Positions 1 to 64,000 of a stretch of 64,000 bases of DNA are shown here, in pieces. Made by a program: the position numbers and the translations under genes. Position 1 is the first letter of the stretch. Every line of letters begins with the position of its first letter. The notes beneath the pieces were generated by a model. The model was not told where the DNA came from. It made no database searches and saw nothing but the letters and a program-made list of their open reading frames with translations. Location of the stretch: contig NZ_CP019239.1 in assembly GCF_001955715.1 (NCBI RefSeq), positions 248,001 to 312,000 of the forward strand, given 5' to 3'. The DNA comes from Rhodoferax saidenbachensis (lineage in GTDB: Bacteria; Pseudomonadota; Gammaproteobacteria; Burkholderiales; Burkholderiaceae_C).

Positions 1-1
1 C

Positions 2-1147
2 GTGCGCCGGCTCCGCGTCTTCGCGCTGGTGGTCCTGGTGCTCAATGTGGTGTATGTGTGCCTCTTCTGGCTGGGGAGGGACGGATCGGGCGGTGACTTG
101 CAGGCCCGCTACCGCAACGCCATTGGTTGGGCCCATTTCTACATGGGGCTGGCGATGCTCTTGTTGGGCTTTCTGGCCTGGCGCCTGTTGCGCCAGAGTG
201 AACGCGGCAGTTACCGCGCCATCGTGTTGCAACTGCTGGCCTGTGCCAGCGGCATGTTGTTCGCGATTGCCGTGTCGGTGATCGATCAGATGGTGACCTC
301 CGGCATTACCCCGTTTGCGATTGTGTCGCTGCTGATCGCCGTGGTGTCGTTGATGCGCCCGGCCATGGCCATCCCGGTGTTCGGTGTGAACTACCTGGTT
401 TTTTACCAGGTGGCCGATCTGACCCAGAAAGATCCAGCGTTGCTGGCCCGCATACGCGGAGATGCGCTGGTGGTATCCATTCTGAGTCTCGTGGTCTCGA
501 CCCTGGTGCTGCGCCAGTACATGGGCTCTGTATTGTTGCGCCGCGAAATTGTGCGGGCGCACCAGGCGCTGGCCGAGAAACAGGCCGAGCTGGCCTTCAC
601 CGCCACCCACGACGAGTTGACGGGCCTGTACAACCGACGCGAATTCATGCGTCTGGCGGTGATCGAACTGTCGCGCGCCTCGCGCACGCCGGGCCCGACT
701 TGCCTGTTGATGCTGGACATCGACTTCTTCAAGAAAATCAATGACCAGCACGGCCACCCCGCGGGTGATGAAGTGCTGCAGCAGGTCGCCCAGCTTCTGA
801 CCAAGGGCGTGCGCGCGATGGATGTGGTGGCGCGGCTCGGTGGCGAAGAGTTCATTGTGTTGCTGCCCAATACCGGGCGCGCCGGCGCCAGTGCCGTGGC
901 GGAGAAGCTACGCATGACGCTGGCACAGGCGCCGCTGCAGTTGCAATCCCTGGCCTTGCCGGTGACGGCCAGTTTTGGCCTCAGCGAGTTGCCCGCAGGC
1001 ATGGCCGGTACCTTGGAAGATTTGTACAAGGCCGCTGACAAGGCCCTTTATGTGGCCAAGCGGCAAGGCCGCAACCGGGTGGAGTTTGATGTGGCGAAGT
1101 TCGATCCGCCGTCACCGAGTTTCCGCAGTCTCAGCGCTGGCGATTGA
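2..1147 (+). CDS. Membrane-anchored GGDEF diguanylate cyclase (5' end at window edge)
   Basis: Predicted diguanylate cyclase that makes cyclic di-GMP from two GTP at the inner membrane. The first ~180 of 381 residues hold about six hydrophobic segments and look like a membrane sensor region. A GGDEF domain follows from about residue 200 (start ATHDELTGLYNRREF). The active-site signature is GGEEF at residues 280-284, a functional variant. An RxxD product-inhibition site (RAMD, 271-274) sits five residues before it, so feedback inhibition is expected. The frame opens with GTG at base 2, so the true start may lie before the window and no ribosome binding site can be checked. The sensed signal is unknown. 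The domain call is firm. Confidence 0.9.
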   Translation: MRRLRVFALVVLVLNVVYVCLFWLGRDGSGGDLQARYRNAIGWAHFYMGLAMLLLGFLAWRLLRQSERGSYRAIVLQLLACASGMLFAIAVSVIDQMVTSGITPFAIVSLLIAVVSLMRPAMAIPVFGVNYLVFYQVADLTQKDPALLARIRGDALVVSILSLVVSTLVLRQYMGSVLLRREIVRAHQALAEKQAELAFTATHDELTGLYNRREFMRLAVIELSRASRTPGPTCLLMLDIDFFKKINDQHGHPAGDEVLQQVAQLLTKGVRAMDVVARLGGEEFIVLLPNTGRAGASAVAEKLRMTLAQAPLQLQSLALPVTASFGLSELPAGMAGTLEDLYKAADKALYVAKRQGRNRVEFDVAKFDPPSPSFRSLSAGD

Positions 1148-1381
1148 GGTGGTCCGAGGACGGAGGTAGGGGACAAATCCGCGCCAGGCTGCTATGCCCG
1201 CAGTGGTGAAACGTGGGGGCCAAATTTTCCGCAGGGCCGCCCCAAGGAAAATTAGCCCCCGAGGGGCTGAAGGCTGCGGCTCCAGAGCCACCTGCGTGGC
1301 TTCGGACAGCCTGAAGAGCCCTAGCCTCTGGCTGGGCCTGATCAGCGACCCGCGCAGCGGCGGAGCGTGGGGGCAATATTT
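1148..1381. repeat. Intergenic R2 repeat copy with an internal insert
   Basis: The convergent gap between the diguanylate cyclase and lplT has no credible gene. It holds an R2-type copy read on the minus strand. The GGGCCGCCCCAAGG and GCCCCCGAGGGGCT part at about 1234-1268 and the CAGCGACCCGCGCAGCGG part at about 1343-1360 are contiguous in other copies but here are separated by about 70 bp. A further partial end (CGTGGGGGCCAAATTTTCC) lies at 1212-1230, so the copy looks nested or rearranged. The dyad may act as a transcript end for the two converging genes; this is inference. Confidence 0.6.
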
Positions 1382-2665
1382 TTAGCCGTGCAGGTTGTCG
1401 CTGCGCGCGATATCCAGCAGGTGTTCCACCTCTTCGGCATGTTCACGGCAGTTGCGTGCATGCCAGCGTTTGATCAGCCACATGAAGCCTGCCACCACCA
1501 CACCAAACACGGTGATGGCGCCAAAGGCGGAAAGCCCCATGCCGGTGGACAGGCTGTAGAACGCGCCCAGTCCCAGAATGCAGGCCTGTTCGTTGAAGTT
1601 CTGCACCGCGATGGAACGCCCTGCGCCCATCAGGTTATGGCCGCGGTGCTGCAGCAGCGCATTCATGGGCACCACCAGAAACCCCCCCAGGCCACCCAGC
1701 AAGATCAGGAACGGCGCTGCCACCCAGACGTTGGTAATGAAATTGAGCAGGATCACCAGCAGGCCCATGGCGATACCCAGCGGCATCACATTGGTCGCCT
1801 GGTCCAACTTCATGCGCATGGAGGCTGCCACGGCACCGACGGCCGTACCGATGGCCACCACGCCCACCAGTGCCGAGGCCTGCGTCACGCTGTAACCCAG
1901 TGCCGCTGCGGCCCAAGCCAGCACGATGTAGCGCAGGTTGCCACTGACCCCCCAGAACAGGGTGGTGGTGGAGAGTGAAATCTGGCCCAGCCGGTCGCGC
2001 CACAGGCGCAGGTTGCAGTTCCAGAAGTCCGGCAACAGGGAGATCATGCGCTCGGGCAGCGGGCGCATGGGTACACCGGTCAGCGGGATGCGGGTATTGA
2101 ACCAGGCGGCGGCGATGTAGACAAAAATCAGCACGCAGATGGCGGCCTCGGGTGCCGTGTCTATGCTGGTGGTGATGAAGGGAAAGTCAAAAGACAACAG
2201 GGCCGAAGAGATGTTGTGGCCTACCAGTTGCCCACCCAGCAGCACGCCCAGGATGATGGAGGCAATCGTCAGGCCCTCAATCCAGCCGTTGGCCTTGACC
2301 AGTTGCGAGGACGGCAGCAGCTCGGTGAGGATGCCGTATTTCGCCGGTGAGTAGGCCGCCGCGCCCAAGCCAACGATGGCATAGGCCATCAGCGGATGGG
2401 TGCCAAACAGCATCATCAGGCAGCCCACAATCTTGATGCCATTGCTGATCAGCATGACCTTGCCCTTGGGCAAGGCGTCGGCAAAGGCGCCGACAAAAGG
2501 TGCCAGTACCACATAAAACAGCGCGAACATGGGCACCAGCGCGGCCTGCTGCCATTCAGGCGCGCCGCTGCTGCGTAACAGTTGTACCGCTCCCACGAAC
2601 AGCGCGTTGTCGGCCAGCGAGCTGAAAAACTGCGCTGACATGATGGTGTAAAAACCGCGTTTCAT
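1382..2665 (-). CDS. lplT: LplT-like lysophospholipid transporter (MFS)
   Basis: 427-residue major facilitator superfamily protein with about 12 membrane helices, closest in character to LplT. That family flips lysophospholipids across the inner membrane for re-acylation. The N-terminus (SLADNALFVGA, about residues 16-26) and the PKGKVMLISNGIKIVG stretch after helix 2 are family-like. In enterobacteria lplT is joined to aas (acyltransferase/acyl-ACP synthetase); no aas is present here, so the acylation partner must be elsewhere. It is divergent from alr across about 125 bp. The family assignment is good; the exact lipid substrate is inferred. Confidence 0.82.
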   Translation of the reverse strand: MKRGFYTIMSAQFFSSLADNALFVGAVQLLRSSGAPEWQQAALVPMFALFYVVLAPFVGAFADALPKGKVMLISNGIKIVGCLMMLFGTHPLMAYAIVGLGAAAYSPAKYGILTELLPSSQLVKANGWIEGLTIASIILGVLLGGQLVGHNISSALLSFDFPFITTSIDTAPEAAICVLIFVYIAAAWFNTRIPLTGVPMRPLPERMISLLPDFWNCNLRLWRDRLGQISLSTTTLFWGVSGNLRYIVLAWAAAALGYSVTQASALVGVVAIGTAVGAVAASMRMKLDQATNVMPLGIAMGLLVILLNFITNVWVAAPFLILLGGLGGFLVVPMNALLQHRGHNLMGAGRSIAVQNFNEQACILGLGAFYSLSTGMGLSAFGAITVFGVVVAGFMWLIKRWHARNCREHAEEVEHLLDIARSDNLHG

Positions 2666-2791
2666 CGATAGGGTGGGCGCGCATCAGTGTTTCTAATGCG
2701 GTGGGTATTGTTGTGAGACTCCAAACGTGCTGCGGTTATAGCATGCCGGGCAATGTCAAAATCCCTACATTCCGCGCCTCAATTCCTTGCC

Positions 2792-3883
2792 ATGCCCCGT
2801 CCCATCCAAGCCACTATCCATATCCAGTCCTTGCGCCACAACCTCGCGCAGGCGCGTTTGCGGGCACCGGATGCCAAGGTGTGGGCCGTAGTCAAGGCCA
2901 ACGCCTATGGCCACGGCATCGAACATGTGTTTGACGGCCTGCGCGGTGCCGACGGTTTTGCGCTGCTGGACTTTGCCGAGGCCAAGCGTGTGCGTGACCT
3001 GGGCTGGCGCGGCCCCATCCTGATGTTAGAGGGCGCGTTTGAATTGCGCGACCTGGAGCTGTGCTCGCGTCTGGACCTGTGGCACACGGTGCACTCTGAG
3101 GCGCAGATCGACATGCTGGCGGCCCACAAGACCAATGTGCCGCAGCGTGTGTTCCTCAAGATGAACTCCGGCATGAACCGCCTGGGTTTTGCACCGTCCC
3201 AGATGCGCGCCGCCTGGACACGCCTGAACGCGCTGCCCCAGGTAGACGAAATTTCCCTGATGACCCACTTCAGCGACGCGGATGGTCCGCGGGGCGTGGC
3301 CACCCAAATGGCACTGTTTGCGCAGGCCACCGACGACCTGCCCGGTGAGCGCTCGCTGGCCAACAGCGCGGCCACCCTGCGCCACCCGGACAGCGTAGCC
3401 GCCTCGGACTGGGTGCGCCCCGGCATTGCGATCTACGGCAGCGCGCCCGACTACCCGGAGCATGACGCTGCGCACTGGGGTTTGCAGCCGACCATGACGC
3501 TTGCTGCAAAAATCATAGCTGTTCAGGCACTGTCCACCGGGGCTACGGTCGGATATGGCTCCAATTTCGTGGCCGATGCGCCGATGCGCATTGGGGTGGT
3601 GGCCTGCGGTTATGCCGACGGTTACCCGCGCATCTGCCCCAGCGGCACACCGGTTCTGGTGAACGGGGTGCGAACCCGTACCGTGGGCCGCGTCAGCATG
3701 GACATGCTCACTGTGGACCTGGGGCCGGTACCCGATGCCGACGTGGGCAGCGAGGTCACCTTGTGGGGGCGCGCAACCAATGGCGCGTGGCTGACGATTG
3801 ATGAAGTGGCGGCCCTGGCCGGTACAGTGGGTTATGAATTGATGTGTGCCCTGGCGGCACGTGTACCTGTGGTGGTGGCCTAG
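2792..3883 (+). CDS. alr: Alanine racemase
   Basis: PLP-dependent alanine racemase that makes D-alanine for peptidoglycan; 363 residues from the chosen start. The PLP-binding lysine is in [13 protein letters not shown] (K35) and the catalytic tyrosine in VGYGSNF (Y255). The C-terminal barrel motifs GYADGYPR and RVSMDM are present. The frame extends upstream to 2753, but the ATG at 2792 (MPRPIQATI) matches the family N-terminus. The stop is 6 bp before the next gene, so the two are probably co-transcribed. Whether it serves as the biosynthetic Alr or a catabolic DadX cannot be told from sequence. Confidence 0.93.
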
Positions 3884-3889
3884 GCCCTT

Positions 3890-5104
3890 ATGAACTACAT
3901 CCCTATTCCCATCTCCATGCTGGAAGTCGGCAAACCCTTGCCCGTAGACGTCTGGAGCGGTAACGGCCAGCAATTGTTGTTGCGCAAGGGCCAGCCCATC
4001 GTGTCGGAGCAGCACCGCGACAAGTTGCATGCCCACCAGGCCTGCTCTACTGCCACCGAAGGCCTGGCCTGGCAACAGGCGTATGAGCGCATGGTGCACC
4101 AGATGCTGCGCGACGGCGTGGACGTGCTCACCATTGCCACGGCACCCATGCCCAGCGTCATCCTGGAGCGCGACTATGTGGTCGGGCAGCAGTTCAGCGG
4201 CGGCTGGCTGGACATTCAGGAGGTGCTGCGCGGTGTGTTGTACCAGGGCGGCCTGGCGATCAACCCGCTGCCGCGGCTGGCCGGGCTGGAGCGCAAATGC
4301 GCGGCGCTGTTGAAGTCCGACACCGACGACAGCCTGTTCTGCCTGTTCCAGGCACTGGCCGACGGCACGCTGGGCTACTGCGCTACCAATGCACTGCTGT
4401 GCGCCGTGGTGTGTGACCTGGCCGGACAAAAACTGGGCCTGGACCCGATGCAGCGCCAGACTTTGCGGCGCGCTGCGCTGACCATGAACATCGGCATGGC
4501 GCGCGAGCAGGACTCGTTGGCGCGCCAAAGTGAACCCCTCACGCCCGAGCAACGCACCTTGATCGCCGACCATCCGTGGCGCAGTGTGGACATTCTGGTG
4601 ACGCTGGGGATCGATGACGAAGACGTGCTGGACATCGTGCGCTGGCACCATGCACCGCAGTCGCCCAAGGCCATGTCACGCAACCTGGCCAGCCGCCGAT
4701 TGCTGCACTTGGCCGATGGGTTTGTCGCGCGTATGGCCGGGCGCAAGACACGCATGTCGTTTGCCCCGGTCAAGGCCGTCAAGTCCATGGTCATGGGGGC
4801 TGAGGGCGAAGTGGTGGGCGTGGGCTCGGCCATGGCGCAGGCCGTAGGGTTTTACCCGCCGGGCAGCTACGTGCAACTGACCAATGGCGAGACCGCCGTG
4901 TCGGTGCAGCGCGGCGAACGCGCCAACACGCCCTGGGTGGTCCCCATTGTGGACAAGGACGGCATGCCCATCAGCAAATACGTGGGCCGCAACACCGCGA
5001 CCGAGACCGCCTACGCCATTGCCGGCGCAGTGAACTTCGAGAAGGTGCGCGTCACCATCAACCCCGAGAAGGTGCGCCAGGCGCGGGAGCGTATTCCGCG
5101 TTAG
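3890..5104 (+). CDS. Degenerate HD-GYP-family protein
   Basis: 404-residue protein laid out like an HD-GYP cyclic-di-GMP phosphodiesterase: an N-terminal region of about 150 residues (with LLLRKGQPI resembling the N-domain often found in this family), then an HD-like helical domain. The metal-binding signature is eroded. Where HDIGK is expected there is MNIGM (199-203), and where HHExxDGxGYP is expected there is WHHAPQSPKAM (252 onward). The downstream HP (228-229) and one histidine pair remain. It is therefore probably not a phosphodiesterase and may be a regulatory or binding relic. It follows alr by 6 bp and its 3' end overlaps the converging ATPase gene by 4 bp. Confidence 0.7.
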   Translation: MNYIPIPISMLEVGKPLPVDVWSGNGQQLLLRKGQPIVSEQHRDKLHAHQACSTATEGLAWQQAYERMVHQMLRDGVDVLTIATAPMPSVILERDYVVGQQFSGGWLDIQEVLRGVLYQGGLAINPLPRLAGLERKCAALLKSDTDDSLFCLFQALADGTLGYCATNALLCAVVCDLAGQKLGLDPMQRQTLRRAALTMNIGMAREQDSLARQSEPLTPEQRTLIADHPWRSVDILVTLGIDDEDVLDIVRWHHAPQSPKAMSRNLASRRLLHLADGFVARMAGRKTRMSFAPVKAVKSMVMGAEGEVVGVGSAMAQAVGFYPPGSYVQLTNGETAVSVQRGERANTPWVVPIVDKDGMPISKYVGRNTATETAYAIAGAVNFEKVRVTINPEKVRQARERIPR

Positions 5105-7695
5105 TGGGGGGCGGTCGCGGTGCTGCGCCAGCGTTTCATCGCCTCAAACCACAGCACACTCGCACCGCCCAGTCCCAGCGCGGCCATCAGATCAAGTGCG
5201 GTCAGCGGTGCAAAGAAAAACAAGTTGGCCAGCCACGGCACATACACCGTCAGCGCCATCAGGGCCAGCGCCAGGGCGCTCACGATCCACAAGGTGCGAT
5301 TGGGTACCTGCAGTGAGGCCCACAGCCCGCCCGAGCGCGAACGGTTGGAGAAAATCAGTGCCAGATTGCCCGCGACCAGAGTCACAAAAACAAAGGCACG
5401 GCTGGCATTTGCATCCAGCCAACTGGTGCTCCACAGATAGGCCCCTACGGTCACCAGCAATACGCCCAGGCCTTGCAACAAGGCCAGCAACAACGTCATG
5501 CCACCAAAGAGTTGTGCGCTGGCATCGCGCGGCGGACGCTGCATCACATCGGCTTCTTCGGGTTCGTTTTCAAACACCATGGAGCAGGCCGGGTCCACCA
5601 CCAGCTCCAGAAACGCAATGTGCAGCGGGTACAACAATACCGGCCAACCCATCAGCACGGGCAGCAAGGCCATGCCGGCCACGGGCACATGCACGGCCAG
5701 GATGTAGGACATGGATTTGCGCAGGTTGTCAAAAATGCGCCGCCCGAGCTGCACCGCGCCGACGATGGACGCGAAGTTGTCGTCCAGCAGCACCAGGGAC
5801 GCGGCTTCACGCGCCACGTCGGTGCCGCGTCCGCCCATGGCCACACCCACATGCGCAGCCTTCAGTGCCGGGGCGTCATTCACGCCGTCACCGGTCATGG
5901 CTACCACCTCGCCGTTGGCTTTGAGGGCTTGCACGATGCGCAGTTTTTGCTGTGGCGCCACACGCGCGCACACCGACACAGTTTGCATGTGGGTCTGCAG
6001 TTCGGCATCGCTCAGAGTGTCTATCGTGTCGCCGGTCAGTACGTTCGCAGCCTCTTTCACAGGTATCCGCGCGGCCCGTGCAATGGCCAGGGCGGTTGTG
6101 GGGTAGTCGCCGGTGATCATCACCACACGAATGCCAGCGCTGTGGCACTGCGCCATGGCCAGCGGGATCTCGGCGCGCAGCGGATCTGCCAACCCCAGCA
6201 GGCCGACAAATGCAAATTCGAAATCATGCTCAACGGCCGGCCAGTCCGTGCCCGCAAAACGCGCTTCGGCGACGCCCAGCACGCGCAGGCCCTTTGCCGC
6301 CATGGCGTCCACCGCCTGCGCGATGCGCTGCTGGGCCGCCGTGTCCAGATGGCACAGGTCGGCAATCGCTTCGGGCGAGCCCTTGGCGGCCACCACATGC
6401 GCCTCGCCTTTGACGGCACGCCACACGTGGGACATGGCGCGCAGCTGCGGCGTCAGGCCGTATTCACGCTCCAGCGTCCAATCGCGGTGCAGGTGCTCCG
6501 TGCCCGCCAGGAAATGCTGGCCCAGGCGGTGGAAGGCCTTTTCCATCGGGTCAAAGGGCTCCTCCACACTGGCCAGAATGGAGTACTCCACCAGGGTGTG
6601 AAAGGTTTCGGGCAGCTCGGCGCTGGCGGCGTAGTCAATGTCCAGTGTGTGGGCGTTGCTTCCATCGGCCTCCTGCACATGCAACTGCGCCACCGTCATG
6701 CGGTTTTCGGTTAGCGTGCCGGTTTTGTCCACGCACAACACCGATGTGGCGCCCAGCGTTTCTATCGCGGCAATACGCCGCGTCAGCACCTGCTTCTTGG
6801 ACAGGCGCCACGCGCCCAGCGCGGGCAAGACGGTGAGCACCACGGTGAATTCTTGTGGCAGCAGCGCCATCGCCAAGGCGATGGCCGCCAGCAGCGCAGC
6901 CAGCCAGTCGCCCCGCAACAGGCCAAACGCCAGAAACAAGGCCAGGCTGGCTCCCAGGGCGACGAGCGCCAGCACTTTCACCAGCCGTGCGGTCTGTTTC
7001 TTGAGCGGCGAGACCTCGGTGTTCAGGGCGCCCAGCGCAGCACCGATGCGGCCGATCTCGCTACGTGCGCCCGTTGCCGTCACCAGCGCACTGCCGTGGC
7101 CCCGTACCAGCAAGGTCCCGGAGTACAGGGTGGATGGGCCGCCCCTAGGCGAGTTGGCCCCCTCGGGGGGCAGCGACCCGCGCAGCGGTGGAGCGTGCGG
7201 GTTTTTTTCCACAGGAACTGCTTCACCTGTCAGTAGCGATTCATCGACCTGCATATCTCTGCCCGACAGCAAGGTCGCGTCCGCAGCAATGCGGTCGCCC
7301 TCTGCCAGTACCAGTACATCACCGCACACCACGTCACTGCCCGCGATACGGGTGGGAACGCCGTTGCGCAGCACCAGTGCACGCGGGCTGGTGAGATCAC
7401 GCAGGGCGGCTATGGCCTGTTCGGTTTTTCCTTCTTGGTACAGTGTCAGGGCCAGTACGACCAACACCAGCGCCAGCAGAATCAGGCCCTCCTGCATATC
7501 ACCCAGCAGGAGATACAACAAGGCCGCCGCCAAGAGCAACGCGAACATGGGCTCGCGCAGGGTTTCCATGGCAATGGCCAGCCAGGTGCGACGGCGGTCC
7601 GTGGGCAGCGTGTTGGGCCCGTCTTCGTGCAGACGGGCAGCCGCATCGGCCGCACTCAAGCCCTTGGAGTCTGGATGTGTCGCCGGTAGAACCAT
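5101..7695 (-). CDS. Cation-translocating P-type ATPase (Ca2+/P2-like) carrying an R2-derived insertion
   Basis: 864-residue P-type ATPase with the usual order: N-terminal cation ATPase domain, two helices, actuator domain (LLTGEAVPVEK, about 154-164), helices with ALLPQEF in place of the common PEG(L) motif, phosphorylation site DKTGTLT (323-329), nucleotide domain, TGDGVNDAPALK hinge, and a C-terminal helix bundle. It resembles calcium- or unspecified-cation pumps; the ion is not determinable. Residues about 166-187 (PHAPPLRGSLPPEGANSPRG) are extra relative to the family and are encoded by an R2 repeat at about 7135-7203. The start at 7695 has a good GGAGG site and overlaps the 3' end of mgtA by 40 bp, implying co-translation. 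Confidence 0.85.
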   Translation of the reverse strand: MVLPATHPDSKGLSAADAAARLHEDGPNTLPTDRRRTWLAIAMETLREPMFALLLAAALLYLLLGDMQEGLILLALVLVVLALTLYQEGKTEQAIAALRDLTSPRALVLRNGVPTRIAGSDVVCGDVLVLAEGDRIAADATLLSGRDMQVDESLLTGEAVPVEKNPHAPPLRGSLPPEGANSPRGGPSTLYSGTLLVRGHGSALVTATGARSEIGRIGAALGALNTEVSPLKKQTARLVKVLALVALGASLALFLAFGLLRGDWLAALLAAIALAMALLPQEFTVVLTVLPALGAWRLSKKQVLTRRIAAIETLGATSVLCVDKTGTLTENRMTVAQLHVQEADGSNAHTLDIDYAASAELPETFHTLVEYSILASVEEPFDPMEKAFHRLGQHFLAGTEHLHRDWTLEREYGLTPQLRAMSHVWRAVKGEAHVVAAKGSPEAIADLCHLDTAAQQRIAQAVDAMAAKGLRVLGVAEARFAGTDWPAVEHDFEFAFVGLLGLADPLRAEIPLAMAQCHSAGIRVVMITGDYPTTALAIARAARIPVKEAANVLTGDTIDTLSDAELQTHMQTVSVCARVAPQQKLRIVQALKANGEVVAMTGDGVNDAPALKAAHVGVAMGGRGTDVAREAASLVLLDDNFASIVGAVQLGRRIFDNLRKSMSYILAVHVPVAGMALLPVLMGWPVLLYPLHIAFLELVVDPACSMVFENEPEEADVMQRPPRDASAQLFGGMTLLLALLQGLGVLLVTVGAYLWSTSWLDANASRAFVFVTLVAGNLALIFSNRSRSGGLWASLQVPNRTLWIVSALALALMALTVYVPWLANLFFFAPLTALDLMAALGLGGASVLWFEAMKRWRSTATAPH
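7135..7203. repeat. R2 repeat inside a P-type ATPase gene
   Basis: The stretch GGGCCGCCCCTAGG ... GGCCCCCTCGGGGGG then CAGCGACCCGCGCAGCGG matches the intergenic R2 copies near 1.2, 26.9 and 37.0 kb, read in the minus orientation. It lies in frame in the actuator domain, just after the conserved TGE loop, and adds about 22 proline/glycine-rich residues without breaking the frame. Confidence 0.8.
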
Positions 7696-10166
7696 TGTTT
7701 TCCTCCTTCCACCAAGCTGAGATACCCCACCAGCAAAGCTATCAGCAAGCCAAAAAACGCTGCAGGCAGGGGGGTGAAGCCCAGCATGCCTGCCAACGGT
7801 GTGAACGGCAATGCCATGGCAGCCAGTACCACTGCCAGTGATGTGAGCGTCAGCCAGCGGTTCGGGTGGCTGCGCAGCGGGTTGCGACGGGTGCGAATGA
7901 CGAAAATCACCAGTACCTGGGTGGCGATGGACTCGACAAACCAGCCGGTGCGGAACAGGGTTTCATCGGCCTGGAACAGTCGCAACAGCAGGTAGAAGGT
8001 CAGAAAGTCGAACAGCGAACTGATAGGGCCGATCGTCAGCATGAAGTCGCGGATAAAGCCCATGTCCCAGCGTTTGGGCCGGGTCAGATCTTCTGCGTCC
8101 ACTTCGTCCAGCGGCAACGCAATTTCCGACACGTCATAGAGCAGGTTGTTGAGAAGAATCTGCAGTGGCAGCATCGGCAAAAATGGCAAAAACAAGGTGG
8201 CCGCCGCCATGCTGAACATGTTGCCGAAGTTGGAGCTGGTGGCCATCATGATGTACTTCATCACGTTGCCAAAGGTGCGCCGCCCTTCCAGCATGCCAGC
8301 ATGCAGCACCATCAAATCTTTCTCCAGCAGAATCATCGCGGCAGCCTGTTTGGCTACGTCCACCGCATCGTCCACCGAAATGCCGACATCGGCGGTATGC
8401 AGCGACGGCGCGTCATTGATGCCGTCGCCCATATAGCCCACCACATGTCCGCGCGCCTTGAGGGCCAGGATGATGCGGTTCTTCTGGGCCGGGTTCACAC
8501 GGCAGAACAGATTGACGTCTTCGACGCGCGCGCGTAAGGCATCGTCGTTCATGCTGGCAAGCTCCGTGCCGGTAAGCACGCCAGTGATGGCAATGCCGAG
8601 CTGCGTGCACACATGGCGCGTCACCCGTTCGTTGTCGCCGGTGACGATTTTTACGGCCACGCCGCTGTCGGCCATAGTCTGCAGGGCCTGCCCGGCGCTG
8701 GCCTTGGGCGGGTCCAAAAATGCGGCAAAGCCCGCAAACACCAGCGCGCTCTCGTCTGAAATCACTGCATGCGGATGGTCTTGCGGAACTGGCTTCCACG
8801 CAATGCCCAGCACCCGGAAACCTTCCTCGCTCAGACTGTCAAACAAGGCGTTGATGCGCAGCAGGCTGGCTGCATCCAGTGTCTGCGTGGTACCGCTGGG
8901 GTCCTGGAAATGGGTGCAGAGTTTCAGAATGTCTTCAGGGGCCCCTTTGACCAGCAGTTGGCGCTGCGCATCTTTTTCCAGTAGCACCGAGACGCGGCGG
9001 CGCTCAAAGTCGAACGGCACCTCATCAATCTTGGCCCAGCCTGTGGCATCGATCTCGCCGTGCGCCAGGATGGCATCATCCAGCGGGCTTTTCAGACCGC
9101 TCTCGAAGTAGCTGTTCAGGTAAGCCAGACGCAGCACCTCGGCGTTCTCACGGCCATCGGCATCGACATGGCGCTCCAGGCGGATATGGGCTTCGGTCAG
9201 CGTGCCGGTCTTGTCGGTGCATAACACATCCATCGCGCCCATATCCTGAATAGCCGATGGGCGCTTGACGATCACCTTGAGCGCGGCCATGCGCAGTGCA
9301 CCGCGCGTGAGTGTGACCGAGACCACCATCGGCAGCAGCTCCGGTGTCAGGCCGACAGCCAGTGCGACGGCGAACAGGAAGGATTCGAGCAAGGTGCGGT
9401 GCAAGGCCACATTGACCAGGAGCGTGAACAGCACCAACAGCAGCGTCAGGCGCATGATCAGCACGCCAAATTGCCGCGTGCCGATTTCAAAGGCTGTGGG
9501 CGGCGCCTTGTCGGCCAGGCTCACTGCAATCTGCCCCAACGCGCTGCTGCTGCCGGTGCGCCCCAGCAATACATGGGCGGAGCCGCTGACCACCGAGCTG
9601 CCCATAAACACACTGTCGACTGCGTCCAATTCCCAAGAGGCTTCGGTTGCGGGCACGGTGGCGCGAGCCTTTTTCTCCACCGGATAGGGCTCGCCGGTGA
9701 GCTGGGCCTGGTTGACGAAGAAATCTTTGGCCTCCAGCACATGGGCGTCGGCAGGGATCAGGTCGCCAGCGGACAGCAAGACCACGTCGCCGGGCACCAA
9801 CTGGGCGACGGGGAGGTCGTGGGGTTTGCCGTCGCGCAGCACCGTGGCCGTGACGGCCACCTGCAGCGCGAGCTTGGCCGCAGCCTGGCCGGCGCGGTAG
9901 GCCTGCACAAAGTCCAGTGCGACGCTCATGACGACGATCACAGAGATCACGAGTGCGCCACTCAAGTCACCCGTCAGCGCAGAGACACTGGCCGCGGCCA
10001 GCAGGATCAGCACCAGCGGATTGCGGAACTGCGCCATAAATTGCAGCAGGGCCGCGCGCTGCACTGCGGGCCGCAACTGGTTGGGGCCCCACTGGGCCAA
10101 GCGCTGTTCGGCCTGGGACTGGCTGAGGCCTTCAGTTGCCGAGGGAACAGGCGGGGGCAGCGTCAT
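7656..10166 (-). CDS. mgtA: Magnesium-translocating P-type ATPase MgtA/MgtB
   Basis: 836-residue P3B-type ATPase, predicted to import Mg2+ at the inner membrane. Diagnostic features are VGLTPELLPMVV in the membrane domain, the phosphorylation motif DKTGTLTEAH (D318), GDGINDAPSLH in the hinge, and NNLLYDVSEIALPLDEVD, a signature stretch of MgtA-type pumps. It is somewhat shorter than the ~900-residue enterobacterial proteins, mainly at the N-terminus. It leads a two-gene unit with the second P-type ATPase (40 bp overlap). No Mg2+-sensing leader is evident in the 130 bp between it and the divergent radA. Elsewhere in the window corA and an mgtC-like gene also bear on Mg2+. Confidence 0.9.
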   Translation of the reverse strand: MTLPPPVPSATEGLSQSQAEQRLAQWGPNQLRPAVQRAALLQFMAQFRNPLVLILLAAASVSALTGDLSGALVISVIVVMSVALDFVQAYRAGQAAAKLALQVAVTATVLRDGKPHDLPVAQLVPGDVVLLSAGDLIPADAHVLEAKDFFVNQAQLTGEPYPVEKKARATVPATEASWELDAVDSVFMGSSVVSGSAHVLLGRTGSSSALGQIAVSLADKAPPTAFEIGTRQFGVLIMRLTLLLVLFTLLVNVALHRTLLESFLFAVALAVGLTPELLPMVVSVTLTRGALRMAALKVIVKRPSAIQDMGAMDVLCTDKTGTLTEAHIRLERHVDADGRENAEVLRLAYLNSYFESGLKSPLDDAILAHGEIDATGWAKIDEVPFDFERRRVSVLLEKDAQRQLLVKGAPEDILKLCTHFQDPSGTTQTLDAASLLRINALFDSLSEEGFRVLGIAWKPVPQDHPHAVISDESALVFAGFAAFLDPPKASAGQALQTMADSGVAVKIVTGDNERVTRHVCTQLGIAITGVLTGTELASMNDDALRARVEDVNLFCRVNPAQKNRIILALKARGHVVGYMGDGINDAPSLHTADVGISVDDAVDVAKQAAAMILLEKDLMVLHAGMLEGRRTFGNVMKYIMMATSSNFGNMFSMAAATLFLPFLPMLPLQILLNNLLYDVSEIALPLDEVDAEDLTRPKRWDMGFIRDFMLTIGPISSLFDFLTFYLLLRLFQADETLFRTGWFVESIATQVLVIFVIRTRRNPLRSHPNRWLTLTSLAVVLAAMALPFTPLAGMLGFTPLPAAFFGLLIALLVGYLSLVEGGKQWFYRRHIQTPRA

Positions 10167-10267
10167 CCGGTTTTCGTTCGATGGGAAAACTGCAGTCTAG
10201 TCTCATGGATACTGCGTGGATAGCTATAAAAACATGAGCATTGACGCAGATCAAGTCGAATGGATAT

Positions 10268-10283
10268 CTGTTGTTTTATACAG
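10268..10283. promoter_or_regulatory. LexA box upstream of radA
   Basis: Perfect CTGT-N8-ACAG dyad (CTGTTGTTTTATACAG), with flanking TAT and TATT extending it towards the enterobacterial consensus. It ends 13 bp before the radA ATG and about 100 bp upstream of mgtA. Its position fits LexA repression of radA. Confidence 0.72.
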
Positions 10284-10296
10284 TATTATTCGCACC

Positions 10297-11664
10297 ATGG
10301 CCAAAGACAAAACCATCTACACCTGCAACGAATGCGGCGGCACCAGCCCCAAGTGGCTGGGCAAATGCCCGCATTGCAACGCCTGGAACACGCTGATCGA
10401 ATCGGTTGCGCAGGCGGAGTCGGCCGTGAAGAACCGGTTTGCCTCGCTGGCCAAAACGGCGGAAGTCACGGTGCTGTCCGACATTGAGGCCAGTGACGTG
10501 GAGCGCACACCCACCGGGCATGAAGAGCTGGACCGGGTGCTGGGCGGCGGCATTGTCGAAGGCGGTGTGGTGTTGATCGGTGGTGACCCCGGCATTGGCA
10601 AGTCCACGCTGCTGTTGCAGGCGCTGGATTCCCTGCAACGCTCGGGCAAAAAGACCCTCTATGTGACCGGCGAAGAGAGCGGGGCGCAAGTGGCGCTGCG
10701 TTCACGTCGCCTGGGGCTGGACCATTCGCAGGTGAAAGTGCTGGCCGAAATCCAGCTCGAAAAAATCCTCGCCACGCTGGACGCCCAACAACCGGATGTC
10801 GCGGTGATCGACTCCATCCAGACGGTTTATTCGGACCAGCTCACCTCGGCCCCGGGCTCGGTGGCCCAGGTGCGCGAATGTGCGGCGCATCTCACGCGCG
10901 CCGCCAAGGCCAGTGGTGTCTGCATCGTGCTGGTCGGCCATGTGACCAAAGAGGGCGCGCTGGCCGGGCCGCGGGTGCTGGAGCACATGGTGGACACGGT
11001 GCTGTACTTTGAAGGTGACACGCACAGCCAGTTCCGCCTGGTGCGCGCCATCAAAAACCGCTTTGGTGCGGTCAACGAGATCGGCGTGTTTGCCATGACC
11101 GAAAAAGGGCTGAAGGGTGTTTCCAATCCCAGCGCCATTTTCCTGAGCCAGCACGCAGAGCCGGTGCCCGGCAGTTGTGTCATGGTCACGCTGGAAGGCA
11201 CGCGCCCGATGCTGGTGGAAATTCAGGCGCTGGTGGACAGTGGTGGCCCCAGCCCGCGTCGGCTCTCCGTGGGGCTGGACAAGGACCGCCTGGCCATGCT
11301 GCTGGCCGTATTGCACCGCCACGCCGGTGTAGCCTGCATGGACCAGGACGTGTTTGTCAACGCGGTAGGCGGTGTGCGCATCACCGAACCGGCCGCCGAT
11401 CTGGCGGTCATGTTGTCCATTACCTCCAGCTTGCGCGGCAAACCGCTGCCCAAGGGGTTTATCGCCTTTGGCGAAGTGGGGCTGGCGGGCGAGGTGCGCC
11501 CTGCGCCGCGCGGCCAGGAGCGCCTGAAGGAAGCTGCCAAGCTGGGCTTCAGCGTGGCCGTGGTGCCCAAGGCCAATGCACCGAAAAAGCCCATCGAAGG
11601 CATGACCATCCATGCGGTGGAGCGGGTCGAGCAGGCCATGGAGGTGGTGCGCGGCTTGGGCTGA
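10297..11664 (+). CDS. radA: DNA repair protein RadA
   Basis: RecA-like branch-migration ATPase of recombination repair; 455 residues. It has an N-terminal four-cysteine zinc finger (C10, C13, C24, C27), a Walker A motif GGDPGIGKS (95-103), the RadA-specific KNRFG motif (253-257) and a C-terminal Lon-protease-like domain. The frame runs upstream to 10216, but the ATG at 10297 gives the family start MAKDKTIYTCNECGG. A LexA box directly upstream suggests SOS induction. In relatives radA often lies near alr and lplT; here the HD-GYP-like gene and the two ATPases separate them. Confidence 0.95.
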   Translation: MAKDKTIYTCNECGGTSPKWLGKCPHCNAWNTLIESVAQAESAVKNRFASLAKTAEVTVLSDIEASDVERTPTGHEELDRVLGGGIVEGGVVLIGGDPGIGKSTLLLQALDSLQRSGKKTLYVTGEESGAQVALRSRRLGLDHSQVKVLAEIQLEKILATLDAQQPDVAVIDSIQTVYSDQLTSAPGSVAQVRECAAHLTRAAKASGVCIVLVGHVTKEGALAGPRVLEHMVDTVLYFEGDTHSQFRLVRAIKNRFGAVNEIGVFAMTEKGLKGVSNPSAIFLSQHAEPVPGSCVMVTLEGTRPMLVEIQALVDSGGPSPRRLSVGLDKDRLAMLLAVLHRHAGVACMDQDVFVNAVGGVRITEPAADLAVMLSITSSLRGKPLPKGFIAFGEVGLAGEVRPAPRGQERLKEAAKLGFSVAVVPKANAPKKPIEGMTIHAVERVEQAMEVVRGLG

Positions 11665-11748
11665 TTCGGGTGAAATCTTGACCTATCGCATTGTGCAGGG
11701 CCCGCCGGGTGGATAAGATGAATTAGTTCAATCCTTGGGAACTGCAGC

Positions 11749-13524
11749 ATGAAATCCTCCTACTTCACGTTGGGCGCCAAGTTGTGGTTATTTGTCGCGC
11801 TGGTCATGGCACTCCTGGTGTTCACGCTGGTGTTTGCCACCAACCGCAGCACGGAAGTGCAAACACGTGCCGACGCCGCTTTTGCCGCCCAGAACGAGAA
11901 GATCAATCTGGCCCTGCAATGGTCTGGTCAGGTGGAAACCCAGCTCACCCGCATCGTTGCCACAGCGACCACGGCCGATCCGGCGATCGATGAACTGTTC
12001 AAGGGCCAGATTCCGGCCGGCAGCGCCCGCATCACCGAAGTGCAGAAAAAGGTGGAAACCAGTGGGCTGGACGACACCGAGAAAAAGCTGTTTGACCGTA
12101 TTGGCGAAGAGCGCAAGGTAGCGCTGGTTTCGCTGGCCAAAGTGCGTGATTTCAAGGCCGCCGGTGACCAGCCCAGTGCGGCTGCTGAGGTCAAAACCAA
12201 TTTGCTGTCGAGTGTTGATAAATACGTGAAGTCGCTGCAGGAGTTCAGTGAGTTGCAAAGAGGCCGGTACGCAACGCTGAACGAAGGCTTCCAGGTGGAG
12301 CGCAATGCCAACGCCTGGATTGCGCGCGGTTTGGTGGCGGGTCTGCTCGTTGCGCTGATCCTGGGCACGCTGGTGCTGATCCGACAGATCCGCCAACCCC
12401 TGAAAGAAGCCATTGCCGTGGCGGAGAAGATTGCTTCGGGTGACCTGAGCGCCAAAGTGTCGGTGGACCGTGGCGATGAGTTTGGCGAAATGATGCGGGC
12501 CCTTGCCCACATGCAGGAGCAACTGGTGCATCTGGTGTCCGACGTGCGCCGCGGCACCGACAACATTGCCACCGCCAGCGAGGAAATCGCCACCGGCAAC
12601 CAGGACCTGGCCAACCGCACGGAGCAGACCGCCTCCAATCTCGAAAAAACCGCCTCCAGCATGGAGCAGCTCACCGCCACGGTGAAGCAGTCCGCCGATT
12701 CGGCCCGCCAGGCCAACCAGTTGGCCGCGTCTGCCGCCCAGGTGGCGCAACGTGGCGGCAGCGTGGTGAGTCAGGTGGTGACCACCATGGACGACATCAA
12801 TGCCAGTTCGCGCAAGATCTCCGACATCATCAGCGTGATCGATGGCATCGCGTTCCAGACCAATATCCTGGCGCTGAATGCCGCCGTAGAAGCGGCGCGT
12901 GCCGGTGAGCAGGGCCGTGGTTTTGCCGTGGTGGCCAGTGAAGTGCGCTCTCTGGCTGGCCGTTCGGCCGAAGCCGCCAAGGAAATCAAGCTGCTGATTA
13001 ACACCAGCGTCGACAAGGTGCAGGGCGGCTCTGCCCTCGTGGCGCAGGCTGGTGAAACCATGACAGAAATCGTCAGCTCGGTGCAGCGTGTGACCGACAT
13101 CATGGGGGAGATCACCGCCGCCACATCTGAGCAGGCCCAGGGCATCGCACAGGTCAATACCGCCGTGAACGAGCTGGACCAGATGACCCAGCAAAACGCC
13201 GCGCTGGTGGAAGAGTCGGCCGCCGCAGCCAGCAGCATGAAAGACCAGGCTCAGCGCCTGGCCGAAGTGGTCTCCGCGTTCAAGTTGGACAACCAGTCCG
13301 TCGCGGCCAAGGCGGCTCCTGGCAGCAGTACCAAACCCAAGCCATCGACGGCCACGCCACGCCCGGCGCTGGCCAAGCCTGCGGCATCCCCCGCCAAGAC
13401 CAGCAAACCGGCCACTGGTGCCAAGCCCATGGCCTCCTTGTCGAACAAACCCGCTGCTCCAGCCTCGAAGCCCGTGACCACCGCCAAACCGTCCAACGGG
13501 GACGATGACTGGGAAACCTTTTAA
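11749..13524 (+). CDS. Methyl-accepting chemotaxis protein with CheR-binding tail
   Basis: 591-residue transmembrane chemoreceptor. One N-terminal helix (about 10-30), a ~160-residue periplasmic four-helix-type sensor, a second helix (about 190-212), HAMP, then a long cytoplasmic coiled coil. The conserved hairpin tip includes [20 protein letters not shown] and [12 protein letters not shown]. After residue ~520 a low-complexity Ala/Pro/Lys-rich linker leads to a C-terminal DWETF, equivalent to the NWETF pentapeptide that tethers CheR and CheB in Tar/Tsr. It should therefore be a self-sufficient receptor for adaptation. The ligand is unknown. It is monocistronic, with a hairpin after the stop. 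Confidence 0.93.
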
Positions 13525-13551
13525 GCGACTGACCTGCGCGCTTGTTGCGTC

Positions 13552-13568
13552 GCCGCTTCTTAAGCGGC
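13552..13568 (+). terminator. Hairpin after chemoreceptor gene
   Basis: GCCGCTT-CTT-AAGCGGC perfect 7-bp stem with ATTTAAT following, 28 bp after the chemoreceptor stop. The T-run is weak. Confidence 0.5.
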
Positions 13569-13610
13569 ATTTAATGTGTGTAGCCCACCATGCAAGGCAT
13601 GGAGGCTTAC

Positions 13611-14009
13611 ATGCATACATTTTTCAGGATTTTGGGTGGGGTGACGCTGGCTTGGGCGTGCGCCACCACGGCGTCGGCGGGCACCCCCGCTGAACAATTG
13701 AACGCGCTGGCCGCCCAGGCGGGACGCAGTCCCAATCCGGCCCAAGGTCAACAATTTTTCAATGCCCAACACGGCCGCGAGTGGAGCTGTGCGTCCTGCC
13801 ACAGCGCACTGCCCACGGGTGACGGCAAACATGCCAGCACCGGCAAGCCCATGGGCCCGCTGGCCCCTGCCTTCAACCCCGAGCGCTTTACCGACCCCGC
13901 CAAAAGCGAAAAGTGGTTCCGCCGCAACTGCAATGACGTGCTGGCCCGCGCGTGCACCGCCGCCGAAAAAGCCGATGTGCTGGCCTGGCTGATCAGCCTC
14001 AAGCGCTGA
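13611..14009 (+). CDS. SHP-type cytochrome c (DUF1924)
   Basis: 132-residue exported monoheme cytochrome with a signal peptide ending near ATASA|GTPAEQ (about residue 23) and one CASCH heme site (60-64). The C-terminal RRNCNDVL context (about 104-111) matches the DUF1924 / sphaeroides heme protein family, in which an asparagine can serve as a displaceable sixth heme ligand. The ATG at 13611 is chosen over one at 13590 because a GGAGG site precedes it. It is followed by a diheme cytochrome c and a cytochrome b561-like protein, the partners known for SHP. These are expected to deliver electrons from the membrane. The physiological substrate is not known from sequence. Confidence 0.87.
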   Translation: MHTFFRILGGVTLAWACATTASAGTPAEQLNALAAQAGRSPNPAQGQQFFNAQHGREWSCASCHSALPTGDGKHASTGKPMGPLAPAFNPERFTDPAKSEKWFRRNCNDVLARACTAAEKADVLAWLISLKR

Positions 14010-14041
14010 AGGCTCACGGTACGTCAACCCAAAGGAAATTT

Positions 14042-14578
14042 ATGGAAAATCGGCCTCTAGCCCTCGTGAAATATGCGCAAGCAGCTCCTAAATGGATAGC
14101 AACTTTGGCCCTGACTGGATTAGCGGTGGGCAGCGCCTGGGCCGATTCCAAAGGCCCCATGGTGCCGCCCCTGCCCCAATACCAGGCCGAATGTGCGGCC
14201 TGCCACATTGCCTACCCGGCGGGCATGTTGCCTGCTGCGTCCTGGAAACGGGTCATGGGTTCGCTGAGCAAACACTACGGCACCGATGCGTCCCTGGACG
14301 AAACCAGTGTGCGCGCAATCAGCCAGTGGTTGCAGGTGAATGCGGGGACCTACAAGCGGGTGCGGGAGGAGCCACCGCAAGACCGTATCACCACCTCGGC
14401 CTGGTTTGTGCGCAAACACGATGAGCTGGACCCTGCCATCTGGAAGCAAGCCGCGGTCAAGAGCGCGGCCAACTGCATGGCCTGCCACACGCGGGCCGAC
14501 AAAGGCAGCTTTAGCGAACGCGAAATCACCTTCCCCAAAGGCCTGGATGCGCGCTTTCGCCGCAACTGGTCTGACTGA
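14042..14578 (+). CDS. Diheme cytochrome c (DHC), signal peptide overlapping an R1 repeat
   Basis: 178-residue periplasmic diheme cytochrome c with CAACH (51-55) and CMACH (145-149) sites. It resembles the diheme cytochrome that passes electrons to SHP. The start at 14042 has an AAAGGA site and gives a signal peptide with a probable AWA|DS cleavage near residue 34. Residues about 3-21 (RPLALVKYAQAAPKWIAT) are encoded by an R1 repeat in minus orientation, so the n-region and start of the h-region of the signal peptide are repeat-derived. It lies 32 bp after the SHP gene and 36 bp before the cytochrome b gene, so an operon is likely. Confidence 0.87.
   Translation: MENRPLALVKYAQAAPKWIATLALTGLAVGSAWADSKGPMVPPLPQYQAECAACHIAYPAGMLPAASWKRVMGSLSKHYGTDASLDETSVRAISQWLQVNAGTYKRVREEPPQDRITTSAWFVRKHDELDPAIWKQAAVKSAANCMACHTRADKGSFSEREITFPKGLDARFRRNWSD
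14049..14106 (-). repeat. R1 repeat encoding part of the DHC signal peptide
   Basis: GGCCTCTAGCCCTCGTG ... TGCGCAAGCAGCTCCTAAATGGATAGC: an R1 copy in reverse orientation, in frame at the 5' end of the diheme cytochrome gene. Confidence 0.75.
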
Positions 14579-14614
14579 CCTTCCACCACCTTGCCCCATT
14601 TGACGAGGCCCAAC

Positions 14615-15382
14615 ATGAACACTACGACCTTTCCCCCCGGCACCGCGCCGGCCCAACCTGGACGCCGCCGTGTGGTGGATGCGCCCACCCGCGTCTTTCA
14701 CTGGCTATTTGCCCTGAGCTTTCTGGGCGCTTACCTCACGGCCGATGGCGAGCGCTTGCGCCTGCTGCACGTCACGCTGGGCTACACCATGGCGGGCTTG
14801 TTGGTCTTTCGCGTGCTGTACGGTCTGCTGGGGCCGCGCCAGGCGGGTCTGACCCTGCTGTGGCGTAAGGTCTCGGGCCTTTGGCCCTGGGCGAAATCGC
14901 TCAAGGCCGCCGTGAACACCACTGCGGAAGTGGACGCACACCCGGCGGTGAACTGGCGCCAGGGGCAAAACCTGTTCATGGCGCTGGCCATCGTTGCCTT
15001 GTTGATGCTGGTGCTGCCGCTCACGCTGTCGGGTTACGCCACCTACAACGAGTGGGGCGACTTTCTGGGTGGCGACTGGGTAGCAGACGTGCACGAATTC
15101 TTTGGCAACACCGTCTTGGCCGTGGTGCTGGCGCATATTGCCGCCATCGTGGGCCTCAGTGTGTTGCGCCGCAAGAATCTGGCGGCACAGATGGTGACCG
15201 GCCGTGCCGATGAACCCGGCCCGGACTTGGCCAAGCGCAACCACGGCTGGTTGGCGGCCTTGCTGCTGTGTGCGGTGTTGGCCTACTGGACCTGGGAGTG
15301 GCAGCAGTCGCCCCAAGGATTGATCTCGGAGCAGGCCATCAGTGCCGTGCTCAGTGGGCAAGGTGATGGCGAGAACGACTGA
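14615..15382 (+). CDS. Cytochrome b561-like membrane protein
   Basis: 255-residue di-heme b-type cytochrome of the Ni,Fe-hydrogenase/b561 type. It has four or five membrane helices with histidines suited to heme ligation (VFHWLFA, LLHVTLGY, VHEFFGN, LAHIAAI). It should take electrons from the quinone pool or an internal donor and reduce the diheme cytochrome and SHP encoded just upstream. A C-terminal helix (LLLCAVLAYWTWEW) precedes a short tail. The ATG at 14615 is used; the frame extends a few codons to a TTG. The response regulator gene begins 48 bp downstream, suggesting the electron chain and the two-component system form one functional group. Confidence 0.85.
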   Translation: MNTTTFPPGTAPAQPGRRRVVDAPTRVFHWLFALSFLGAYLTADGERLRLLHVTLGYTMAGLLVFRVLYGLLGPRQAGLTLLWRKVSGLWPWAKSLKAAVNTTAEVDAHPAVNWRQGQNLFMALAIVALLMLVLPLTLSGYATYNEWGDFLGGDWVADVHEFFGNTVLAVVLAHIAAIVGLSVLRRKNLAAQMVTGRADEPGPDLAKRNHGWLAALLLCAVLAYWTWEWQQSPQGLISEQAISAVLSGQGDGEND

Positions 15383-15430
15383 GCAGCCGCCATGCACAAT
15401 AGTCTGACCAGTTCCCACGGAGTCCATTGA

Positions 15431-16099
15431 ATGCGCGTGTTGCTTGCCGAAGACGATGCCATGCTGGGCGACGGCCTGCGGGCCGGGCTGCGCCAGCTGG
15501 GTTTTCAGGTCGACTGGGTGCGCGATGGTCTGGCGGCCGAGCGCGAGTTGTCAGGTGGCGAGTACACCGCTGCCGTGCTGGACCTGGGTTTGCCGGGCAA
15601 GGACGGCCTGGACGTGCTGCAGGCCCTGCGCAGCGCAGGCGTGGTCACCCCGGTGTTGGTGCTGACGGCTCGGGACGCGGTGCCCGACCGCATCCGCGGG
15701 CTGGACCTGGGTGCCGATGACTATGTGCTCAAGCCCGTGGACTTGCATGAACTGGCCGCGCGCCTGCGCTCGCTGGTGCGGCGCTCGCATGGGGTTGCAC
15801 AAGAGGTATTGCAGATGGGTGCTCTGGCACTGGAACCCGGCACCCGCCGGGTACTTTGGCAAGGTGCGGAGGTGACCTTGTCCACCCGCGAGTTTGACCT
15901 CTTGCATGCGCTGATGCGCAGCGCCGGGCGGGTGCTCTCGCGCGAACAGCTGGAGCAGCAGATGTACAGCTGGGGCCACGAGGTGGAGAGCAATGCGATT
16001 GAGGTGCACATCCACCACCTGCGGCGCAAGCTGCAGGCCGATGCCATCCAGACCGTGCGGGGCGTGGGCTACCGCGTGAATCCGCAGCCGGGCGCCTGA
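15431..16099 (+). CDS. OmpR-family response regulator (QseB-like)
   Basis: 222-residue response regulator: receiver domain with acidic pocket EDD (7-9), phospho-acceptor D51 (LDLGLPGKDG) and conserved lysine in YVLKPVD, followed by an OmpR-type winged-helix domain ending HHLRRKLQADAIQTVRGVGYR. It overlaps none of its neighbours but lies 2 bp from its kinase gene. By family it resembles QseB/PmrA/TctD-type regulators. Adjacency suggests it may control the SHP-DHC-cytochrome b genes, but no binding site was identified. Confidence 0.9.
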   Translation: MRVLLAEDDAMLGDGLRAGLRQLGFQVDWVRDGLAAERELSGGEYTAAVLDLGLPGKDGLDVLQALRSAGVVTPVLVLTARDAVPDRIRGLDLGADDYVLKPVDLHELAARLRSLVRRSHGVAQEVLQMGALALEPGTRRVLWQGAEVTLSTREFDLLHALMRSAGRVLSREQLEQQMYSWGHEVESNAIEVHIHHLRRKLQADAIQTVRGVGYRVNPQPGA

Positions 16100-16101
16100 C
16101 C

Positions 16102-17448
16102 ATGGGTGCCGGCCGCTCGCTGCAACTGCGCCTGCTGGTGCTGCTGTCTGTCTCCTTAACCCTGGTGTGGTTGGCCGTAGCGGTATGGACCTGGGTGGAT
16201 GCCCGCCACGAAGTGGACGAACTCATGGACAGCCACCTGGCCCAGGCCGCCGCCATATTGGTGGTGCAGCCGTTGGACCTGGACGACGACGCCGTGGCCG
16301 ATGCGCCAGCCTTGCACAAGTACAGCGCGCGGGTGGCGTTTCAGGTGTTCCATGAAGGCACGCTGGTCATGCGCTCGGCCAATGCCGGGACTGAACCGCT
16401 GAGCCATGAGATCCGTGGCTTCGAGACCGTGCGCGATGGCGGTGAAATCTGGCGTGTGTTTGCCACCCGGGGTGCCGACCGTGATGTGCAGGTGTATGTG
16501 GGTGAGCGGGTGGACGCGCGCAACGACATCGTCTGGGCCATGCTGCGCGGCATGTTGCTGCCCATGGCGTTGGCCTTGCCCGTGCTGGCGGCCTTGTTAT
16601 GGTGGGCGGTGCACCGTGCGCTGGTGCCGTTGCGCGCCCTCAGCCATACGCTGGGCCAGCGCGCACCCGATGCGCTCAACCCGGTCGCCGTGCCCGACGT
16701 GCCGACCGAAATGCAGCCGCTGGTGGCCGCGCTCAACGGCCTGCTGGCCCGCATTGAACGCATGGTGCAAAGCGAGCGGCGCTTCACCGCCGATGCCGCA
16801 CACGAACTGCGCACGCCGATTGCCGCCATCCGCGCCCAGGCGCAGGTGGCCTTGGGGGCCGGGGCAGACAGCGCGCAACGCGACCTGGCTTTGCAGACCA
16901 CGTTGGCCGGGTGTGACCGGGCCGCGCATTTGGTAGACCAACTGCTCGCGTTGGCCCGGCTGGAGACCTCTGCTGCGGCCCCCACCGCAGAGGTCTGCGA
17001 TCTGCGCACCCTGGCCCGGCAGGTCGCCGCAGACTTGGCACCCTCCGCATTAGCCCGTGGGCAGGACCTCGCGCTGGAGGCGGATGCAGACGTGGCCTGC
17101 ACCGTTGCTGCGCCAGCAGTCTGGCTGGCCATGTTGTTGCGCAACCTGCTGGACAATGCCCTGCGCTACAGCCCTGACCGTGCGCGCGTGCTGGTGCGTG
17201 TGGCCCGCACATCCGAACAGGTGGTCTTGGAGGTGCATGACAGCGGCCCTGGCATGGCCAGTGCGGATATGCGGCGCCTGGGCGAGCGGTTTTTCCGGGT
17301 GCTGGGCCACACCCAAAGCGGCAGTGGTCTGGGCTGGTCCATCGTGCGCCGGATCGCGGATGTGACCGGGGCGCAGGTGACCGCGCAATCCTCCGCACTC
17401 CTGGGCGGACTGCATGTGCAGGTGGTGTGGCCCATCCTGCGAAAATAG
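16102..17448 (+). CDS. Sensor histidine kinase (QseC-like)
   Basis: 448-residue membrane histidine kinase. N-terminal helix (about 9-30), a ~115-residue periplasmic region, second helix (about 148-170), HAMP-like linker, H-box FTADAAHELRTPIAAIR (H234), N-box LLRNLLDNALRYSP, G1 box DSGPGM and G2 box GSGLGWSIV. The architecture matches QseC/TctE kinases. It starts 2 bp after the response regulator stop and is probably translationally coupled to it. The periplasmic sensor is short and no known ligand domain is recognisable. Confidence 0.9.
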   Translation: MGAGRSLQLRLLVLLSVSLTLVWLAVAVWTWVDARHEVDELMDSHLAQAAAILVVQPLDLDDDAVADAPALHKYSARVAFQVFHEGTLVMRSANAGTEPLSHEIRGFETVRDGGEIWRVFATRGADRDVQVYVGERVDARNDIVWAMLRGMLLPMALALPVLAALLWWAVHRALVPLRALSHTLGQRAPDALNPVAVPDVPTEMQPLVAALNGLLARIERMVQSERRFTADAAHELRTPIAAIRAQAQVALGAGADSAQRDLALQTTLAGCDRAAHLVDQLLALARLETSAAAPTAEVCDLRTLARQVAADLAPSALARGQDLALEADADVACTVAAPAVWLAMLLRNLLDNALRYSPDRARVLVRVARTSEQVVLEVHDSGPGMASADMRRLGERFFRVLGHTQSGSGLGWSIVRRIADVTGAQVTAQSSALLGGLHVQVVWPILRK

Positions 17449-17452
17449 GCGC

Positions 17453-17887
17453 ATGCAAATTCAAAAAATTCTATTGCCGCTGGCAGCTGTTGTGTTGGTG
17501 GTGGCTGGTTATCGTGCGTATGGCTGGCCCGGCCTGGCGTTGGTGGCCGGTGGTTTGGTGATGTGGCAACTGCTGCACTTCACGCGCATGCTGCACATCC
17601 TCAAGCGCGCGGCCAACCGCCCTATCGGCCATGTGGACAGTGCCGTCATGCTGCACGCCAAACTGGCAGCGGGCCTGCCTCTGCTGCATGTTGTGGCGAT
17701 GACCCGTGCTCTGGGGCAATTGGAGTCGCCCAAAGACACGCAACCCGAGCGCTACCGCTGGACCGACACGGCGCAGTCCAGCGTGGTCTGTGTATTCCTG
17801 GGTGGCAAGCTGCAGAGCTGGGAGCTGACGCGCCCGGCGCCGGATGGCGTGATGGAGCCGACCGACAGTGTGGCGCCAGCCCCGTAA
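17453..17887 (+). CDS. Conserved small membrane protein of unknown function
   Basis: 144-residue protein with two closely spaced N-terminal hydrophobic segments (about 5-20 and 25-43), then a soluble region (HILKRAANRPIGHVDSAVML ...) and a proline-rich acidic tail. I do not recognise a family with assigned function. It begins 4 bp after the kinase stop, so it may be the last gene of that transcript, and ends about 50 bp before ilvE. The chosen ATG at 17453 is the first that does not overlap the kinase. Confidence 0.65.
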   Translation: MQIQKILLPLAAVVLVVAGYRAYGWPGLALVAGGLVMWQLLHFTRMLHILKRAANRPIGHVDSAVMLHAKLAAGLPLLHVVAMTRALGQLESPKDTQPERYRWTDTAQSSVVCVFLGGKLQSWELTRPAPDGVMEPTDSVAPAP

Positions 17888-17935
17888 AATCAGCGTTTCG
17901 CATTCTTTGCCGTTACCCCTTACAAGGACACCCTG

Positions 17936-18874
17936 ATGAGCGTACTACCCCCCTCCATGGCCGATCGCGACGGAAAAATCTGGATGGACGGCCAGATGGT
18001 GGACTGGCGTGACGCCAAGATCCATGTGCTGACCCACACACTGCACTACGGCTGCGGCGCATTCGAAGGCGTGCGGGCCTACAACACGGTCAATGGCCCG
18101 GCCATCTTCCGCCTGGAAGAACACACCGACCGCCTCTTCAACAGCGCCAAGATCCTGCGCATGCAAATCCCGTTCACCAAAGAACAGGTCAACGAAGCAC
18201 AGAAAGCGGTGATCCGCGAGAACAAGCTGGAGTCCGGCTACCTGCGCCCGCTGACTTGGATCGGCGACAAGAAACTGGGCGTCTCGCCCAAAGGCAACAC
18301 CATCCACCTGATGGTTGCCGCCTGGCCCTGGGGCGCCTACCTGGGTGAAGAAGGCATGAAGCGCGGTATCCGTGTGAAGATCTCCAGCTACACCCGCCAC
18401 CACGTCAACATCACCATGACCCAGGCCAAGGCGGTGAGCAACTACACCAACTCCATCCTCGCCAACATGGAAGCCACGGACGACGGTTACGACGAAGCCA
18501 TGCTGCTCGACGCCAACGGCTTTGTGTCGGAAGGCGCGGGCGAGAACCTGTTCGTGGTCAAGGGCGGTGTGGTCTATACGCCCGATCTGTCGGCCGGTGC
18601 GCTCAACGGCATCACCCGCAACACCGTGTTCCACATCTGCAAGGACCTGGGCTTGGAAGTGGTGCAAAAGCGCATCACCCGCGACGAGGTGTATATCTCC
18701 GACGAAGCCTTCTTCACCGGCACCGCCGCCGAAGTGACGCCTATCCGCGAACTGGACCGCATCGAACTCGGCAGCGGCAGCCGTGGCCCCATCACCGAAA
18801 AAATCCAGACCGCGTTTTTTGACATCGTCAACGGCCGCAATCCCAAATACGCCCACTGGCTCACGAAAGTCTGA
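17936..18874 (+). CDS. ilvE: Branched-chain amino acid aminotransferase
   Basis: 312-residue class IV PLP aminotransferase that interconverts Ile, Leu and Val with their 2-oxo acids. Family hallmarks are LTHTLHYGCGAFEGVRAY near the N-terminus, the probable PLP lysine in MTQAKAVSNY, and EGAGENLFVVKGG with GITRNTV. The length is typical. AAGGACACCC precedes the ATG at 17936. A small zinc-finger gene follows by 5 bp and waaF overlaps that, so the three may form one transcript. Confidence 0.94.
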   Translation: MSVLPPSMADRDGKIWMDGQMVDWRDAKIHVLTHTLHYGCGAFEGVRAYNTVNGPAIFRLEEHTDRLFNSAKILRMQIPFTKEQVNEAQKAVIRENKLESGYLRPLTWIGDKKLGVSPKGNTIHLMVAAWPWGAYLGEEGMKRGIRVKISSYTRHHVNITMTQAKAVSNYTNSILANMEATDDGYDEAMLLDANGFVSEGAGENLFVVKGGVVYTPDLSAGALNGITRNTVFHICKDLGLEVVQKRITRDEVYISDEAFFTGTAAEVTPIRELDRIELGSGSRGPITEKIQTAFFDIVNGRNPKYAHWLTKV

Positions 18875-18879
18875 CCACC

Positions 18880-19086
18880 ATGACCCAAGCTGTGATCGAA
18901 ATCCTGGCCAAAGACCTGAACCACCAGGGTGGCGTGTTCTGCCCCAGCCCGCTGGCCGACATGAAGACCTGGAACACCCATCCCAAGGTCTACCTGGACG
19001 TGGCCCGCTCCGGCGAAGCCAAGTGCCCGTATTGCGGCACCGTCTACAAACTGAAAGACGGCGAGCACTTCGCTAGTGGACACTAG
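18880..19086 (+). CDS. CHCC-type zinc-finger protein
   Basis: 68-residue protein with a compact zinc-binding set: FCPSP (C near residue 22), a histidine in NTHPKVYLD, and CPYCGTVYKL (cysteines near 49 and 52). This is the zf-CHCC domain also found in the NDUFS6 complex I subunit and in small bacterial proteins. Its exact role is unknown. Its last 11 bp overlap the start of waaF. Confidence 0.82.
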   Translation: MTQAVIEILAKDLNHQGGVFCPSPLADMKTWNTHPKVYLDVARSGEAKCPYCGTVYKLKDGEHFASGH

Positions 19087-20080
19087 CTCCTTGATCATCG
19101 CGCCCCAATGGATAGGGGACGCGGTGATGACCGAGCCGCTGTTGCGCCGTCTGGCGGCGCGTGGTGAGCGGCTGACCGTAGGCGCATTGCCCTGGGTGGC
19201 GCCGGTCTACCGGGCCATGCCGCAGGTGGCCGAGGTCATTGAATTCCCGTTCGCCCATGGTGGCCTGCAGTTCAAGGCGCGACGCAGCCTGGCGCGGCAG
19301 TTACAGGGCCGATTCAACACCGCGTATGTGCTGCCCAATTCGCTCAAGAGTGCGCTGCTGCCGTTTCTGGCCAGCATTCCCAAACGGGTGGGCTACATGG
19401 GCGAAACGCGGGTGGGTTTACTCACCCACCGGCTGAAAAACCCCGGCAAAAACAGCCGCCCCCCGATGGTGGCCTTCTACTCCGCGCTGAGTGGCGATTC
19501 CGATGTGGCCGATGACCGGCCGCAACTGGCGATTGACCCGGTGATTGTGGAGGCCTCGCTGGCCGGTCTGCAACTGCAGCCGCAGGGCTATTACGTCATG
19601 GCACCCGGCGCAGAGTACGGCCCGGCCAAACGCTGGCCGGCGCAGCACTACGCGGCGCTGGCGCGCCAACTGACCCGGCCCGTGGTCTTGCTGGGCTCGT
19701 CCAAGGAAGCGGCGCTGTGTGTCGAGATTGCCCAGGCGGTCAACGCGGTGGTTCCCGGGCAGTGCCGCGACTGGGCAGGACGCACCACGCTGGACTTGGC
19801 ACTGGCCACGATTGCCGGCGCCCGTGCCATGGTGAGCAATGACTCCGGCTTGATGCACGTGGCGGCTGCCTTTGGTGTGCCGCAGGTGGCGCTGTTCGGT
19901 TCGTCCAGCCCGTTGCACACGCCGCCGCTGAGCCCGCACGCCCAGGTGGTCTGGCTCAAGAACGATCCGGACTACTTTCCGCCGCTGGACTGCGCGCCCT
20001 GTTTCGAGCGCGAGTGCCCGCTCGGCCATACCCGCTGTCTGGTCGATATCCAGCCGTCCAAAGTGCTATCGTATTTGTAG
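19076..20080 (+). CDS. waaF: ADP-heptose--LPS heptosyltransferase II
   Basis: 334-residue GT9-family glycosyltransferase that adds heptose to the inner core of lipopolysaccharide at the cytoplasmic face. Family motifs: APQWIGDAVMTEPLL at the N-terminus, PGAEYGPAKRWP (ADP-heptose region), NDSGLMHVAAAFGVP and ALFGSSSP near the C-terminus. The ATG at 19076 overlaps the zinc-finger gene by 11 bp. The final codons and the TAG stop fall in an R1 repeat, so the C-terminus may be slightly altered by repeat insertion. A terminator follows. Confidence 0.9.
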   Translation: MDTSSLIIAPQWIGDAVMTEPLLRRLAARGERLTVGALPWVAPVYRAMPQVAEVIEFPFAHGGLQFKARRSLARQLQGRFNTAYVLPNSLKSALLPFLASIPKRVGYMGETRVGLLTHRLKNPGKNSRPPMVAFYSALSGDSDVADDRPQLAIDPVIVEASLAGLQLQPQGYYVMAPGAEYGPAKRWPAQHYAALARQLTRPVVLLGSSKEAALCVEIAQAVNAVVPGQCRDWAGRTTLDLALATIAGARAMVSNDSGLMHVAAAFGVPQVALFGSSSPLHTPPLSPHAQVVWLKNDPDYFPPLDCAPCFERECPLGHTRCLVDIQPSKVLSYL

Positions 20081-20120
20081 CTGCTTGCGCAACGCCCATC
20101 GGGGCTAGGCGCCAATTTGG
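20064..20120 (+). repeat. R1 repeat at the waaF 3' end
   Basis: TGTAGCTGCTTGCGC ... GGGGCTAGGCGCCAATTTGG. The TAG of TAGCTGCTTGCGC is the waaF stop codon. Confidence 0.8.
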
Positions 20121-20123
20121 CAT

Positions 20124-20153
20124 AAAAAAAAGCCATCCGTGAGGATGGCTTTG
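20124..20153 (+). terminator. waaF terminator
   Basis: Hairpin AGCCATCC-GTGA-GGATGGCT with A-run before and TTT after, about 50 bp past the waaF stop. Confidence 0.8.
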
Positions 20154-20325
20154 TAAAAGTCCCCGAAGGGACGTCGTTGGAACCGTTTGAAGCAAACCTA
20201 TTGGTTGGTTTGGCTTCTTTTCTTTGAACTGTGACAGCAGTTGGGTGAACTTTAGGGGTTCGCAACGCTTTGCGGTATCCCCCATTCGGGTGAATTTGCA
20301 GGGTTTTTTGTAAATATTTACAAAA
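20154..20325. other. Gene-free segment with palindrome and a repeated 17-mer
   Basis: Between two terminators. No coding frame is credible. It contains ATCCCCCATTCGGGTGA at 20277-20293, which recurs identically at 36716-36732, and a perfect 24-bp palindrome (TTTTTTGTAAATATTTACAAAAAA) at 20304-20327. It may hold a regulator site or a short transcript; no function is recognised. Confidence 0.5.
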
Positions 20326-20356
20326 AAAAGGCCGAATTCTGGGGTTTCGGCCTTTT
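20326..20356 (-). terminator. Bidirectional terminator after RstB-like gene
   Basis: AAGGCCGAA-N9-TTCGGCCTT hairpin flanked by A-run and T-run, 60 bp downstream of the sensor kinase stop on the minus strand. Confidence 0.8.
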
Positions 20357-20416
20357 GGGCAGGCCGTCTTGGCGCTTTCGCGCCGGCTTGCCGTGGTTTA
20401 AAACCTTGAACAGGCG

Positions 20417-21679
20417 CTAAGACGCCCCGGGCAGGCGCACTTCAAAAGATGCACCGCCTTGCGGGCGGTTGCTGCAGCGCACCGTGCCGCCATGGCGCAG
20501 GGTGATGGACTTCACCAGCGAAAGACCCAGTCCCACCCCCCCATCCCGCTCGGAGGCGCCGGGCAGGCGGTAAAACGGTTCAAAAATACGGGTTTGCAGC
20601 GCTTCCGGCACACCCGGGCCTGCGTCGTTCACCTGCAGAACCGCATGCGCACCCTCCTGGCGCAGCACCACCTGCACCTCACCCTTGCCATACCGCTGGG
20701 CGTTTTCCAGCAGGTTGCGCACTACGCGGCGCAGCAGCTTGCTCACCCCGGGCACCAGCAGCGTGGTCTGGGCGACCTCCAACTGGGCGCCTGTGCGCGC
20801 GCATTCTTCTGCCGCCAGGCCCACCAGGTCTACCGGCTCCACGGTGCCCAGATCGGCCTCGCGCGCGTCCAGGCGGCTGGCCAGCAGGATTTCCTCGATC
20901 AACTGGTCCAGTTCGCCAATGTTGCGGGCGATTTCTTCCTGGTCGGCCAGGCTGGGGGCCGTGCCCATCAGCTCCAGTCCCATGCGGATGCGTGTGAGCG
21001 GCGAGCGCAGTTCGTGGGAGGCATTGGCCAGCAACGACTTTTGGGAGGCCAGGAGCGCGTCCTGCGCTTTAACGAGTGTTTCGATCTGCTGCGCTGCGTG
21101 GTTGAAACGCGTGGCCAAGTAGCCGACTTCGTCATCCCCCTCCTGTGGCATGCGCACGCTCAGGTTGCCGTCGCCCCACTGCTGCACGCTGTGTTGCAAG
21201 GCTTCGAGCCGCCTTGTCAGCCGCCGCACGATGGGGTAGGTGGCCAGCGCCACCGCAATGGCCACCAGACCCAGGGTCCAGAGGAAACCAAAGGGCGCGG
21301 CCCAGGTGTTTTTGGGGGGGCGCGGCATGTGCAGGTGCATGGTCTGCCCATCCTGCATGCGCACGACAAATTCGGGGCCGCTGCCAAACCGGCTTTTGCG
21401 ATCGCTTTCATCAGCGTCGTCTTCGTCCGGGGTGGTTCCCGCGGCGTTGGGCGTGGCGGTAGCGTCGCGTTTTTCGGTTCGCAATTCGGGTGGAGGCGGA
21501 GGGCGTGAGCGGCGTGCCTGGCCGCTGCCAATGATTTCACCTACGGCGTTGCGCACCACCACTTCCCGCAGGGGCGGGTCCGCTGCCATGCGCCAGGCCC
21601 AGCCCACCAGCAAAGTCAGTACCGCCACGGCCAGCACGACGGCCAGCCAGATGCGTACATACAGCTTTTTCAGGAACAC
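20417..21679 (-). CDS. Sensor histidine kinase (RstB-like)
   Basis: 420-residue membrane kinase: N-terminal helix (about 9-30), periplasmic region with a proline/acidic low-complexity stretch (about 58-98), second helix (about 130-150), HAMP, H-box LLANASHELRSPLTRIRMG (H222), N-box LLENAQRYG, and DAGPGVP and GVGLGLSLV ATP-binding boxes. It lies 12 bp downstream of its cognate response regulator gene. In family terms it is close to RstB/CpxA-like sensors; the signal is unknown. Confidence 0.9.
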   Translation of the reverse strand: MFLKKLYVRIWLAVVLAVAVLTLLVGWAWRMAADPPLREVVVRNAVGEIIGSGQARRSRPPPPPELRTEKRDATATPNAAGTTPDEDDADESDRKSRFGSGPEFVVRMQDGQTMHLHMPRPPKNTWAAPFGFLWTLGLVAIAVALATYPIVRRLTRRLEALQHSVQQWGDGNLSVRMPQEGDDEVGYLATRFNHAAQQIETLVKAQDALLASQKSLLANASHELRSPLTRIRMGLELMGTAPSLADQEEIARNIGELDQLIEEILLASRLDAREADLGTVEPVDLVGLAAEECARTGAQLEVAQTTLLVPGVSKLLRRVVRNLLENAQRYGKGEVQVVLRQEGAHAVLQVNDAGPGVPEALQTRIFEPFYRLPGASERDGGVGLGLSLVKSITLRHGGTVRCSNRPQGGASFEVRLPGAS

Positions 21680-21691
21680 GGAGGAATGACC

Positions 21692-22408
21692 TTAGTCTTG
21701 TTGCCGCGCGAAGACGTAACCCACACCACGCACGGTGAGAATGCGTTTGGGGTTCTTGGGGTCGGCTTCAATGGCTGCACGGATGCGGCCCATGTGCACG
21801 TCAATCGAGCGGTCAAAGGCTTCGAGTTCCCGGCCGCGCACGGCTTCCATGATCTGGTCGCGCGTCAGCACGCGCCCGGCGCGTTCGGCCAGGGCGGCCA
21901 GCAGGTCAAACTGGTACGAGGTCAGTTCCCGTGCGGCATTGGCCACGGTCACGGTGCGTGCGTCGCGGTCGATCTCCAGCGAACCAAAACGCAGGGCCTT
22001 GCCGGTGCTGGTGGGGCCATCGACCTTGCGTCGCAGGATGGCGCGGATGCGGGCCAGCAGTTCACGCGGCTCAAACGGTTTGGGCAGATAGTCGTCCGCA
22101 CCCATCTCCAGCCCGATGATGCGGTCCATGGGGTCACCCTTGGCAGTCAGCATGAGGATGGGGATTTGCGCCAGGTGGGAAGGGAGCGCACGGATGCGTC
22201 GGCACACTTCCAGCCCATCCATATCGGGCAGCATCAAGTCCAGAATCACCAGCTCGGGCTGTGCGGTGGACTCGGCGGCCGTGAGTCGGGCCAGGCCACT
22301 GGCACCATCGCCCGCGGTGGCGAGCGTGAATCCGTTTTGTTCCAGGTACTTGGCCACCATGGCGGCCAGGCGGGCGTCGTCCTCAATCATCAGCAGTTGT
22401 TGGCTCAT
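21692..22408 (-). CDS. OmpR-family response regulator (RstA-like)
   Basis: 238-residue regulator with receiver domain (acidic ED at 9-10, phospho-acceptor D57 in LILDLMLPDMDG, lysine in YLPKPFEP) and OmpR winged-helix DNA-binding domain ending RILTVRGVGYVF. First gene of a two-gene unit with the RstB-like kinase. The gap to the converging AmpG-like gene contains an R1 copy. Target genes are not evident. Confidence 0.9.
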   Translation of the reverse strand: MSQQLLMIEDDARLAAMVAKYLEQNGFTLATAGDGASGLARLTAAESTAQPELVILDLMLPDMDGLEVCRRIRALPSHLAQIPILMLTAKGDPMDRIIGLEMGADDYLPKPFEPRELLARIRAILRRKVDGPTSTGKALRFGSLEIDRDARTVTVANAARELTSYQFDLLAALAERAGRVLTRDQIMEAVRGRELEAFDRSIDVHMGRIRAAIEADPKNPKRILTVRGVGYVFARQQD

Positions 22409-22480
22409 GGCTTCAGTCTAGTCCTGGGGGCGGTGGGGCGTGTGCCGCGCAGTTGAAGTGTCTGTAAAGATACGTAAACA

Positions 22481-22539
22481 ATGCTACCAAATCAATAGCT
22501 GCTTGCGCATATCCCTCAAGGGCTGGAGGGCGATTTGAC
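22481..22539 (+). repeat. R1 repeat at the AmpG-like gene 3' end
   Basis: ATCAATAGCTGCTTGCGC ... CTCAAGGGCTGGAGGGCGATTTG. On the minus strand it encodes the terminal KSPSSP and TGA stop of the transporter gene. Confidence 0.8.
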
Positions 22540-23871
22540 CCTTGAAGCCAGCCACACGAGTCCCAGTACCGGTACGCCCAGCAACGCGGTGGAGGTGAAG
22601 AAGCTGGCGTAACCAAAATGGTCCACATACAGGCCGGAATAACCCGCCACGAATTTGGGGAGCAGCAGCATCATGGAGCTGAACAACGCGTACTGGGTGG
22701 CCGAGTAGTTCACATTGGTTAGCGACGACAGGTAGGCGATAAACGCTGCCGAGGCGATGCCGCTGGCCAGGTTGTCCGCCGAGATCACAAAGATCAATCG
22801 GGTCACGTCGTGCCCCTGGCCTGCCAGCCAGGCAAACAACAGGTTGCTGCCCGCGCTGAGCACCGCGCCCAGCATCAGCACCCGCATCACGCCCACCCGC
22901 ATGGCCAGTGCGCCGCCGACAAAGGCTCCGGCCAGCGTCATCACGACGCCGTAGATCTTGGTGACTGCGGCCACCTCGTCCTTGGTGTAGCCCATGTCCA
23001 CGTAGAAAGGGTTGGCCATGATGCCCATCACCACATCGCTGATGCGGTAGGTGGCGATCAGGGCCAGGATCAGTGCGGCCTGCCAACGGTAGCGCTGCAC
23101 AAAATCGGCAAATGGGGCGACCAGCGCGCCTTGCAGCCACTCGCGCGCGTTGCGCGCCGGAGCCAACACCATGCGCGCGGGCTCCGCCGAAAAAAGTACC
23201 GTCAGCACGCCGGGCAACATGCTCGCCGCCATGGCCAGGTAGGCGGTTTGCCAAGCGGCGTGCTGGTAGGTCGCAGCCGCACCTGCCACCGCTGCGGGCA
23301 CTTCGGCGCGCGCGGCCAGCCATAACGTGCCTGCACCGGCCCAGATCATGGCCAGGCGGTAACCAGTCTGGTAAGTGGCGGCCAGTGCGGCCTGGTGCCG
23401 GGTGTCGGCGGATTCAATGCGAAACGCGTCCAACGCAATGTCCTGTGTGGCAGACCCCACGGCCACCGCCACGGCACACCACACCATCGTGGCGAGGGAC
23501 TGCTGCGGATCGGTCAGGGCCATCAAGACCAGCGCCACCATGATCATGGCCTGTGACGCTAGCAACCAACTGCGACGGCGTCCCAGCACACGGGTCAGCA
23601 CAGGGATGGGCAGACGGTCCACCAGCGGCGACCAGACCCACTTGAAACCATACGCCAGCCCGACCCAGCTTAAAAATCCGATGGTGGTGCGGTCGATGCC
23701 CGCCTCGCGCAGCCAGAAACTCAAGGTGCCAAACACCAGCAGCAGTGGTAGCCCGGCAGAAAAACCCAGTGACAACATGCGCAAGGAGGCGGGCTCCAGG
23801 TACACCCTCAAGGTCTGCGCCCAGGTGGGCTTGGCCGCCGTGGCGGAGATCTTGGGGGGGGGCATCGTCAT
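22516..23871 (-). CDS. AmpG-like MFS permease (muropeptide importer family)
   Basis: 451-residue MFS permease with about 12-14 helices. The opening ASLRMLSLGFSAGLPLLLVF, FLSWVGLAYGFKWVWSPLVD and GSATQDIALDAFRIE are AmpG-family landmarks, suggesting import of anhydromuropeptides released in cell-wall turnover. The frame extends to 24030, but the ATG at 23871 (or 23865) follows the family N-terminus and avoids overlap with the divergent protease. The last six residues and the stop codon are encoded by an R1 repeat. Confidence 0.82.
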   Translation of the reverse strand: MTMPPPKISATAAKPTWAQTLRVYLEPASLRMLSLGFSAGLPLLLVFGTLSFWLREAGIDRTTIGFLSWVGLAYGFKWVWSPLVDRLPIPVLTRVLGRRRSWLLASQAMIMVALVLMALTDPQQSLATMVWCAVAVAVGSATQDIALDAFRIESADTRHQAALAATYQTGYRLAMIWAGAGTLWLAARAEVPAAVAGAAATYQHAAWQTAYLAMAASMLPGVLTVLFSAEPARMVLAPARNAREWLQGALVAPFADFVQRYRWQAALILALIATYRISDVVMGIMANPFYVDMGYTKDEVAAVTKIYGVVMTLAGAFVGGALAMRVGVMRVLMLGAVLSAGSNLLFAWLAGQGHDVTRLIFVISADNLASGIASAAFIAYLSSLTNVNYSATQYALFSSMMLLLPKFVAGYSGLYVDHFGYASFFTSTALLGVPVLGLVWLASRVKSPSSP

Positions 23872-23889
23872 GCGGGAATAATACCGTTC

Positions 23890-24702
23890 ATGAAATACAC
23901 GATTGCTGTTGCCGTATTGTGGTTGGGCCTGGTGCCGGGCAGTTGGGCGCGCGAGGGTGTGGAAGTCGGCGGAAACTCGGCCTTTTCCAACCTGGTGTCG
24001 GCCGAGCAGGTGGAGAAGTCCGCTGCACAACAGTACGCACAGACGCTGTCACAGGCCGCCAGCAAAAATGCGCTGGCTTCCAAAGACAATGCCCAGGTGC
24101 TGCGCCTGCGTGCCATTGCGCGGCGCATCATTCCGAATGCGATGGAATGGAACCCGCGTGCGAATGGATGGCAGTGGGAGGTCAACCTGATCAACGCTGA
24201 CCAGATCAATGCGTTTTGCATGCCCGGTGGCAAGATTGCCTTCTACAGCGGCATCCTGAACCAACTCAAACTGACCGAAGACGAGGCGGCCATGGTCATG
24301 GGCCATGAGATCGCCCACGCGTTGCGCGAGCATGCGCGTGAACGCATGGGCAAAAACGCCGCCACCGGCATAGGGGCCAGTTTGCTGAGTCAGGTGTTGG
24401 GGCTGGGTGAGCTCGGGCAGACGGTGACCAACTACGGTGCGCAGTTGCTCACGCTGACCTTCAGCCGCGCGGACGAATCAGAGGCTGACCTGGTGGGGAT
24501 GGAGTTGGCCGCACGCGCCGGGTACGACCCGCGCGCAGGCGTCACCCTGTGGAAAAAGATGGGCGCCGCCAACCAGTCGGCACCACCGCAGTGGTTGTCT
24601 ACCCACCCCTCCGGCAGTACCCGCATTGCCGAAATTGAAGCCAACCTGCCCAAGGTGATGCCGCTGTACCAGCGGGCCAAAGCGGGCAAGAGCGGAGGCT
24701 GA
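23890..24702 (+). CDS. M48-family metalloprotease
   Basis: 270-residue exported zinc protease. Signal peptide ends near GSWA|REG (about residue 20). The catalytic HEIAH motif is at 139-143, with the downstream glutamate in SRADESEADLVG. It resembles the LoiP/YggG family, which handles misfolded envelope proteins; here no lipobox cysteine is seen, so it is probably periplasmic and soluble. Divergent from the AmpG-like gene by about 18 bp. Confidence 0.88.
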   Translation: MKYTIAVAVLWLGLVPGSWAREGVEVGGNSAFSNLVSAEQVEKSAAQQYAQTLSQAASKNALASKDNAQVLRLRAIARRIIPNAMEWNPRANGWQWEVNLINADQINAFCMPGGKIAFYSGILNQLKLTEDEAAMVMGHEIAHALREHARERMGKNAATGIGASLLSQVLGLGELGQTVTNYGAQLLTLTFSRADESEADLVGMELAARAGYDPRAGVTLWKKMGAANQSAPPQWLSTHPSGSTRIAEIEANLPKVMPLYQRAKAGKSGG

Positions 24703-24725
24703 GGCTCTGCCCCACAAACTCCGGC

Positions 24726-25526
24726 TCAGGCGCGTTCGTATTCAATCGTGATTGGCGCGTGGTCGGAGAACTTCTGGTCTTTGTAGATGTGGCTGGTCCG
24801 CGCAGATGCAGCCATCGCAGGTGTGGCCAGGTGGTAGTCCAGACGCCATCCCACGTTATTGGCATACGCCTGGCCGCGGTTGCTCCACCATGTGTAGCTG
24901 GTATCGGTAGTCTCGGGGTGCAACTGGCGGTATACGTCCACCAGGCCGCCTTCGCCCACTAGCTTGGTCACCCAGGCACGTTCTTCGGGTGTGAATCCGG
25001 AGTTTTTCTGGTTGCTGCGCCAGTTTTTCAGGTCGATCTGCTGGTGCGCAATGTTCACGTCGCCACACAGAATGAACTCGCGCTCCGACTTGAGCTTTTG
25101 TAAGTGGGGGTAAAACTCTCCGAGAAAGCGGAACTTGGCCTGCTGGCGCTCTTCGCCCGACGAGCCGCTGGGGAAATAGACGCTCAGGATGGACATCTTG
25201 CGTTGGGGCGTGTCAAACCGCAGTTCCACATAGCGCCCCTCCGCATCAAACTCGGGGGAGTTGTACCCAATGATGACATCGCTGGGCTCGTGCCGGGTGT
25301 ACACGGCCACACCAGAGTAGCCCTTCTTTTGTGCGTAGTGGAAGTGCCCCTGCATTCCGGCCAGTTCGTGAAACTTGCCGTGTACATCGTCGTGCTGGGC
25401 TTTGACCTCTTGCACACAAATACAATCAGGGCGTGCCTGTTGCAGCCAGGCCTCCAGCCCCTTGCTGGTGGCCGAGCGAATGCCGTTGAGGTTCAGGCTG
25501 GTTAACTTAAACAAGGAATTTCCCAT
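24726..25526 (-). CDS. xth: Exodeoxyribonuclease III-family AP endonuclease
   Basis: 266-residue EEP-fold nuclease for base-excision repair. Motifs: LTSLNLNGIRSA, CVQEVKAQ (metal-binding glutamate), YSGVAVY, GDVNIAH, WRLDYHLAT and C-terminal SDHAPITIEY (catalytic Asp-His). The start is uncertain. ATG at 25526 (MGNSLFKLTS) overlaps the pyrE ATG on the other strand with a poor ribosome site, whereas TTG at 25514 (LFKLTS) has GGGAA at good spacing. Confidence 0.9.
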   Translation of the reverse strand: MGNSLFKLTSLNLNGIRSATSKGLEAWLQQARPDCICVQEVKAQHDDVHGKFHELAGMQGHFHYAQKKGYSGVAVYTRHEPSDVIIGYNSPEFDAEGRYVELRFDTPQRKMSILSVYFPSGSSGEERQQAKFRFLGEFYPHLQKLKSEREFILCGDVNIAHQQIDLKNWRSNQKNSGFTPEERAWVTKLVGEGGLVDVYRQLHPETTDTSYTWWSNRGQAYANNVGWRLDYHLATPAMAASARTSHIYKDQKFSDHAPITIEYERA

Positions 25527-26202
25527 GGCAGTTCAGGACCCTTTGGCCCAGGAGTTTGTGCAGTTTGCGGTCGAATGCGGGGTGCTGCGCTTCGGCGAAT
25601 TCAAGACCAAAGCGGGGCGCATGAGCCCGTATTTCTTCAACGCGGGCCTGTTTGACGACGGTGCCAAACTGGGGCGTTTGGCCGAATTCTATGCCCAGCG
25701 CCTGCTGGACAGCGGTATCGAATTCGACATGGTGTTTGGCCCGGCCTACAAGGGTATTCCGCTGGGCGCCGCACTCGCGGTGGAGTTGGCCCGGCGCGGG
25801 CGCAATGTGCCGTTTGCCTACAACCGCAAGGAAGCCAAGGACCATGGAGAAGGTGGCACGTTGGTCGGCGCACCCCTCAAGGGTCGGGTCCTGGTCGTCG
25901 ACGATGTGATGTCGGCCGGCACGGCGGCCAAAGAGTCCATTCGCATCATTCAGGCAGCAGGTGCGACGCCACACGCGGTGTGCCTCGCGCTGGACCGGCA
26001 GGAAATGGCGACCGAAGACGGCAAAGACGTGGCCTACAGCGCCGTGCAATACGTGCGCAACAAATTAGGGTTGCAGGTTTGCGCGATTGCGAAGCTCAGC
26101 GATTTGATGCAGTATCTGGAAAAGCGCAGCGATACCGGGACGGCCGCATACCACCAGCAGGTGCAGGCCTACCGCGCGCGCTACGGTGTTGATGAAGGGT
26201 GA
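25525..26202 (+). CDS. pyrE: Orotate phosphoribosyltransferase
   Basis: 225-residue enzyme of de novo UMP synthesis that joins orotate and PRPP to give OMP. It has the YFFNAGLF N-terminal motif and the PRPP-binding signature VLVVDDVMSAGTAA. The ATG at 25525 has AAGGAA 7 bp upstream and shares the sequence CATG with the divergent nuclease start. The next gene starts 2 bp after the stop, so the two are likely co-transcribed. Confidence 0.95.
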   Translation: MAVQDPLAQEFVQFAVECGVLRFGEFKTKAGRMSPYFFNAGLFDDGAKLGRLAEFYAQRLLDSGIEFDMVFGPAYKGIPLGAALAVELARRGRNVPFAYNRKEAKDHGEGGTLVGAPLKGRVLVVDDVMSAGTAAKESIRIIQAAGATPHAVCLALDRQEMATEDGKDVAYSAVQYVRNKLGLQVCAIAKLSDLMQYLEKRSDTGTAAYHQQVQAYRARYGVDEG

Positions 26203-26204
26203 GC

Positions 26205-26849
26205 ATGACAAAAAAATTGTGGGTTGTGGTGGTTGTCCTGGCGTGTGCCGGTGCGGCCGGTTCGGTCTGGGCGCAAAGCTCGCCGGTGATCTCGGGGGTT
26301 TACACCTGCATTGACGCCAAAGGCCGCAAACTCACGGCGGATAGGCCCATTCCGGAATGCACGGACCGCGAGCAAAAAGTGCTCAACCCCAGTGGCACGG
26401 TGAAGGCCAAGGTCGGCCCCACGCTGACCGCCCAGGAAAAAGCAGAACTGGAACAAAAGGAAAAACGGGAACGCGAGGAGCTGGGCCGTGCGGCGGAGGA
26501 AAAACGCCGTGCCCGTGCCCTGTTGACCCGTTACCCCAACAAAGCGGTCCATGACCAGGAGCGCAACGAAGCACTGACCCAAATTGGGGTGGTGATCCAA
26601 GCCGCCAAGACCCGCTTGACTGAATTGGCACGCCAGCGGGTGGGCATTGACGAAGAGATGGAGTTCTACAAGAAGGACCCCACCAAGGCGCCCGCCTATG
26701 TGCGTCGCCAGCTTGAAGAAAACAACCAGAGCCAGACCGTGCAAAAGCGGTTTATCGACGAGCAGGAAGCCGAAGTCCGCCGCGTCAATAACCGCTTTGA
26801 CGACGAGCTGGTGCAACTGCGCCAGCTCTGGACGACTGTCTCGAAGTAG
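26205..26849 (+). CDS. Exported DUF4124-type coiled-coil protein
   Basis: 214-residue secreted protein: signal peptide (cleavage near SVWA|QSS, about residue 24), a short domain of the DUF4124 kind (GVYTCIDAKGRKLTADRPIPEC), then a charged, mostly helical region rich in Glu/Lys/Arg (about 75-105) and a second helix segment. DUF4124 proteins have no assigned reaction. The ATG at 26205 has GAAGGGTGA upstream. It sits directly after pyrE and is followed by an R2 repeat. Confidence 0.75.
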   Translation: MTKKLWVVVVVLACAGAAGSVWAQSSPVISGVYTCIDAKGRKLTADRPIPECTDREQKVLNPSGTVKAKVGPTLTAQEKAELEQKEKREREELGRAAEEKRRARALLTRYPNKAVHDQERNEALTQIGVVIQAAKTRLTELARQRVGIDEEMEFYKKDPTKAPAYVRRQLEENNQSQTVQKRFIDEQEAEVRRVNNRFDDELVQLRQLWTTVSK

Positions 26850-26850
26850 C

Positions 26851-26930
26851 GCCCCCACGCTCCGCCGCTGCGCTGGTCGCTGCCCCCCCCCCAGGGGGCT
26901 AACTCACCTTGGGGCGGCCCGGCGTGAGTT
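26851..26930. repeat. R2 repeat between the DUF4124-type gene and gatB
   Basis: GCCCCCACGCTCCGCCGCTG then GGTCGCTGCCCCCCCCCAGG, GGGCTAACTCACCTTGGGGC and GGCCCGGCG. It lies between convergent genes and may serve as a shared transcript end. Confidence 0.8.
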
Positions 26931-26946
26931 GTCCTGCGAATGGGGC

Positions 26947-28434
26947 TCAAGCCAGCTTGCTGCGCAACAGGTCATTGACCTGCTGCGGGTTTGCCTTGCC
27001 TTTGCTGGCTTTCATGATCTGACCGACCAGGGCGTTGAGCGCCTTGTCATTGCCGGCCTTGAACTCGGCTGCGTTCTTGGCATTGGCGGCAATGACTTCG
27101 TCGACGATGGCTTCCAGTGCGCCGGTGTCGTTCATCTGCTTGAGGCCTTTGGACTCGATGATGGCATCCACATCGGTGCCACCGTCCCACAAGGCGTCAA
27201 ATACCTGCTTGGCAGCATTGTTGGAAATGGTGCTGTCGGCAATGCGTCCAATGAGTTGTCCCAATGATTGCGCACTGACGGGGGACGATTCAATGCCGAT
27301 GTCTTGTGCATTCAAGCGGCGCGCGACTTCACCCATGATCCAGTTGCCAGCCAGTTTGGGCTGACCACCGGCCTTGGCGGTTGCTTCAAAATAAGCGGAG
27401 AGCGGCAGGCTCTGTGTCAAAGCCGTGGCGTCGTATTCGCTCAAGCCATAAGACGTTTCAAACCGTTGTGCCATGACACGTGGCAATTCGGCCATTTGCC
27501 CACGTACTTCTTGCACCCACTGCTCCGAAATACATAGCGGTGGCAAGTCTGGGTCGGGGAAGTAACGGTAGTCGGCCGCGTCTTCCTTGGTGCGCATTGC
27601 ACGGGTTTCGCCGGTGTCCGGGTTGAACAATACGGTCGCCTGTTGAATTTCCAAACCATCTTCAATTTGCTCGATCTGCCAGCGTACCTCGTAGTCAATG
27701 GCCTGCTGCATGAACTTGAAGCTGTTCAGGTTTTTGATCTCGCGGCGCGTGCCCAATGGGGCACCAGGTTTGCGCACCGATACGTTGGCGTCGCAGCGGA
27801 ACGAGCCTTCCTGCATGTTGCCGTCGCAAATGCCGATCCAGGTCACGATCTTGTGCAGTTCCTTGGCGTAGGCCACGGCCTCGGCGCTGGAGCGCATGTC
27901 GGGCTCGGTGACGATTTCCAGCAGCGGGGTGCCGGCGCGGTTCAGGTCGATGCCCGACTGGCCGATGAAATCTTCGTGCAGCGATTTGCCCGCGTCTTCT
28001 TCCAGGTGGGCGCGCACCAAGCGCACTGACTTTTTCTCTTCACCGAGGAAGAATTCCACGGCGCCGCCTTGCACTACGGGGATCTCAAACTGGCTGATCT
28101 GGTAGCCCTTGGGCAGGTCGGGGTAGAAGTAGTTCTTGCGCGCAAAAATACTCTTGGGTGCAATGTGCGCACCAATCGCCAGACCGAACTGGATGGCGCG
28201 TTCGACCGCGCCCTTGTTCATCACCGGCAGCGTGCCGGGCAGCGCCAGATCCACGGCGCAGGCCTGGGTGTTGGGCTCGGCGCCAAAGGCGGTGGATGCA
28301 CGGCTGAAAATCTTGCTGGCAGTCGACAACTGGGCGTGCGTTTCGAAGCCGATGATGACTTCGTACCCACCCACGAGGGGGCCGGTCGGGCGGCCCTTTT
28401 GTTGTGCTTCAAATGTGTTCACGGTCTCGCTCAT
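26947..28434 (-). CDS. gatB: Aspartyl/glutamyl-tRNA amidotransferase subunit B
   Basis: 495-residue GatB, the kinase-like subunit that activates misacylated Glu-tRNA(Gln) or Asp-tRNA(Asn) before amidation. Conserved blocks: [52 protein letters not shown], and the C-terminal YqeY-like helical tail from about residue 350. It is 3 bp from gatA and forms a gatC-gatA-gatB unit. Confidence 0.96.
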
Positions 28435-28437
28435 TGT

Positions 28438-29961
28438 TCAGAATCCTGCGGGCTTGGCCAGGTGGAAGTCCGTCGCTTGCTGGAAGCGGTGCGCCGCGTT
28501 GAGCAGGCGAGACTCCTGGAAATAGTTGCCGATGAGCTGCATGCCGATGGGCATGCCTGCGTCGTCGCCCGTGGTGGCAAAGCCCACCGGCACACTCATG
28601 CCGGGCAGGCCGGCCAGCGAGCCGGGCAGCGTGAAAATATCGGCCAGGTAGTTAGCCACCGGATCATCGGATTTTTCACCCAGCTTCCACGCCACGGTGG
28701 GCGCCACGGGGCCGGCAATCACATCACATTGCTGGAATGCGTTCTGGAAATCGTCCGCAATCATGCGGCGGATTTTTTGCGCCTGCAGGTAGTAGGCGTC
28801 GTAGTAGCCATGGCTCAGCACATAGGTGCCAATCATGATGCGGCGTTTGACCTCGTCACCAAAACCTTCGGCGCGGGTCTTCTTGTACATGTCGGCCAGA
28901 TCGGTGTACTTGTCGGCGCGGTGACCAAACTTCACACCGTCAAAACGGCTCAAATTGCTCGACGCTTCGGCGGGCGCAATGATGTAGTACACCGGAATGG
29001 ACAGCTCGGTGCGCGGCAATGCAATGGGCACCAGCTTGGCGCCCAGTTTCTCGTACTGCTTGAGCGCCGCATCCACCGTGGCGCGTACATCGCTGGAGAG
29101 CCCTTCGCCGAAAAACTCTGCAGGCACGCCAATACGCAGCCCTTCAATCGACTGGTCCAGCGTACGCGAGAAGTCTTCGGCAGGCATGTCAATCGAGGTG
29201 GAGTCGCGGTCCAGGTCGGGGCCACACATCTGGCTCAGCAACAGCGCGCAATCCTGTGCGCTGCGGGCCATGGGGCCGGCCTGGTCCAAGCTCGACGCAA
29301 AGGCCACCATGCCGTAACGCGAGGCGCGGCCGTAGGTCGGTTTGATGCCGGTGATGCCACAAAACGAGGCGGGCTGGCGGATGGAGCCACCGGTGTCGGT
29401 GCCGGTCGCGGCTGGAGCCAGCCGTCCGGCGACAGCGGCTGCGCTGGCACCCGACGAGCCGCCTGGAATGCGGCTTGCATTCCAGGGGTTGCGCGTGGGC
29501 ACCACGGTATCAAAACCGACCGCTGCAATCGCGGTGTTTTCATTGCTCGAACCCATGGCGAATTCATCGCAGTTGAGCTTGCCCAAGGTCACGGTGCCCG
29601 CGTCCTTGAGCTTGGCAACCACGGTCGCATCAAACGGTGAGCGGTAGCCCTTGAGCATGCGCGAGCCCGCTGTCGTGGCGAAGTCCTGCGTGACAAAAAT
29701 ATCCTTGTGCGCGAGTGGCACACCTTCGAGTGCGCCTGCGCTGCCATTTGCAATGCGCGCATCGGCCGCGCGTGCTTGGGCCAGCGTGGTGTCTTCGCGC
29801 ACATCGACATACGCGCCGAGCGCCGTGTGCGTGCGCGCGCGGGCCAGCAGATGCGTGGCGACTTCAACGCTGGAAACCTGCTTGCTGCGCAGCGCTTGTG
29901 CCAGTTCGGCAACGCCCAGGTCGTGCAGGGCGGTGGTGGAGAGGGAGCTTGTGCTTGTCAT
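28438..29961 (-). CDS. gatA: Aspartyl/glutamyl-tRNA amidotransferase subunit A
   Basis: 507-residue amidase-signature protein that releases ammonia from glutamine for tRNA amidation. The Ser-cisSer-Lys triad is visible in [11 protein letters not shown] (Lys), [14 protein letters not shown], and [13 protein letters not shown] (nucleophile region). Middle gene of the gatCAB unit, 12 bp after gatC. Confidence 0.96.
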
Positions 29962-29973
29962 TGTTGTTTCTTC

Positions 29974-30273
29974 TTATTCAATGACCTTGGGCACTAAAAA
30001 CAGCCCACGCTCCACGGCGGGCGCGCTTTGTTGGTTGGCTTCGCGCTGGTTGGGTTCACTCACCGTGTCTTCGCGCAAACGCAGCGTAATGTCCTGAATG
30101 GCCGCCACAGGATGGGCCAGCGGCTCCAGCCCGGTGGTGTCGACCGCGCGCATTTTTTCAACAATGGCGAAAAAATCGTTCATCTGGCCTAGCAGCCGGG
30201 TGCTTTCAGCGGGTTGCAGCTCCAGCCGGGCCAGATTGGCGAGCCGGGCGATATCGTGAGATGTCAGGGACAT
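29974..30273 (-). CDS. gatC: Aspartyl/glutamyl-tRNA amidotransferase subunit C
   Basis: 99-residue helper subunit that stabilises GatA-GatB. It opens [19 protein letters not shown], has [19 protein letters not shown], and ends LFLVPKVIE, all family-typical. The frame extends to 30297, but the ATG at 30273 matches the family start. First gene of gatCAB and divergent from mreB across 204 bp, which should hold both promoters. Confidence 0.93.
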
Positions 30274-30426
30274 GGGCAAAAAATGAGGTGAAACCAAAGG
30301 TAAATCGGGCCCTGGGGGACTTCCCGGGGCAAGTTATTCACAGGGTATGGGTTATTATCCTGCCTTTGGTGCGAGAGGCGTAAAAGCGCGGACTTTGACA
30401 CCAGACTTACGATTTTGAAACGATAA

Positions 30427-31521
<1,095 letters not shown>

Positions 31522-31545
31522 ACCCCTGTCAGCGATGCCCGTACC

Positions 31546-32469
31546 ATGCCCTTAGGTACGCTGGACAGAGATCCCCCTCCTTTCTTCCGCCAGGGCCCAT
31601 CGGCCCTGTCCAAGTTGGCTGTCTTCAGTGCTCTGGCGCTGTTTCTCATGGTGGCCGATGCACGGTTCAAGATGATGCAGCCGCTGCGTGTGGCCTTGGC
31701 CGCCGTGTTGTACCCCGTGCAATGGCTGGCCATGCGCCCGGTATTGCTGGTTCAGGACAGCGGCCAGTACCTTGAATCACTGCGCAGCGCCCAGTCCGCT
31801 GAAGAGGCGGCACGCAAAAAACTGAACCTGCAGTCCCAGCGCGCCAACCAGGTCGAGCAACTGGCCCTGGAGAACGACCGCCTGCGCAAACTCATGGGTC
31901 TGCGCGATCGCCTGCATTCGCCTTCTATAGCCGCCCAGGTGCTCTATGACGCGGCCGACCCGTATACCCGCAAGGTGGTGATCGACAAGGGCCAGATGGA
32001 CAAGATTGGCCTGGGCTCACCGGTGCTGGACGAATCCGGTGTGCTGGGCCAGGTGACCCGTGTGTACCCCTTTGTGAGCGAGGTCACGCTGATCACTGAC
32101 CGCGACCATGCCATCCCCGTGCTCAATACCCGTACCGGTGCGCGTGGTGTGGCCTTTGGCGACACCTCCACCCACGCCGATGCCATGGTGCTGCGGTTCA
32201 TGGCCGCCAATGCCGACGTGGAGGTGGGCGATCTGTTGACCACCAGTGGTGTGGACGGCGTGTATCCGCCCGGCCTGCCGGTGGCGCGCGTGGAAAAAGT
32301 GGACCGCCGTGTGGACGCGGTGTTTGCCTATATTTATTGCCAGCCGCTGGCGCTGGCATCGGGTGCCGCGCATGTGATGGTGTTGGAGCCGCTCACAGCG
32401 CAGATACCGGTGCGCCCTCTGCCGGATGGGCCCACGCCTGCCGTAACGCGCCGCGGAGAACTCAAATGA
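31546..32469 (+). CDS. mreC: Rod-shape protein MreC
   Basis: 307-residue bitopic protein of the elongasome. Short cytoplasmic start, one membrane helix (about 23-40), a coiled coil with repeated Leu/Glu/Gln (about 78-112), and a periplasmic beta domain with VIDKGQMDKIGLGSPVLD, GVLGQVTRVYP and TSGVDGVYPPGLPVA. It links MreB and MreD to PBP2. The next gene, mreD, begins about 28 bp downstream. Confidence 0.95.
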   Translation: MPLGTLDRDPPPFFRQGPSALSKLAVFSALALFLMVADARFKMMQPLRVALAAVLYPVQWLAMRPVLLVQDSGQYLESLRSAQSAEEAARKKLNLQSQRANQVEQLALENDRLRKLMGLRDRLHSPSIAAQVLYDAADPYTRKVVIDKGQMDKIGLGSPVLDESGVLGQVTRVYPFVSEVTLITDRDHAIPVLNTRTGARGVAFGDTSTHADAMVLRFMAANADVEVGDLLTTSGVDGVYPPGLPVARVEKVDRRVDAVFAYIYCQPLALASGAAHVMVLEPLTAQIPVRPLPDGPTPAVTRRGELK

Positions 32470-32497
32470 ACGCCCTTGACTTTGCTGGAGCGCGGCC

Positions 32498-33028
32498 ATG
32501 ATCATGCGCCAGGGCCAGCAACTGCTGTTGCCTGCCAATCCCTTGTTCATCTGGGGCAGCCTGTTGTTGGCATTGCTGCTCAACATGTTGCAAAACATGG
32601 GGCTGTGGGGCCGCGCCGCCTGGTCGCCGGATTTGTTGGCGGTGGTGCTGGTGTTCTGGACCGTGCACCAGCCGCTGCGCGTGAGCATTGGTGCTGCTTT
32701 TTTCTTTGGCCTGCTGATGGACGTGCACCAGGGGGGCTTGCTGGGCCAGCATGCCATGGCCTACACAGTGTTGAGTTTCTTTGCCATCACCATCCACCGC
32801 CGTTTGTTGTGGTTCTCGGTGCCTTCGCAAGCAGCCCAGGTGTTTCCGCTGTTTCTCGCTGCCCACGGGGTGGAGCTGGTGTTGCGCATGCTGGGGGGCG
32901 GCACGTTCCCGGGCATCGCCATGGTGTTGTCGCCCGTGATTGAGGCCCTGCTGTGGCCGGTGGCCAGCATCCTGTTGCTGGCGCCGCAGCGTCGGGCGCC
33001 CAATCCCGATGCGAATCGCCCACTCTAG
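32498..33028 (+). CDS. mreD: Rod-shape protein MreD
   Basis: 176-residue polytopic membrane protein with five or six helices and the MreD-like LLMDVHQGGLLGQHAMAY segment. Partner of MreC in the elongasome. The ATG at 32498 is preceded by GGAGC about 10 bp upstream. An R2 repeat separates it from mrdA. Confidence 0.92.
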   Translation: MIMRQGQQLLLPANPLFIWGSLLLALLLNMLQNMGLWGRAAWSPDLLAVVLVFWTVHQPLRVSIGAAFFFGLLMDVHQGGLLGQHAMAYTVLSFFAITIHRRLLWFSVPSQAAQVFPLFLAAHGVELVLRMLGGGTFPGIAMVLSPVIEALLWPVASILLLAPQRRAPNPDANRPL

Positions 33029-33035
33029 TCGAAAT

Positions 33036-33152
33036 GATGGCCCCCACGCTCCCTCACTTTGTGTGGTCGCTGCCCCCATCCGGGGGAGGGGCCCTGGATT
33101 TTCAAGGGCGTGGAGCTAGCCTGGCTTGGGTCGGCCCTGCGCTGCGGCTGCC
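33036..33152. repeat. R2 repeat between mreD and mrdA
   Basis: GGCCCCCACGCTCCCTCACT, GGTCGCTGCCCCCATCCGGG and a GGTCGGCCCTGCGCTGCGG end. It is a diverged copy that runs up to the mrdA start codon and leaves no clear ribosome binding site there. Confidence 0.65.
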
Positions 33153-35153
33153 ATGACTGAGTTACGCAATGTAGAAGCCGACCTGGCCCGCTTTCGCACC
33201 CGCATTTTTGTGGTGAGCATGGTGGTGCTGGCGTGTTTCCTGTTGCTGGTGGCACGCCTGGTCTACCTGCAGATCTGGCGGCATGACGACCTGCGTGCGC
33301 AGGCCGAAAACAACCGCACCGCCATCATCCCCATCGTGCCCAACCGGGGCCTGATCCTGGACCGCAATGGCATTGTGCTGGCCAGCAACTATTCGGCCTA
33401 CACGCTGGAGATCACGCCGTCCAAAAGTGGCGGCCTGGAGCGCACGCTGGAAGAGCTGTCCCAGGTGATTGACATCACGCCGCGCGACCGCCGCCGCTTC
33501 AAGAAGCTCATGGACGAGTCCCGCAGCTTTGAGTCGCTGCCCATTCGCACCCGCCTGACCGACACCGAGGTAGCCCGTTTTGCAGCCCAGCGTTTTCGCT
33601 TCCCCGGGGTGGAAATCAAGGCCCGGCTGTTTCGCAACTACCCCTATGGCGAACTGGCCAGCCATGTGATCGGCTACATCGGCCGCATCAACCAGTCCGA
33701 GAAGGAAAAGATCGAGGACAGCGACGACCAGGCCAACTACCGCGGCACCGAATACATCGGAAAACTCGGTGTGGAACAAAGTTTTGAGACACAGCTGCAC
33801 GGCATCACGGGTGTGGAACAGATCGAGACCTCGGCGGGCGGGCGCGCCGTGCGCAAGCTGGCCAGCAACCCTTCCACTCCCGGCAACGGTGTGATGCTGT
33901 CCATCGACATCAAGCTGCAAAAACTCATCGAAGACATGTTTGGCGAGCGCCGTGGTGCGCTGGTGGCACTGGACCCCAAGACCGGCGAAGTGTTGGCCTT
34001 TGTCAGCAAGCCCACGTTTGATTCCAATCTGTTCGTCGAAGGCATTGACCAGGAAAACTGGGCCATGCTTAACGAGTCGCTGGACAAACCGCTGTTGAAC
34101 CGGGCCCTGCGCGGCACCTACCCACCGGGCTCCACCTACAAACCCTTCATGGCACTGGCCGCGCTGGAAACCGGCACCCGCTCTCCCTCCACGTTGGTCA
34201 ATGACCCCGGCTTCTACATGTTTGGTGGCCACCGCTTCGGCAGCCCGGAAAACGAGAAGGGCGGCATCATGGACATGCACCGTGCCATCGCCGAGTCCAG
34301 TAACGCCTATTTCTACTCCCTGGCGAACGAGTTGGGTGTGGACACCATGCACGACTTCATGAAGCCTTTGGGCTTTGGCCAGATCACCGGCATCGACATC
34401 AATGGTGAAGTGCGCGGTGTATTGCCCAGCACCGACTGGAAGCGCCGCTACTACAAGCGCCCCGAACAGCAACGCTGGTACGCCGGTGAAACCATCTCCC
34501 TGGGCATCGGCCAGGGTTACAACAGCTTCACCATGCTGCAGTTGGCCCAGGCCACGGCCACACTGGCCAACAACGGCGTCAAACACAAACCGCAACTGGT
34601 CATCGCCACCCAGGACGCCACCACCCATGCGACCGAGCGTGTGCCGGCGCAACCTGCAGAGGATCTGGGTTTCAAGCCCGGGCACATTGACGTCGTCCGC
34701 AAGGCAATGGTCAGCGTCACCCAGGAAGGCACCTCGTCACGCGTCTTTGCCGGCGCGGGTTACCTGAGCGCGGGCAAAACCGGTACCGCCCAGGCGGTGA
34801 GCCTGGGCCAGAAAGAAAAGTACAACGCCGCCAAGATGGAAGAGCGCCAGCGCGACCATTCCCTGTACATCGCTTTCGCGCCGGTCGAAGACCCCAAGAT
34901 TGCGTTGGCCGTGATTGTGGAAAACGCGGGTTTCGGCTCGGCCGCTGCGGCGCCGATTGCGCGGCGCGCTTTTGACTACTGGTTGATGGGTCAGTACCCC
35001 AGCCAAGAAGACCTGGTTGCTGTGAGCCGTGGCCAGGCCACCGCCCCCACCGGCAAGCCCCGCATCGTCAAGGATTTGCCCTGGCCCCTGCCGGGTACCG
35101 CAGTCGTCACGCCTGCTACGGCCCCCGCAGTTATAGGCGAAATCGGTCACTAG
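33153..35153 (+). CDS. mrdA: Penicillin-binding protein 2 (elongasome transpeptidase)
   Basis: 666-residue class B PBP that cross-links peptidoglycan during cell elongation. One N-terminal membrane helix (about 17-37), a PBP dimerisation domain, then the transpeptidase domain with the nucleophile motif STYK (S327-K330) and KTG (K542). The start MTELRNVEADLARFRTRI at 33153 is family-like but has no clear Shine-Dalgarno sequence because the R2 repeat abuts it. The stop TAG lies in an R1 repeat that encodes the last residues (about VIGEIGH). The usual next gene rodA is absent here. Confidence 0.95.
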   Translation: MTELRNVEADLARFRTRIFVVSMVVLACFLLLVARLVYLQIWRHDDLRAQAENNRTAIIPIVPNRGLILDRNGIVLASNYSAYTLEITPSKSGGLERTLEELSQVIDITPRDRRRFKKLMDESRSFESLPIRTRLTDTEVARFAAQRFRFPGVEIKARLFRNYPYGELASHVIGYIGRINQSEKEKIEDSDDQANYRGTEYIGKLGVEQSFETQLHGITGVEQIETSAGGRAVRKLASNPSTPGNGVMLSIDIKLQKLIEDMFGERRGALVALDPKTGEVLAFVSKPTFDSNLFVEGIDQENWAMLNESLDKPLLNRALRGTYPPGSTYKPFMALAALETGTRSPSTLVNDPGFYMFGGHRFGSPENEKGGIMDMHRAIAESSNAYFYSLANELGVDTMHDFMKPLGFGQITGIDINGEVRGVLPSTDWKRRYYKRPEQQRWYAGETISLGIGQGYNSFTMLQLAQATATLANNGVKHKPQLVIATQDATTHATERVPAQPAEDLGFKPGHIDVVRKAMVSVTQEGTSSRVFAGAGYLSAGKTGTAQAVSLGQKEKYNAAKMEERQRDHSLYIAFAPVEDPKIALAVIVENAGFGSAAAAPIARRAFDYWLMGQYPSQEDLVAVSRGQATAPTGKPRIVKDLPWPLPGTAVVTPATAPAVIGEIGH

Positions 35154-35196
35154 CCCTTATGGGGATTGCGCAAGTAGCTACTAAAAATGTAGCAAT
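35138..35196 (-). repeat. R1 repeat at the mrdA 3' end
   Basis: CACTAGCCCTTATGGGGATT then GCGCAAGTAGCTACTAAAAA. It contains the mrdA stop codon (TAG of CACTAGCCC). Confidence 0.78.
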
Positions 35197-35217
35197 TTGC
35201 GCTCTGTGCGCAGCGGC

Positions 35218-35982
35218 TCAGCGCATGAAAGCGTCGTAGCCGGTCTTCAGGATCAGGGCCGACACCACCAGAATAAACACGCCGCGTACAAAACCCGTGC
35301 CGTGTTTGAGCGCCAGGTGGGTACCGGCCACGCTGCCCACCACATTGGCCAGCGCCATCACCAGCGCGTAGTGCCACCACACATGGCCTTTGAGCGTGAA
35401 CAGCAGCAGTGCGGCCAGATTGGTGGCGGTATTGAGCAGCTTGGCGCCAGCGGACGCATGTAAAAAGTCATAGCCCAAAAAGCGCACCAGCAAAAACACA
35501 AAGAAGCTGCCCGTGCCCGGGCCAAAGAAGCCGTCGTAAAACCCGATCAGCGCACCAATGCCACTGGCCACCAGCATCTCCGCCACGCCGGAGAAACGCG
35601 GCGCGTGGTGGCGCCCCAGTTCTTTCTTGGCAATCGTGTAGATCAGCACCAGCACCAGCACGCCCGGCAGCAGCTTGCGCAGAAACTCGGGCGATATCAC
35701 CGTCACCAGCCAGGCCCCGCCCAGCGATGCGGTAAACCCGGCCACTGCCGCAGGTGCCAGCGCTTTCCAGGGCATGGTCACGCGTTGGCTGTACTGCACC
35801 GTGGCAATGCCCGTGCCCCAGACCGAAGCGCCCTTGTTGGTACCAAACAGCGTGGCCGGATGGGCGTTGGGGAAGGCGGTGAACAGCGCAGGGATCAAAA
35901 TCAGTCCCCCGCCCCCCACGATAGAGTCCACAAACCCGGCCAGCAGCGAGGCCAGCGTGACGACAAGCATTTCCATTTCCAT
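35218..35982 (-). CDS. TSUP (TauE/SafE) family transporter
   Basis: 254-residue membrane protein with about eight helices and the two TSUP motifs: LLAGFVDSIVGGGGLILIPAL near the N-terminus and GALIGFYDGFFGPGTGSF in the middle. The family exports sulfite, sulfoacetate or related organic anions; the substrate here is not deducible. Three in-frame ATGs (MEMEM) make the start uncertain by up to four codons. It converges with mrdA. Confidence 0.88.
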   Translation of the reverse strand: MEMEMLVVTLASLLAGFVDSIVGGGGLILIPALFTAFPNAHPATLFGTNKGASVWGTGIATVQYSQRVTMPWKALAPAAVAGFTASLGGAWLVTVISPEFLRKLLPGVLVLVLIYTIAKKELGRHHAPRFSGVAEMLVASGIGALIGFYDGFFGPGTGSFFVFLLVRFLGYDFLHASAGAKLLNTATNLAALLLFTLKGHVWWHYALVMALANVVGSVAGTHLALKHGTGFVRGVFILVVSALILKTGYDAFMR

Positions 35983-36120
35983 GGGTTGATTGTCGCGGGG
36001 TTTTAGGGGGCTATTTCAGGGCCAGGCTTTCTCGCTTCGGGTGAAGTGGCTTGAGATTTTGCGAGTCTTGGACAGGCTGCTTCAGACTGATAGTCGACTT
36101 TCACATCGCTCTAAAGCAGT
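35983..36120. other. Spacer upstream of TSUP gene
   Basis: About 140 bp between the TSUP gene start and the integron-type attC-like site. No gene is visible. It must contain the TSUP promoter on the minus strand, but no clear -35/-10 pair stands out. Confidence 0.4.
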
Positions 36121-36207
36121 CGTTAACGTTGGCGCTGCCCGGCACACAGCACTGGCCGCGAAGCGGCCTCTCTCTGCTGTGTGTCCGCGCCGAGCAACCC
36201 GTTAGGT
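36121..36207 (-). repeat. attC-like integron recombination site
   Basis: Read on the minus strand, this 87-bp imperfect palindrome starts with ACCTAAC (a perfect RYYYAAC inverse core) at 36207-36201 and ends at CAACGTTAACG with GTTAACG (a partial match to GTTRRRY) at 36127-36121. The arms share GGCGC, ACACAGCA and GGCCGC around a CGCGAAGCG-type loop. The upstream ORF's TAA stop lies inside the ACCTAAC core, as in integron gene cassettes. Confidence 0.7.
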
Positions 36208-36462
36208 TTTGTACCCATTGCGGATTGTTCTAAGAATGACCCTGCCATGAGGTTCTTCGCCATCGCCCTGAAGAACGGCAACTTGAATGCTTCCTCCGAT
36301 ACATGGAGTAATGCGCTTTTCAAGTAACTCTGTAATTCTCAAACTTGCATCTGCGGCATTTTTCTTGTCGTAATCTTTTACTTCTGTATTTGGATCTGTG
36401 CGCAAAACAATCCGAATTCCTTCGACAGCCCAGACCTTTTCCTCAAAATCACTTGCTTTCAT
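36202..36462 (-). CDS. Cassette-encoded small protein of unknown function
   Basis: 86-residue soluble protein (starts MKASDFEEKVWAVEGIRIVL; PHGRVILRTIR near the C-terminus) with AAGGAG 9 bp before its ATG. No catalytic motif is recognised. From memory, small hypothetical proteins with similar openings occur in integron cassettes; this was not checked. Its stop codon is within the attC-like core and a GTTAGGT core site lies about 40 bp upstream of its start, so it fills a ~380-bp mobile cassette. Its codon use is more AT-rich than its neighbours. No integrase gene is in the window. Confidence 0.75.
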   Translation of the reverse strand: MKASDFEEKVWAVEGIRIVLRTDPNTEVKDYDKKNAADASLRITELLEKRITPCIGGSIQVAVLQGDGEEPHGRVILRTIRNGYKT

Positions 36463-36790
36463 GTTGTAACGCTCCTTGTGGTGAAAAAAACTCGATAAAA
36501 ACCTAACGAATGCCTACCGCAAAACCTGCGGGATATTCTGGTCGCTGCGGGATAAACTGGGCGAAAAATGCGCTGGGAAGCCGCTTGCAGTCTCGATTTC
36601 AGTAATATTCATGTGCGTTTGTACAGGTATAAAAATTCCGACAAACCACGCACGTTGTAAGGAACGGCGTGGGCCACAGAATTCACGATTCTCACGCCTC
36701 GGAACCAGCTTGAACATCCCCCATTCGGGTGATTCTGCGAACGACTGCTTCCGCCGCAATGCAGCCCAAGCAAACATTGAATCCACCATA
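36463..36790. other. Gene-poor region upstream of the cassette
   Basis: Holds the upstream core site of the cassette (ACCTAAC at 36501-36507, GTTAGGT on the minus strand), a pair of 10-bp direct repeats CTGCGGGATA (36526-36535 and 36545-36554), a minus-strand 32-codon frame (36612-36514) ending next to the core site, and the 17-mer ATCCCCCATTCGGGTGA at 36716-36732. Nothing here looks like an integrase or a full gene. Confidence 0.5.
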
Positions 36791-36820
36791 AAAAAAGCAC
36801 CGGGATCACCGGTGCTTTTT
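36791..36820. terminator. Strong bidirectional terminator
   Basis: AAAAAAGCACCGG-GATCA-CCGGTGCTTTTT: 7-bp GC stem with A- and T-runs on both sides. It probably ends the minus-strand ECH-antiporter-GMC transcript. Confidence 0.85.
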
Positions 36821-36975
36821 GAAGCAGTCTTTGCGAAGCTGCTGTTGTTGTTTTTGCCGTCTCCTCGGCGTCGTCTCTAACCAGGTTGCGTGTTCGCAGT
36901 TGCTGTGTGTCTGGAACAAGCCTCAATGTAGCTGCCTTGTGGGGGCGTCGGCATCAGGACAAACCCTTTAAACAT
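36821..36975. other. Spacer between terminator and R2 repeat
   Basis: About 155 bp with no supported gene; overlapping frames here lack ribosome sites and recognisable domains. Confidence 0.4.
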
Positions 36976-37060
36976 ATTGCCCCCACGCTCCGCCGCTGCG
37001 CGGGTCGCTGCCCCCGGAGGGGGCTAATTCTGCTTGGGGCGGCCCGGCGCAAAATTGTCC
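36976..37060. repeat. R2 repeat overlapping the GMC oxidoreductase 3' end
   Basis: GCCCCCACGCTCCGCCGCTG, CGGGTCGCTGCCCCCGGAGG, GGGCTAATTCTGCTTGGGGC, GGCCCGGCG. It contains the stop codon and last residues (about APGRPKQN) of the minus-strand GMC gene. Confidence 0.82.
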
Positions 37061-38775
37061 CGGGCGTCCTCGGCGATCCACTGGGCCGCCTTTTCCGCAA
37101 TCATCAGGGTGGGGGAGTTGGTGTTGCCGCTGGTGATCAGTGGCATGACGCCCGCATCGACCACGCGCAGACCGGCCACGCCGCGCACCTTGAGGCGGTT
37201 GTCGACCACAGCCATCGGGTCGTTGTCGGGTCCGTCCACGCGGCCCATTTTGGTGGTGCCGACGGGGTGGAAGATGGTGGTGGCGATATCACCGGCCAAT
37301 TGCGCCAGTTCGGCGTCACTCTGGAACTGGGTGCCGGGTTTGTATTCCTCGGGCTGGTATTTCTGCAGCGCCGGCTGCGCCACGATCTTGCGGGTTACGC
37401 GCAGCGAGTCGGCGGCGATCTGGCGGTCTGCGTCGGTGCTCAGGTAGTTGGGCGCAATGGCCGGTGCGTCCTTGAAATCGTTGCTCTTGATCTGCACCGT
37501 GCCGCGGCTGGTGGGGTTGAGGTTGCAGACGCTCGCGGTAAAGGCGTTGAAGCTGTGCAGCGGCTGGCCAAACGCATCCAGGCTCAGCGGTTGCACGTGG
37601 TATTCCAGATTGGGGTGCGGTTGGCTGGCATCGCTGCGCGTGAAGGCGCCCAACTGGCTGGGCGCCATGCTCATGGGGCCGGTGCGTTTGAAGGCGTATT
37701 CCAGCCCGATCTTCGCCTTGCCCCACAGGCTGTTGGCCTGGGTGTTGAGGGTGGGGGTGTTCTTGACCTTGAACACCGCGCGGATCTGCAAATGGTCTTG
37801 CAGGTTGGCGCCCACTCCGGGGGTGTCCTGCACCACAGGTACGCCGCGCGCCTGCAGCAGCGCGGCCGGGCCCAGGCCCGAGAGTTGCAGAATCTGTGGG
37901 CTGCCCACGGCACCTGCACACAGCAGTACCTCGGCGCGCGCTGTGGCGGTCACAAGCGTGGAGCCATCCCACACCTGCACGCCGGTGCAGCGCAAGGGCG
38001 CGTCACCTTCGGTTTGCGGCTCCACTACCAGCTTGGCCACTTGGGCGCTGGTCCACAACTCGAAGTTGGGGCGGGCGTAACAGGTGGGGCGCAAAAAGGC
38101 CTTGGCCGTGTTCCAGCGCCAGCCGGCTTTCTGGTTCACCTCGAAATAGCCCACGCCTTCGTTGTCGCCGCGGTTGAAGTCGTCGGTGGCGGGGATGCCG
38201 GCCTGTGTGGCCGCTTGTGCAAACGCGTCCAGCACATCCCAGCGCAGTCGTTGTTTCTCGATGCGCCATTCACCGCCCGCACCCCGATGGCGCAGTACTT
38301 TCTGGTACGGCGTGCTGCCTTCCTGCAGCAACGCTGGGGTGGTGCCGCGTGCTCCGTGTACGGCGCTGGCGCCTTTGTAGTGGTCTTCGTGCAGCTTGAA
38401 GTAGGGCAGCGACTGGTCCCAGCGCCAGCTTGGGTCGTTCAGCAGCTGGGCCCACTGGTCGTAGTCACGCGCCTGGCCGCGCATGTAGATCATGCCGTTG
38501 ATGCTGGAGCAGCCGCCCAGCGTCTTGCCGCGCGGGTAACGCAGCGCGCGGCCGTTGAGGCCGGCCTCGGGCTCGGTGTTGTAGAGCCAGTCGGTGCGCG
38601 GGTTGCCGATGCAGTGCAGGTAACCCACGGGGATATGGATCCAGTGGTAGTCATCGCGGCGGCCGGCTTCGATCAGCAGCACGCGCTTGGATGCGTCCGC
38701 CGAGAGCCGGTTGGCCAGCAGGCTGCCTGCCGTGCCTGCGCCGATGATGATGTAGTCAAACGTGGTTTCGCTCAT
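37024..38775 (-). CDS. GMC-family FAD oxidoreductase
   Basis: 583-residue flavoprotein of the glucose-methanol-choline family. N-terminal FAD fold DYIIIGAGTAGSLLANRLS, GMC signature GGCSSINGMIYMRG, and active-site context FHPVGTTKMG near the C-terminus. It resembles choline or alcohol dehydrogenases; the substrate cannot be fixed. The ATG at 38775 is preferred to the TTG at 38784. The C-terminal APGRPKQN is encoded by an R2 repeat and may be an extension of the native end. It follows the antiporter gene by about 33 bp on the same strand. Confidence 0.87.
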   Translation of the reverse strand: MSETTFDYIIIGAGTAGSLLANRLSADASKRVLLIEAGRRDDYHWIHIPVGYLHCIGNPRTDWLYNTEPEAGLNGRALRYPRGKTLGGCSSINGMIYMRGQARDYDQWAQLLNDPSWRWDQSLPYFKLHEDHYKGASAVHGARGTTPALLQEGSTPYQKVLRHRGAGGEWRIEKQRLRWDVLDAFAQAATQAGIPATDDFNRGDNEGVGYFEVNQKAGWRWNTAKAFLRPTCYARPNFELWTSAQVAKLVVEPQTEGDAPLRCTGVQVWDGSTLVTATARAEVLLCAGAVGSPQILQLSGLGPAALLQARGVPVVQDTPGVGANLQDHLQIRAVFKVKNTPTLNTQANSLWGKAKIGLEYAFKRTGPMSMAPSQLGAFTRSDASQPHPNLEYHVQPLSLDAFGQPLHSFNAFTASVCNLNPTSRGTVQIKSNDFKDAPAIAPNYLSTDADRQIAADSLRVTRKIVAQPALQKYQPEEYKPGTQFQSDAELAQLAGDIATTIFHPVGTTKMGRVDGPDNDPMAVVDNRLKVRGVAGLRVVDAGVMPLITSGNTNSPTLMIAEKAAQWIAEDARDNFAPGRPKQN

Positions 38776-38808
38776 GCCGTGCAATCCGTATAAATCGAGA
38801 AGAGGCTC

Positions 38809-40086
38809 TCAGAGCCACAGGAAGAAAACGCAGGCCACCGCCGTAGGTGCCAGCGCACCCAGCAGCAAGCCGAGCGCACCGATGGAGCCATCGGCAAAAC
38901 CACGTTTGAGCAGGGCCACACCCGCAGGGTTCGGCGCATTGGCAATCACGGTGAGGCCGCCGCCCGCCACGGCGCCGGCCATGAGCATGTATTTGGATGC
39001 GTCCGACATACCGACGATCAGCGAACCCAGGTAGGTGAGTGCCGCGTTGTCGGTGACGGCGGTCAACCCCAGTGCTCCGAAGAACAGCGCGTTGGGGCCC
39101 AGGCCGGCGACGATGGGTTGCAGCCACCACTGCTGCATGCCGCCCAGCACCACCAGCCCGGCCAGGAAGAAGCCCACCAGCAGCCCCTCCTTGAGGATCA
39201 GCGGGTTCTGGAAGCGCTCATAGGCCTGGGTGTAACCCAGGAAAAACAGGAACAGTCCCAGAAACAAAACCGGGTGGTGCGCCAGCAGCACCACACCCGC
39301 CAGAAACGCCAAGTGCACCAAGCTGACGAACCACGGCACTGCGGCACGTGTCTCTGCAGAAACGGAGGGCGCATCCGCTGCGCGCAGATGTTTGCGCAGG
39401 AAGAAGACCACACCCGTCGCGTTGACCACCACCGCCAGCGCCGCCTTCCAGCCAAAGGTGGCGGCCATGAAGGCCGTGTCCCAGTGCCAGGTGCTGGCCA
39501 CCATGAGCACTGGCGGGGCGGCATACGAGGTCAGCGTACCGCCAATCGACACATTGACAAACAACACGCCCAGCGCTGCGTACTTGAGCCGTTCGGGCAC
39601 ATCGGGGCGAAAGATTTGTGTGCTCAACATCAGTGCAGCCAGCGTCATGGCGGCGGGCTCGGTGATCAACGAGCCCAGCAGCGGCACGGCGGCCAGCCCC
39701 AGCCAGGCGAGCATCAGCGGCGTGGGCAGGGGCACCACACGCGCTATGCCTCCCATAAGCTGGCGCACGGCTTCGAGCACCGGGCGTGACGCGGCCACCA
39801 CCATCACCACAAACACAAACAGCGGCTCGGTGTACTGGCGCGACTCGGCATAGGCAATCGCCTCCGCCCCGCCCTGGATAAAGGCCATGCAGGCGATCAG
39901 CACAAAGGCCCAGAAGCCAAACACCACCTCCACCTCGCCCAGCAGGTGCAGCAAACCAGCATGGCGCGGGTTCTTGTGGGCCAGCACTTCAAAGGCCTTC
40001 GCGGCAAAGGTGTGCAGCAGCGCCAGGCCAAACAACACCGCCCCGAGGATTTGCATCACGGGGCTCAAGGAATCTTGTGTAGGCAT
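38809..40086 (-). CDS. Putative Na+/H+ antiporter
   Basis: 425-residue polytopic inner-membrane protein with about 11-12 helices, including VFGFWAFVLIACMAFIQGG, LITEPAAMTLAALMLS and NVSIGGTLTSYAAPPVLM. These fit the putative Na+/H+ antiporter family of the ion transporter superfamily (PF07399 type). The transported ion is inferred from the family. It lies 3 bp after the enoyl-CoA hydratase gene and before the GMC gene, so the three likely share a transcript. Confidence 0.75.
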   Translation of the reverse strand: MPTQDSLSPVMQILGAVLFGLALLHTFAAKAFEVLAHKNPRHAGLLHLLGEVEVVFGFWAFVLIACMAFIQGGAEAIAYAESRQYTEPLFVFVVMVVAASRPVLEAVRQLMGGIARVVPLPTPLMLAWLGLAAVPLLGSLITEPAAMTLAALMLSTQIFRPDVPERLKYAALGVLFVNVSIGGTLTSYAAPPVLMVASTWHWDTAFMAATFGWKAALAVVVNATGVVFFLRKHLRAADAPSVSAETRAAVPWFVSLVHLAFLAGVVLLAHHPVLFLGLFLFFLGYTQAYERFQNPLILKEGLLVGFFLAGLVVLGGMQQWWLQPIVAGLGPNALFFGALGLTAVTDNAALTYLGSLIVGMSDASKYMLMAGAVAGGGLTVIANAPNPAGVALLKRGFADGSIGALGLLLGALAPTAVACVFFLWL

Positions 40087-40089
40087 GGT

Positions 40090-40884
40090 TTACTGCCCCG
40101 TCCAGACCGGCTTGCGCTTTTCCTGGAAGGCCTTCTGGCCTTCCTTGGCGTCTTCGGTCAGGGTGAACAGGGCGATCTGGCTTTCGGTGAAAGACATGCT
40201 TTCCTCAAAAGACATGGCTTCGATTTTTTTCATCGTGTATAGGCCGCGGCGGATAGCGGCGGGCGACTTGTCCAGCAGGCGATCCAGCAGCCACTGCAGC
40301 TTGACGTCCACGTCATCGTCCACATGGTTGACCAGCCCATACTGCAGCGCCTGCGCGCTGGTGATGGGCTCGCCCGTGATGCACATCTCCACCAGCACGC
40401 GCCGTGGAATCAGGTGCTGCAGCACGGCCAGCACCTGCGCCGGGAACACGCCCACCTTGACCTCGGGCAGGCCGAAGATGGCGTGGCTGGCCGCCACCGC
40501 CATGTCACACATGCTCATCAGGCCCATGCCCCCGGCCATGCAGGCGCCATTGACGCGCGCGATCAAAGGGATGGTGCTGGCCTTGGCTACGCGCAACAGT
40601 TGCGCCAGGTGGCCATGCGGCTCCGAGTAGTCGGTGGTGAATGCATTGGCGCTTTGCAGGTCGGCACCGGCGCAAAAGGCCTTGCTGCCGGCACCGGTGA
40701 TCACGATGGCGCGGATGCGGCGCTCACCTTGCGCTGCTTGAATGGCCTGCGCCATGCCGGCCAGCACGCCGTGGCTCATGGCGTTGCGCCGTTCTTCGCG
40801 GGTGATGGTGAGCCACAGGACGGGGCCGCGTTGCTCGACCGACAATTCGGCGGATGAGGTGAAAGAAGTGTTCTGGCTGCTCAT
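40090..40884 (-). CDS. Enoyl-CoA hydratase/isomerase family protein
   Basis: 264-residue crotonase-fold enzyme. Oxyanion-hole segments are GAGSKAFCAGADLQSA and VNGACMAGGMGLMSMCD; the latter is followed by FGLPEVKVGVFPAQV. The second catalytic glutamate region (about PEVKVG) is partly conserved, so hydration of an enoyl-CoA is likely but other crotonase reactions are possible. The ATG at 40884 has AGGAG 5 bp upstream and is chosen over an upstream one at 40920. Head of the three-gene unit with the antiporter and GMC genes. Confidence 0.87.
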   Translation of the reverse strand: MSSQNTSFTSSAELSVEQRGPVLWLTITREERRNAMSHGVLAGMAQAIQAAQGERRIRAIVITGAGSKAFCAGADLQSANAFTTDYSEPHGHLAQLLRVAKASTIPLIARVNGACMAGGMGLMSMCDMAVAASHAIFGLPEVKVGVFPAQVLAVLQHLIPRRVLVEMCITGEPITSAQALQYGLVNHVDDDVDVKLQWLLDRLLDKSPAAIRRGLYTMKKIEAMSFEESMSFTESQIALFTLTEDAKEGQKAFQEKRKPVWTGQ

Positions 40885-40965
40885 GGTGTCTCCTGCCGCC
40901 ATTTTGCTTGCAATTGGCATGCGGGCACCTTACGTGGCGATCACCCCAGTGCGGCAACGGGTACC

Positions 40966-42120
40966 ATGCGTGCCATATCCACTTTGACATCGCATACCGC
41001 CGTGGAGGACACCCAACCCCGCATCGCCCGAGAGTCCACGCCCGAAGGGGTGTGTGCTGTGCTGTGGGGGCGCTGGACGGCGGCCGACCTGGCCGCGCCG
41101 GCGCACTGGGCGGCAGTGCAGGCCAGTATGCGCGCGCACCGCGCGACCACTGTGTGGGACGTGCGCCAGGTGCTGCGCATGGACCATGCGGGCGCGCAAC
41201 TGCTGTGGAATGGCTGGGGCCACCAGTGGCCGCAGCAGGTGCTGGCCCTGCCCGCACAACACGCCATGCTGGAGCGTGTGGCCCGGTTGACCGAAGTGGC
41301 CCCTGCGCCACAGGCCACCTCTTTCTGGACCTTGTTTTTGCGGCTGGGCGCGTGGGTGCATGCCGTGGCCGGGCAGTGGCTGGACGCTGTGCGCCTCTTG
41401 GGCCAACTGCTGCTGGACATAGGCCGTCTGCTGCGCAAACCGGCCAAGGGCCCGTGGCGCGATATCTCGGGCCACCTGTACCGCATCGGCGCCACGGCCT
41501 TGCCGATCACGGCGCTGGTGGGTTTTCTGATTGGGGTGGTGCTGGCCTATCTGATGTCGCAGCAGTTGCGCCAGTTTGGTGCCGACGCCTTCATCGTCAA
41601 CATCCTGGGCATCTCGCTGATCCGCGAACTCGGGCCGGTGCTGGCCGCCATCCTGATCGCCGGGCGCAGCGGCTCGGCCATCACTGCACAAATTGGCGTA
41701 ATGCGCGTGACCGAAGAGTTGGACGCCATGCGTGTCATGGGCATTGCCCAGGGCTATCGGCTGGTGATGCCACGCGCGCTGGCGATGGCGCTGGCCATGC
41801 CACTGCTGTCGGTGTGGACCACGGTGGCGGCGCTCCTGGGCGGCATGCTGGCGTCGGACTTGGCCATGGGGCTCACGCCCGCGTATTTCTTGAGCGCACT
41901 GCCTAAGGCGGTGCAACTCTCCAACCTCTGGCTGGCCATGGGCAAATCGGTGGTGTTTGGTTTGATGATTGCACTGATCGGTTGCCACTACGGCCTGCGC
42001 GTGTTGCCCAACACCCAAAGCCTGGGGCAGGGGACCACCGCGTCGGTGGTCACCTCCATCACCATGGTGATTCTGGTGGACGCGTTGTTTGCCGTGGTGT
42101 TCAAGGACATTGGCATATGA
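40966..42120 (+). CDS. MlaE-type lipid ABC permease with N-terminal STAS-like domain
   Basis: 384-residue permease of an Mla/MCE phospholipid transport system. The first ~125 residues (through QVLRMDHAGAQLLWNGWG) look like a STAS domain related to MlaB. From about 165 comes the MlaE membrane domain with five or so helices (LPITALVGFLIGVVLAYL, FIVNILGISLIRELGPVLAA, GRSGSAITAQIGVMRVTEELDA). E. coli splits these functions between mlaB and mlaE. The stop overlaps the ATPase start (ATGA). It should act with the next three genes at the inner membrane. Confidence 0.88.
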   Translation: MRAISTLTSHTAVEDTQPRIARESTPEGVCAVLWGRWTAADLAAPAHWAAVQASMRAHRATTVWDVRQVLRMDHAGAQLLWNGWGHQWPQQVLALPAQHAMLERVARLTEVAPAPQATSFWTLFLRLGAWVHAVAGQWLDAVRLLGQLLLDIGRLLRKPAKGPWRDISGHLYRIGATALPITALVGFLIGVVLAYLMSQQLRQFGADAFIVNILGISLIRELGPVLAAILIAGRSGSAITAQIGVMRVTEELDAMRVMGIAQGYRLVMPRALAMALAMPLLSVWTTVAALLGGMLASDLAMGLTPAYFLSALPKAVQLSNLWLAMGKSVVFGLMIALIGCHYGLRVLPNTQSLGQGTTASVVTSITMVILVDALFAVVFKDIGI

Positions 42121-42944
42121 GCGCCATCCGTCCCCCCTCTGTGCCCACCGCACCCGTGGTGGAGGTTAAAAAACTCTGGTCGACCTTCCGCACCGACGGG
42201 GTGGACGCGGTCATCCACAAAGACCTGGACCTGACGATTGCGCAGGGTGAGCTGCTCTCCATCGTGGGGGGCTCGGGCAGTGGCAAGACCGTGCTGTTGC
42301 GCCAGATCCTGGGGCTGGAAACACCGGCGCGCGGCAGCGTCACCGTGCTCGGGCACCCGGCCGCCGAGCTGGGCCGTGCCGGGGCGGCCAGCCGTGTGGG
42401 CATGTTGTTCCAGCACGGCGCGCTGTTCTCGGCCTTTACCGTGCTGGAGAACATCGCCTTCCCGCTGCGTGAGTTGCGCAACCTGCCCGACGACCTGGTG
42501 CGCGACGCGGCCATGGTCAAGCTGCGCATGGTGGGGCTGGACCCGTCGCACGCGCACAAGATGCCGTCGGATCTGTCGGGCGGCATGGTCAAGCGTGTGG
42601 CACTGGCGCGCGCCCTCATCATGGACCCGCCGCTCTTGCTGTTGGACGAACCCACCGCCGGGCTGGACCCAGACCGCTCGGACGCGTTTTGCACGCTGCT
42701 GCGTGAACTGCACCGCGAGCTGGGCCTGACCGTGGTGATGGTCACGCACGATCTGGATACCATCTACGAACTCAGCACCCGCATTGCGGTGGTGGCCGAA
42801 AAGCGGGTGATTGTGGACGCCTCGCCCCAGGAAGTGCTGGCCTATCCCCATCCGTTTGTCAGCGCCTTCTTTTTGGGCGGACGGGGCCACCGGGCCATGG
42901 AATTGTTGCGCGCCCAGCCCCCGCGGCCGCTAGAAGGCGTGTAA
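42117..42944 (+). CDS. MlaF-type ABC ATPase
   Basis: 275-residue ATPase of the lipid transporter. Walker A GGSGSGKT, signature LSGGMVKR, Walker B LLLLDEPTAG, switch histidine in MVTHDLD. The M-V-K variant signature is typical of MlaF. It overlaps the permease stop by 4 bp and is 11 bp from the MCE gene. Confidence 0.92.
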   Translation: MSAIRPPSVPTAPVVEVKKLWSTFRTDGVDAVIHKDLDLTIAQGELLSIVGGSGSGKTVLLRQILGLETPARGSVTVLGHPAAELGRAGAASRVGMLFQHGALFSAFTVLENIAFPLRELRNLPDDLVRDAAMVKLRMVGLDPSHAHKMPSDLSGGMVKRVALARALIMDPPLLLLDEPTAGLDPDRSDAFCTLLRELHRELGLTVVMVTHDLDTIYELSTRIAVVAEKRVIVDASPQEVLAYPHPFVSAFFLGGRGHRAMELLRAQPPRPLEGV

Positions 42945-42955
42945 AAAGAGGTCTT

Positions 42956-43912
42956 ATGGAAAATAAATCCCACGCGCTGGCCGCCGGCCTTTTTGTGCTG
43001 GCCATTGCGGCCCTGCTGGCCGGCATGGCCGCCTGGCTCACGCGCGACACGACGCAGCGGCGCGCGTTTGAGCTCGCCAGCCGCGAAGCCGTCACCGGCC
43101 TGCAGCCCCAGGCGGGTGTGCGCTATAAGGGCGTGTCGGTCGGCAAGGTCACCGCCATCACGCTGGACCGCCAGGTGCCGGGCCAGGTGCTGGTGCGCAT
43201 TGCGGTGGACGACAGCGTGCCCATCACCCAGTCCACCTTTGCCACGCTGGGTTTCCAGGGCGTGACCGGTCTGGCCTTTGTGCAGCTCGACGACAGCGGT
43301 ACCTCCACCGTGGCCTTGGCAAGCAGTGGCGATGCCGTGCCGCGTATTCCCATGCGCCCCGGGCTGATGTCGCGCCTGTCGGACCAGGGGGCCAATCTGG
43401 TGACACAACTGGACCAGGTCAGCCAGCGCACGAACCAATTGCTGGCGGCGGAGAATCAGAAAGCCCTGATGGCGGCGATTGGCAATATCGGGCAGGCGGC
43501 CGCGCAGCTCAGCCAGTTGTCGCAGCGGGTAGACCAGGCACTGCTGGCACCCGTGGGCCAGCCGGGCTTGCCGCAACTGGTGCAACAGGCGGACCAGACC
43601 TTCAAGACCATGCAGACCACGGCCGAGCGCCTGAGCGCCAGCGCCACGTCGGTCAACACCTCGGCCGCCGAGTTCAAGCGCATGTCCGCGCGCATGAACG
43701 AATCCGGCGGCACGCTGGACCAGATTGCCCGTGGCGTGGACGTGCTGGTGCCGCGCCTGAGCCGCACCGCCGATGAAGCCACCCGCACCGCGCGCCAGGT
43801 TGGGCGCGTGGCCGATGCGGTGAACGAGAACCCGCAAACCCTGTTGCTCGGCAAGGGCGCGACCCCGCCTGGCCCGGGAGAGTCCGGCTTTGTCGTGCCA
43901 CCCAAACAATGA
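42956..43912 (+). CDS. MlaD-like MCE-domain protein
   Basis: 318-residue periplasmic lipid-binding protein anchored by one N-terminal helix (about 7-27), with an MCE domain (about 40-115; GLQPQAGVRYKGVSVGKVTA) and a long helical C-terminal part (LDQVSQRTNQLLAAENQKAL onward). MCE proteins form hexameric channels for lipids. The extra C-terminal helix region is longer than in E. coli MlaD and more like other MCE classes. Its stop overlaps the lipoprotein ATG. Confidence 0.9.
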   Translation: MENKSHALAAGLFVLAIAALLAGMAAWLTRDTTQRRAFELASREAVTGLQPQAGVRYKGVSVGKVTAITLDRQVPGQVLVRIAVDDSVPITQSTFATLGFQGVTGLAFVQLDDSGTSTVALASSGDAVPRIPMRPGLMSRLSDQGANLVTQLDQVSQRTNQLLAAENQKALMAAIGNIGQAAAQLSQLSQRVDQALLAPVGQPGLPQLVQQADQTFKTMQTTAERLSASATSVNTSAAEFKRMSARMNESGGTLDQIARGVDVLVPRLSRTADEATRTARQVGRVADAVNENPQTLLLGKGATPPGPGESGFVVPPKQ

Positions 43913-44610
43913 CCTCTGAAAACGCTATCAAAATGCTAGCTGCTTGCGCACATTCCATAAGGGCTGGAGGCCTATTTGTCTTTGTATTGCTCGGGCTTTC
44001 GGCCTGCAGCAGCCTGCAGGCGCCCGCGCGCCCGTTGGTCTATGACTTCGGCCCCGGCGCGGTGGCCACCGAGCCGACCAACCGCATGGCGCGCCTGCCC
44101 ACACTGTCCCTGGCCGAGGTGGACGCGGGCGCCGCGCTCGACGGCACCGCAGTCCTGTACCGCCTGGCCTATGCCGACGGCCAGCAGCTGCGCCCTTACG
44201 CACAAGCCCGCTGGTCCATGCCACCGGCGCAACTGTTGCGCCAGCGCCTGCGCGAGCAACTGGGCCAGCGCCGTGCGGTGCTCAACCTGTCGGACGGCCT
44301 GCTCGCCGGGCGTGCGTCTTTGACCCTGCATGTGGAGCTCGAAGAATTCAGCCAGTTGTTTGAAGCCGCCGACCGCAGCAGCGGCCTGGTGCGCCTGCGT
44401 GCCACGCTGGGCCATGTGCGCCCTGAGGGCGCGGGTGGTGGCCCGGCCGGGGAACGCCTGGTGGCGCAGCGCAGCTTTGTGGTGCAACGCCCTGCTGCCA
44501 GTGCCGATGCGGCGGGCGGTGTGCGCGCACTCACCCAAGCCAGCGACGCACTGATCGAGGAACTGGAGCAGTGGATTGCCCAGGTCCAGCAGGCGGCCGC
44601 CAGCCGCTGA
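43909..44610 (+). CDS. ABC-type transport auxiliary lipoprotein (PqiC/YmbA-like)
   Basis: 233-residue outer-membrane lipoprotein of the PqiC/YmbA kind (PF03886), found with MCE systems. Lipobox LGLSAC (acylated Cys33), then LVYDFGPG near the mature N-terminus and a domain ending SDALIEELEQWIAQVQ. The ATG at 43909 overlaps the mlaD-like stop (ATGA). Codons for about residues 5-23 (NAIKMLAACAHSIRAGGLF) come from an R1 repeat, so half the signal peptide is repeat-derived. A later in-frame ATG (residue 9) is also inside the repeat. Confidence 0.85.
   Translation: MTSENAIKMLAACAHSIRAGGLFVFVLLGLSACSSLQAPARPLVYDFGPGAVATEPTNRMARLPTLSLAEVDAGAALDGTAVLYRLAYADGQQLRPYAQARWSMPPAQLLRQRLREQLGQRRAVLNLSDGLLAGRASLTLHVELEEFSQLFEAADRSSGLVRLRATLGHVRPEGAGGGPAGERLVAQRSFVVQRPAASADAAGGVRALTQASDALIEELEQWIAQVQQAAASR
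43921..43979 (+). repeat. R1 repeat encoding part of the lipoprotein signal peptide
   Basis: AACGCTATCAAAATGCTAGC, TGCTTGCGCACATTCCATAA and GGGCTGGAGGCCTATTTG: a near-complete R1 copy in forward orientation, in frame. Confidence 0.82.
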
Positions 44611-44636
44611 GTCGACCCTGCGTGACTAGGGCATTC

Positions 44637-45290
44637 ATGGCTGCGCCCCTGTCGCTGTCTTCCCTGCCGCTGTTTCCGCTGCACACGGTGCTGTTCCCGG
44701 GCGGCACGCTGCACCTGCAGATTTTTGAGGTGCGTTACCTCGACCTGATGAACAAATGCATCAAGACCGGCGCCCCGTTTGGTGTGGTGTCTTTGGTGGA
44801 AGGTCAGGAAGTGCGCCAGCGCAGCACTGAGGCTGGTGACGGTTTTGCATCCGAGCGTTTTGCCGACGTGGGCACGCTGGCCACTGTGACCGAATGGGAG
44901 TCACCCCAGGCCGGACTGATGAAAGTGCGCTGCACCGGCGGCGAGCGTTTTCGCATTGCCCGGCACAGCCAGCTCAAGCACGGCTTGTGGGTGGCCGACG
45001 TGGATGGCCTGGCCGCGGACACCGGAGTGCCCGTTCCCGACGACTTGCAGGTGATTGCCGATGCGCTGGACACCGTGTTGCAGGGCCTGAAAGACCAGGA
45101 CCTGCCGCCCGCGCAAATGCCAGTGCAACCGCCCTACCACTTGCAGGACTGCGGCTGGGTGGCCAACCGCTGGTGTGATCTGCTGGCCCTGCCGCCTGCG
45201 CTCAAGCAAAGCCTGATGCAGTTGGAGAATCCGCTCTTACGCTTGGAGCTGGTGGGCGACATGTTGACCAAGGGCGGCATTACGCCCTGA
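44637..45290 (+). CDS. Lon N-terminal (substrate-binding) domain protein
   Basis: 217-residue stand-alone Lon-N/LonB-substrate domain protein: LPLFPLHTVLFPGGTLHLQIFE near the start, then FRIARHSQLKHGLWVADV, and a helical C-terminus. It lacks ATPase and protease domains. Its function is unknown. The ATG at 44637 is taken from family-like alignment of the LPLFPL motif; the frame extends upstream into the lipoprotein gene. Confidence 0.83.
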   Translation: MAAPLSLSSLPLFPLHTVLFPGGTLHLQIFEVRYLDLMNKCIKTGAPFGVVSLVEGQEVRQRSTEAGDGFASERFADVGTLATVTEWESPQAGLMKVRCTGGERFRIARHSQLKHGLWVADVDGLAADTGVPVPDDLQVIADALDTVLQGLKDQDLPPAQMPVQPPYHLQDCGWVANRWCDLLALPPALKQSLMQLENPLLRLELVGDMLTKGGITP

Positions 45291-45297
45291 AAAACGC

Positions 45298-45930
45298 TTA
45301 GTGCATCAAGGCCGGGAACAGCTTGGAGAGTCCATCGGCCATCACCTCTACGGCGAGCGCGGCCAGGATCAGGCCCATCAGTCGCGTCATCACATTGATG
45401 CCGGTCTTGCCCAACACCCGTGCGATGGGCTCGGCCAGCGAGAAACACAAGGCCGTGGCCAGCGCGATCACCACGCCGTAGCCCAGCAGCGTGCCCAGTT
45501 GCAGAAAGGTTTTGGCCTTGTCGGCATAAATCACCACGGTGGACATGGTTGCCGGACCGGTGAGCAGCGGAATGGTCAGCGGCACCACGGCAATGCTGGC
45601 GCCCTGGGCGGCTTTCTCGGCACCGTCTTCGAGTTCGTGGGTGCTGGTTTTTGCCTCGGCTGGCTGGGCGTTGAGCATGTTGAGCGCACCGGTGAGCAGC
45701 AGCAGGGCGCCGCCGACCTGGAAGCTGGCCAGCGAGATGCCGAAGAACTCCAGAATCTGCAGGCCCAGCAGCGCGCTCACAGCGATCACTACAAACGCAC
45801 TGACCGACGACACCCACACCGTGTTGCGGCGCTGCGCCCGGCTGAAGCCTTGCGTGTAGTGGATGAAGAACGGAACGATGGCCAGCGGGTTCACAATGGC
45901 CAACAGGGTGATGAGCGGTTTGAGGTCCAT
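45298..45930 (-). CDS. MarC-family membrane protein
   Basis: 210-residue integral membrane protein with six helices. MarC landmarks: ITLLAIVNPLAIVPFF at the start and VPLTIPLLTGPATMSTVV in the middle. The family is conserved but has no established transport substrate. ATG at 45930 (MDLKPLITLLAIVNP) is used; an upstream ATG at 45957 would add nine residues. It converges with the Lon-N gene with only 7 bp between stops. Confidence 0.85.
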   Translation of the reverse strand: MDLKPLITLLAIVNPLAIVPFFIHYTQGFSRAQRRNTVWVSSVSAFVVIAVSALLGLQILEFFGISLASFQVGGALLLLTGALNMLNAQPAEAKTSTHELEDGAEKAAQGASIAVVPLTIPLLTGPATMSTVVIYADKAKTFLQLGTLLGYGVVIALATALCFSLAEPIARVLGKTGINVMTRLMGLILAALAVEVMADGLSKLFPALMH

Positions 45931-46005
45931 AGGAGGGGCTTCCGAGGTTGCGGGCAAACTGTGCCACAGTAATGGCGGCTTGCGCGCCTATTGAAGGAGA
46001 AAAGC

Positions 46006-46896
46006 ATGCAATTCCTGGTGCAAGGCCTGCTGTGGCTTACCGTGGCGCTGTGTGGCACGGCCAGAGCCGCCGACTACACCGGCCCGATTTTTGACGCCCA
46101 CCTGCACTACAACGTGGAAGCCCAGTCGCCCCATCCACTGCCCGACGTGCTGGCGCGCATGCAGCGCAACGGCGTGCGGGCGGTGCTGGCCAACTCGCGG
46201 CCCAACGACGGCACGCGCACGCTGGCCGAAGCCGGTGCGCAAACCCGCGCCGCGGGCGTGACGGTGGTACCACTGGTGCGCCTGTACCGCAACCGCGACG
46301 ACTACACCAGTTGGTTCCGCGACGACAGCATCTACGACATGGTGCTGGCCGAACTGGCGCGCGGCACGGCCGCCGGGCCCTACCGCGGCATTGGTGAATT
46401 CCATTTGTATGACAGTGCCAATGCCGCAGGGCCGGTGGCCAAAAAGCTCATGGCCCTGGCCGAAGCGCGCCAGCTAGTGGTGCTGGCCCATGTAGACGAT
46501 GCGGCGATTGATGGCCTGATGCAACCCACCCCGTCGGGTGGCAAAGCCGTGCGCCTGATCTGGGCACACACCGGCATTGGCGGTGCACCGGTGGAGCGGG
46601 TGCGCGCGCTGCTGCAGCGCTACCCGCTGCTCATGGGCGAGTTGTCGTACCGGCCCGGTCTGACGTGTACCGGCACGGGCGGAGTCGTTCAACTGTGCCC
46701 CGAATGGCGAGCCCTGTTGCTGGACTACCCAGACCGGTTTGTGCTGGGCTCCGACACCTGGATCAACCAGCGCTGGCAGTACTACGACGACACCATGCAG
46801 GACTACCGCGCCTGGCTCGGTGGCCTGCCCGCGCCGGTGGCACGCCAGGTGGCGTGGGACAACGCGGCGCGTCTGTTTGGGCTGCCGTCTCCCTGA
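46006..46896 (+). CDS. Exported amidohydrolase-family protein
   Basis: 296-residue TIM-barrel hydrolase with signal peptide (cleavage near ARAA|DYT, about residue 22). Metal-binding motif FDAHLHYN, then [28 protein letters not shown] and VLGSDTW give the usual histidines and aspartate of the metal-dependent amidohydrolase fold. Substrate unknown. AAGGAG 7 bp before the ATG supports the start. Its periplasmic location is unusual for the fold but clear from the leader. Confidence 0.82.
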
Positions 46897-46905
46897 GCGC
46901 GGGGC

Positions 46906-47652
46906 TCACCGCCCGCCGCTCACGTCCAGAAGGGCACCGGTCGTGTAGCTGGACTGTGCACTGAGCAGCCAGACGATGGCGTCGGCAATTTCCTGTGCCG
47001 TGCCCGGGCGTTGCATGGGCAACTGGCTGGCCAGGCGTTGCGCGCGGTCAGGCTGGCCGCCGCTGGCGTGGATGTCGGTGTCGATGACGCCGGGGCGCAC
47101 GGCATTGACGCGGATGCCCTCGGCCGCTACTTCACGCGCCAGGCCGATGGTGAAGCTGTCGATCGCCCCTTTGCTCGCCGCGTAGTCCACGTACTGGCCC
47201 GGTGAGCCCAGTGTGGCGGCCACGCTGGAGACATTCACGATGGCGCCACCACTGCCGCCATGGCGTGTGCTCATGCGCAGCACCGCTTCGCGCGCGCAGA
47301 CCATGCTGCCCAGCACATTGGTGGCCAGCATGCGCTGCAGCCGCTCCACTGTCATGGCGTCCACGCGGGAGGCCACGTCCACCACGCCGGCGTTGTTGAC
47401 CAGTGCGCTGATGCGCCCCAGCTTGGCATCGACCTTGGCAAACATGGCCAGCACCTGTGCCTCTTGCGACACGTCGGCCTGCACCGTGATGGCCGTGCCG
47501 CCCATGGCGCGGATCTGGCGCACCACTTCGTCGGCGGCCAGTGAGTTGGCGGTGTAGTTGACCGCCACGGCATAACCGGCACGGGCCGCGGTGAGGGCGG
47601 TGGCGGCGCCGATGCCGCGCGAGCCGCCGGTGATCAGAACGATGGGTTGCAT
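46906..47652 (-). CDS. SDR-family oxidoreductase
   Basis: 248-residue short-chain dehydrogenase. NAD(P) motif TGGSRGIG (about 8-15), NNAGVVD, active-site Ser in VNVSSVAAT, Tyr-Lys in YVDYAASKGA, and C-terminal GALLDVSGGR typical of classical SDRs. Probably NADP(H)-preferring by ANY after the glycine loop. Substrate unknown. The ATG at 47652 fits; a longer frame exists upstream but lacks support. Confidence 0.9.
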   Translation of the reverse strand: MQPIVLITGGSRGIGAATALTAARAGYAVAVNYTANSLAADEVVRQIRAMGGTAITVQADVSQEAQVLAMFAKVDAKLGRISALVNNAGVVDVASRVDAMTVERLQRMLATNVLGSMVCAREAVLRMSTRHGGSGGAIVNVSSVAATLGSPGQYVDYAASKGAIDSFTIGLAREVAAEGIRVNAVRPGVIDTDIHASGGQPDRAQRLASQLPMQRPGTAQEIADAIVWLLSAQSSYTTGALLDVSGGR

Positions 47653-47700
47653 AGTGTTTCCCAGGGTGTACAGAGTAGGTAATTGCAGTATCTTCGCACC

Positions 47701-48447
47701 ATGTTCTCCGCCGATGCATTTGCAGCATATTGGTCCTGGCCCATCCTGATGGCTAACTTCTTTGTGTTGCTGCACCTGATGGGTGCACTGGTACTGGGTC
47801 TGCTGGTGGGGTATGAGCGCAGCTACCACGGCCGCGCGGCCGGCATGCGCACCTATGGTCTGGTGTGTATGGCCTCGGCGGCCCTCACTGTCATCGGCGG
47901 TTACTCCCATTACTGGTATGGCGGCACGGCCACCACGGTCTTCTCGGTGGGTGACCTGTCGCGTGTGCTGCAGGGCATCTTGACCGGCATCGGTTTCCTG
48001 TGTGCCGGTGTGATCATGAAAGAGGGTTTCAACATCAGCGGCCTGACCACGGCGGCGTCGCTGTGGGCCTCGTCGGTGATCGGCATTCTGGTGGGTGTGG
48101 GCCTGTACCCCGCGGCGATGGCACTGGCCTTGCTTAGTGCGGTGTGTATGGTGTGGATTTCCAAACTGGAGCAGTGGCTGCCGTCACGCCAGGCGGTGGC
48201 CATCAGTCTCAAGTTTGACCCGGGGTTTGTGCCAGTGGAGCGGGCGTTGCGCAAGCTGGCCCACGCGCAGGGGTATGACATTGCGGGTGGCACCATCGTG
48301 ATTTCCGCGGAGGGAAACACCCAAAGCTGGAGTTTTGTGGCCGTGGCGCGCAGCCGCAAGACTGCTGCGCCGGTGTCGGAGTTGAGTGCACAGATTGCAC
48401 AATTTCAGGGCGTGCAGAGTTTCAATCTGGCGTACGCTCGCAACTAG
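47701..48447 (+). CDS. MgtC/SapB-family membrane protein
   Basis: 248-residue protein: five N-terminal helices with the MgtC motifs GALVLGLLVGYERSYHGRAAG and ISGLTTAASLWASSVIGI, then a ~75-residue ACT-like soluble C-terminus. MgtC proteins tune Mg2+/ATP homeostasis and virulence in pathogens; in free-living species the role is unclear. Divergent from the SDR gene across 48 bp. Confidence 0.87.
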   Translation: MFSADAFAAYWSWPILMANFFVLLHLMGALVLGLLVGYERSYHGRAAGMRTYGLVCMASAALTVIGGYSHYWYGGTATTVFSVGDLSRVLQGILTGIGFLCAGVIMKEGFNISGLTTAASLWASSVIGILVGVGLYPAAMALALLSAVCMVWISKLEQWLPSRQAVAISLKFDPGFVPVERALRKLAHAQGYDIAGGTIVISAEGNTQSWSFVAVARSRKTAAPVSELSAQIAQFQGVQSFNLAYARN

Positions 48448-48477
48448 TTTTCGTCGTCACTTTTTCAGGAGTTCTTC

Positions 48478-49461
48478 ATGTCGGTCTTTTCTTTGCAGCG
48501 TGTGTTGGGCACGCTTCGCCACTCCCTGGTTCTGGGGGCTTTGCTGGCTGCAGGTGCCAGCCAGGCGCAAAACGCAACCGTGCATTTGCTGGTGGGTTTC
48601 CCCGCTGGCGGCGGCACCGATGCCATTGCCCGCACCCTGGCGGACAAACTCAAGGACCAACTGGGCATGCCCGTGGTGGTGGACAACAAGGCCGGTGCCG
48701 GTGGCCAGATCGCGGCCCAGAGTCTGAAGGCCGCAGCGCCAGACGGCTTGACGGTTTTCCTCACCCACGACCACACCATTTCCATCCTGCCCCAGGTGGT
48801 GAAGAACCCGGGCTTTGACCCGGCCAAAGACTTTGTACCCGTGGCTGGTTTCGCCACCTTTGTGAATGCGCTGGCGGTGTCGGGTGGCACACCCGCCAAG
48901 TCGGTCAACGAATACGTGGCCTGGGTCAAGACCCAGGGTGGCAAGGGCACCGTGGGTGTGCCTGCACCCGCCTCCACGCCCGAGTTTCTGGTGAGCGTGA
49001 TTGGCAAAAAATACGGCCTGGACCTGCAGTCCGCCCCCTACCGCGGCAGTGCGCCCATGATGGCCGACATGCTGGGCAACCAGATTGCTGCGGGCATGGG
49101 TTCGGTGCCTGATTTCATCGAAAACCACAAGGCCGGCAAGATTCGGGTGGTGGCGGTGCTGGGCGGTGCCCGCCAAGCCATCCTGCCCGATGTGCCCACG
49201 TTTGCCGAACTGGGGCTGGCAGGGTTTGAAGACCTGCCTTATTACGGCATCTTCGCACCCGCCGGTACGCCCAAGGCGGCCATCGACAAGTTCTCTGATG
49301 CGCTGGCCAAGGTGCTGGCCCAGTCGGATGTGAAAGAGCGCCTGACTGCCATGGGCCTGACGGTGGGTTTCATGGACCAGGCGACACTGGCCAAACGTGA
49401 ACAGGCCTACACCCAGGTCTGGGCCAAACTGATCAAGGCCAGCGGGTTCGTCGCGCAGTAA
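48478..49461 (+). CDS. Bug-family solute-binding protein (TTT-type)
   Basis: 327-residue periplasmic binding protein of the Bug/TctC family, abundant in Burkholderiales. Signal peptide ends near ASQAQ (about residue 30); mature domain has VGFPAGGGTDAIAR, VDNKAGAGGQIAAQ, GVPAPASTPEFLV and YYGIFAPAGTP. Carboxylates are usual ligands. No transmembrane TctA/TctB partners are adjacent, which is common for orphan Bug genes. Confidence 0.9.
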   Translation: MSVFSLQRVLGTLRHSLVLGALLAAGASQAQNATVHLLVGFPAGGGTDAIARTLADKLKDQLGMPVVVDNKAGAGGQIAAQSLKAAAPDGLTVFLTHDHTISILPQVVKNPGFDPAKDFVPVAGFATFVNALAVSGGTPAKSVNEYVAWVKTQGGKGTVGVPAPASTPEFLVSVIGKKYGLDLQSAPYRGSAPMMADMLGNQIAAGMGSVPDFIENHKAGKIRVVAVLGGARQAILPDVPTFAELGLAGFEDLPYYGIFAPAGTPKAAIDKFSDALAKVLAQSDVKERLTAMGLTVGFMDQATLAKREQAYTQVWAKLIKASGFVAQ

Positions 49462-49508
49462 ACGCCGCGAAGACGGATCGGTAACGTGCTACCGGCACCC
49501 TGGGCCTG

Positions 49509-50288
49509 TCAATTGCCCGGGGCGTAACGCCCGGCTTCGGCATCGTCCAGAAAGCGTTTGGCGGTGCCGTCCCGGATGACCTTGGCCAGGCCCTGGTTAA
49601 AGGTTTGCATCAGTTTTTCCGCGTTGGGCAGCGTCTTGGCAATCACCATGCGCGACTGCTTCTCCGAGACGCTGACGGATGATGCGGCAATGCGTTCCCG
49701 GTCGGCGGTCGGAAAGCTGTGGAGGAGTTCGAAACCCACGGCACGGTTGAGCACGATCATGTCAAAGCGCCCGGCCAGCAGCTTGCGCAGGTTGCTGGTG
49801 TCATCGATCGCACGGTCCAGCGTGAAGTCGCCGGCTTTCTCTGCCGCGTCGAATGCGGTGCCGTAGGAATAACCTATCGTGGCGCCAAGGGTCTTGCCCT
49901 TGAGGTCTGCCAAGGTTCGGAAGTTGACCGGTTTGTCCTTGCGGAAGAAAAGCACTTCTTTGGACAGGATCACGGGGTCGCTGAACAGAAAAGTCTTGGC
50001 GCGCTCGTCTGACATGACCCAGCCCGGCGAGCCGCTGACGCTGCCGTTTTCCGCCAACAGCAGCGCACGTTTCCAGGGGTAAAACTCGTAGCTGACGCTC
50101 AGGCCTTCACGTGCGAACGCTTCCTTGACGATGTGTGCGAACACGCCGTTCTCACGCAGGTTCTGCGAGAAGTAGGGCGGCCATTCGCCAATGGCCAGTT
50201 TGACCGGCTCGGCCGCCCAGGCCCCGCCGGCCAGCAGGCTGCTGAGCAGCAAAAGGAGCCCCCTTCGGTTTGGGACTGTGGTGTGCAT
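49509..50288 (-). CDS. Periplasmic solute-binding protein (family 3)
   Basis: 259-residue exported protein; signal peptide with LLLLLSSLLAGGAWA (to about residue 26) then the SBP_bac_3 fold: LAIGEWPPYFSQNL, SDPVILSKEVLFFRK, LKGKTLGATIGYSYG. Related to amino-acid binding or PhoQ-like sensor domains. No ABC permease is nearby, so transport is not established; it could be a sensor partner. The ATG at 50288 is selected over 50351. Confidence 0.82.
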   Translation of the reverse strand: MHTTVPNRRGLLLLLSSLLAGGAWAAEPVKLAIGEWPPYFSQNLRENGVFAHIVKEAFAREGLSVSYEFYPWKRALLLAENGSVSGSPGWVMSDERAKTFLFSDPVILSKEVLFFRKDKPVNFRTLADLKGKTLGATIGYSYGTAFDAAEKAGDFTLDRAIDDTSNLRKLLAGRFDMIVLNRAVGFELLHSFPTADRERIAASSVSVSEKQSRMVIAKTLPNAEKLMQTFNQGLAKVIRDGTAKRFLDDAEAGRYAPGN

Positions 50289-50364
50289 GGCATTTCCAAC
50301 GGATAGGGTGGCCCATGGTAGGCAGCCCCTGGGATGGGTGTCAACAGGCAAGAGCCCGGCGGTC

Positions 50365-51486
50365 TCAGCGCACCGAACGCGCCAGATAACGCTTGCGCCA
50401 GAAGAACACCGCCAACACCACGGCGATGAACAGCATGCTGGTGAGCGCCCACCAGAAGCCGCCCTGTTGGTGCAGCAGGGGGATGAAGTCGAAGTTCATG
50501 CCGAAGATGCCGGCAATCAGGTTCAGCGGGAGGAAGATGGCGGTGAGCACCGTGAGCGTGCGCATGATGTCGTTGGTGCGGCTGCCCTGCACGCTGAAGT
50601 GCATTTGTACCGCGGTCTCCACGCTTTGCTCCAGCCGGCGCACATGGTGCACCACCCGCTCGATATGTTCCAGCACGTCACGGCTGCGCACCTGCAGCAG
50701 TTCCCGCTCGCGCGCCTCTGTCGGGCTGTTGGGTTCCGGCCAGGTTTTGATGGCCTCGATCCAGTCCTGCACGCTGGAGCGTTGCTCCTCACACACGTCG
50801 TCGAGCTGGTGCAGCGCCATGCGTGCGTCCAATAGCGAGCCCCAGTTGGTGAAACGTCCGCGCGGACTCAGCAGCTCGTTTTGCCAGTGGTCCAGCTGTT
50901 GGGTGAGTTCCTTGCGCAGCGCCAGGTAGCCGTCCACCATGTGGTTGACAATGCGCAGCATCAGGTCGGCCGGGCTGGTGGGCAGGCGGGCTCCAGCGCC
51001 ATGGGACTCGTTGCTCGCGGCTTGCAGCAGCTTGGCGGCGTAGGCGTCGCGCACGGCGCAGTCGGTAGGGTGCACGGTAAGCAACACGCGGTCAAACACG
51101 GCAAAGCCGACCGGGCTGGTGTCGATGCGCCGCAGGATCGGCGGACCACCACGCTTGGGCGCCACATTCAGGGGCTGGCCGGGTTGCTCCAGGTCGGTGG
51201 GGCGGTTGCCCGCAGCCAGGCGGCGGAACACCAGCAGGTCGTACTGCGAGGTGTAGTCGTAGTGCGAGGGGAGCTGGTTGTTGATCAGGTCGGAGATGTG
51301 CAGGTCCAGCAGTTGCACGCCGCACAGCGTTTGCAGGGCCGCTTGCACTTCGGCCTGCGTCACCTCAAACTCGCGCCGCGCGCAGGCAATCCACACATAA
51401 CCTTGGGTCGGCAGGCCTTGCGCCGTGAGTTCGGGCAGGCTCAGGCCCTCGGTCACGCCACTGGTCTGGATATGGAAGATGCGCAT
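50365..51486 (-). CDS. corA: CorA-family divalent metal transporter
   Basis: 373-residue CorA/ZntB-type channel: large cytoplasmic N-domain (about 1-300), two C-terminal helices, and the selectivity motif GMN in IFGMNFDFIPLLHQQ, followed by YLARSVR. Likely Mg2+/Co2+ (or Zn2+ efflux in ZntB) transport. It is separated from hemB by an R1 repeat. Confidence 0.87.
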   Translation of the reverse strand: MRIFHIQTSGVTEGLSLPELTAQGLPTQGYVWIACARREFEVTQAEVQAALQTLCGVQLLDLHISDLINNQLPSHYDYTSQYDLLVFRRLAAGNRPTDLEQPGQPLNVAPKRGGPPILRRIDTSPVGFAVFDRVLLTVHPTDCAVRDAYAAKLLQAASNESHGAGARLPTSPADLMLRIVNHMVDGYLALRKELTQQLDHWQNELLSPRGRFTNWGSLLDARMALHQLDDVCEEQRSSVQDWIEAIKTWPEPNSPTEARERELLQVRSRDVLEHIERVVHHVRRLEQSVETAVQMHFSVQGSRTNDIMRTLTVLTAIFLPLNLIAGIFGMNFDFIPLLHQQGGFWWALTSMLFIAVVLAVFFWRKRYLARSVR

Positions 51487-51515
51487 GGTGTTGTCTGGGT
51501 GTGGGCTGTGTTTAT

Positions 51516-52782
<1,267 letters not shown>

Positions 52783-52810
52783 CCCCAGCCCACGTGCTGG
52801 GGTTTTTTTT
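52783..52810 (+). terminator. Terminator of the hemB-hemJ RNA candidate
   Basis: CCCCAGC-CCACGT-GCTGGGG then eight T residues. Confidence 0.85.
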
Positions 52811-52936
52811 GGCTGCGGCATAACTTCGCTACGCGAAGTGAGCCTGCGCCGCAACCCGGCAAGCGGGTTGTGCCTTTCCATGAAAGCAGCGCTGTGGGCG
52901 CCTGCCAACGCAGACACCAGCGACTACACTTTCCCC

Positions 52937-53365
52937 ATGCTCTGGGTCAAAGCCTTCCACATCGTTTTCATCGCCAGCTGGTTTGCCGGCTTGTTTTACC
53001 TGCCACGCATTTTTGTGAACCTGGCGCTGGTGCCGCCGGGTTCCATTGCCGAGCGGGATCGCCTGTTGCTCATGGCGCGCAAGCTGATGCGTTTTACCAC
53101 GCTGCTGGCTGGGCCCGCGTTGGCGCTGGGAGTCTGGCTGTGGCTGGGTTATGGCATTGGCCGCGGCCCGGGCAATGGCTGGATGCATGCCAAGCTGGCG
53201 CTGGTGGTGCTCGTTGCCGGCTACCACCATGGCTGTGGTGTGATCCTGCGCAAACTCGAAGCGGGTACGCTGCAGCGCAGCCACGTGTGGTTTCGCTGGT
53301 TCAACGAGGTGCCGGTGCTCTTGCTGCTTGCCATTGTGATCTTGGTGGTGGTCAAGCCTTTCTAA
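52937..53365 (+). CDS. hemJ: HemJ-type protoporphyrinogen oxidase
   Basis: 142-residue membrane protein of the UPF0093/HemJ family that oxidises protoporphyrinogen IX to protoporphyrin IX. It opens MLWVKAFHIVFIASWFAGL, with the conserved histidine, followed by YLPRIFVNLA; later WMHAKLALVVLVAGYHHG and a C-terminal helix. Four helices. The ATG at 52937 is the family start; the frame runs upstream but has no domain there. Placement opposite hemB fits a shared heme role. Confidence 0.9.
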   Translation: MLWVKAFHIVFIASWFAGLFYLPRIFVNLALVPPGSIAERDRLLLMARKLMRFTTLLAGPALALGVWLWLGYGIGRGPGNGWMHAKLALVVLVAGYHHGCGVILRKLEAGTLQRSHVWFRWFNEVPVLLLLAIVILVVVKPF

Positions 53366-53386
53366 ACCCAGGAACGGCGCAGCACC

Positions 53387-54481
53387 ATGCACAAAACCGC
53401 TGCCTGGCCCCTGGCGCTGATTTATATCGGGCTGATCGTCTACGCCAGCCTGTACCCGTTTGGCGAGTGGCGCGACCAGGGCATTGCGCCCTGGGCCTTT
53501 CTGAGTGCCCCCTGGCCCCGCTACTGGACCGGTTTTGATGTGACCATCAATGTGCTGGGCTATATCCCTTTGGGCGGGTTGCTGGCCCTCAGTGCCCTGC
53601 GCACCGGGCGGTCCCGCCATCCGGTGCTGATGCCGGCGCTGGTGGGCGGGGTGCTGGCGCTGACCATGGAGTGTCTGCAGGGCTACTTGCCCGTGCGGGT
53701 GGCTTCCCGGGAAGATCTTTTGCTGAATCTGGGCGGCGCCTGGGCCGGTGCCGTGGGCACGCTGGTGCTGGAAAAAATGGGGGCGATTGACCGCTGGAGC
53801 CGTTTGCGGGCGCGCTGGTTTGTGGACCATTCGCGTGGTGGCCTGGTCCTGCTGGCGCTGTGGCCCATGGCCTTGCTGTTTCCCGCGGCCGTGCCGTTCG
53901 GACTGGGACAGGTGCTGGACCGGCTGGAAGGTGCGTGGAGCGAGTGGATGATTGACTCGCCCTTTCTGGAGTGGCTGCCCACGCCGGGTCTGGAGCTGCG
54001 CGCGCTGGTGCCTGGGGCCGAGCTGGTGTGTGTGACGCTGGGCTTGTTGATTCCGTGTCTGCTGGGGTTTTGTGTGGTCCGTGCCATTGGGCGCCGCTTG
54101 GTGCTTGCGCTGTTGGTGCTGGCGTTGGGCGTGGCCGCGACTGGGCTGTCGGCGGCGTTGAGCTGGGGCCCTGCCCATGCCTGGGCCTGGCTGGACTTGC
54201 CCACGCAATTGGGGCTGGCCGCCGCGGCGGTGCTGGCGCTTTTGCTGCTGGCTATTCCCGTGCGGGCCAGCGCTGCGCTGGTGTTGCTGGCCTTGGGGAT
54301 CTACCTGAGCCTGCTGAACCAGGCGCCCGAAAGCCCCTACTTTGCACAAACCCTGCAGGCATGGGAGCAGGGGAGATTCATCCGTTTTAACGGCCTGGCG
54401 CAGTGGGTGGGCTGGCTGTGGCCCTATGGCACGCTGGTCTATGTGTTGTCGCTGGTTTGGCGGCGCGACACAAAAAACTAA
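53387..54481 (+). CDS. VanZ-like family membrane protein
   Basis: 364-residue membrane protein: an N-terminal VanZ-like domain (about 1-130, ASLYPFGEWRDQG, INVLGYIPLGGLLA, MECLQGYLPVRVASREDLLLN) followed by five or six further helices. The VanZ domain's function is poorly defined outside glycopeptide resistance. It starts 21 bp after hemJ and is probably in the same transcript. No resistance genes are present, so this is an ordinary housekeeping-type homologue. Confidence 0.82.
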   Translation: MHKTAAWPLALIYIGLIVYASLYPFGEWRDQGIAPWAFLSAPWPRYWTGFDVTINVLGYIPLGGLLALSALRTGRSRHPVLMPALVGGVLALTMECLQGYLPVRVASREDLLLNLGGAWAGAVGTLVLEKMGAIDRWSRLRARWFVDHSRGGLVLLALWPMALLFPAAVPFGLGQVLDRLEGAWSEWMIDSPFLEWLPTPGLELRALVPGAELVCVTLGLLIPCLLGFCVVRAIGRRLVLALLVLALGVAATGLSAALSWGPAHAWAWLDLPTQLGLAAAAVLALLLLAIPVRASAALVLLALGIYLSLLNQAPESPYFAQTLQAWEQGRFIRFNGLAQWVGWLWPYGTLVYVLSLVWRRDTKN

Positions 54482-54490
54482 AATCGGCGT

Positions 54491-54841
54491 ATGAACGCAA
54501 ACCCTCCGAAACCGGACTCGTATTACGAGCGCCACATCTTCTTTTGCCTGAACGAACGCAAAAACGGCGAAGAGTGCTGCGCCCAGTACCAGGCGCAAGC
54601 TGCTTTTGACCGCTGCAAGATGGCGGTCAAAAACGCGGGGCTGTCCGGCCCCGGCCAGGTGCGTGTCAACAAGGCGGGTTGCCTGGACCGCTGTGCGGGC
54701 GGGCCTATTGCCGTGGTCTACCCCGAAGCTGTCTGGTACACCTATGTGGACAACCAGGACATCGACGAGATCGTCGAATCGCACCTGAAAAATGGCAAGG
54801 TGGTGGAGCGCCTGCTGACACCGCCCAACGTCGGCCGGTAA
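54491..54841 (+). CDS. Thioredoxin-like [2Fe-2S] ferredoxin domain protein
   Basis: 116-residue protein with cysteines in FFCLNERKNGEECCAQY (near 19, 28 and 29) and KAGCLDRCAGGP (near 60 and 64), arranged as in the thioredoxin-like 2Fe-2S ferredoxin family. The DRCAGGPIAVVYPE motif is characteristic. Presumed electron carrier of unknown partner. It follows the VanZ-like gene by 9 bp and precedes an R1 copy. Confidence 0.85.
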   Translation: MNANPPKPDSYYERHIFFCLNERKNGEECCAQYQAQAAFDRCKMAVKNAGLSGPGQVRVNKAGCLDRCAGGPIAVVYPEAVWYTYVDNQDIDEIVESHLKNGKVVERLLTPPNVGR

Positions 54842-54852
54842 TCCGGTTTAGT

Positions 54853-54912
54853 GTCAAATTGGCCTCTAGCCCTTGCGGATATTGCGCAAGCAGCTATCAA
54901 TTAAGTAGCATT
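54853..54912 (-). repeat. R1 repeat before the hydrolase gene
   Basis: CAAATTGGCCTCTAGCCC ... GCGCAAGCAGCTATCAATTAAG. It fills the gap and ends next to the GTG start of the hydrolase gene. Confidence 0.8.
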
Positions 54913-54914
54913 TT

Positions 54915-55568
54915 GTGAACACCCAGACCCAAAAAATCAGCCTGTCCGGCCCGGCTGGCGCATTGGCCGCCCAGATCGACGAGCCAACCTTGGCGCCGGG
55001 CGCGTCCGCACGGGGTGTGGTGGTGATCGCCCACCCGCATCCGCTGTTCGGCGGCACCATGGACAACAAGGTCGTGCAGACCTTGGCACGTGCATTTGTC
55101 CAGTGCGGCTGGCGCGCCGTGCGTTTCAACTTCCGCGGTGTGGGCGACAGTGAAGGCGTGTACGACGAAGGCCGCGGCGAACTGCAGGATCTGCTGGCGG
55201 TGATTGCCCACAGCGCACCGCAGGGTGCTTTGGCCTTGGCCGGGTTCTCGTTTGGCGCTTTTGTCACCAGCCATGCGGTCGCTGCGTTGGGTCCGGACCG
55301 CGCCCCGGAGAAGCTGGTGCTGGTAGGCACGGCTGCATCCCGATTCACGGTTGCTCCGGTACCGCCCGAATTGCACGAACGCACGCTGGTGCTGCACGGC
55401 GAACAAGACGACACCGTGCCACTGGCCGACGTGATGACTTGGGCACGGCCGCAAACCTTGCCTGTCACGGTGATTCCCGGGGTGGCGCACTTCTTTCATG
55501 GACAATTGCCGCTTTTGCGCAGCCTGGTGGTACGCCACCTCCAGGCCGAGCCTGGCGCCGCCGCATAG
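54915..55568 (+). CDS. Alpha/beta-hydrolase family protein
   Basis: 217-residue small hydrolase of the dienelactone/esterase-like fold: HPHPLFGGTMDNKVVQ (oxyanion region), nucleophile elbow GFSFGAF (Ser near 115), acid in HGEQDDTVPLAD, and histidine in PGVAHFFHG. Substrate unknown. The GTG start at 54915 directly follows the R1 repeat, leaving no clear ribosome binding site; translation may rely on coupling to the upstream gene. The next gene is 21 bp away. Confidence 0.84.
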   Translation: MNTQTQKISLSGPAGALAAQIDEPTLAPGASARGVVVIAHPHPLFGGTMDNKVVQTLARAFVQCGWRAVRFNFRGVGDSEGVYDEGRGELQDLLAVIAHSAPQGALALAGFSFGAFVTSHAVAALGPDRAPEKLVLVGTAASRFTVAPVPPELHERTLVLHGEQDDTVPLADVMTWARPQTLPVTVIPGVAHFFHGQLPLLRSLVVRHLQAEPGAAA

Positions 55569-55589
55569 ACATCTACTGACGAACTCCCC

Positions 55590-56774
55590 ATGAAATCATT
55601 TTTTACCGCTCTTTTGGTCACGGTCTGCCTTGGTGCTGCCGCACAAACGCCCCAGGCTCCGGAAATTGCGGCCCGTTCTTACCTGTTGCTCGATGTCACG
55701 GCCAACCAGATCCTGGCCTCCAAGGAAATCGACACGCCGGTAGAACCAGCCTCGCTGACCAAGCTGATGACGGCGTATCTGGTCTTTGACGCGCTGAAGT
55801 CCAAAAAAATCGATATCAAGCAAACCATGCCGGTCAGTGAACGCGCCTGGAAGATGCCTGGATCGCGCATGTTCATCGACCCCAAGATGCAGGTGCCGGT
55901 GGACGATTTGATCAAGGGCATGATCGTGCAGTCCGGCAACGACGCCACCATGGCGCTGGCCGAAGGTGTGGGGGGCACGGCTGAACGGTTTGTCGAAATG
56001 ATGAATGCGCAGGCCAAGCTGCTGGGCATGAAGGCCACCGGGTACAAGAACCCCGAAGGCCTGACTGAAGCTGGCCACACCACCACCGCACGCGACCTGA
56101 GCATCCTGGCCACCCGGTTGATGGCGGATTTCCCGGAGTACGTGGGGATTTACGCCATCAAGAAATACCGCTACCCCGGCACCCCGGCCGCCAATGACAG
56201 CAACCGAAATCTGCTGCTGTTCCGTGACCCGACGGTCGATGGCCTGAAGACCGGTCACACCGACGCGGCCGGCTACTGCATGGTGGCCACGGCCAAGCGC
56301 GACTTTGCCAATCTGGTGACGCCGGGTGCTCCCGCCGGTTCGCCCGAGGCCACCGGAAGCCGCCGCCTGTTGTCCATCATTCTGGGCGCCGACAGCGAAA
56401 ACGCCCGTGCCAACGAGTCCCAGAAACTGCTGAACTGGGGCTACACCGCCTATGAGCCGGTCAAGTTGTTTGACGCCAACCAAGCGGTGGCCACGCCCAA
56501 CGTCTGGAAGGGCTCGGCTTCTACGGTCAAGTTGGGGCGCCCCCATTCGATCGTCGTCGCTGTCCCGCATGGCAGCGCGGCCAAGCTCAAAACCCAGATC
56601 ATCCGTGCCGAGCCCCTGGTTGCACCGTTTGCCCGTGGGCAACAAGTGGCGACCTTGCGGGTTCTGGCGGGTGACCAGCCGGTGGTGGATGTGCCTTTGC
56701 TGGCGCTGGAAGGCGTTGACCAGGCCGGTATCTTTGGCCGCGCATGGGATGCCATGCGTTTGTGGGTTCGCTAA
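55590..56774 (+). CDS. dacC: D-alanyl-D-alanine carboxypeptidase (PBP5/6 type)
   Basis: 394-residue low-molecular-weight PBP that trims the terminal D-Ala from peptidoglycan stem peptides. Signal peptide to about residue 19, SLTK (S55-K58), SGN (115-117), KTGHT (220-224), and a C-terminal PBP5-like domain with an amphipathic end (AGIFGRAWDAMRLWVR) for membrane attachment. The dacA/dacC name is not fixed by sequence. A strong hairpin follows. Confidence 0.92.
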   Translation: MKSFFTALLVTVCLGAAAQTPQAPEIAARSYLLLDVTANQILASKEIDTPVEPASLTKLMTAYLVFDALKSKKIDIKQTMPVSERAWKMPGSRMFIDPKMQVPVDDLIKGMIVQSGNDATMALAEGVGGTAERFVEMMNAQAKLLGMKATGYKNPEGLTEAGHTTTARDLSILATRLMADFPEYVGIYAIKKYRYPGTPAANDSNRNLLLFRDPTVDGLKTGHTDAAGYCMVATAKRDFANLVTPGAPAGSPEATGSRRLLSIILGADSENARANESQKLLNWGYTAYEPVKLFDANQAVATPNVWKGSASTVKLGRPHSIVVAVPHGSAAKLKTQIIRAEPLVAPFARGQQVATLRVLAGDQPVVDVPLLALEGVDQAGIFGRAWDAMRLWVR

Positions 56775-56797
56775 GACGGCTTTGATAGGATTGCACT

Positions 56798-56830
56798 GAA
56801 AGTCGCCGAAATCGAGGTTTCGCGACTTTC
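56798..56830 (+). terminator. Terminator after the D-Ala-D-Ala carboxypeptidase gene
   Basis: GAAAGTCGC-CGAAA-TCGAGG-TTTCG-CGACTTTC long hairpin 24 bp past the stop. The T-run is short. Confidence 0.6.
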
Positions 56831-56876
56831 ATTGGGCAACCAAGTCGACGCAATGCGCCGCACCACCCCGCAGTTC

Positions 56877-56905
56877 TTGCAGGGAAACCCTCAATCTGAT
56901 ACATT
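56877..56905 (+). promoter_or_regulatory. Candidate sigma-70 promoter of the str operon
   Basis: TTGCAG (56877-56882), 17-bp spacer, TACATT (56900-56905), about 70 bp before the rpsL ATG. Confidence 0.5.
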
Positions 56906-56975
56906 AGAAGGCTTTTCGGAAATTCCGAAGAGATTCACGTTTTCGTAATATTCAAACGTTTAGGGACGTTTTTCA

Positions 56976-57353
56976 ATGCCAACCATTAACCAGCTCGTGC
57001 GTCAAGGCCGTGAGGTCGAGACCATCAAGTCGAAGAGCCCTGCTATGCAGAACTCTCCGCAGCGTCGCGGTGTGTGCACCCGTGTGTACACCACAACGCC
57101 TAAAAAGCCCAATTCCGCTCTGCGTAAAGTCGCCAAAGTGCGCCTGACCAACGGTTTTGAAGTCATTTCCTACATCGGCGGTGAAGGCCACAACCTGCAA
57201 GAACACAGCGTAGTGCTGGTTCGCGGCGGTCGTGTCAAGGATTTGCCCGGTGTGCGTTACCACATCGTTCGTGGCTCGCTCGATTTGCAAGGCGTGAAAG
57301 ACCGCAAGCAATCGCGCTCCAAGTACGGTGCAAAGAAGCCAAAGGCCAAGTAA
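56976..57353 (+). CDS. rpsL: 30S ribosomal protein S12
   Basis: 125-residue S12 with the decoding-centre stretches [17 protein letters not shown] and [17 protein letters not shown]. The residue equivalent to K43 in KKPNSA is lysine, the streptomycin-sensitive form, and PGVRYH keeps the wild-type K88-region context (VKDLPG). It heads the rpsL-rpsG-fusA-tuf group. Confidence 0.98.
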
Positions 57354-57530
57354 ATTGACCTGGATTCAAGGCGATCAGCCCTGGATTTGGAAAAGTAAAA
57401 GGTGTTTGTTTGCTGCGTGGCGCAGGAAATGAACGAAGTGACCCGCTGTTTGGGTCGAGTAAGTGAGAGTCTTATTGATTAACTCTCGCGGTGCCTGCAA
57501 AGGTGCCAACTGAAGCAAAGAGGTGAAAAA
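57354..57530 (+). other. rpsL-rpsG spacer
   Basis: 177 bp with a GAGAGT ... ACTCTC hairpin near 57465-57487. In E. coli this gap carries the S7 repressor site; the longer gap here may hold a counterpart, which is inference. Confidence 0.4.
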
Positions 57531-58004
57531 ATGCCACGTCGTCGCGAAGTCCCTAAACGTGAAATTCTGCCGGATCCCAAGTTCGGCAATGTAGAGCTGT
57601 CCAAATTCATGAACGTGATCATGGAAGGCGGCAAGAAGGCTGTAGCCGAGCGCATCATTTACGGTGCTCTCGAGCTGATCGCCAAGAAGCACCCTGATAA
57701 AGACCCGGTGGAAGCTTTCACCGTCGCTATCAACAACGTCAAGCCCATGGTGGAAGTGAAATCCCGCCGTGTGGGTGGTGCCAATTACCAGGTGCCCGTT
57801 GAAGTGCGCCCTGTCCGTCGCCTGGCTTTGTCCATGCGCTGGATCAAGGATGCCGCCCGCAAGCGCGGTGAGAAGTCCATGGCGCAGCGTCTGGCCAACG
57901 AAATGTTGGAAGCCACTGAAGGCCGTGGCGGTGCCATGAAAAAGCGTGACGAAGTTCACCGCATGGCAGAAGCCAACAAGGCTTTCTCCCACTTCCGCTT
58001 CTAA
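57531..58004 (+). CDS. rpsG: 30S ribosomal protein S7
   Basis: 157-residue S7, primary binder of the 3' domain of 16S rRNA. It starts [20 protein letters not shown] and ends [18 protein letters not shown], as expected. AGAGGTG precedes the ATG. Confidence 0.98.
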
Positions 58005-58159
58005 AGCGGTATTCGCGACTTTCAGGTGGGGCGGGCCCTGGCGGTGCCATGGCGCCGTCATTTTGACCGGCCACACTTCGAAAGTCGCTCGCCACGCAGC
58101 AAGGATCAAGAGCCCTTGCTGCTGGCAGTTTAAAGATACAGACCAACCAAGGATCCATC

Positions 58160-60262
58160 ATGGCTCGCAATACTCCCATTGAGCGCTATCGCAATATTGG
58201 TATTTCAGCGCACATTGACGCTGGCAAGACCACCACGACCGAGCGTATTTTGTTTTACACCGGTGTGAACCACAAGATTGGTGAAGTGCACGACGGCGCA
58301 GCCACCATGGACTGGATGGAGCAAGAGCAAGAGCGTGGTATCACCATTACTTCCGCAGCAACAACCTGCTTCTGGAAGGGTATGGATGCGTCCTTCCCCG
58401 AGCACCGCATCAACATCATTGATACACCTGGACACGTGGACTTCACGATTGAAGTGGAGCGTTCCATGCGCGTGCTGGACGGTGCATGCATGGTGTATTG
58501 CGCTGTGGGTGGCGTGCAGCCCCAGTCTGAAACCGTGTGGCGTCAGGCGAACAAGTACAAGGTGCCACGTCTGGCCTTCGTGAACAAGATGGACCGTACG
58601 GGTGCCAACTTCTTCAAGGTTGTGGAACAGATGAAGTTGCGCCTGAAGGCCAACCCTGTGCCCGTCGTCATCCCAATTGGCGCTGAAGAAAACTTCACCG
58701 GCGTGGTCGATCTGCGCAAGATGAAAGCCATCATCTGGGACGAAGCGTCTCAGGGCATGAAGTTCACCTTCGAAGAAATCCCCGCTGAACTCGTGGCAAC
58801 TGCCAAAGAGTGGCGCGAGAAGATGGTTGAAGCTGCGGCTGAAGCCACCGAAGAACTGATGAACAAGTACCTCGAAGAAGGTGACTTGACCGAAGAAGAG
58901 ATCACCGCCGGTCTGCGCGCGCGCACCATTGCTGGCGAAATCCAGCCTATGTTGTGCGGTACTGCGTTCAAGAACAAGGGTGTGCAGCGCATGCTGGACG
59001 CCGTGATCGAACTGATGCCTTCCCCGCTCGACGTGAAAGCCATCAAGGGCTTTGACGAAGACGAAAAGGAAGTCACCCGCAGGGCCGACGACAACGAAAA
59101 GTTCGCTGCGCTGGCGTTCAAATTGATGACGGATCCGTTTGTGGGTCAGTTGACATTCGTGCGTGTGTACTCCGGCGTTCTGAAAAAGGGCGACACCGTT
59201 TACAACGCGGTGCGCGGCAAGAAGGAGCGTATCGGACGTATCGTGCAGATGCACGCCAACAACCGCGAAGAAGTGGATGAAATCCGCGCCGGTGACATCG
59301 CCGCTTGCGTGGGTCTGAAGGACGTGACGACCGGTGAAACCCTGTGCGATCCGCAAGCTGTGATCACACTGGAGCGCATGGTGTTCCCGGACTCGGTGAT
59401 CCGCCAAGCCGTCGAGCCCAAGACCAAGGCCGACCAGGAAAAAATGGGTATTGCTCTGAGCCGTCTGGCTGCAGAAGATCCATCTTTCCGCGTGCAAACC
59501 GACGAAGAATCCGGCCAGACCATCATTGGCGGTCAGGGCGAGTTGCATCTGGAAATTATTGTTGACCGCATGAAGCGCGAATTTGGCGTGGAAGCCAACG
59601 TGGGCAAGCCCCAGGTTGCCTACCGCGAAACCATTCGCAAGCAAGTCACCGAAGTCGAAGGCAAGTTCGTTCGCCAATCCGGTGGTAAGGGTCAATACGG
59701 TCACGTGGTGTTCACGGTCGAGCCGAACGAAGCCGGCAAGGGCTTCCAGTTCGTCGACGCGATCAAGGGCGGTGTGGTTCCTCGCGAATTCATCCCTGCG
59801 GTTGAAAAGGGTGTCATCGAAGCGCTGAACCAAGGCGTGCTGGCCGGTTACCCCGTGGTGGACGTCAAGGTCACGCTGACTTTCGGTTCCTACCACGATG
59901 TGGACTCGAACGAAAACGCGTTCAAGATGGCCGCTATCTTCGGTTTCAAGGAAGGTTGCCGCAAGGCCAACCCCGTGATTCTGGAGCCCATGATGGCTGT
60001 GGAAGTGGAAACGCCTGAAGACTATGCCGGTAACGTGATGGGCGATCTGTCCAGCCGCCGCGGTATGGTGCAAGGCATGGACGACATGGTTGGCGGTGGC
60101 AAGGCGATCAAAGCCGAAGTTCCGCTGTCCGAAATGTTCGGCTACTCCACCACGCTGCGTTCGATGTCGCAAGGCCGCGCTACCTACACGATGGAATTCA
60201 AGCACTACGCGGAAGCTCCGCGCAATGTGTCTGAAGCCATCATGGCTGCTCGCGCAAAATAA
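58160..60262 (+). CDS. fusA: Elongation factor G
   Basis: 700-residue translocation GTPase. P-loop [30 protein letters not shown]; domains II-V follow in order, with [20 protein letters not shown] in domain IV. Normal length and good ribosome site. It precedes tuf with a hairpin between them. Confidence 0.98.
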
Positions 60263-60267
60263 TGACC

Positions 60268-60307
60268 AGGGGTCAGACCACTTGCTTCAGCGTGTGGTCT
60301 GACCCCT
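60268..60307 (+). terminator. Large hairpin between fusA and tuf
   Basis: AGGGGTCAGACCAC-N12-GTGGTCTGACCCCT: 14-bp perfect stem, 6 bp after the fusA stop, without a T-run. It could be an attenuator or a small repeat element. Confidence 0.55.
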
Positions 60308-60423
60308 CTAATTAGTTCCCTGTCTGCGACGGTGTGCCGCCCTGTTTTCCGTGCGGGGCGAACCAGCAACACCGTGCAGACATAAAACCAATACACGGGA
60401 TTAGCTCTTTGGAGATTTGAAAA

Positions 60424-61614
<1,191 letters not shown>

Positions 61615-61638
61615 TTCGCAGTACCTAAAGGAATTACC

Positions 61639-61953
61639 ATGGCTACCAAGCAAAAGATCCGTATCCGTCTGAAAGCGTTTGACTACAAGCTCATCGACCA
61701 ATCGGCCGCTGAAATTGTGGACACCGCCAAGCGCACCGGCGCGATTGTCAAGGGCCCTGTGCCTCTGCCAACCCGCATGAAGCGTTTCGACATCCTGCGT
61801 TCACCCCACGTGAACAAGGCCAGCCGCGACCAGTTCGAAATCCGCACCCATCAGCGCCTGATGGACATCGTGGATCCTACGGACAAGACCGTGGACGCTT
61901 TGATGAAACTCGACCTGCCAGCCGGCGTCGACGTGGAAATCAAGCTGCAGTAA
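61639..61953 (+). CDS. rpsJ: 30S ribosomal protein S10
   Basis: 104-residue S10 (NusE), also part of transcription antitermination complexes. It opens [20 protein letters not shown]. It lies 24 bp after tuf, then a promoter-containing gap precedes rplC. Confidence 0.98.
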
Positions 61954-61986
61954 TGGGTTTGTGCAGGTCTGGATGTAAATTCAGGC

Positions 61987-62015
61987 TTGCACGGATTTAA
62001 GGAGCGGGTTATACT
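61987..62015 (+). promoter_or_regulatory. Candidate sigma-70 promoter before rplC
   Basis: TTGCAC (61987-61992), exactly 17 bp, TATACT (62010-62015). This suggests separate transcription of the rplC-led block from rpsJ. Confidence 0.7.
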
Positions 62016-62028
62016 CGCGGGCTCGCTT

Positions 62029-62048
62029 GGACAGGCTATGACCTGTCC
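62029..62048 (+). promoter_or_regulatory. Leader hairpin before rplC
   Basis: GGACAGG-CTATGA-CCTGTCC followed by TTCGGGTTTTATT. It lies just downstream of the candidate promoter and could act as an attenuator. Confidence 0.5.
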
Positions 62049-62128
62049 TTCGGGTTTTATTAACAGTCTTTCACGCAAAAACGGTACTGCCAATTGCAGT
62101 CGTACCGGTGGAAGTTACGGAGAAAACA

Positions 62129-62803
62129 ATGAGTCTTAGCAATCACTTAGGGTTGCTGGGTCGCAAGGTTGGCATGATGCGCCTATTCACCGAAGACGGG
62201 GATGCAGTTCCTGTGACGGTGGTAGACGTTTCCAACAACCGCGTGACGCAGGTCAAAACCCAGGAGAACGATGGCTACGTTGCCTTGCAGGTAACGTTCG
62301 GTTCGCGCAAAGCTTCGCGTGTGACCAAGCCTATTGCCGGTCACCTCGCCAAAGCGGGTGTTGAAGCCGGTGAAATCATCCAGGAATTCCGCATAACAGC
62401 TGACGCTGCCGCCAAGTACGCAACCGGCGCTACTGTGCCTGTGGCTGATGTATTTGTTGTGGGTCAAAAAGTGGACGTGCAAGGCACTTCCATTGGTAAA
62501 GGCTTCGCCGGTACCATCAAGCGTCACAACATGAGCTCGCAGCGTGCTTCTCACGGTAACAGCCGTTCGCACAATGTCCCCGGCTCTATCGGTATGGCGC
62601 AAGATCCAGGTCGAGTATTCCCTGGCAAGCGCATGACCGGTCACCTCGGTGATGTCACCAAGACGACCCAAAACCTCGACGTGATTCGTATCGACGAAGC
62701 CCGTCAACTGCTGCTGATCAAGGGTGCAATCCCCGGTGCGGCCGGTGGTTTTGTAACCGTCCGTCCCGCAGTCAAGGCTAAAACAGCGAAAGGAGCGAAC
62801 TGA
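62129..62803 (+). CDS. rplC: 50S ribosomal protein L3
   Basis: 224-residue L3, near the peptidyl transferase centre. [18 protein letters not shown] at the start and the [19 protein letters not shown] loop are typical. The ATG at 62129 with ACGGAG upstream is preferred to 62108. Its TGA overlaps the rplD ATG by one base. Confidence 0.97.
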
Positions 62804-63426
62804 TGCAGCTCGAACTCCTGAATGACCAAGGTCAGGCTACGTCGAAATACGACGCGCCCGAGACCGTGTTTGGTCGTGCATACAACGAAGACTTGGTTCA
62901 CCAAGTGGTGGTGGCCTTCCAAGCCAACGCGCGTCAGGGCACCCGTGCCCAGAAGGATCGCGAACAAGTCCATCACAGCACCAAGAAGCCTTTCAAGCAA
63001 AAGGGAACCGGTCGCGCTCGCGCTGGTATGACGTCCTCGCCACTGTGGCGCGGAGGCGGTCGTATTTTTCCGAACATGCCTGACGAAAACTTTGCTCAGA
63101 AAATCAACAAGAAGATGTACCGCGCTGGTATGGCTTCCATCCTGTCCCAGTTGGCCCGTGAAGGTCGTCTGGCGGTGGTTGATTCCCTGAAAGTTGACTC
63201 TCCCAAGACCAAGCCACTGGCTGCCAAATTCAAGGCCATGAACCTTGAATCGTCGGTGCTGGTGATTGCAGACGAAGTGGATGAGAACCTGTACCTGGCA
63301 TCGCGCAATCTGGTGAACATCCTGGTTGTTGAGCCACGTTACGCTGATCCGCTGTCGTTGGTGCACTACCGCAAGGTGTTGGTGACCAAGGCTGCCATGG
63401 ACAAACTCAAGGAGATGTTCGCATGA
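62803..63426 (+). CDS. rplD: 50S ribosomal protein L4
   Basis: 207-residue L4 with the exit-tunnel loop [20 protein letters not shown]. In gammaproteobacteria L4 represses its own S10 operon; whether it does so here is unknown. It overlaps rplC by one base and rplW by four. Confidence 0.97.
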
Positions 63427-63758
63427 GCGCCCGTATGAACAACACGTCGAAAGTCAAGTACGACGAAGGTCGCTTGATGCAGGTTTTGGTTGCTCCCATC
63501 GTGTCCGAAAAGGCCACCATGGTTGCTGAAAAATCCAATGCCGTGACATTCAAGGTGCTGCAAGACGCTACCAAGCCCGAAATCAAGGCCGCTGTGGAAT
63601 TGATGTTCAAGGTGGAAGTACAAGGCGTTTCTGTGGTGAACACAAAAGGCAAGGCCAAGCGCTTTGGCAAATCCAATGGCCGTCGCGACAATGTTCGCAA
63701 AGCCTACGTGATGCTCAAGGCTGGTCAAGAGCTGAACCTCGGCGGGGAGGCTGCGTAA
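63423..63758 (+). CDS. rplW: 50S ribosomal protein L23
   Basis: 111-residue L23, docking site of trigger factor and SRP at the tunnel exit. Core motif [17 protein letters not shown] and the C-terminal [17 protein letters not shown]. The ATG at 63423 (ATGA overlap) may extend the native N-terminus (MSARMNNTS); a start at residue 5 or later is possible. Confidence 0.95.
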
Positions 63759-63760
63759 TC

Positions 63761-64000
63761 ATGGCTGTTATCAAAATGAAACCAACTTCCCCAGGCCGTC
63801 GTGGCGTGGTGAAGATTTCGCGTGACCACCTGTACAAGGGTGCGCCTCACGCTGCCTTGCTGGAACCCCAGTTCCAGCAAGCCGGTCGTAACAACAACGG
63901 CCACATTACGACTCGCCACAAGGGCGGTGGACACAAGCACCACTACCGTGTGGTCGACTTTGTCCGCAACAAGGACGCAATTCCTGCCAAGGTTGAGCGT
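63761..64000 (+). CDS. rplB: 50S ribosomal protein L2 (3' end beyond the window)
   Basis: First 80 codons of L2, the large-subunit protein near the peptidyl transferase centre. It starts [19 protein letters not shown] and includes [20 protein letters not shown]. The ATG at 63761 is 2 bp after the rplW stop. No frameshift or stop is seen to the window edge. Confidence 0.96.

Follow-up and report, generated by a model that had tools for sequence, protein, structure and literature searches.

An integron gene cassette beside an attI site without intI in Rhodoferax saidenbachensis, and related units dispersed in the genus

The cassette, its attC and its attI

Between a TauE gene and a GMC gene of the window, by which we mean the whole 64-kb stretch that was analysed, lies a gene cassette flanked by parts of an integron (Table 1). 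The initial annotation had described here an 86-codon ORF with AAGGAG upstream, a stop codon inside ACCTAAC, an imperfect palindrome and a second core site, GTTAGGT. All of these are present in the sequence: the stop sits inside ACCTAAC at 36207-36201(-), and GTTAGGT is found at 36507-36501(-).

Table 1. Coordinates of the features at the locus, in window positions
Feature	Position	Strand	Remarks	Basis
3' half of attI and start of 3' terminal sequence (TTAACGACTGCTTT)	36113..36126	-		like sequence after other attCs
attC site	36121..36207	-	R'' ACCTAAC, R' GTTAACG	palindrome down to GTTAACG, 36127-36121(-)
Gene cassette	36127..36506	-	380 bp between two G^TT crossover points	sequence, attC model, attI profile
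86-aa cassette ORF	36202..36462	-	own AAGGAG before ATG	
attI site	36507..36569	-	junction G^TTAGGT	profile of intI-adjacent attIs
attI direct repeats	36526-36544 and 36545-36563	-	D1 repeats	
Leader ORF overlapping attI	36514..36612	-	32 codons, premature stop in window copy	translated copies, junction-frame analysis
Relic of intI promoter region (TACAGGTATAAAAATTCC)	36611..36652		intI start codon and gene absent	copies aligned with intI upstream regions
Tail of dispersed unit, in the place of intI	36653..36738		hairpin-like CATCCCCCATTCGGGTG within 36712-36731	
Half of terminal palindrome (GAACGACTGCTTCCGC...)	36739..36766		window copy unscored by palindrome profile	full palindromes in other copies
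Stretch absent in closest relative (G033, L006)	35998..36786		boundaries approximate	read by eye

The window attC was among the training sites of the attC model R1, so the R1 score for the window was not counted as evidence. It was replaced by R2, a covariance model made from 11 attCs of intI-bearing loci alone, from which the window was excluded to avoid circularity. The sole R2 match in the window at E ≤ 10 is 36208-36120(-), with 72.2 bits and E of 4.6e-17; Rfam at gathering thresholds gave no attC match in the window. Folded as single-stranded DNA, 36118-36210 has z of -3.2 on the + strand and -3.3 on the - strand, and equally stable folds were found in 1/200 and 0/200 shuffles, respectively. 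When 23 attCs, including the window's own, were aligned, 10 of the 18 predicted pairs had changes on both sides. An nhmmer search seeded with four attCs, that of the window among them, found homologues in the intI loci L058 (two), L059, L057, L063, L065 and L066. On the strength of the R2 match, the proposal that 36127-36506(-) is a genuine integron gene cassette, composed of an ORF and attC, is borne out.

At E ≤ 1e-3 we found 43 homologues of the 86-aa protein, which is present in 5/369 genomes of the class, its own genome included. A 36% identical homologue lies between two attCs at L191, in a genome of another family; R1 found no attC at the other three loci with a homologue. The protein matches no Pfam or NCBIfam family, and its AlphaFold model (pLDDT 75, moderate confidence) gave 0/14 PDB matches at E ≤ 0.001.

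The locus had been taken for a single attC lacking an integron. This does not hold, since the cassette sits in attI. A profile was made from 12 intI-adjacent attIs and no orphan attI (13 were tried, and L055 came out empty). In a 525-kb set this profile picks window 36569-36502(-) with E of 3.9e-7, as well as many other orphan sites. Thus, of the parts of a complete integron, the window locus has attI and a cassette with attC joined at G^TTRRRY, and it has no intI in cis. The window attI is without one consensus base and may be dead. Among 37 orphan attIs, window included, the 50 bases that precede the junction, the last few of which are fixed by the junction pattern itself, average 1.11 bits of conservation per position, against 0.14 from +7 on; seven attI matches that did not fit the junction pattern were left out. 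TTA or TTG follows the junction in 31/37. Conservation therefore ends at G^TTRRRY, as recombination of attI with attC predicts, which further supports the limits of the cassette.

On the other side, the 3' core GTTAACG matches GTTRRRY only partly, as had been noted, and this need not reflect decay of attC. Judging from the sequence, GTTAACG would be the G of the cassette joined to TTAACGACTGCTTT, the other half of attI, because like sequence trails other orphan attCs. With at most 2 of 10 mismatches, ACGACTGCTT follows 15 of the 45 attCs in orphan loci, window included, against a chance rate of 1.1%. The 0/19 obtained at intI loci is an unfair contrast, as flanks of about 1.5 kb rarely reach the array end.

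In 57 attIs, the reading frame that runs into the junction has a median open length upstream of at least 50 codons, compared with 29 and 24 codons in the other frames. A TRR stop is at the junction in 46/57, and a start with a ribosome-binding-like site was found in 23/57 by a loose test (4-5 bases). ORF-11 of attI1 is a short ORF across attI that takes its stop from the GTTRRRY of the cassette, according to the part of PMC8876359 available to us. The Rhodoferax leader ORF has the arrangement described there, with the stop supplied by the cassette; it is 20 codons long in a number of attIs linked to intI and in some orphan ones and, unlike ORF-11 as described there, is changed in the window family. 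We looked for selection on the leader peptide and saw no sign of it: mean entropy in the 57 attIs is 1.30, 1.26 and 1.14 at codon positions 1-3, so third positions are not more variable.

Beyond attI, the relic of the intI promoter region keeps a conserved TTTGTCG motif on the - strand, and short matches were also seen. Several intI genes of relatives have repeat-like sequence upstream and then a promoter with ATG, the box of which we take to be LexA-box-like. In the window, an unrelated tail of about 120 bp follows TACAGGTATAAAAATTCC. When this tail was compared with 24 intI loci (flanks of about 1.5 kb, shorter where a contig ended), only 15-18-bp matches at chance level were found. No sigma-70-like promoter was found on the - strand of the window module. 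A motif G(A/G)GGTTTGTCG lies before ATTTTTATA-like sequence, between tail and attI, at L123 (2330-2340), L125, L126, L037, L039, L047, L049, L083 and L085, and is kept across otherwise different attI types. Similar CGACA(A/G)ACCCTGCA lies between attI and intI in the intact integrons L056, L057 and L065. The motif G(A/G)GGTTTGTCG is perhaps a cassette promoter.

Units of one family in the chromosome and in the genus

The absence of intI near the locus, reported in the initial annotation, extends to the whole genome. In the complete 4.26-Mb sequence the only matches to TIGR02249 are two below its cut-off, the better of which is XerD, and IntI proteins matched nothing at E < 0.1 in the window and the arrays of this genome except the XerD gene. 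The description of the cassette as a lone one has to be abandoned: it belongs to a dispersed family, and this chromosome alone carries attCs at nine other loci. R1 found 11 attCs at nine loci; R2 found attCs at these nine and at a tenth at 2.869 Mb, the best E per locus being 1.2e-20 to 0.0012. The attI profile matches at 6/10 of these loci (E of 3.9e-7 to 0.039), three more have attI-like junctions by eye only, and one is without attI.

The sedentary chromosomal integron of the genus often lies beside ahpF. AhpF (TIGR03140) adjoins 10 of the 24 intI loci of relatives, eight near the full query and two at a contig end. The own AhpF gene (1287405-1288715, 90% identical) is beside attI and two attCs, with no intI. 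At the ahpF site of G070 there is only an N-terminal piece of IntI, with 46-80 aligned residues.

When the TauE-GMC region was searched as DNA against 61 genomes, window ~36502-36766 was found again in genomes of the same genus (Rhodoferax in the GTDB sense), beginning at the core site of the cassette. The repeat was matched at E ≤ 1e-10 in 20/103 genomes of the genus, own included. Among 38 copies other than that of the window, 20 are contiguous over attI and tail and 68-84% identical to the window; they come from 11 genomes (G001, G007, G015, G020, G030, G061, G064, G068, G069, G070 and G086). A copy was called contiguous when it started no later than query base 18 and ended no earlier than base 233, and copies with identical cores were dropped. 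A 20-base tail pattern, with up to 1 mismatch, is in 32/103 genomes, seven times in the own genome, and its reversed control in 0/103. Among named genomes a tail pattern gave 22 loci, under the titles Rhodoferax, Curvibacter, Comamonadaceae, Burkholderiales or uncultured beta proteobacterium.

We mapped 26 loci against a reference order that starts with a palindrome, continues with hairpin, GTTTGTCG, attI and cassette(s) with attC, and closes with a palindrome again. One locus (L039) has all of these, six (L037, L045, L049, L083, L085 and L123) miss one element and 14 are partial; the other five (L127, L128, L129, L131 and L184) have attI and/or attC only. At L037, L035 and L049 the attC-end sequence comes back on the far side of the array, and the genes between are different. 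A profile of the palindrome gave 58 hits, some of them one place under two locus ids. L058 had suggested that intact integrons might have a palindrome at the end away from intI, but this found no support, as 0/58 profile hits fall in L055-L078. Several tandem palindromes lie about 200-780 bp apart at L085, L106 and L134, with ORFs between them and some without detected attC.

Cassettes beside orphan attIs are mostly different, though a few arrays have cassettes or flanks in common. One cassette is common to L059, where it is the first of an intI-bearing array, and L045, where it is the second of an orphan array; the two are 82% identical over 358 bp and 84% over 114 aa. The intI gene is over the family cut-off in 21/103 genomes of the genus. 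Among the 30 genomes that are at least 98% complete, 22 carry attCs (E ≤ 1e-4); an intI match (E ≤ 1e-60) is in 11 of these 22 and in none of the other 11, and also in none of the 8 genomes without attC.

In the other replicons searched, phages gave no attI match and plasmids gave one, of 45 bp, on Polaromonas sp. JS666 plasmid 1. This attI-like site (L184, 4988-5059(-), E of 1.1e-8) heads a run of hypothetical genes; the plasmid is typed as conjugative, and R1 found no attC at L184. At L100 of G003, an orphan attI has a tyrosine recombinase gene (1196-2170(+)) on its cassette side. This gene scores 177 bits with TIGR02249 and 171 bits with NF040815, both below cut-off, and by sequence appears to be an integrase-like gene, not a standard IntI.

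Origin of the unit at the window locus

The empty site that the initial annotation had looked to in relatives was found. GMC adjoins TauE in 24 of 29 related TauE loci, with a gap of 171-500 bp versus 1041 bp in the window, and the other five have no GMC match in the stretch covered. R2 found attC in none of the 24, and the repeat matched none of the 29. Compared with G033, the window has about 790 bp extra, that is, the whole unit including attI and tail plus some flank, and not the cassette alone.

We conclude that 36113-36766 is probably an integrase-less integron platform, with a cassette that was captured by IntI acting in trans or in an ancestor and would now be fixed, and that the unit itself was probably copied around. 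In it, attI carries direct repeats, the intI promoter region survives as a vestige, a single cassette is joined at G^TT, and half of attI follows attC. The cassette would have entered by recombination of attC with attI through an integron integrase, either supplied in trans by another integron of the cell or at work in an ancestor that still carried one. Since the genome has no intI, the cassette would now be fixed and rely on its own ribosome-binding site and any promoter of the module. The intI-less unit itself would have spread by copying to many places in the chromosome, as a single attI-to-tail sequence stands in the place of intI in 20 other copies; this common arrangement suggests that the loss of intI probably preceded the spread. 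Several findings count against this reading. The other 18 of the 38 copies have the tail part only or the attI part only, and the attI match is weak at 5/10 own loci (E of 0.00096-0.039). In G007, G020 and G069, the intI-adjacent attIs do not, by eye, resemble the orphan attIs that these genomes also carry. A search with one pattern at up to 3 mismatches gave no empty unit. A MITE-like non-autonomous element would be expected to have precise ends with inverted repeats and a target-site duplication; palindromes bracket many copies of the unit, and no such duplication was seen at the window locus in the comparison with G033.

It is doubtful that each site was once a complete integron or a fragment of one, which lost intI on the spot or by rearrangement and whose unit never moved without intI, although this is the usual reading of CALINs. 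Local decay does occur, as seen from the truncated intI of G070 and the intI-less array of the own genome (G000), both at ahpF. However, 20 copies in 11 genomes have one sequence where intI would be expected, and one common junction is not what repeated independent deletions would leave; the comparison with the 24 intI loci, which covered about 1.5 kb on each side, also did not turn up the tail. We consider it very improbable that an integrase inserted the cassette at a non-attI, attG-like site of the chromosome in which no integron was present. The single attC and the empty locus in relatives would agree with such an event, and integration at attG sites is cited in the part of PMC12444791 available to us, but the 5' side is attI by profile, the relative misses about 790 bp and not 380, and the same flank recurs with other cassettes. 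Practically no weight is left for an ordinary fixed gene with a chance palindrome: the ORF does have its own ribosome-binding site, but the E of 4.6e-17 for attC and the absence from 24 related loci speak against it.

Returning to the copied integrase-less platform, a wider view may tentatively be put forward, that of a distributed integron in Rhodoferax. The attI modules, non-autonomous and bracketed by palindromes, would be separate sites of capture and expression, with an integrase that acts in trans or is transient. If this were true, cassettes would be kept at many loci instead of in one array.

At L050 (about 7500-8430; G000 2867.5-2868.4 kb), an IS30-type transposase-like gene, recognised by eye, lies directly upstream of a further orphan unit of the window's own chromosome, and a second attI-like junction follows the array. 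A REP-type transposase was considered as the mover; the own genome has one Y1_Tnp gene, for which no link to the units was seen.

Comparison with known systems

The usual description of an integron has a single attI next to a single intI, and arrays that have no intI are taken for debris or stray cassettes. Like a CALIN or single attC, the window locus has attC and a cassette with no intI nearby. In the accessible part of PMC9024848, single-attC cases can be true, and IntegronFinder detects attI only in class 1 and by default needs two attCs for a CALIN, so that the window locus, with attC and without intI, is a CALIN with one attC, below the program default. Unlike a CALIN, the window unit adds attI, a promoter-region relic and a common tail, and the units form one dispersed family. 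It has an attI, attC and cassette pool homologous to those of the sedentary chromosomal integron (intI, attI and cassettes), but it is without intI, is not at ahpF and occupies many sites per genome.

Similar cases are described elsewhere, as far as the sections available to us go. Xanthomonas CALINs occur at seven chromosomal loci away from ilvD (PMC12444791); like the Rhodoferax units they are integrase-less arrays away from the native integron site, but in those sections no attI-bearing module is described for them. The delta-attI-type cassettes of class 1 and 2 integrons (PMC12901181) have attI pieces in unusual places that are still usable by IntI1. There, attI pieces replace attC inside these integrons, whereas in Rhodoferax whole attIs head separate integrase-less arrays. 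In Treponema phagedenis, intI was lost and attCs were left behind (PMC3607928). CALINs, single attCs and loss of intI with attCs left are thus already known. In the accessible parts of the open-licence literature we found no report of dispersed attI-bearing integrase-less modules, which is no proof of absence in print.

In the genomes studied here, platforms with attI but separate from any integrase are present in many copies, many of them with one sequence in the place of intI. If our reading is correct, some CALINs would be platforms in their own right. Such platforms may have been missed because few searches for attI go beyond class 1. Integrase action in trans also becomes a directly testable question.

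Elsewhere in the window, a GC-rich stretch of about 80 bp beside GMC (~36975-37061) has many copies in genomes of the genus and is apparently a dispersed intergenic repeat. At 52725-52810(+) there is a match to anti-hemB RNA (Rfam RF02837, Burkholderia RNA 7), with 54.6 bits, above the gathering score.
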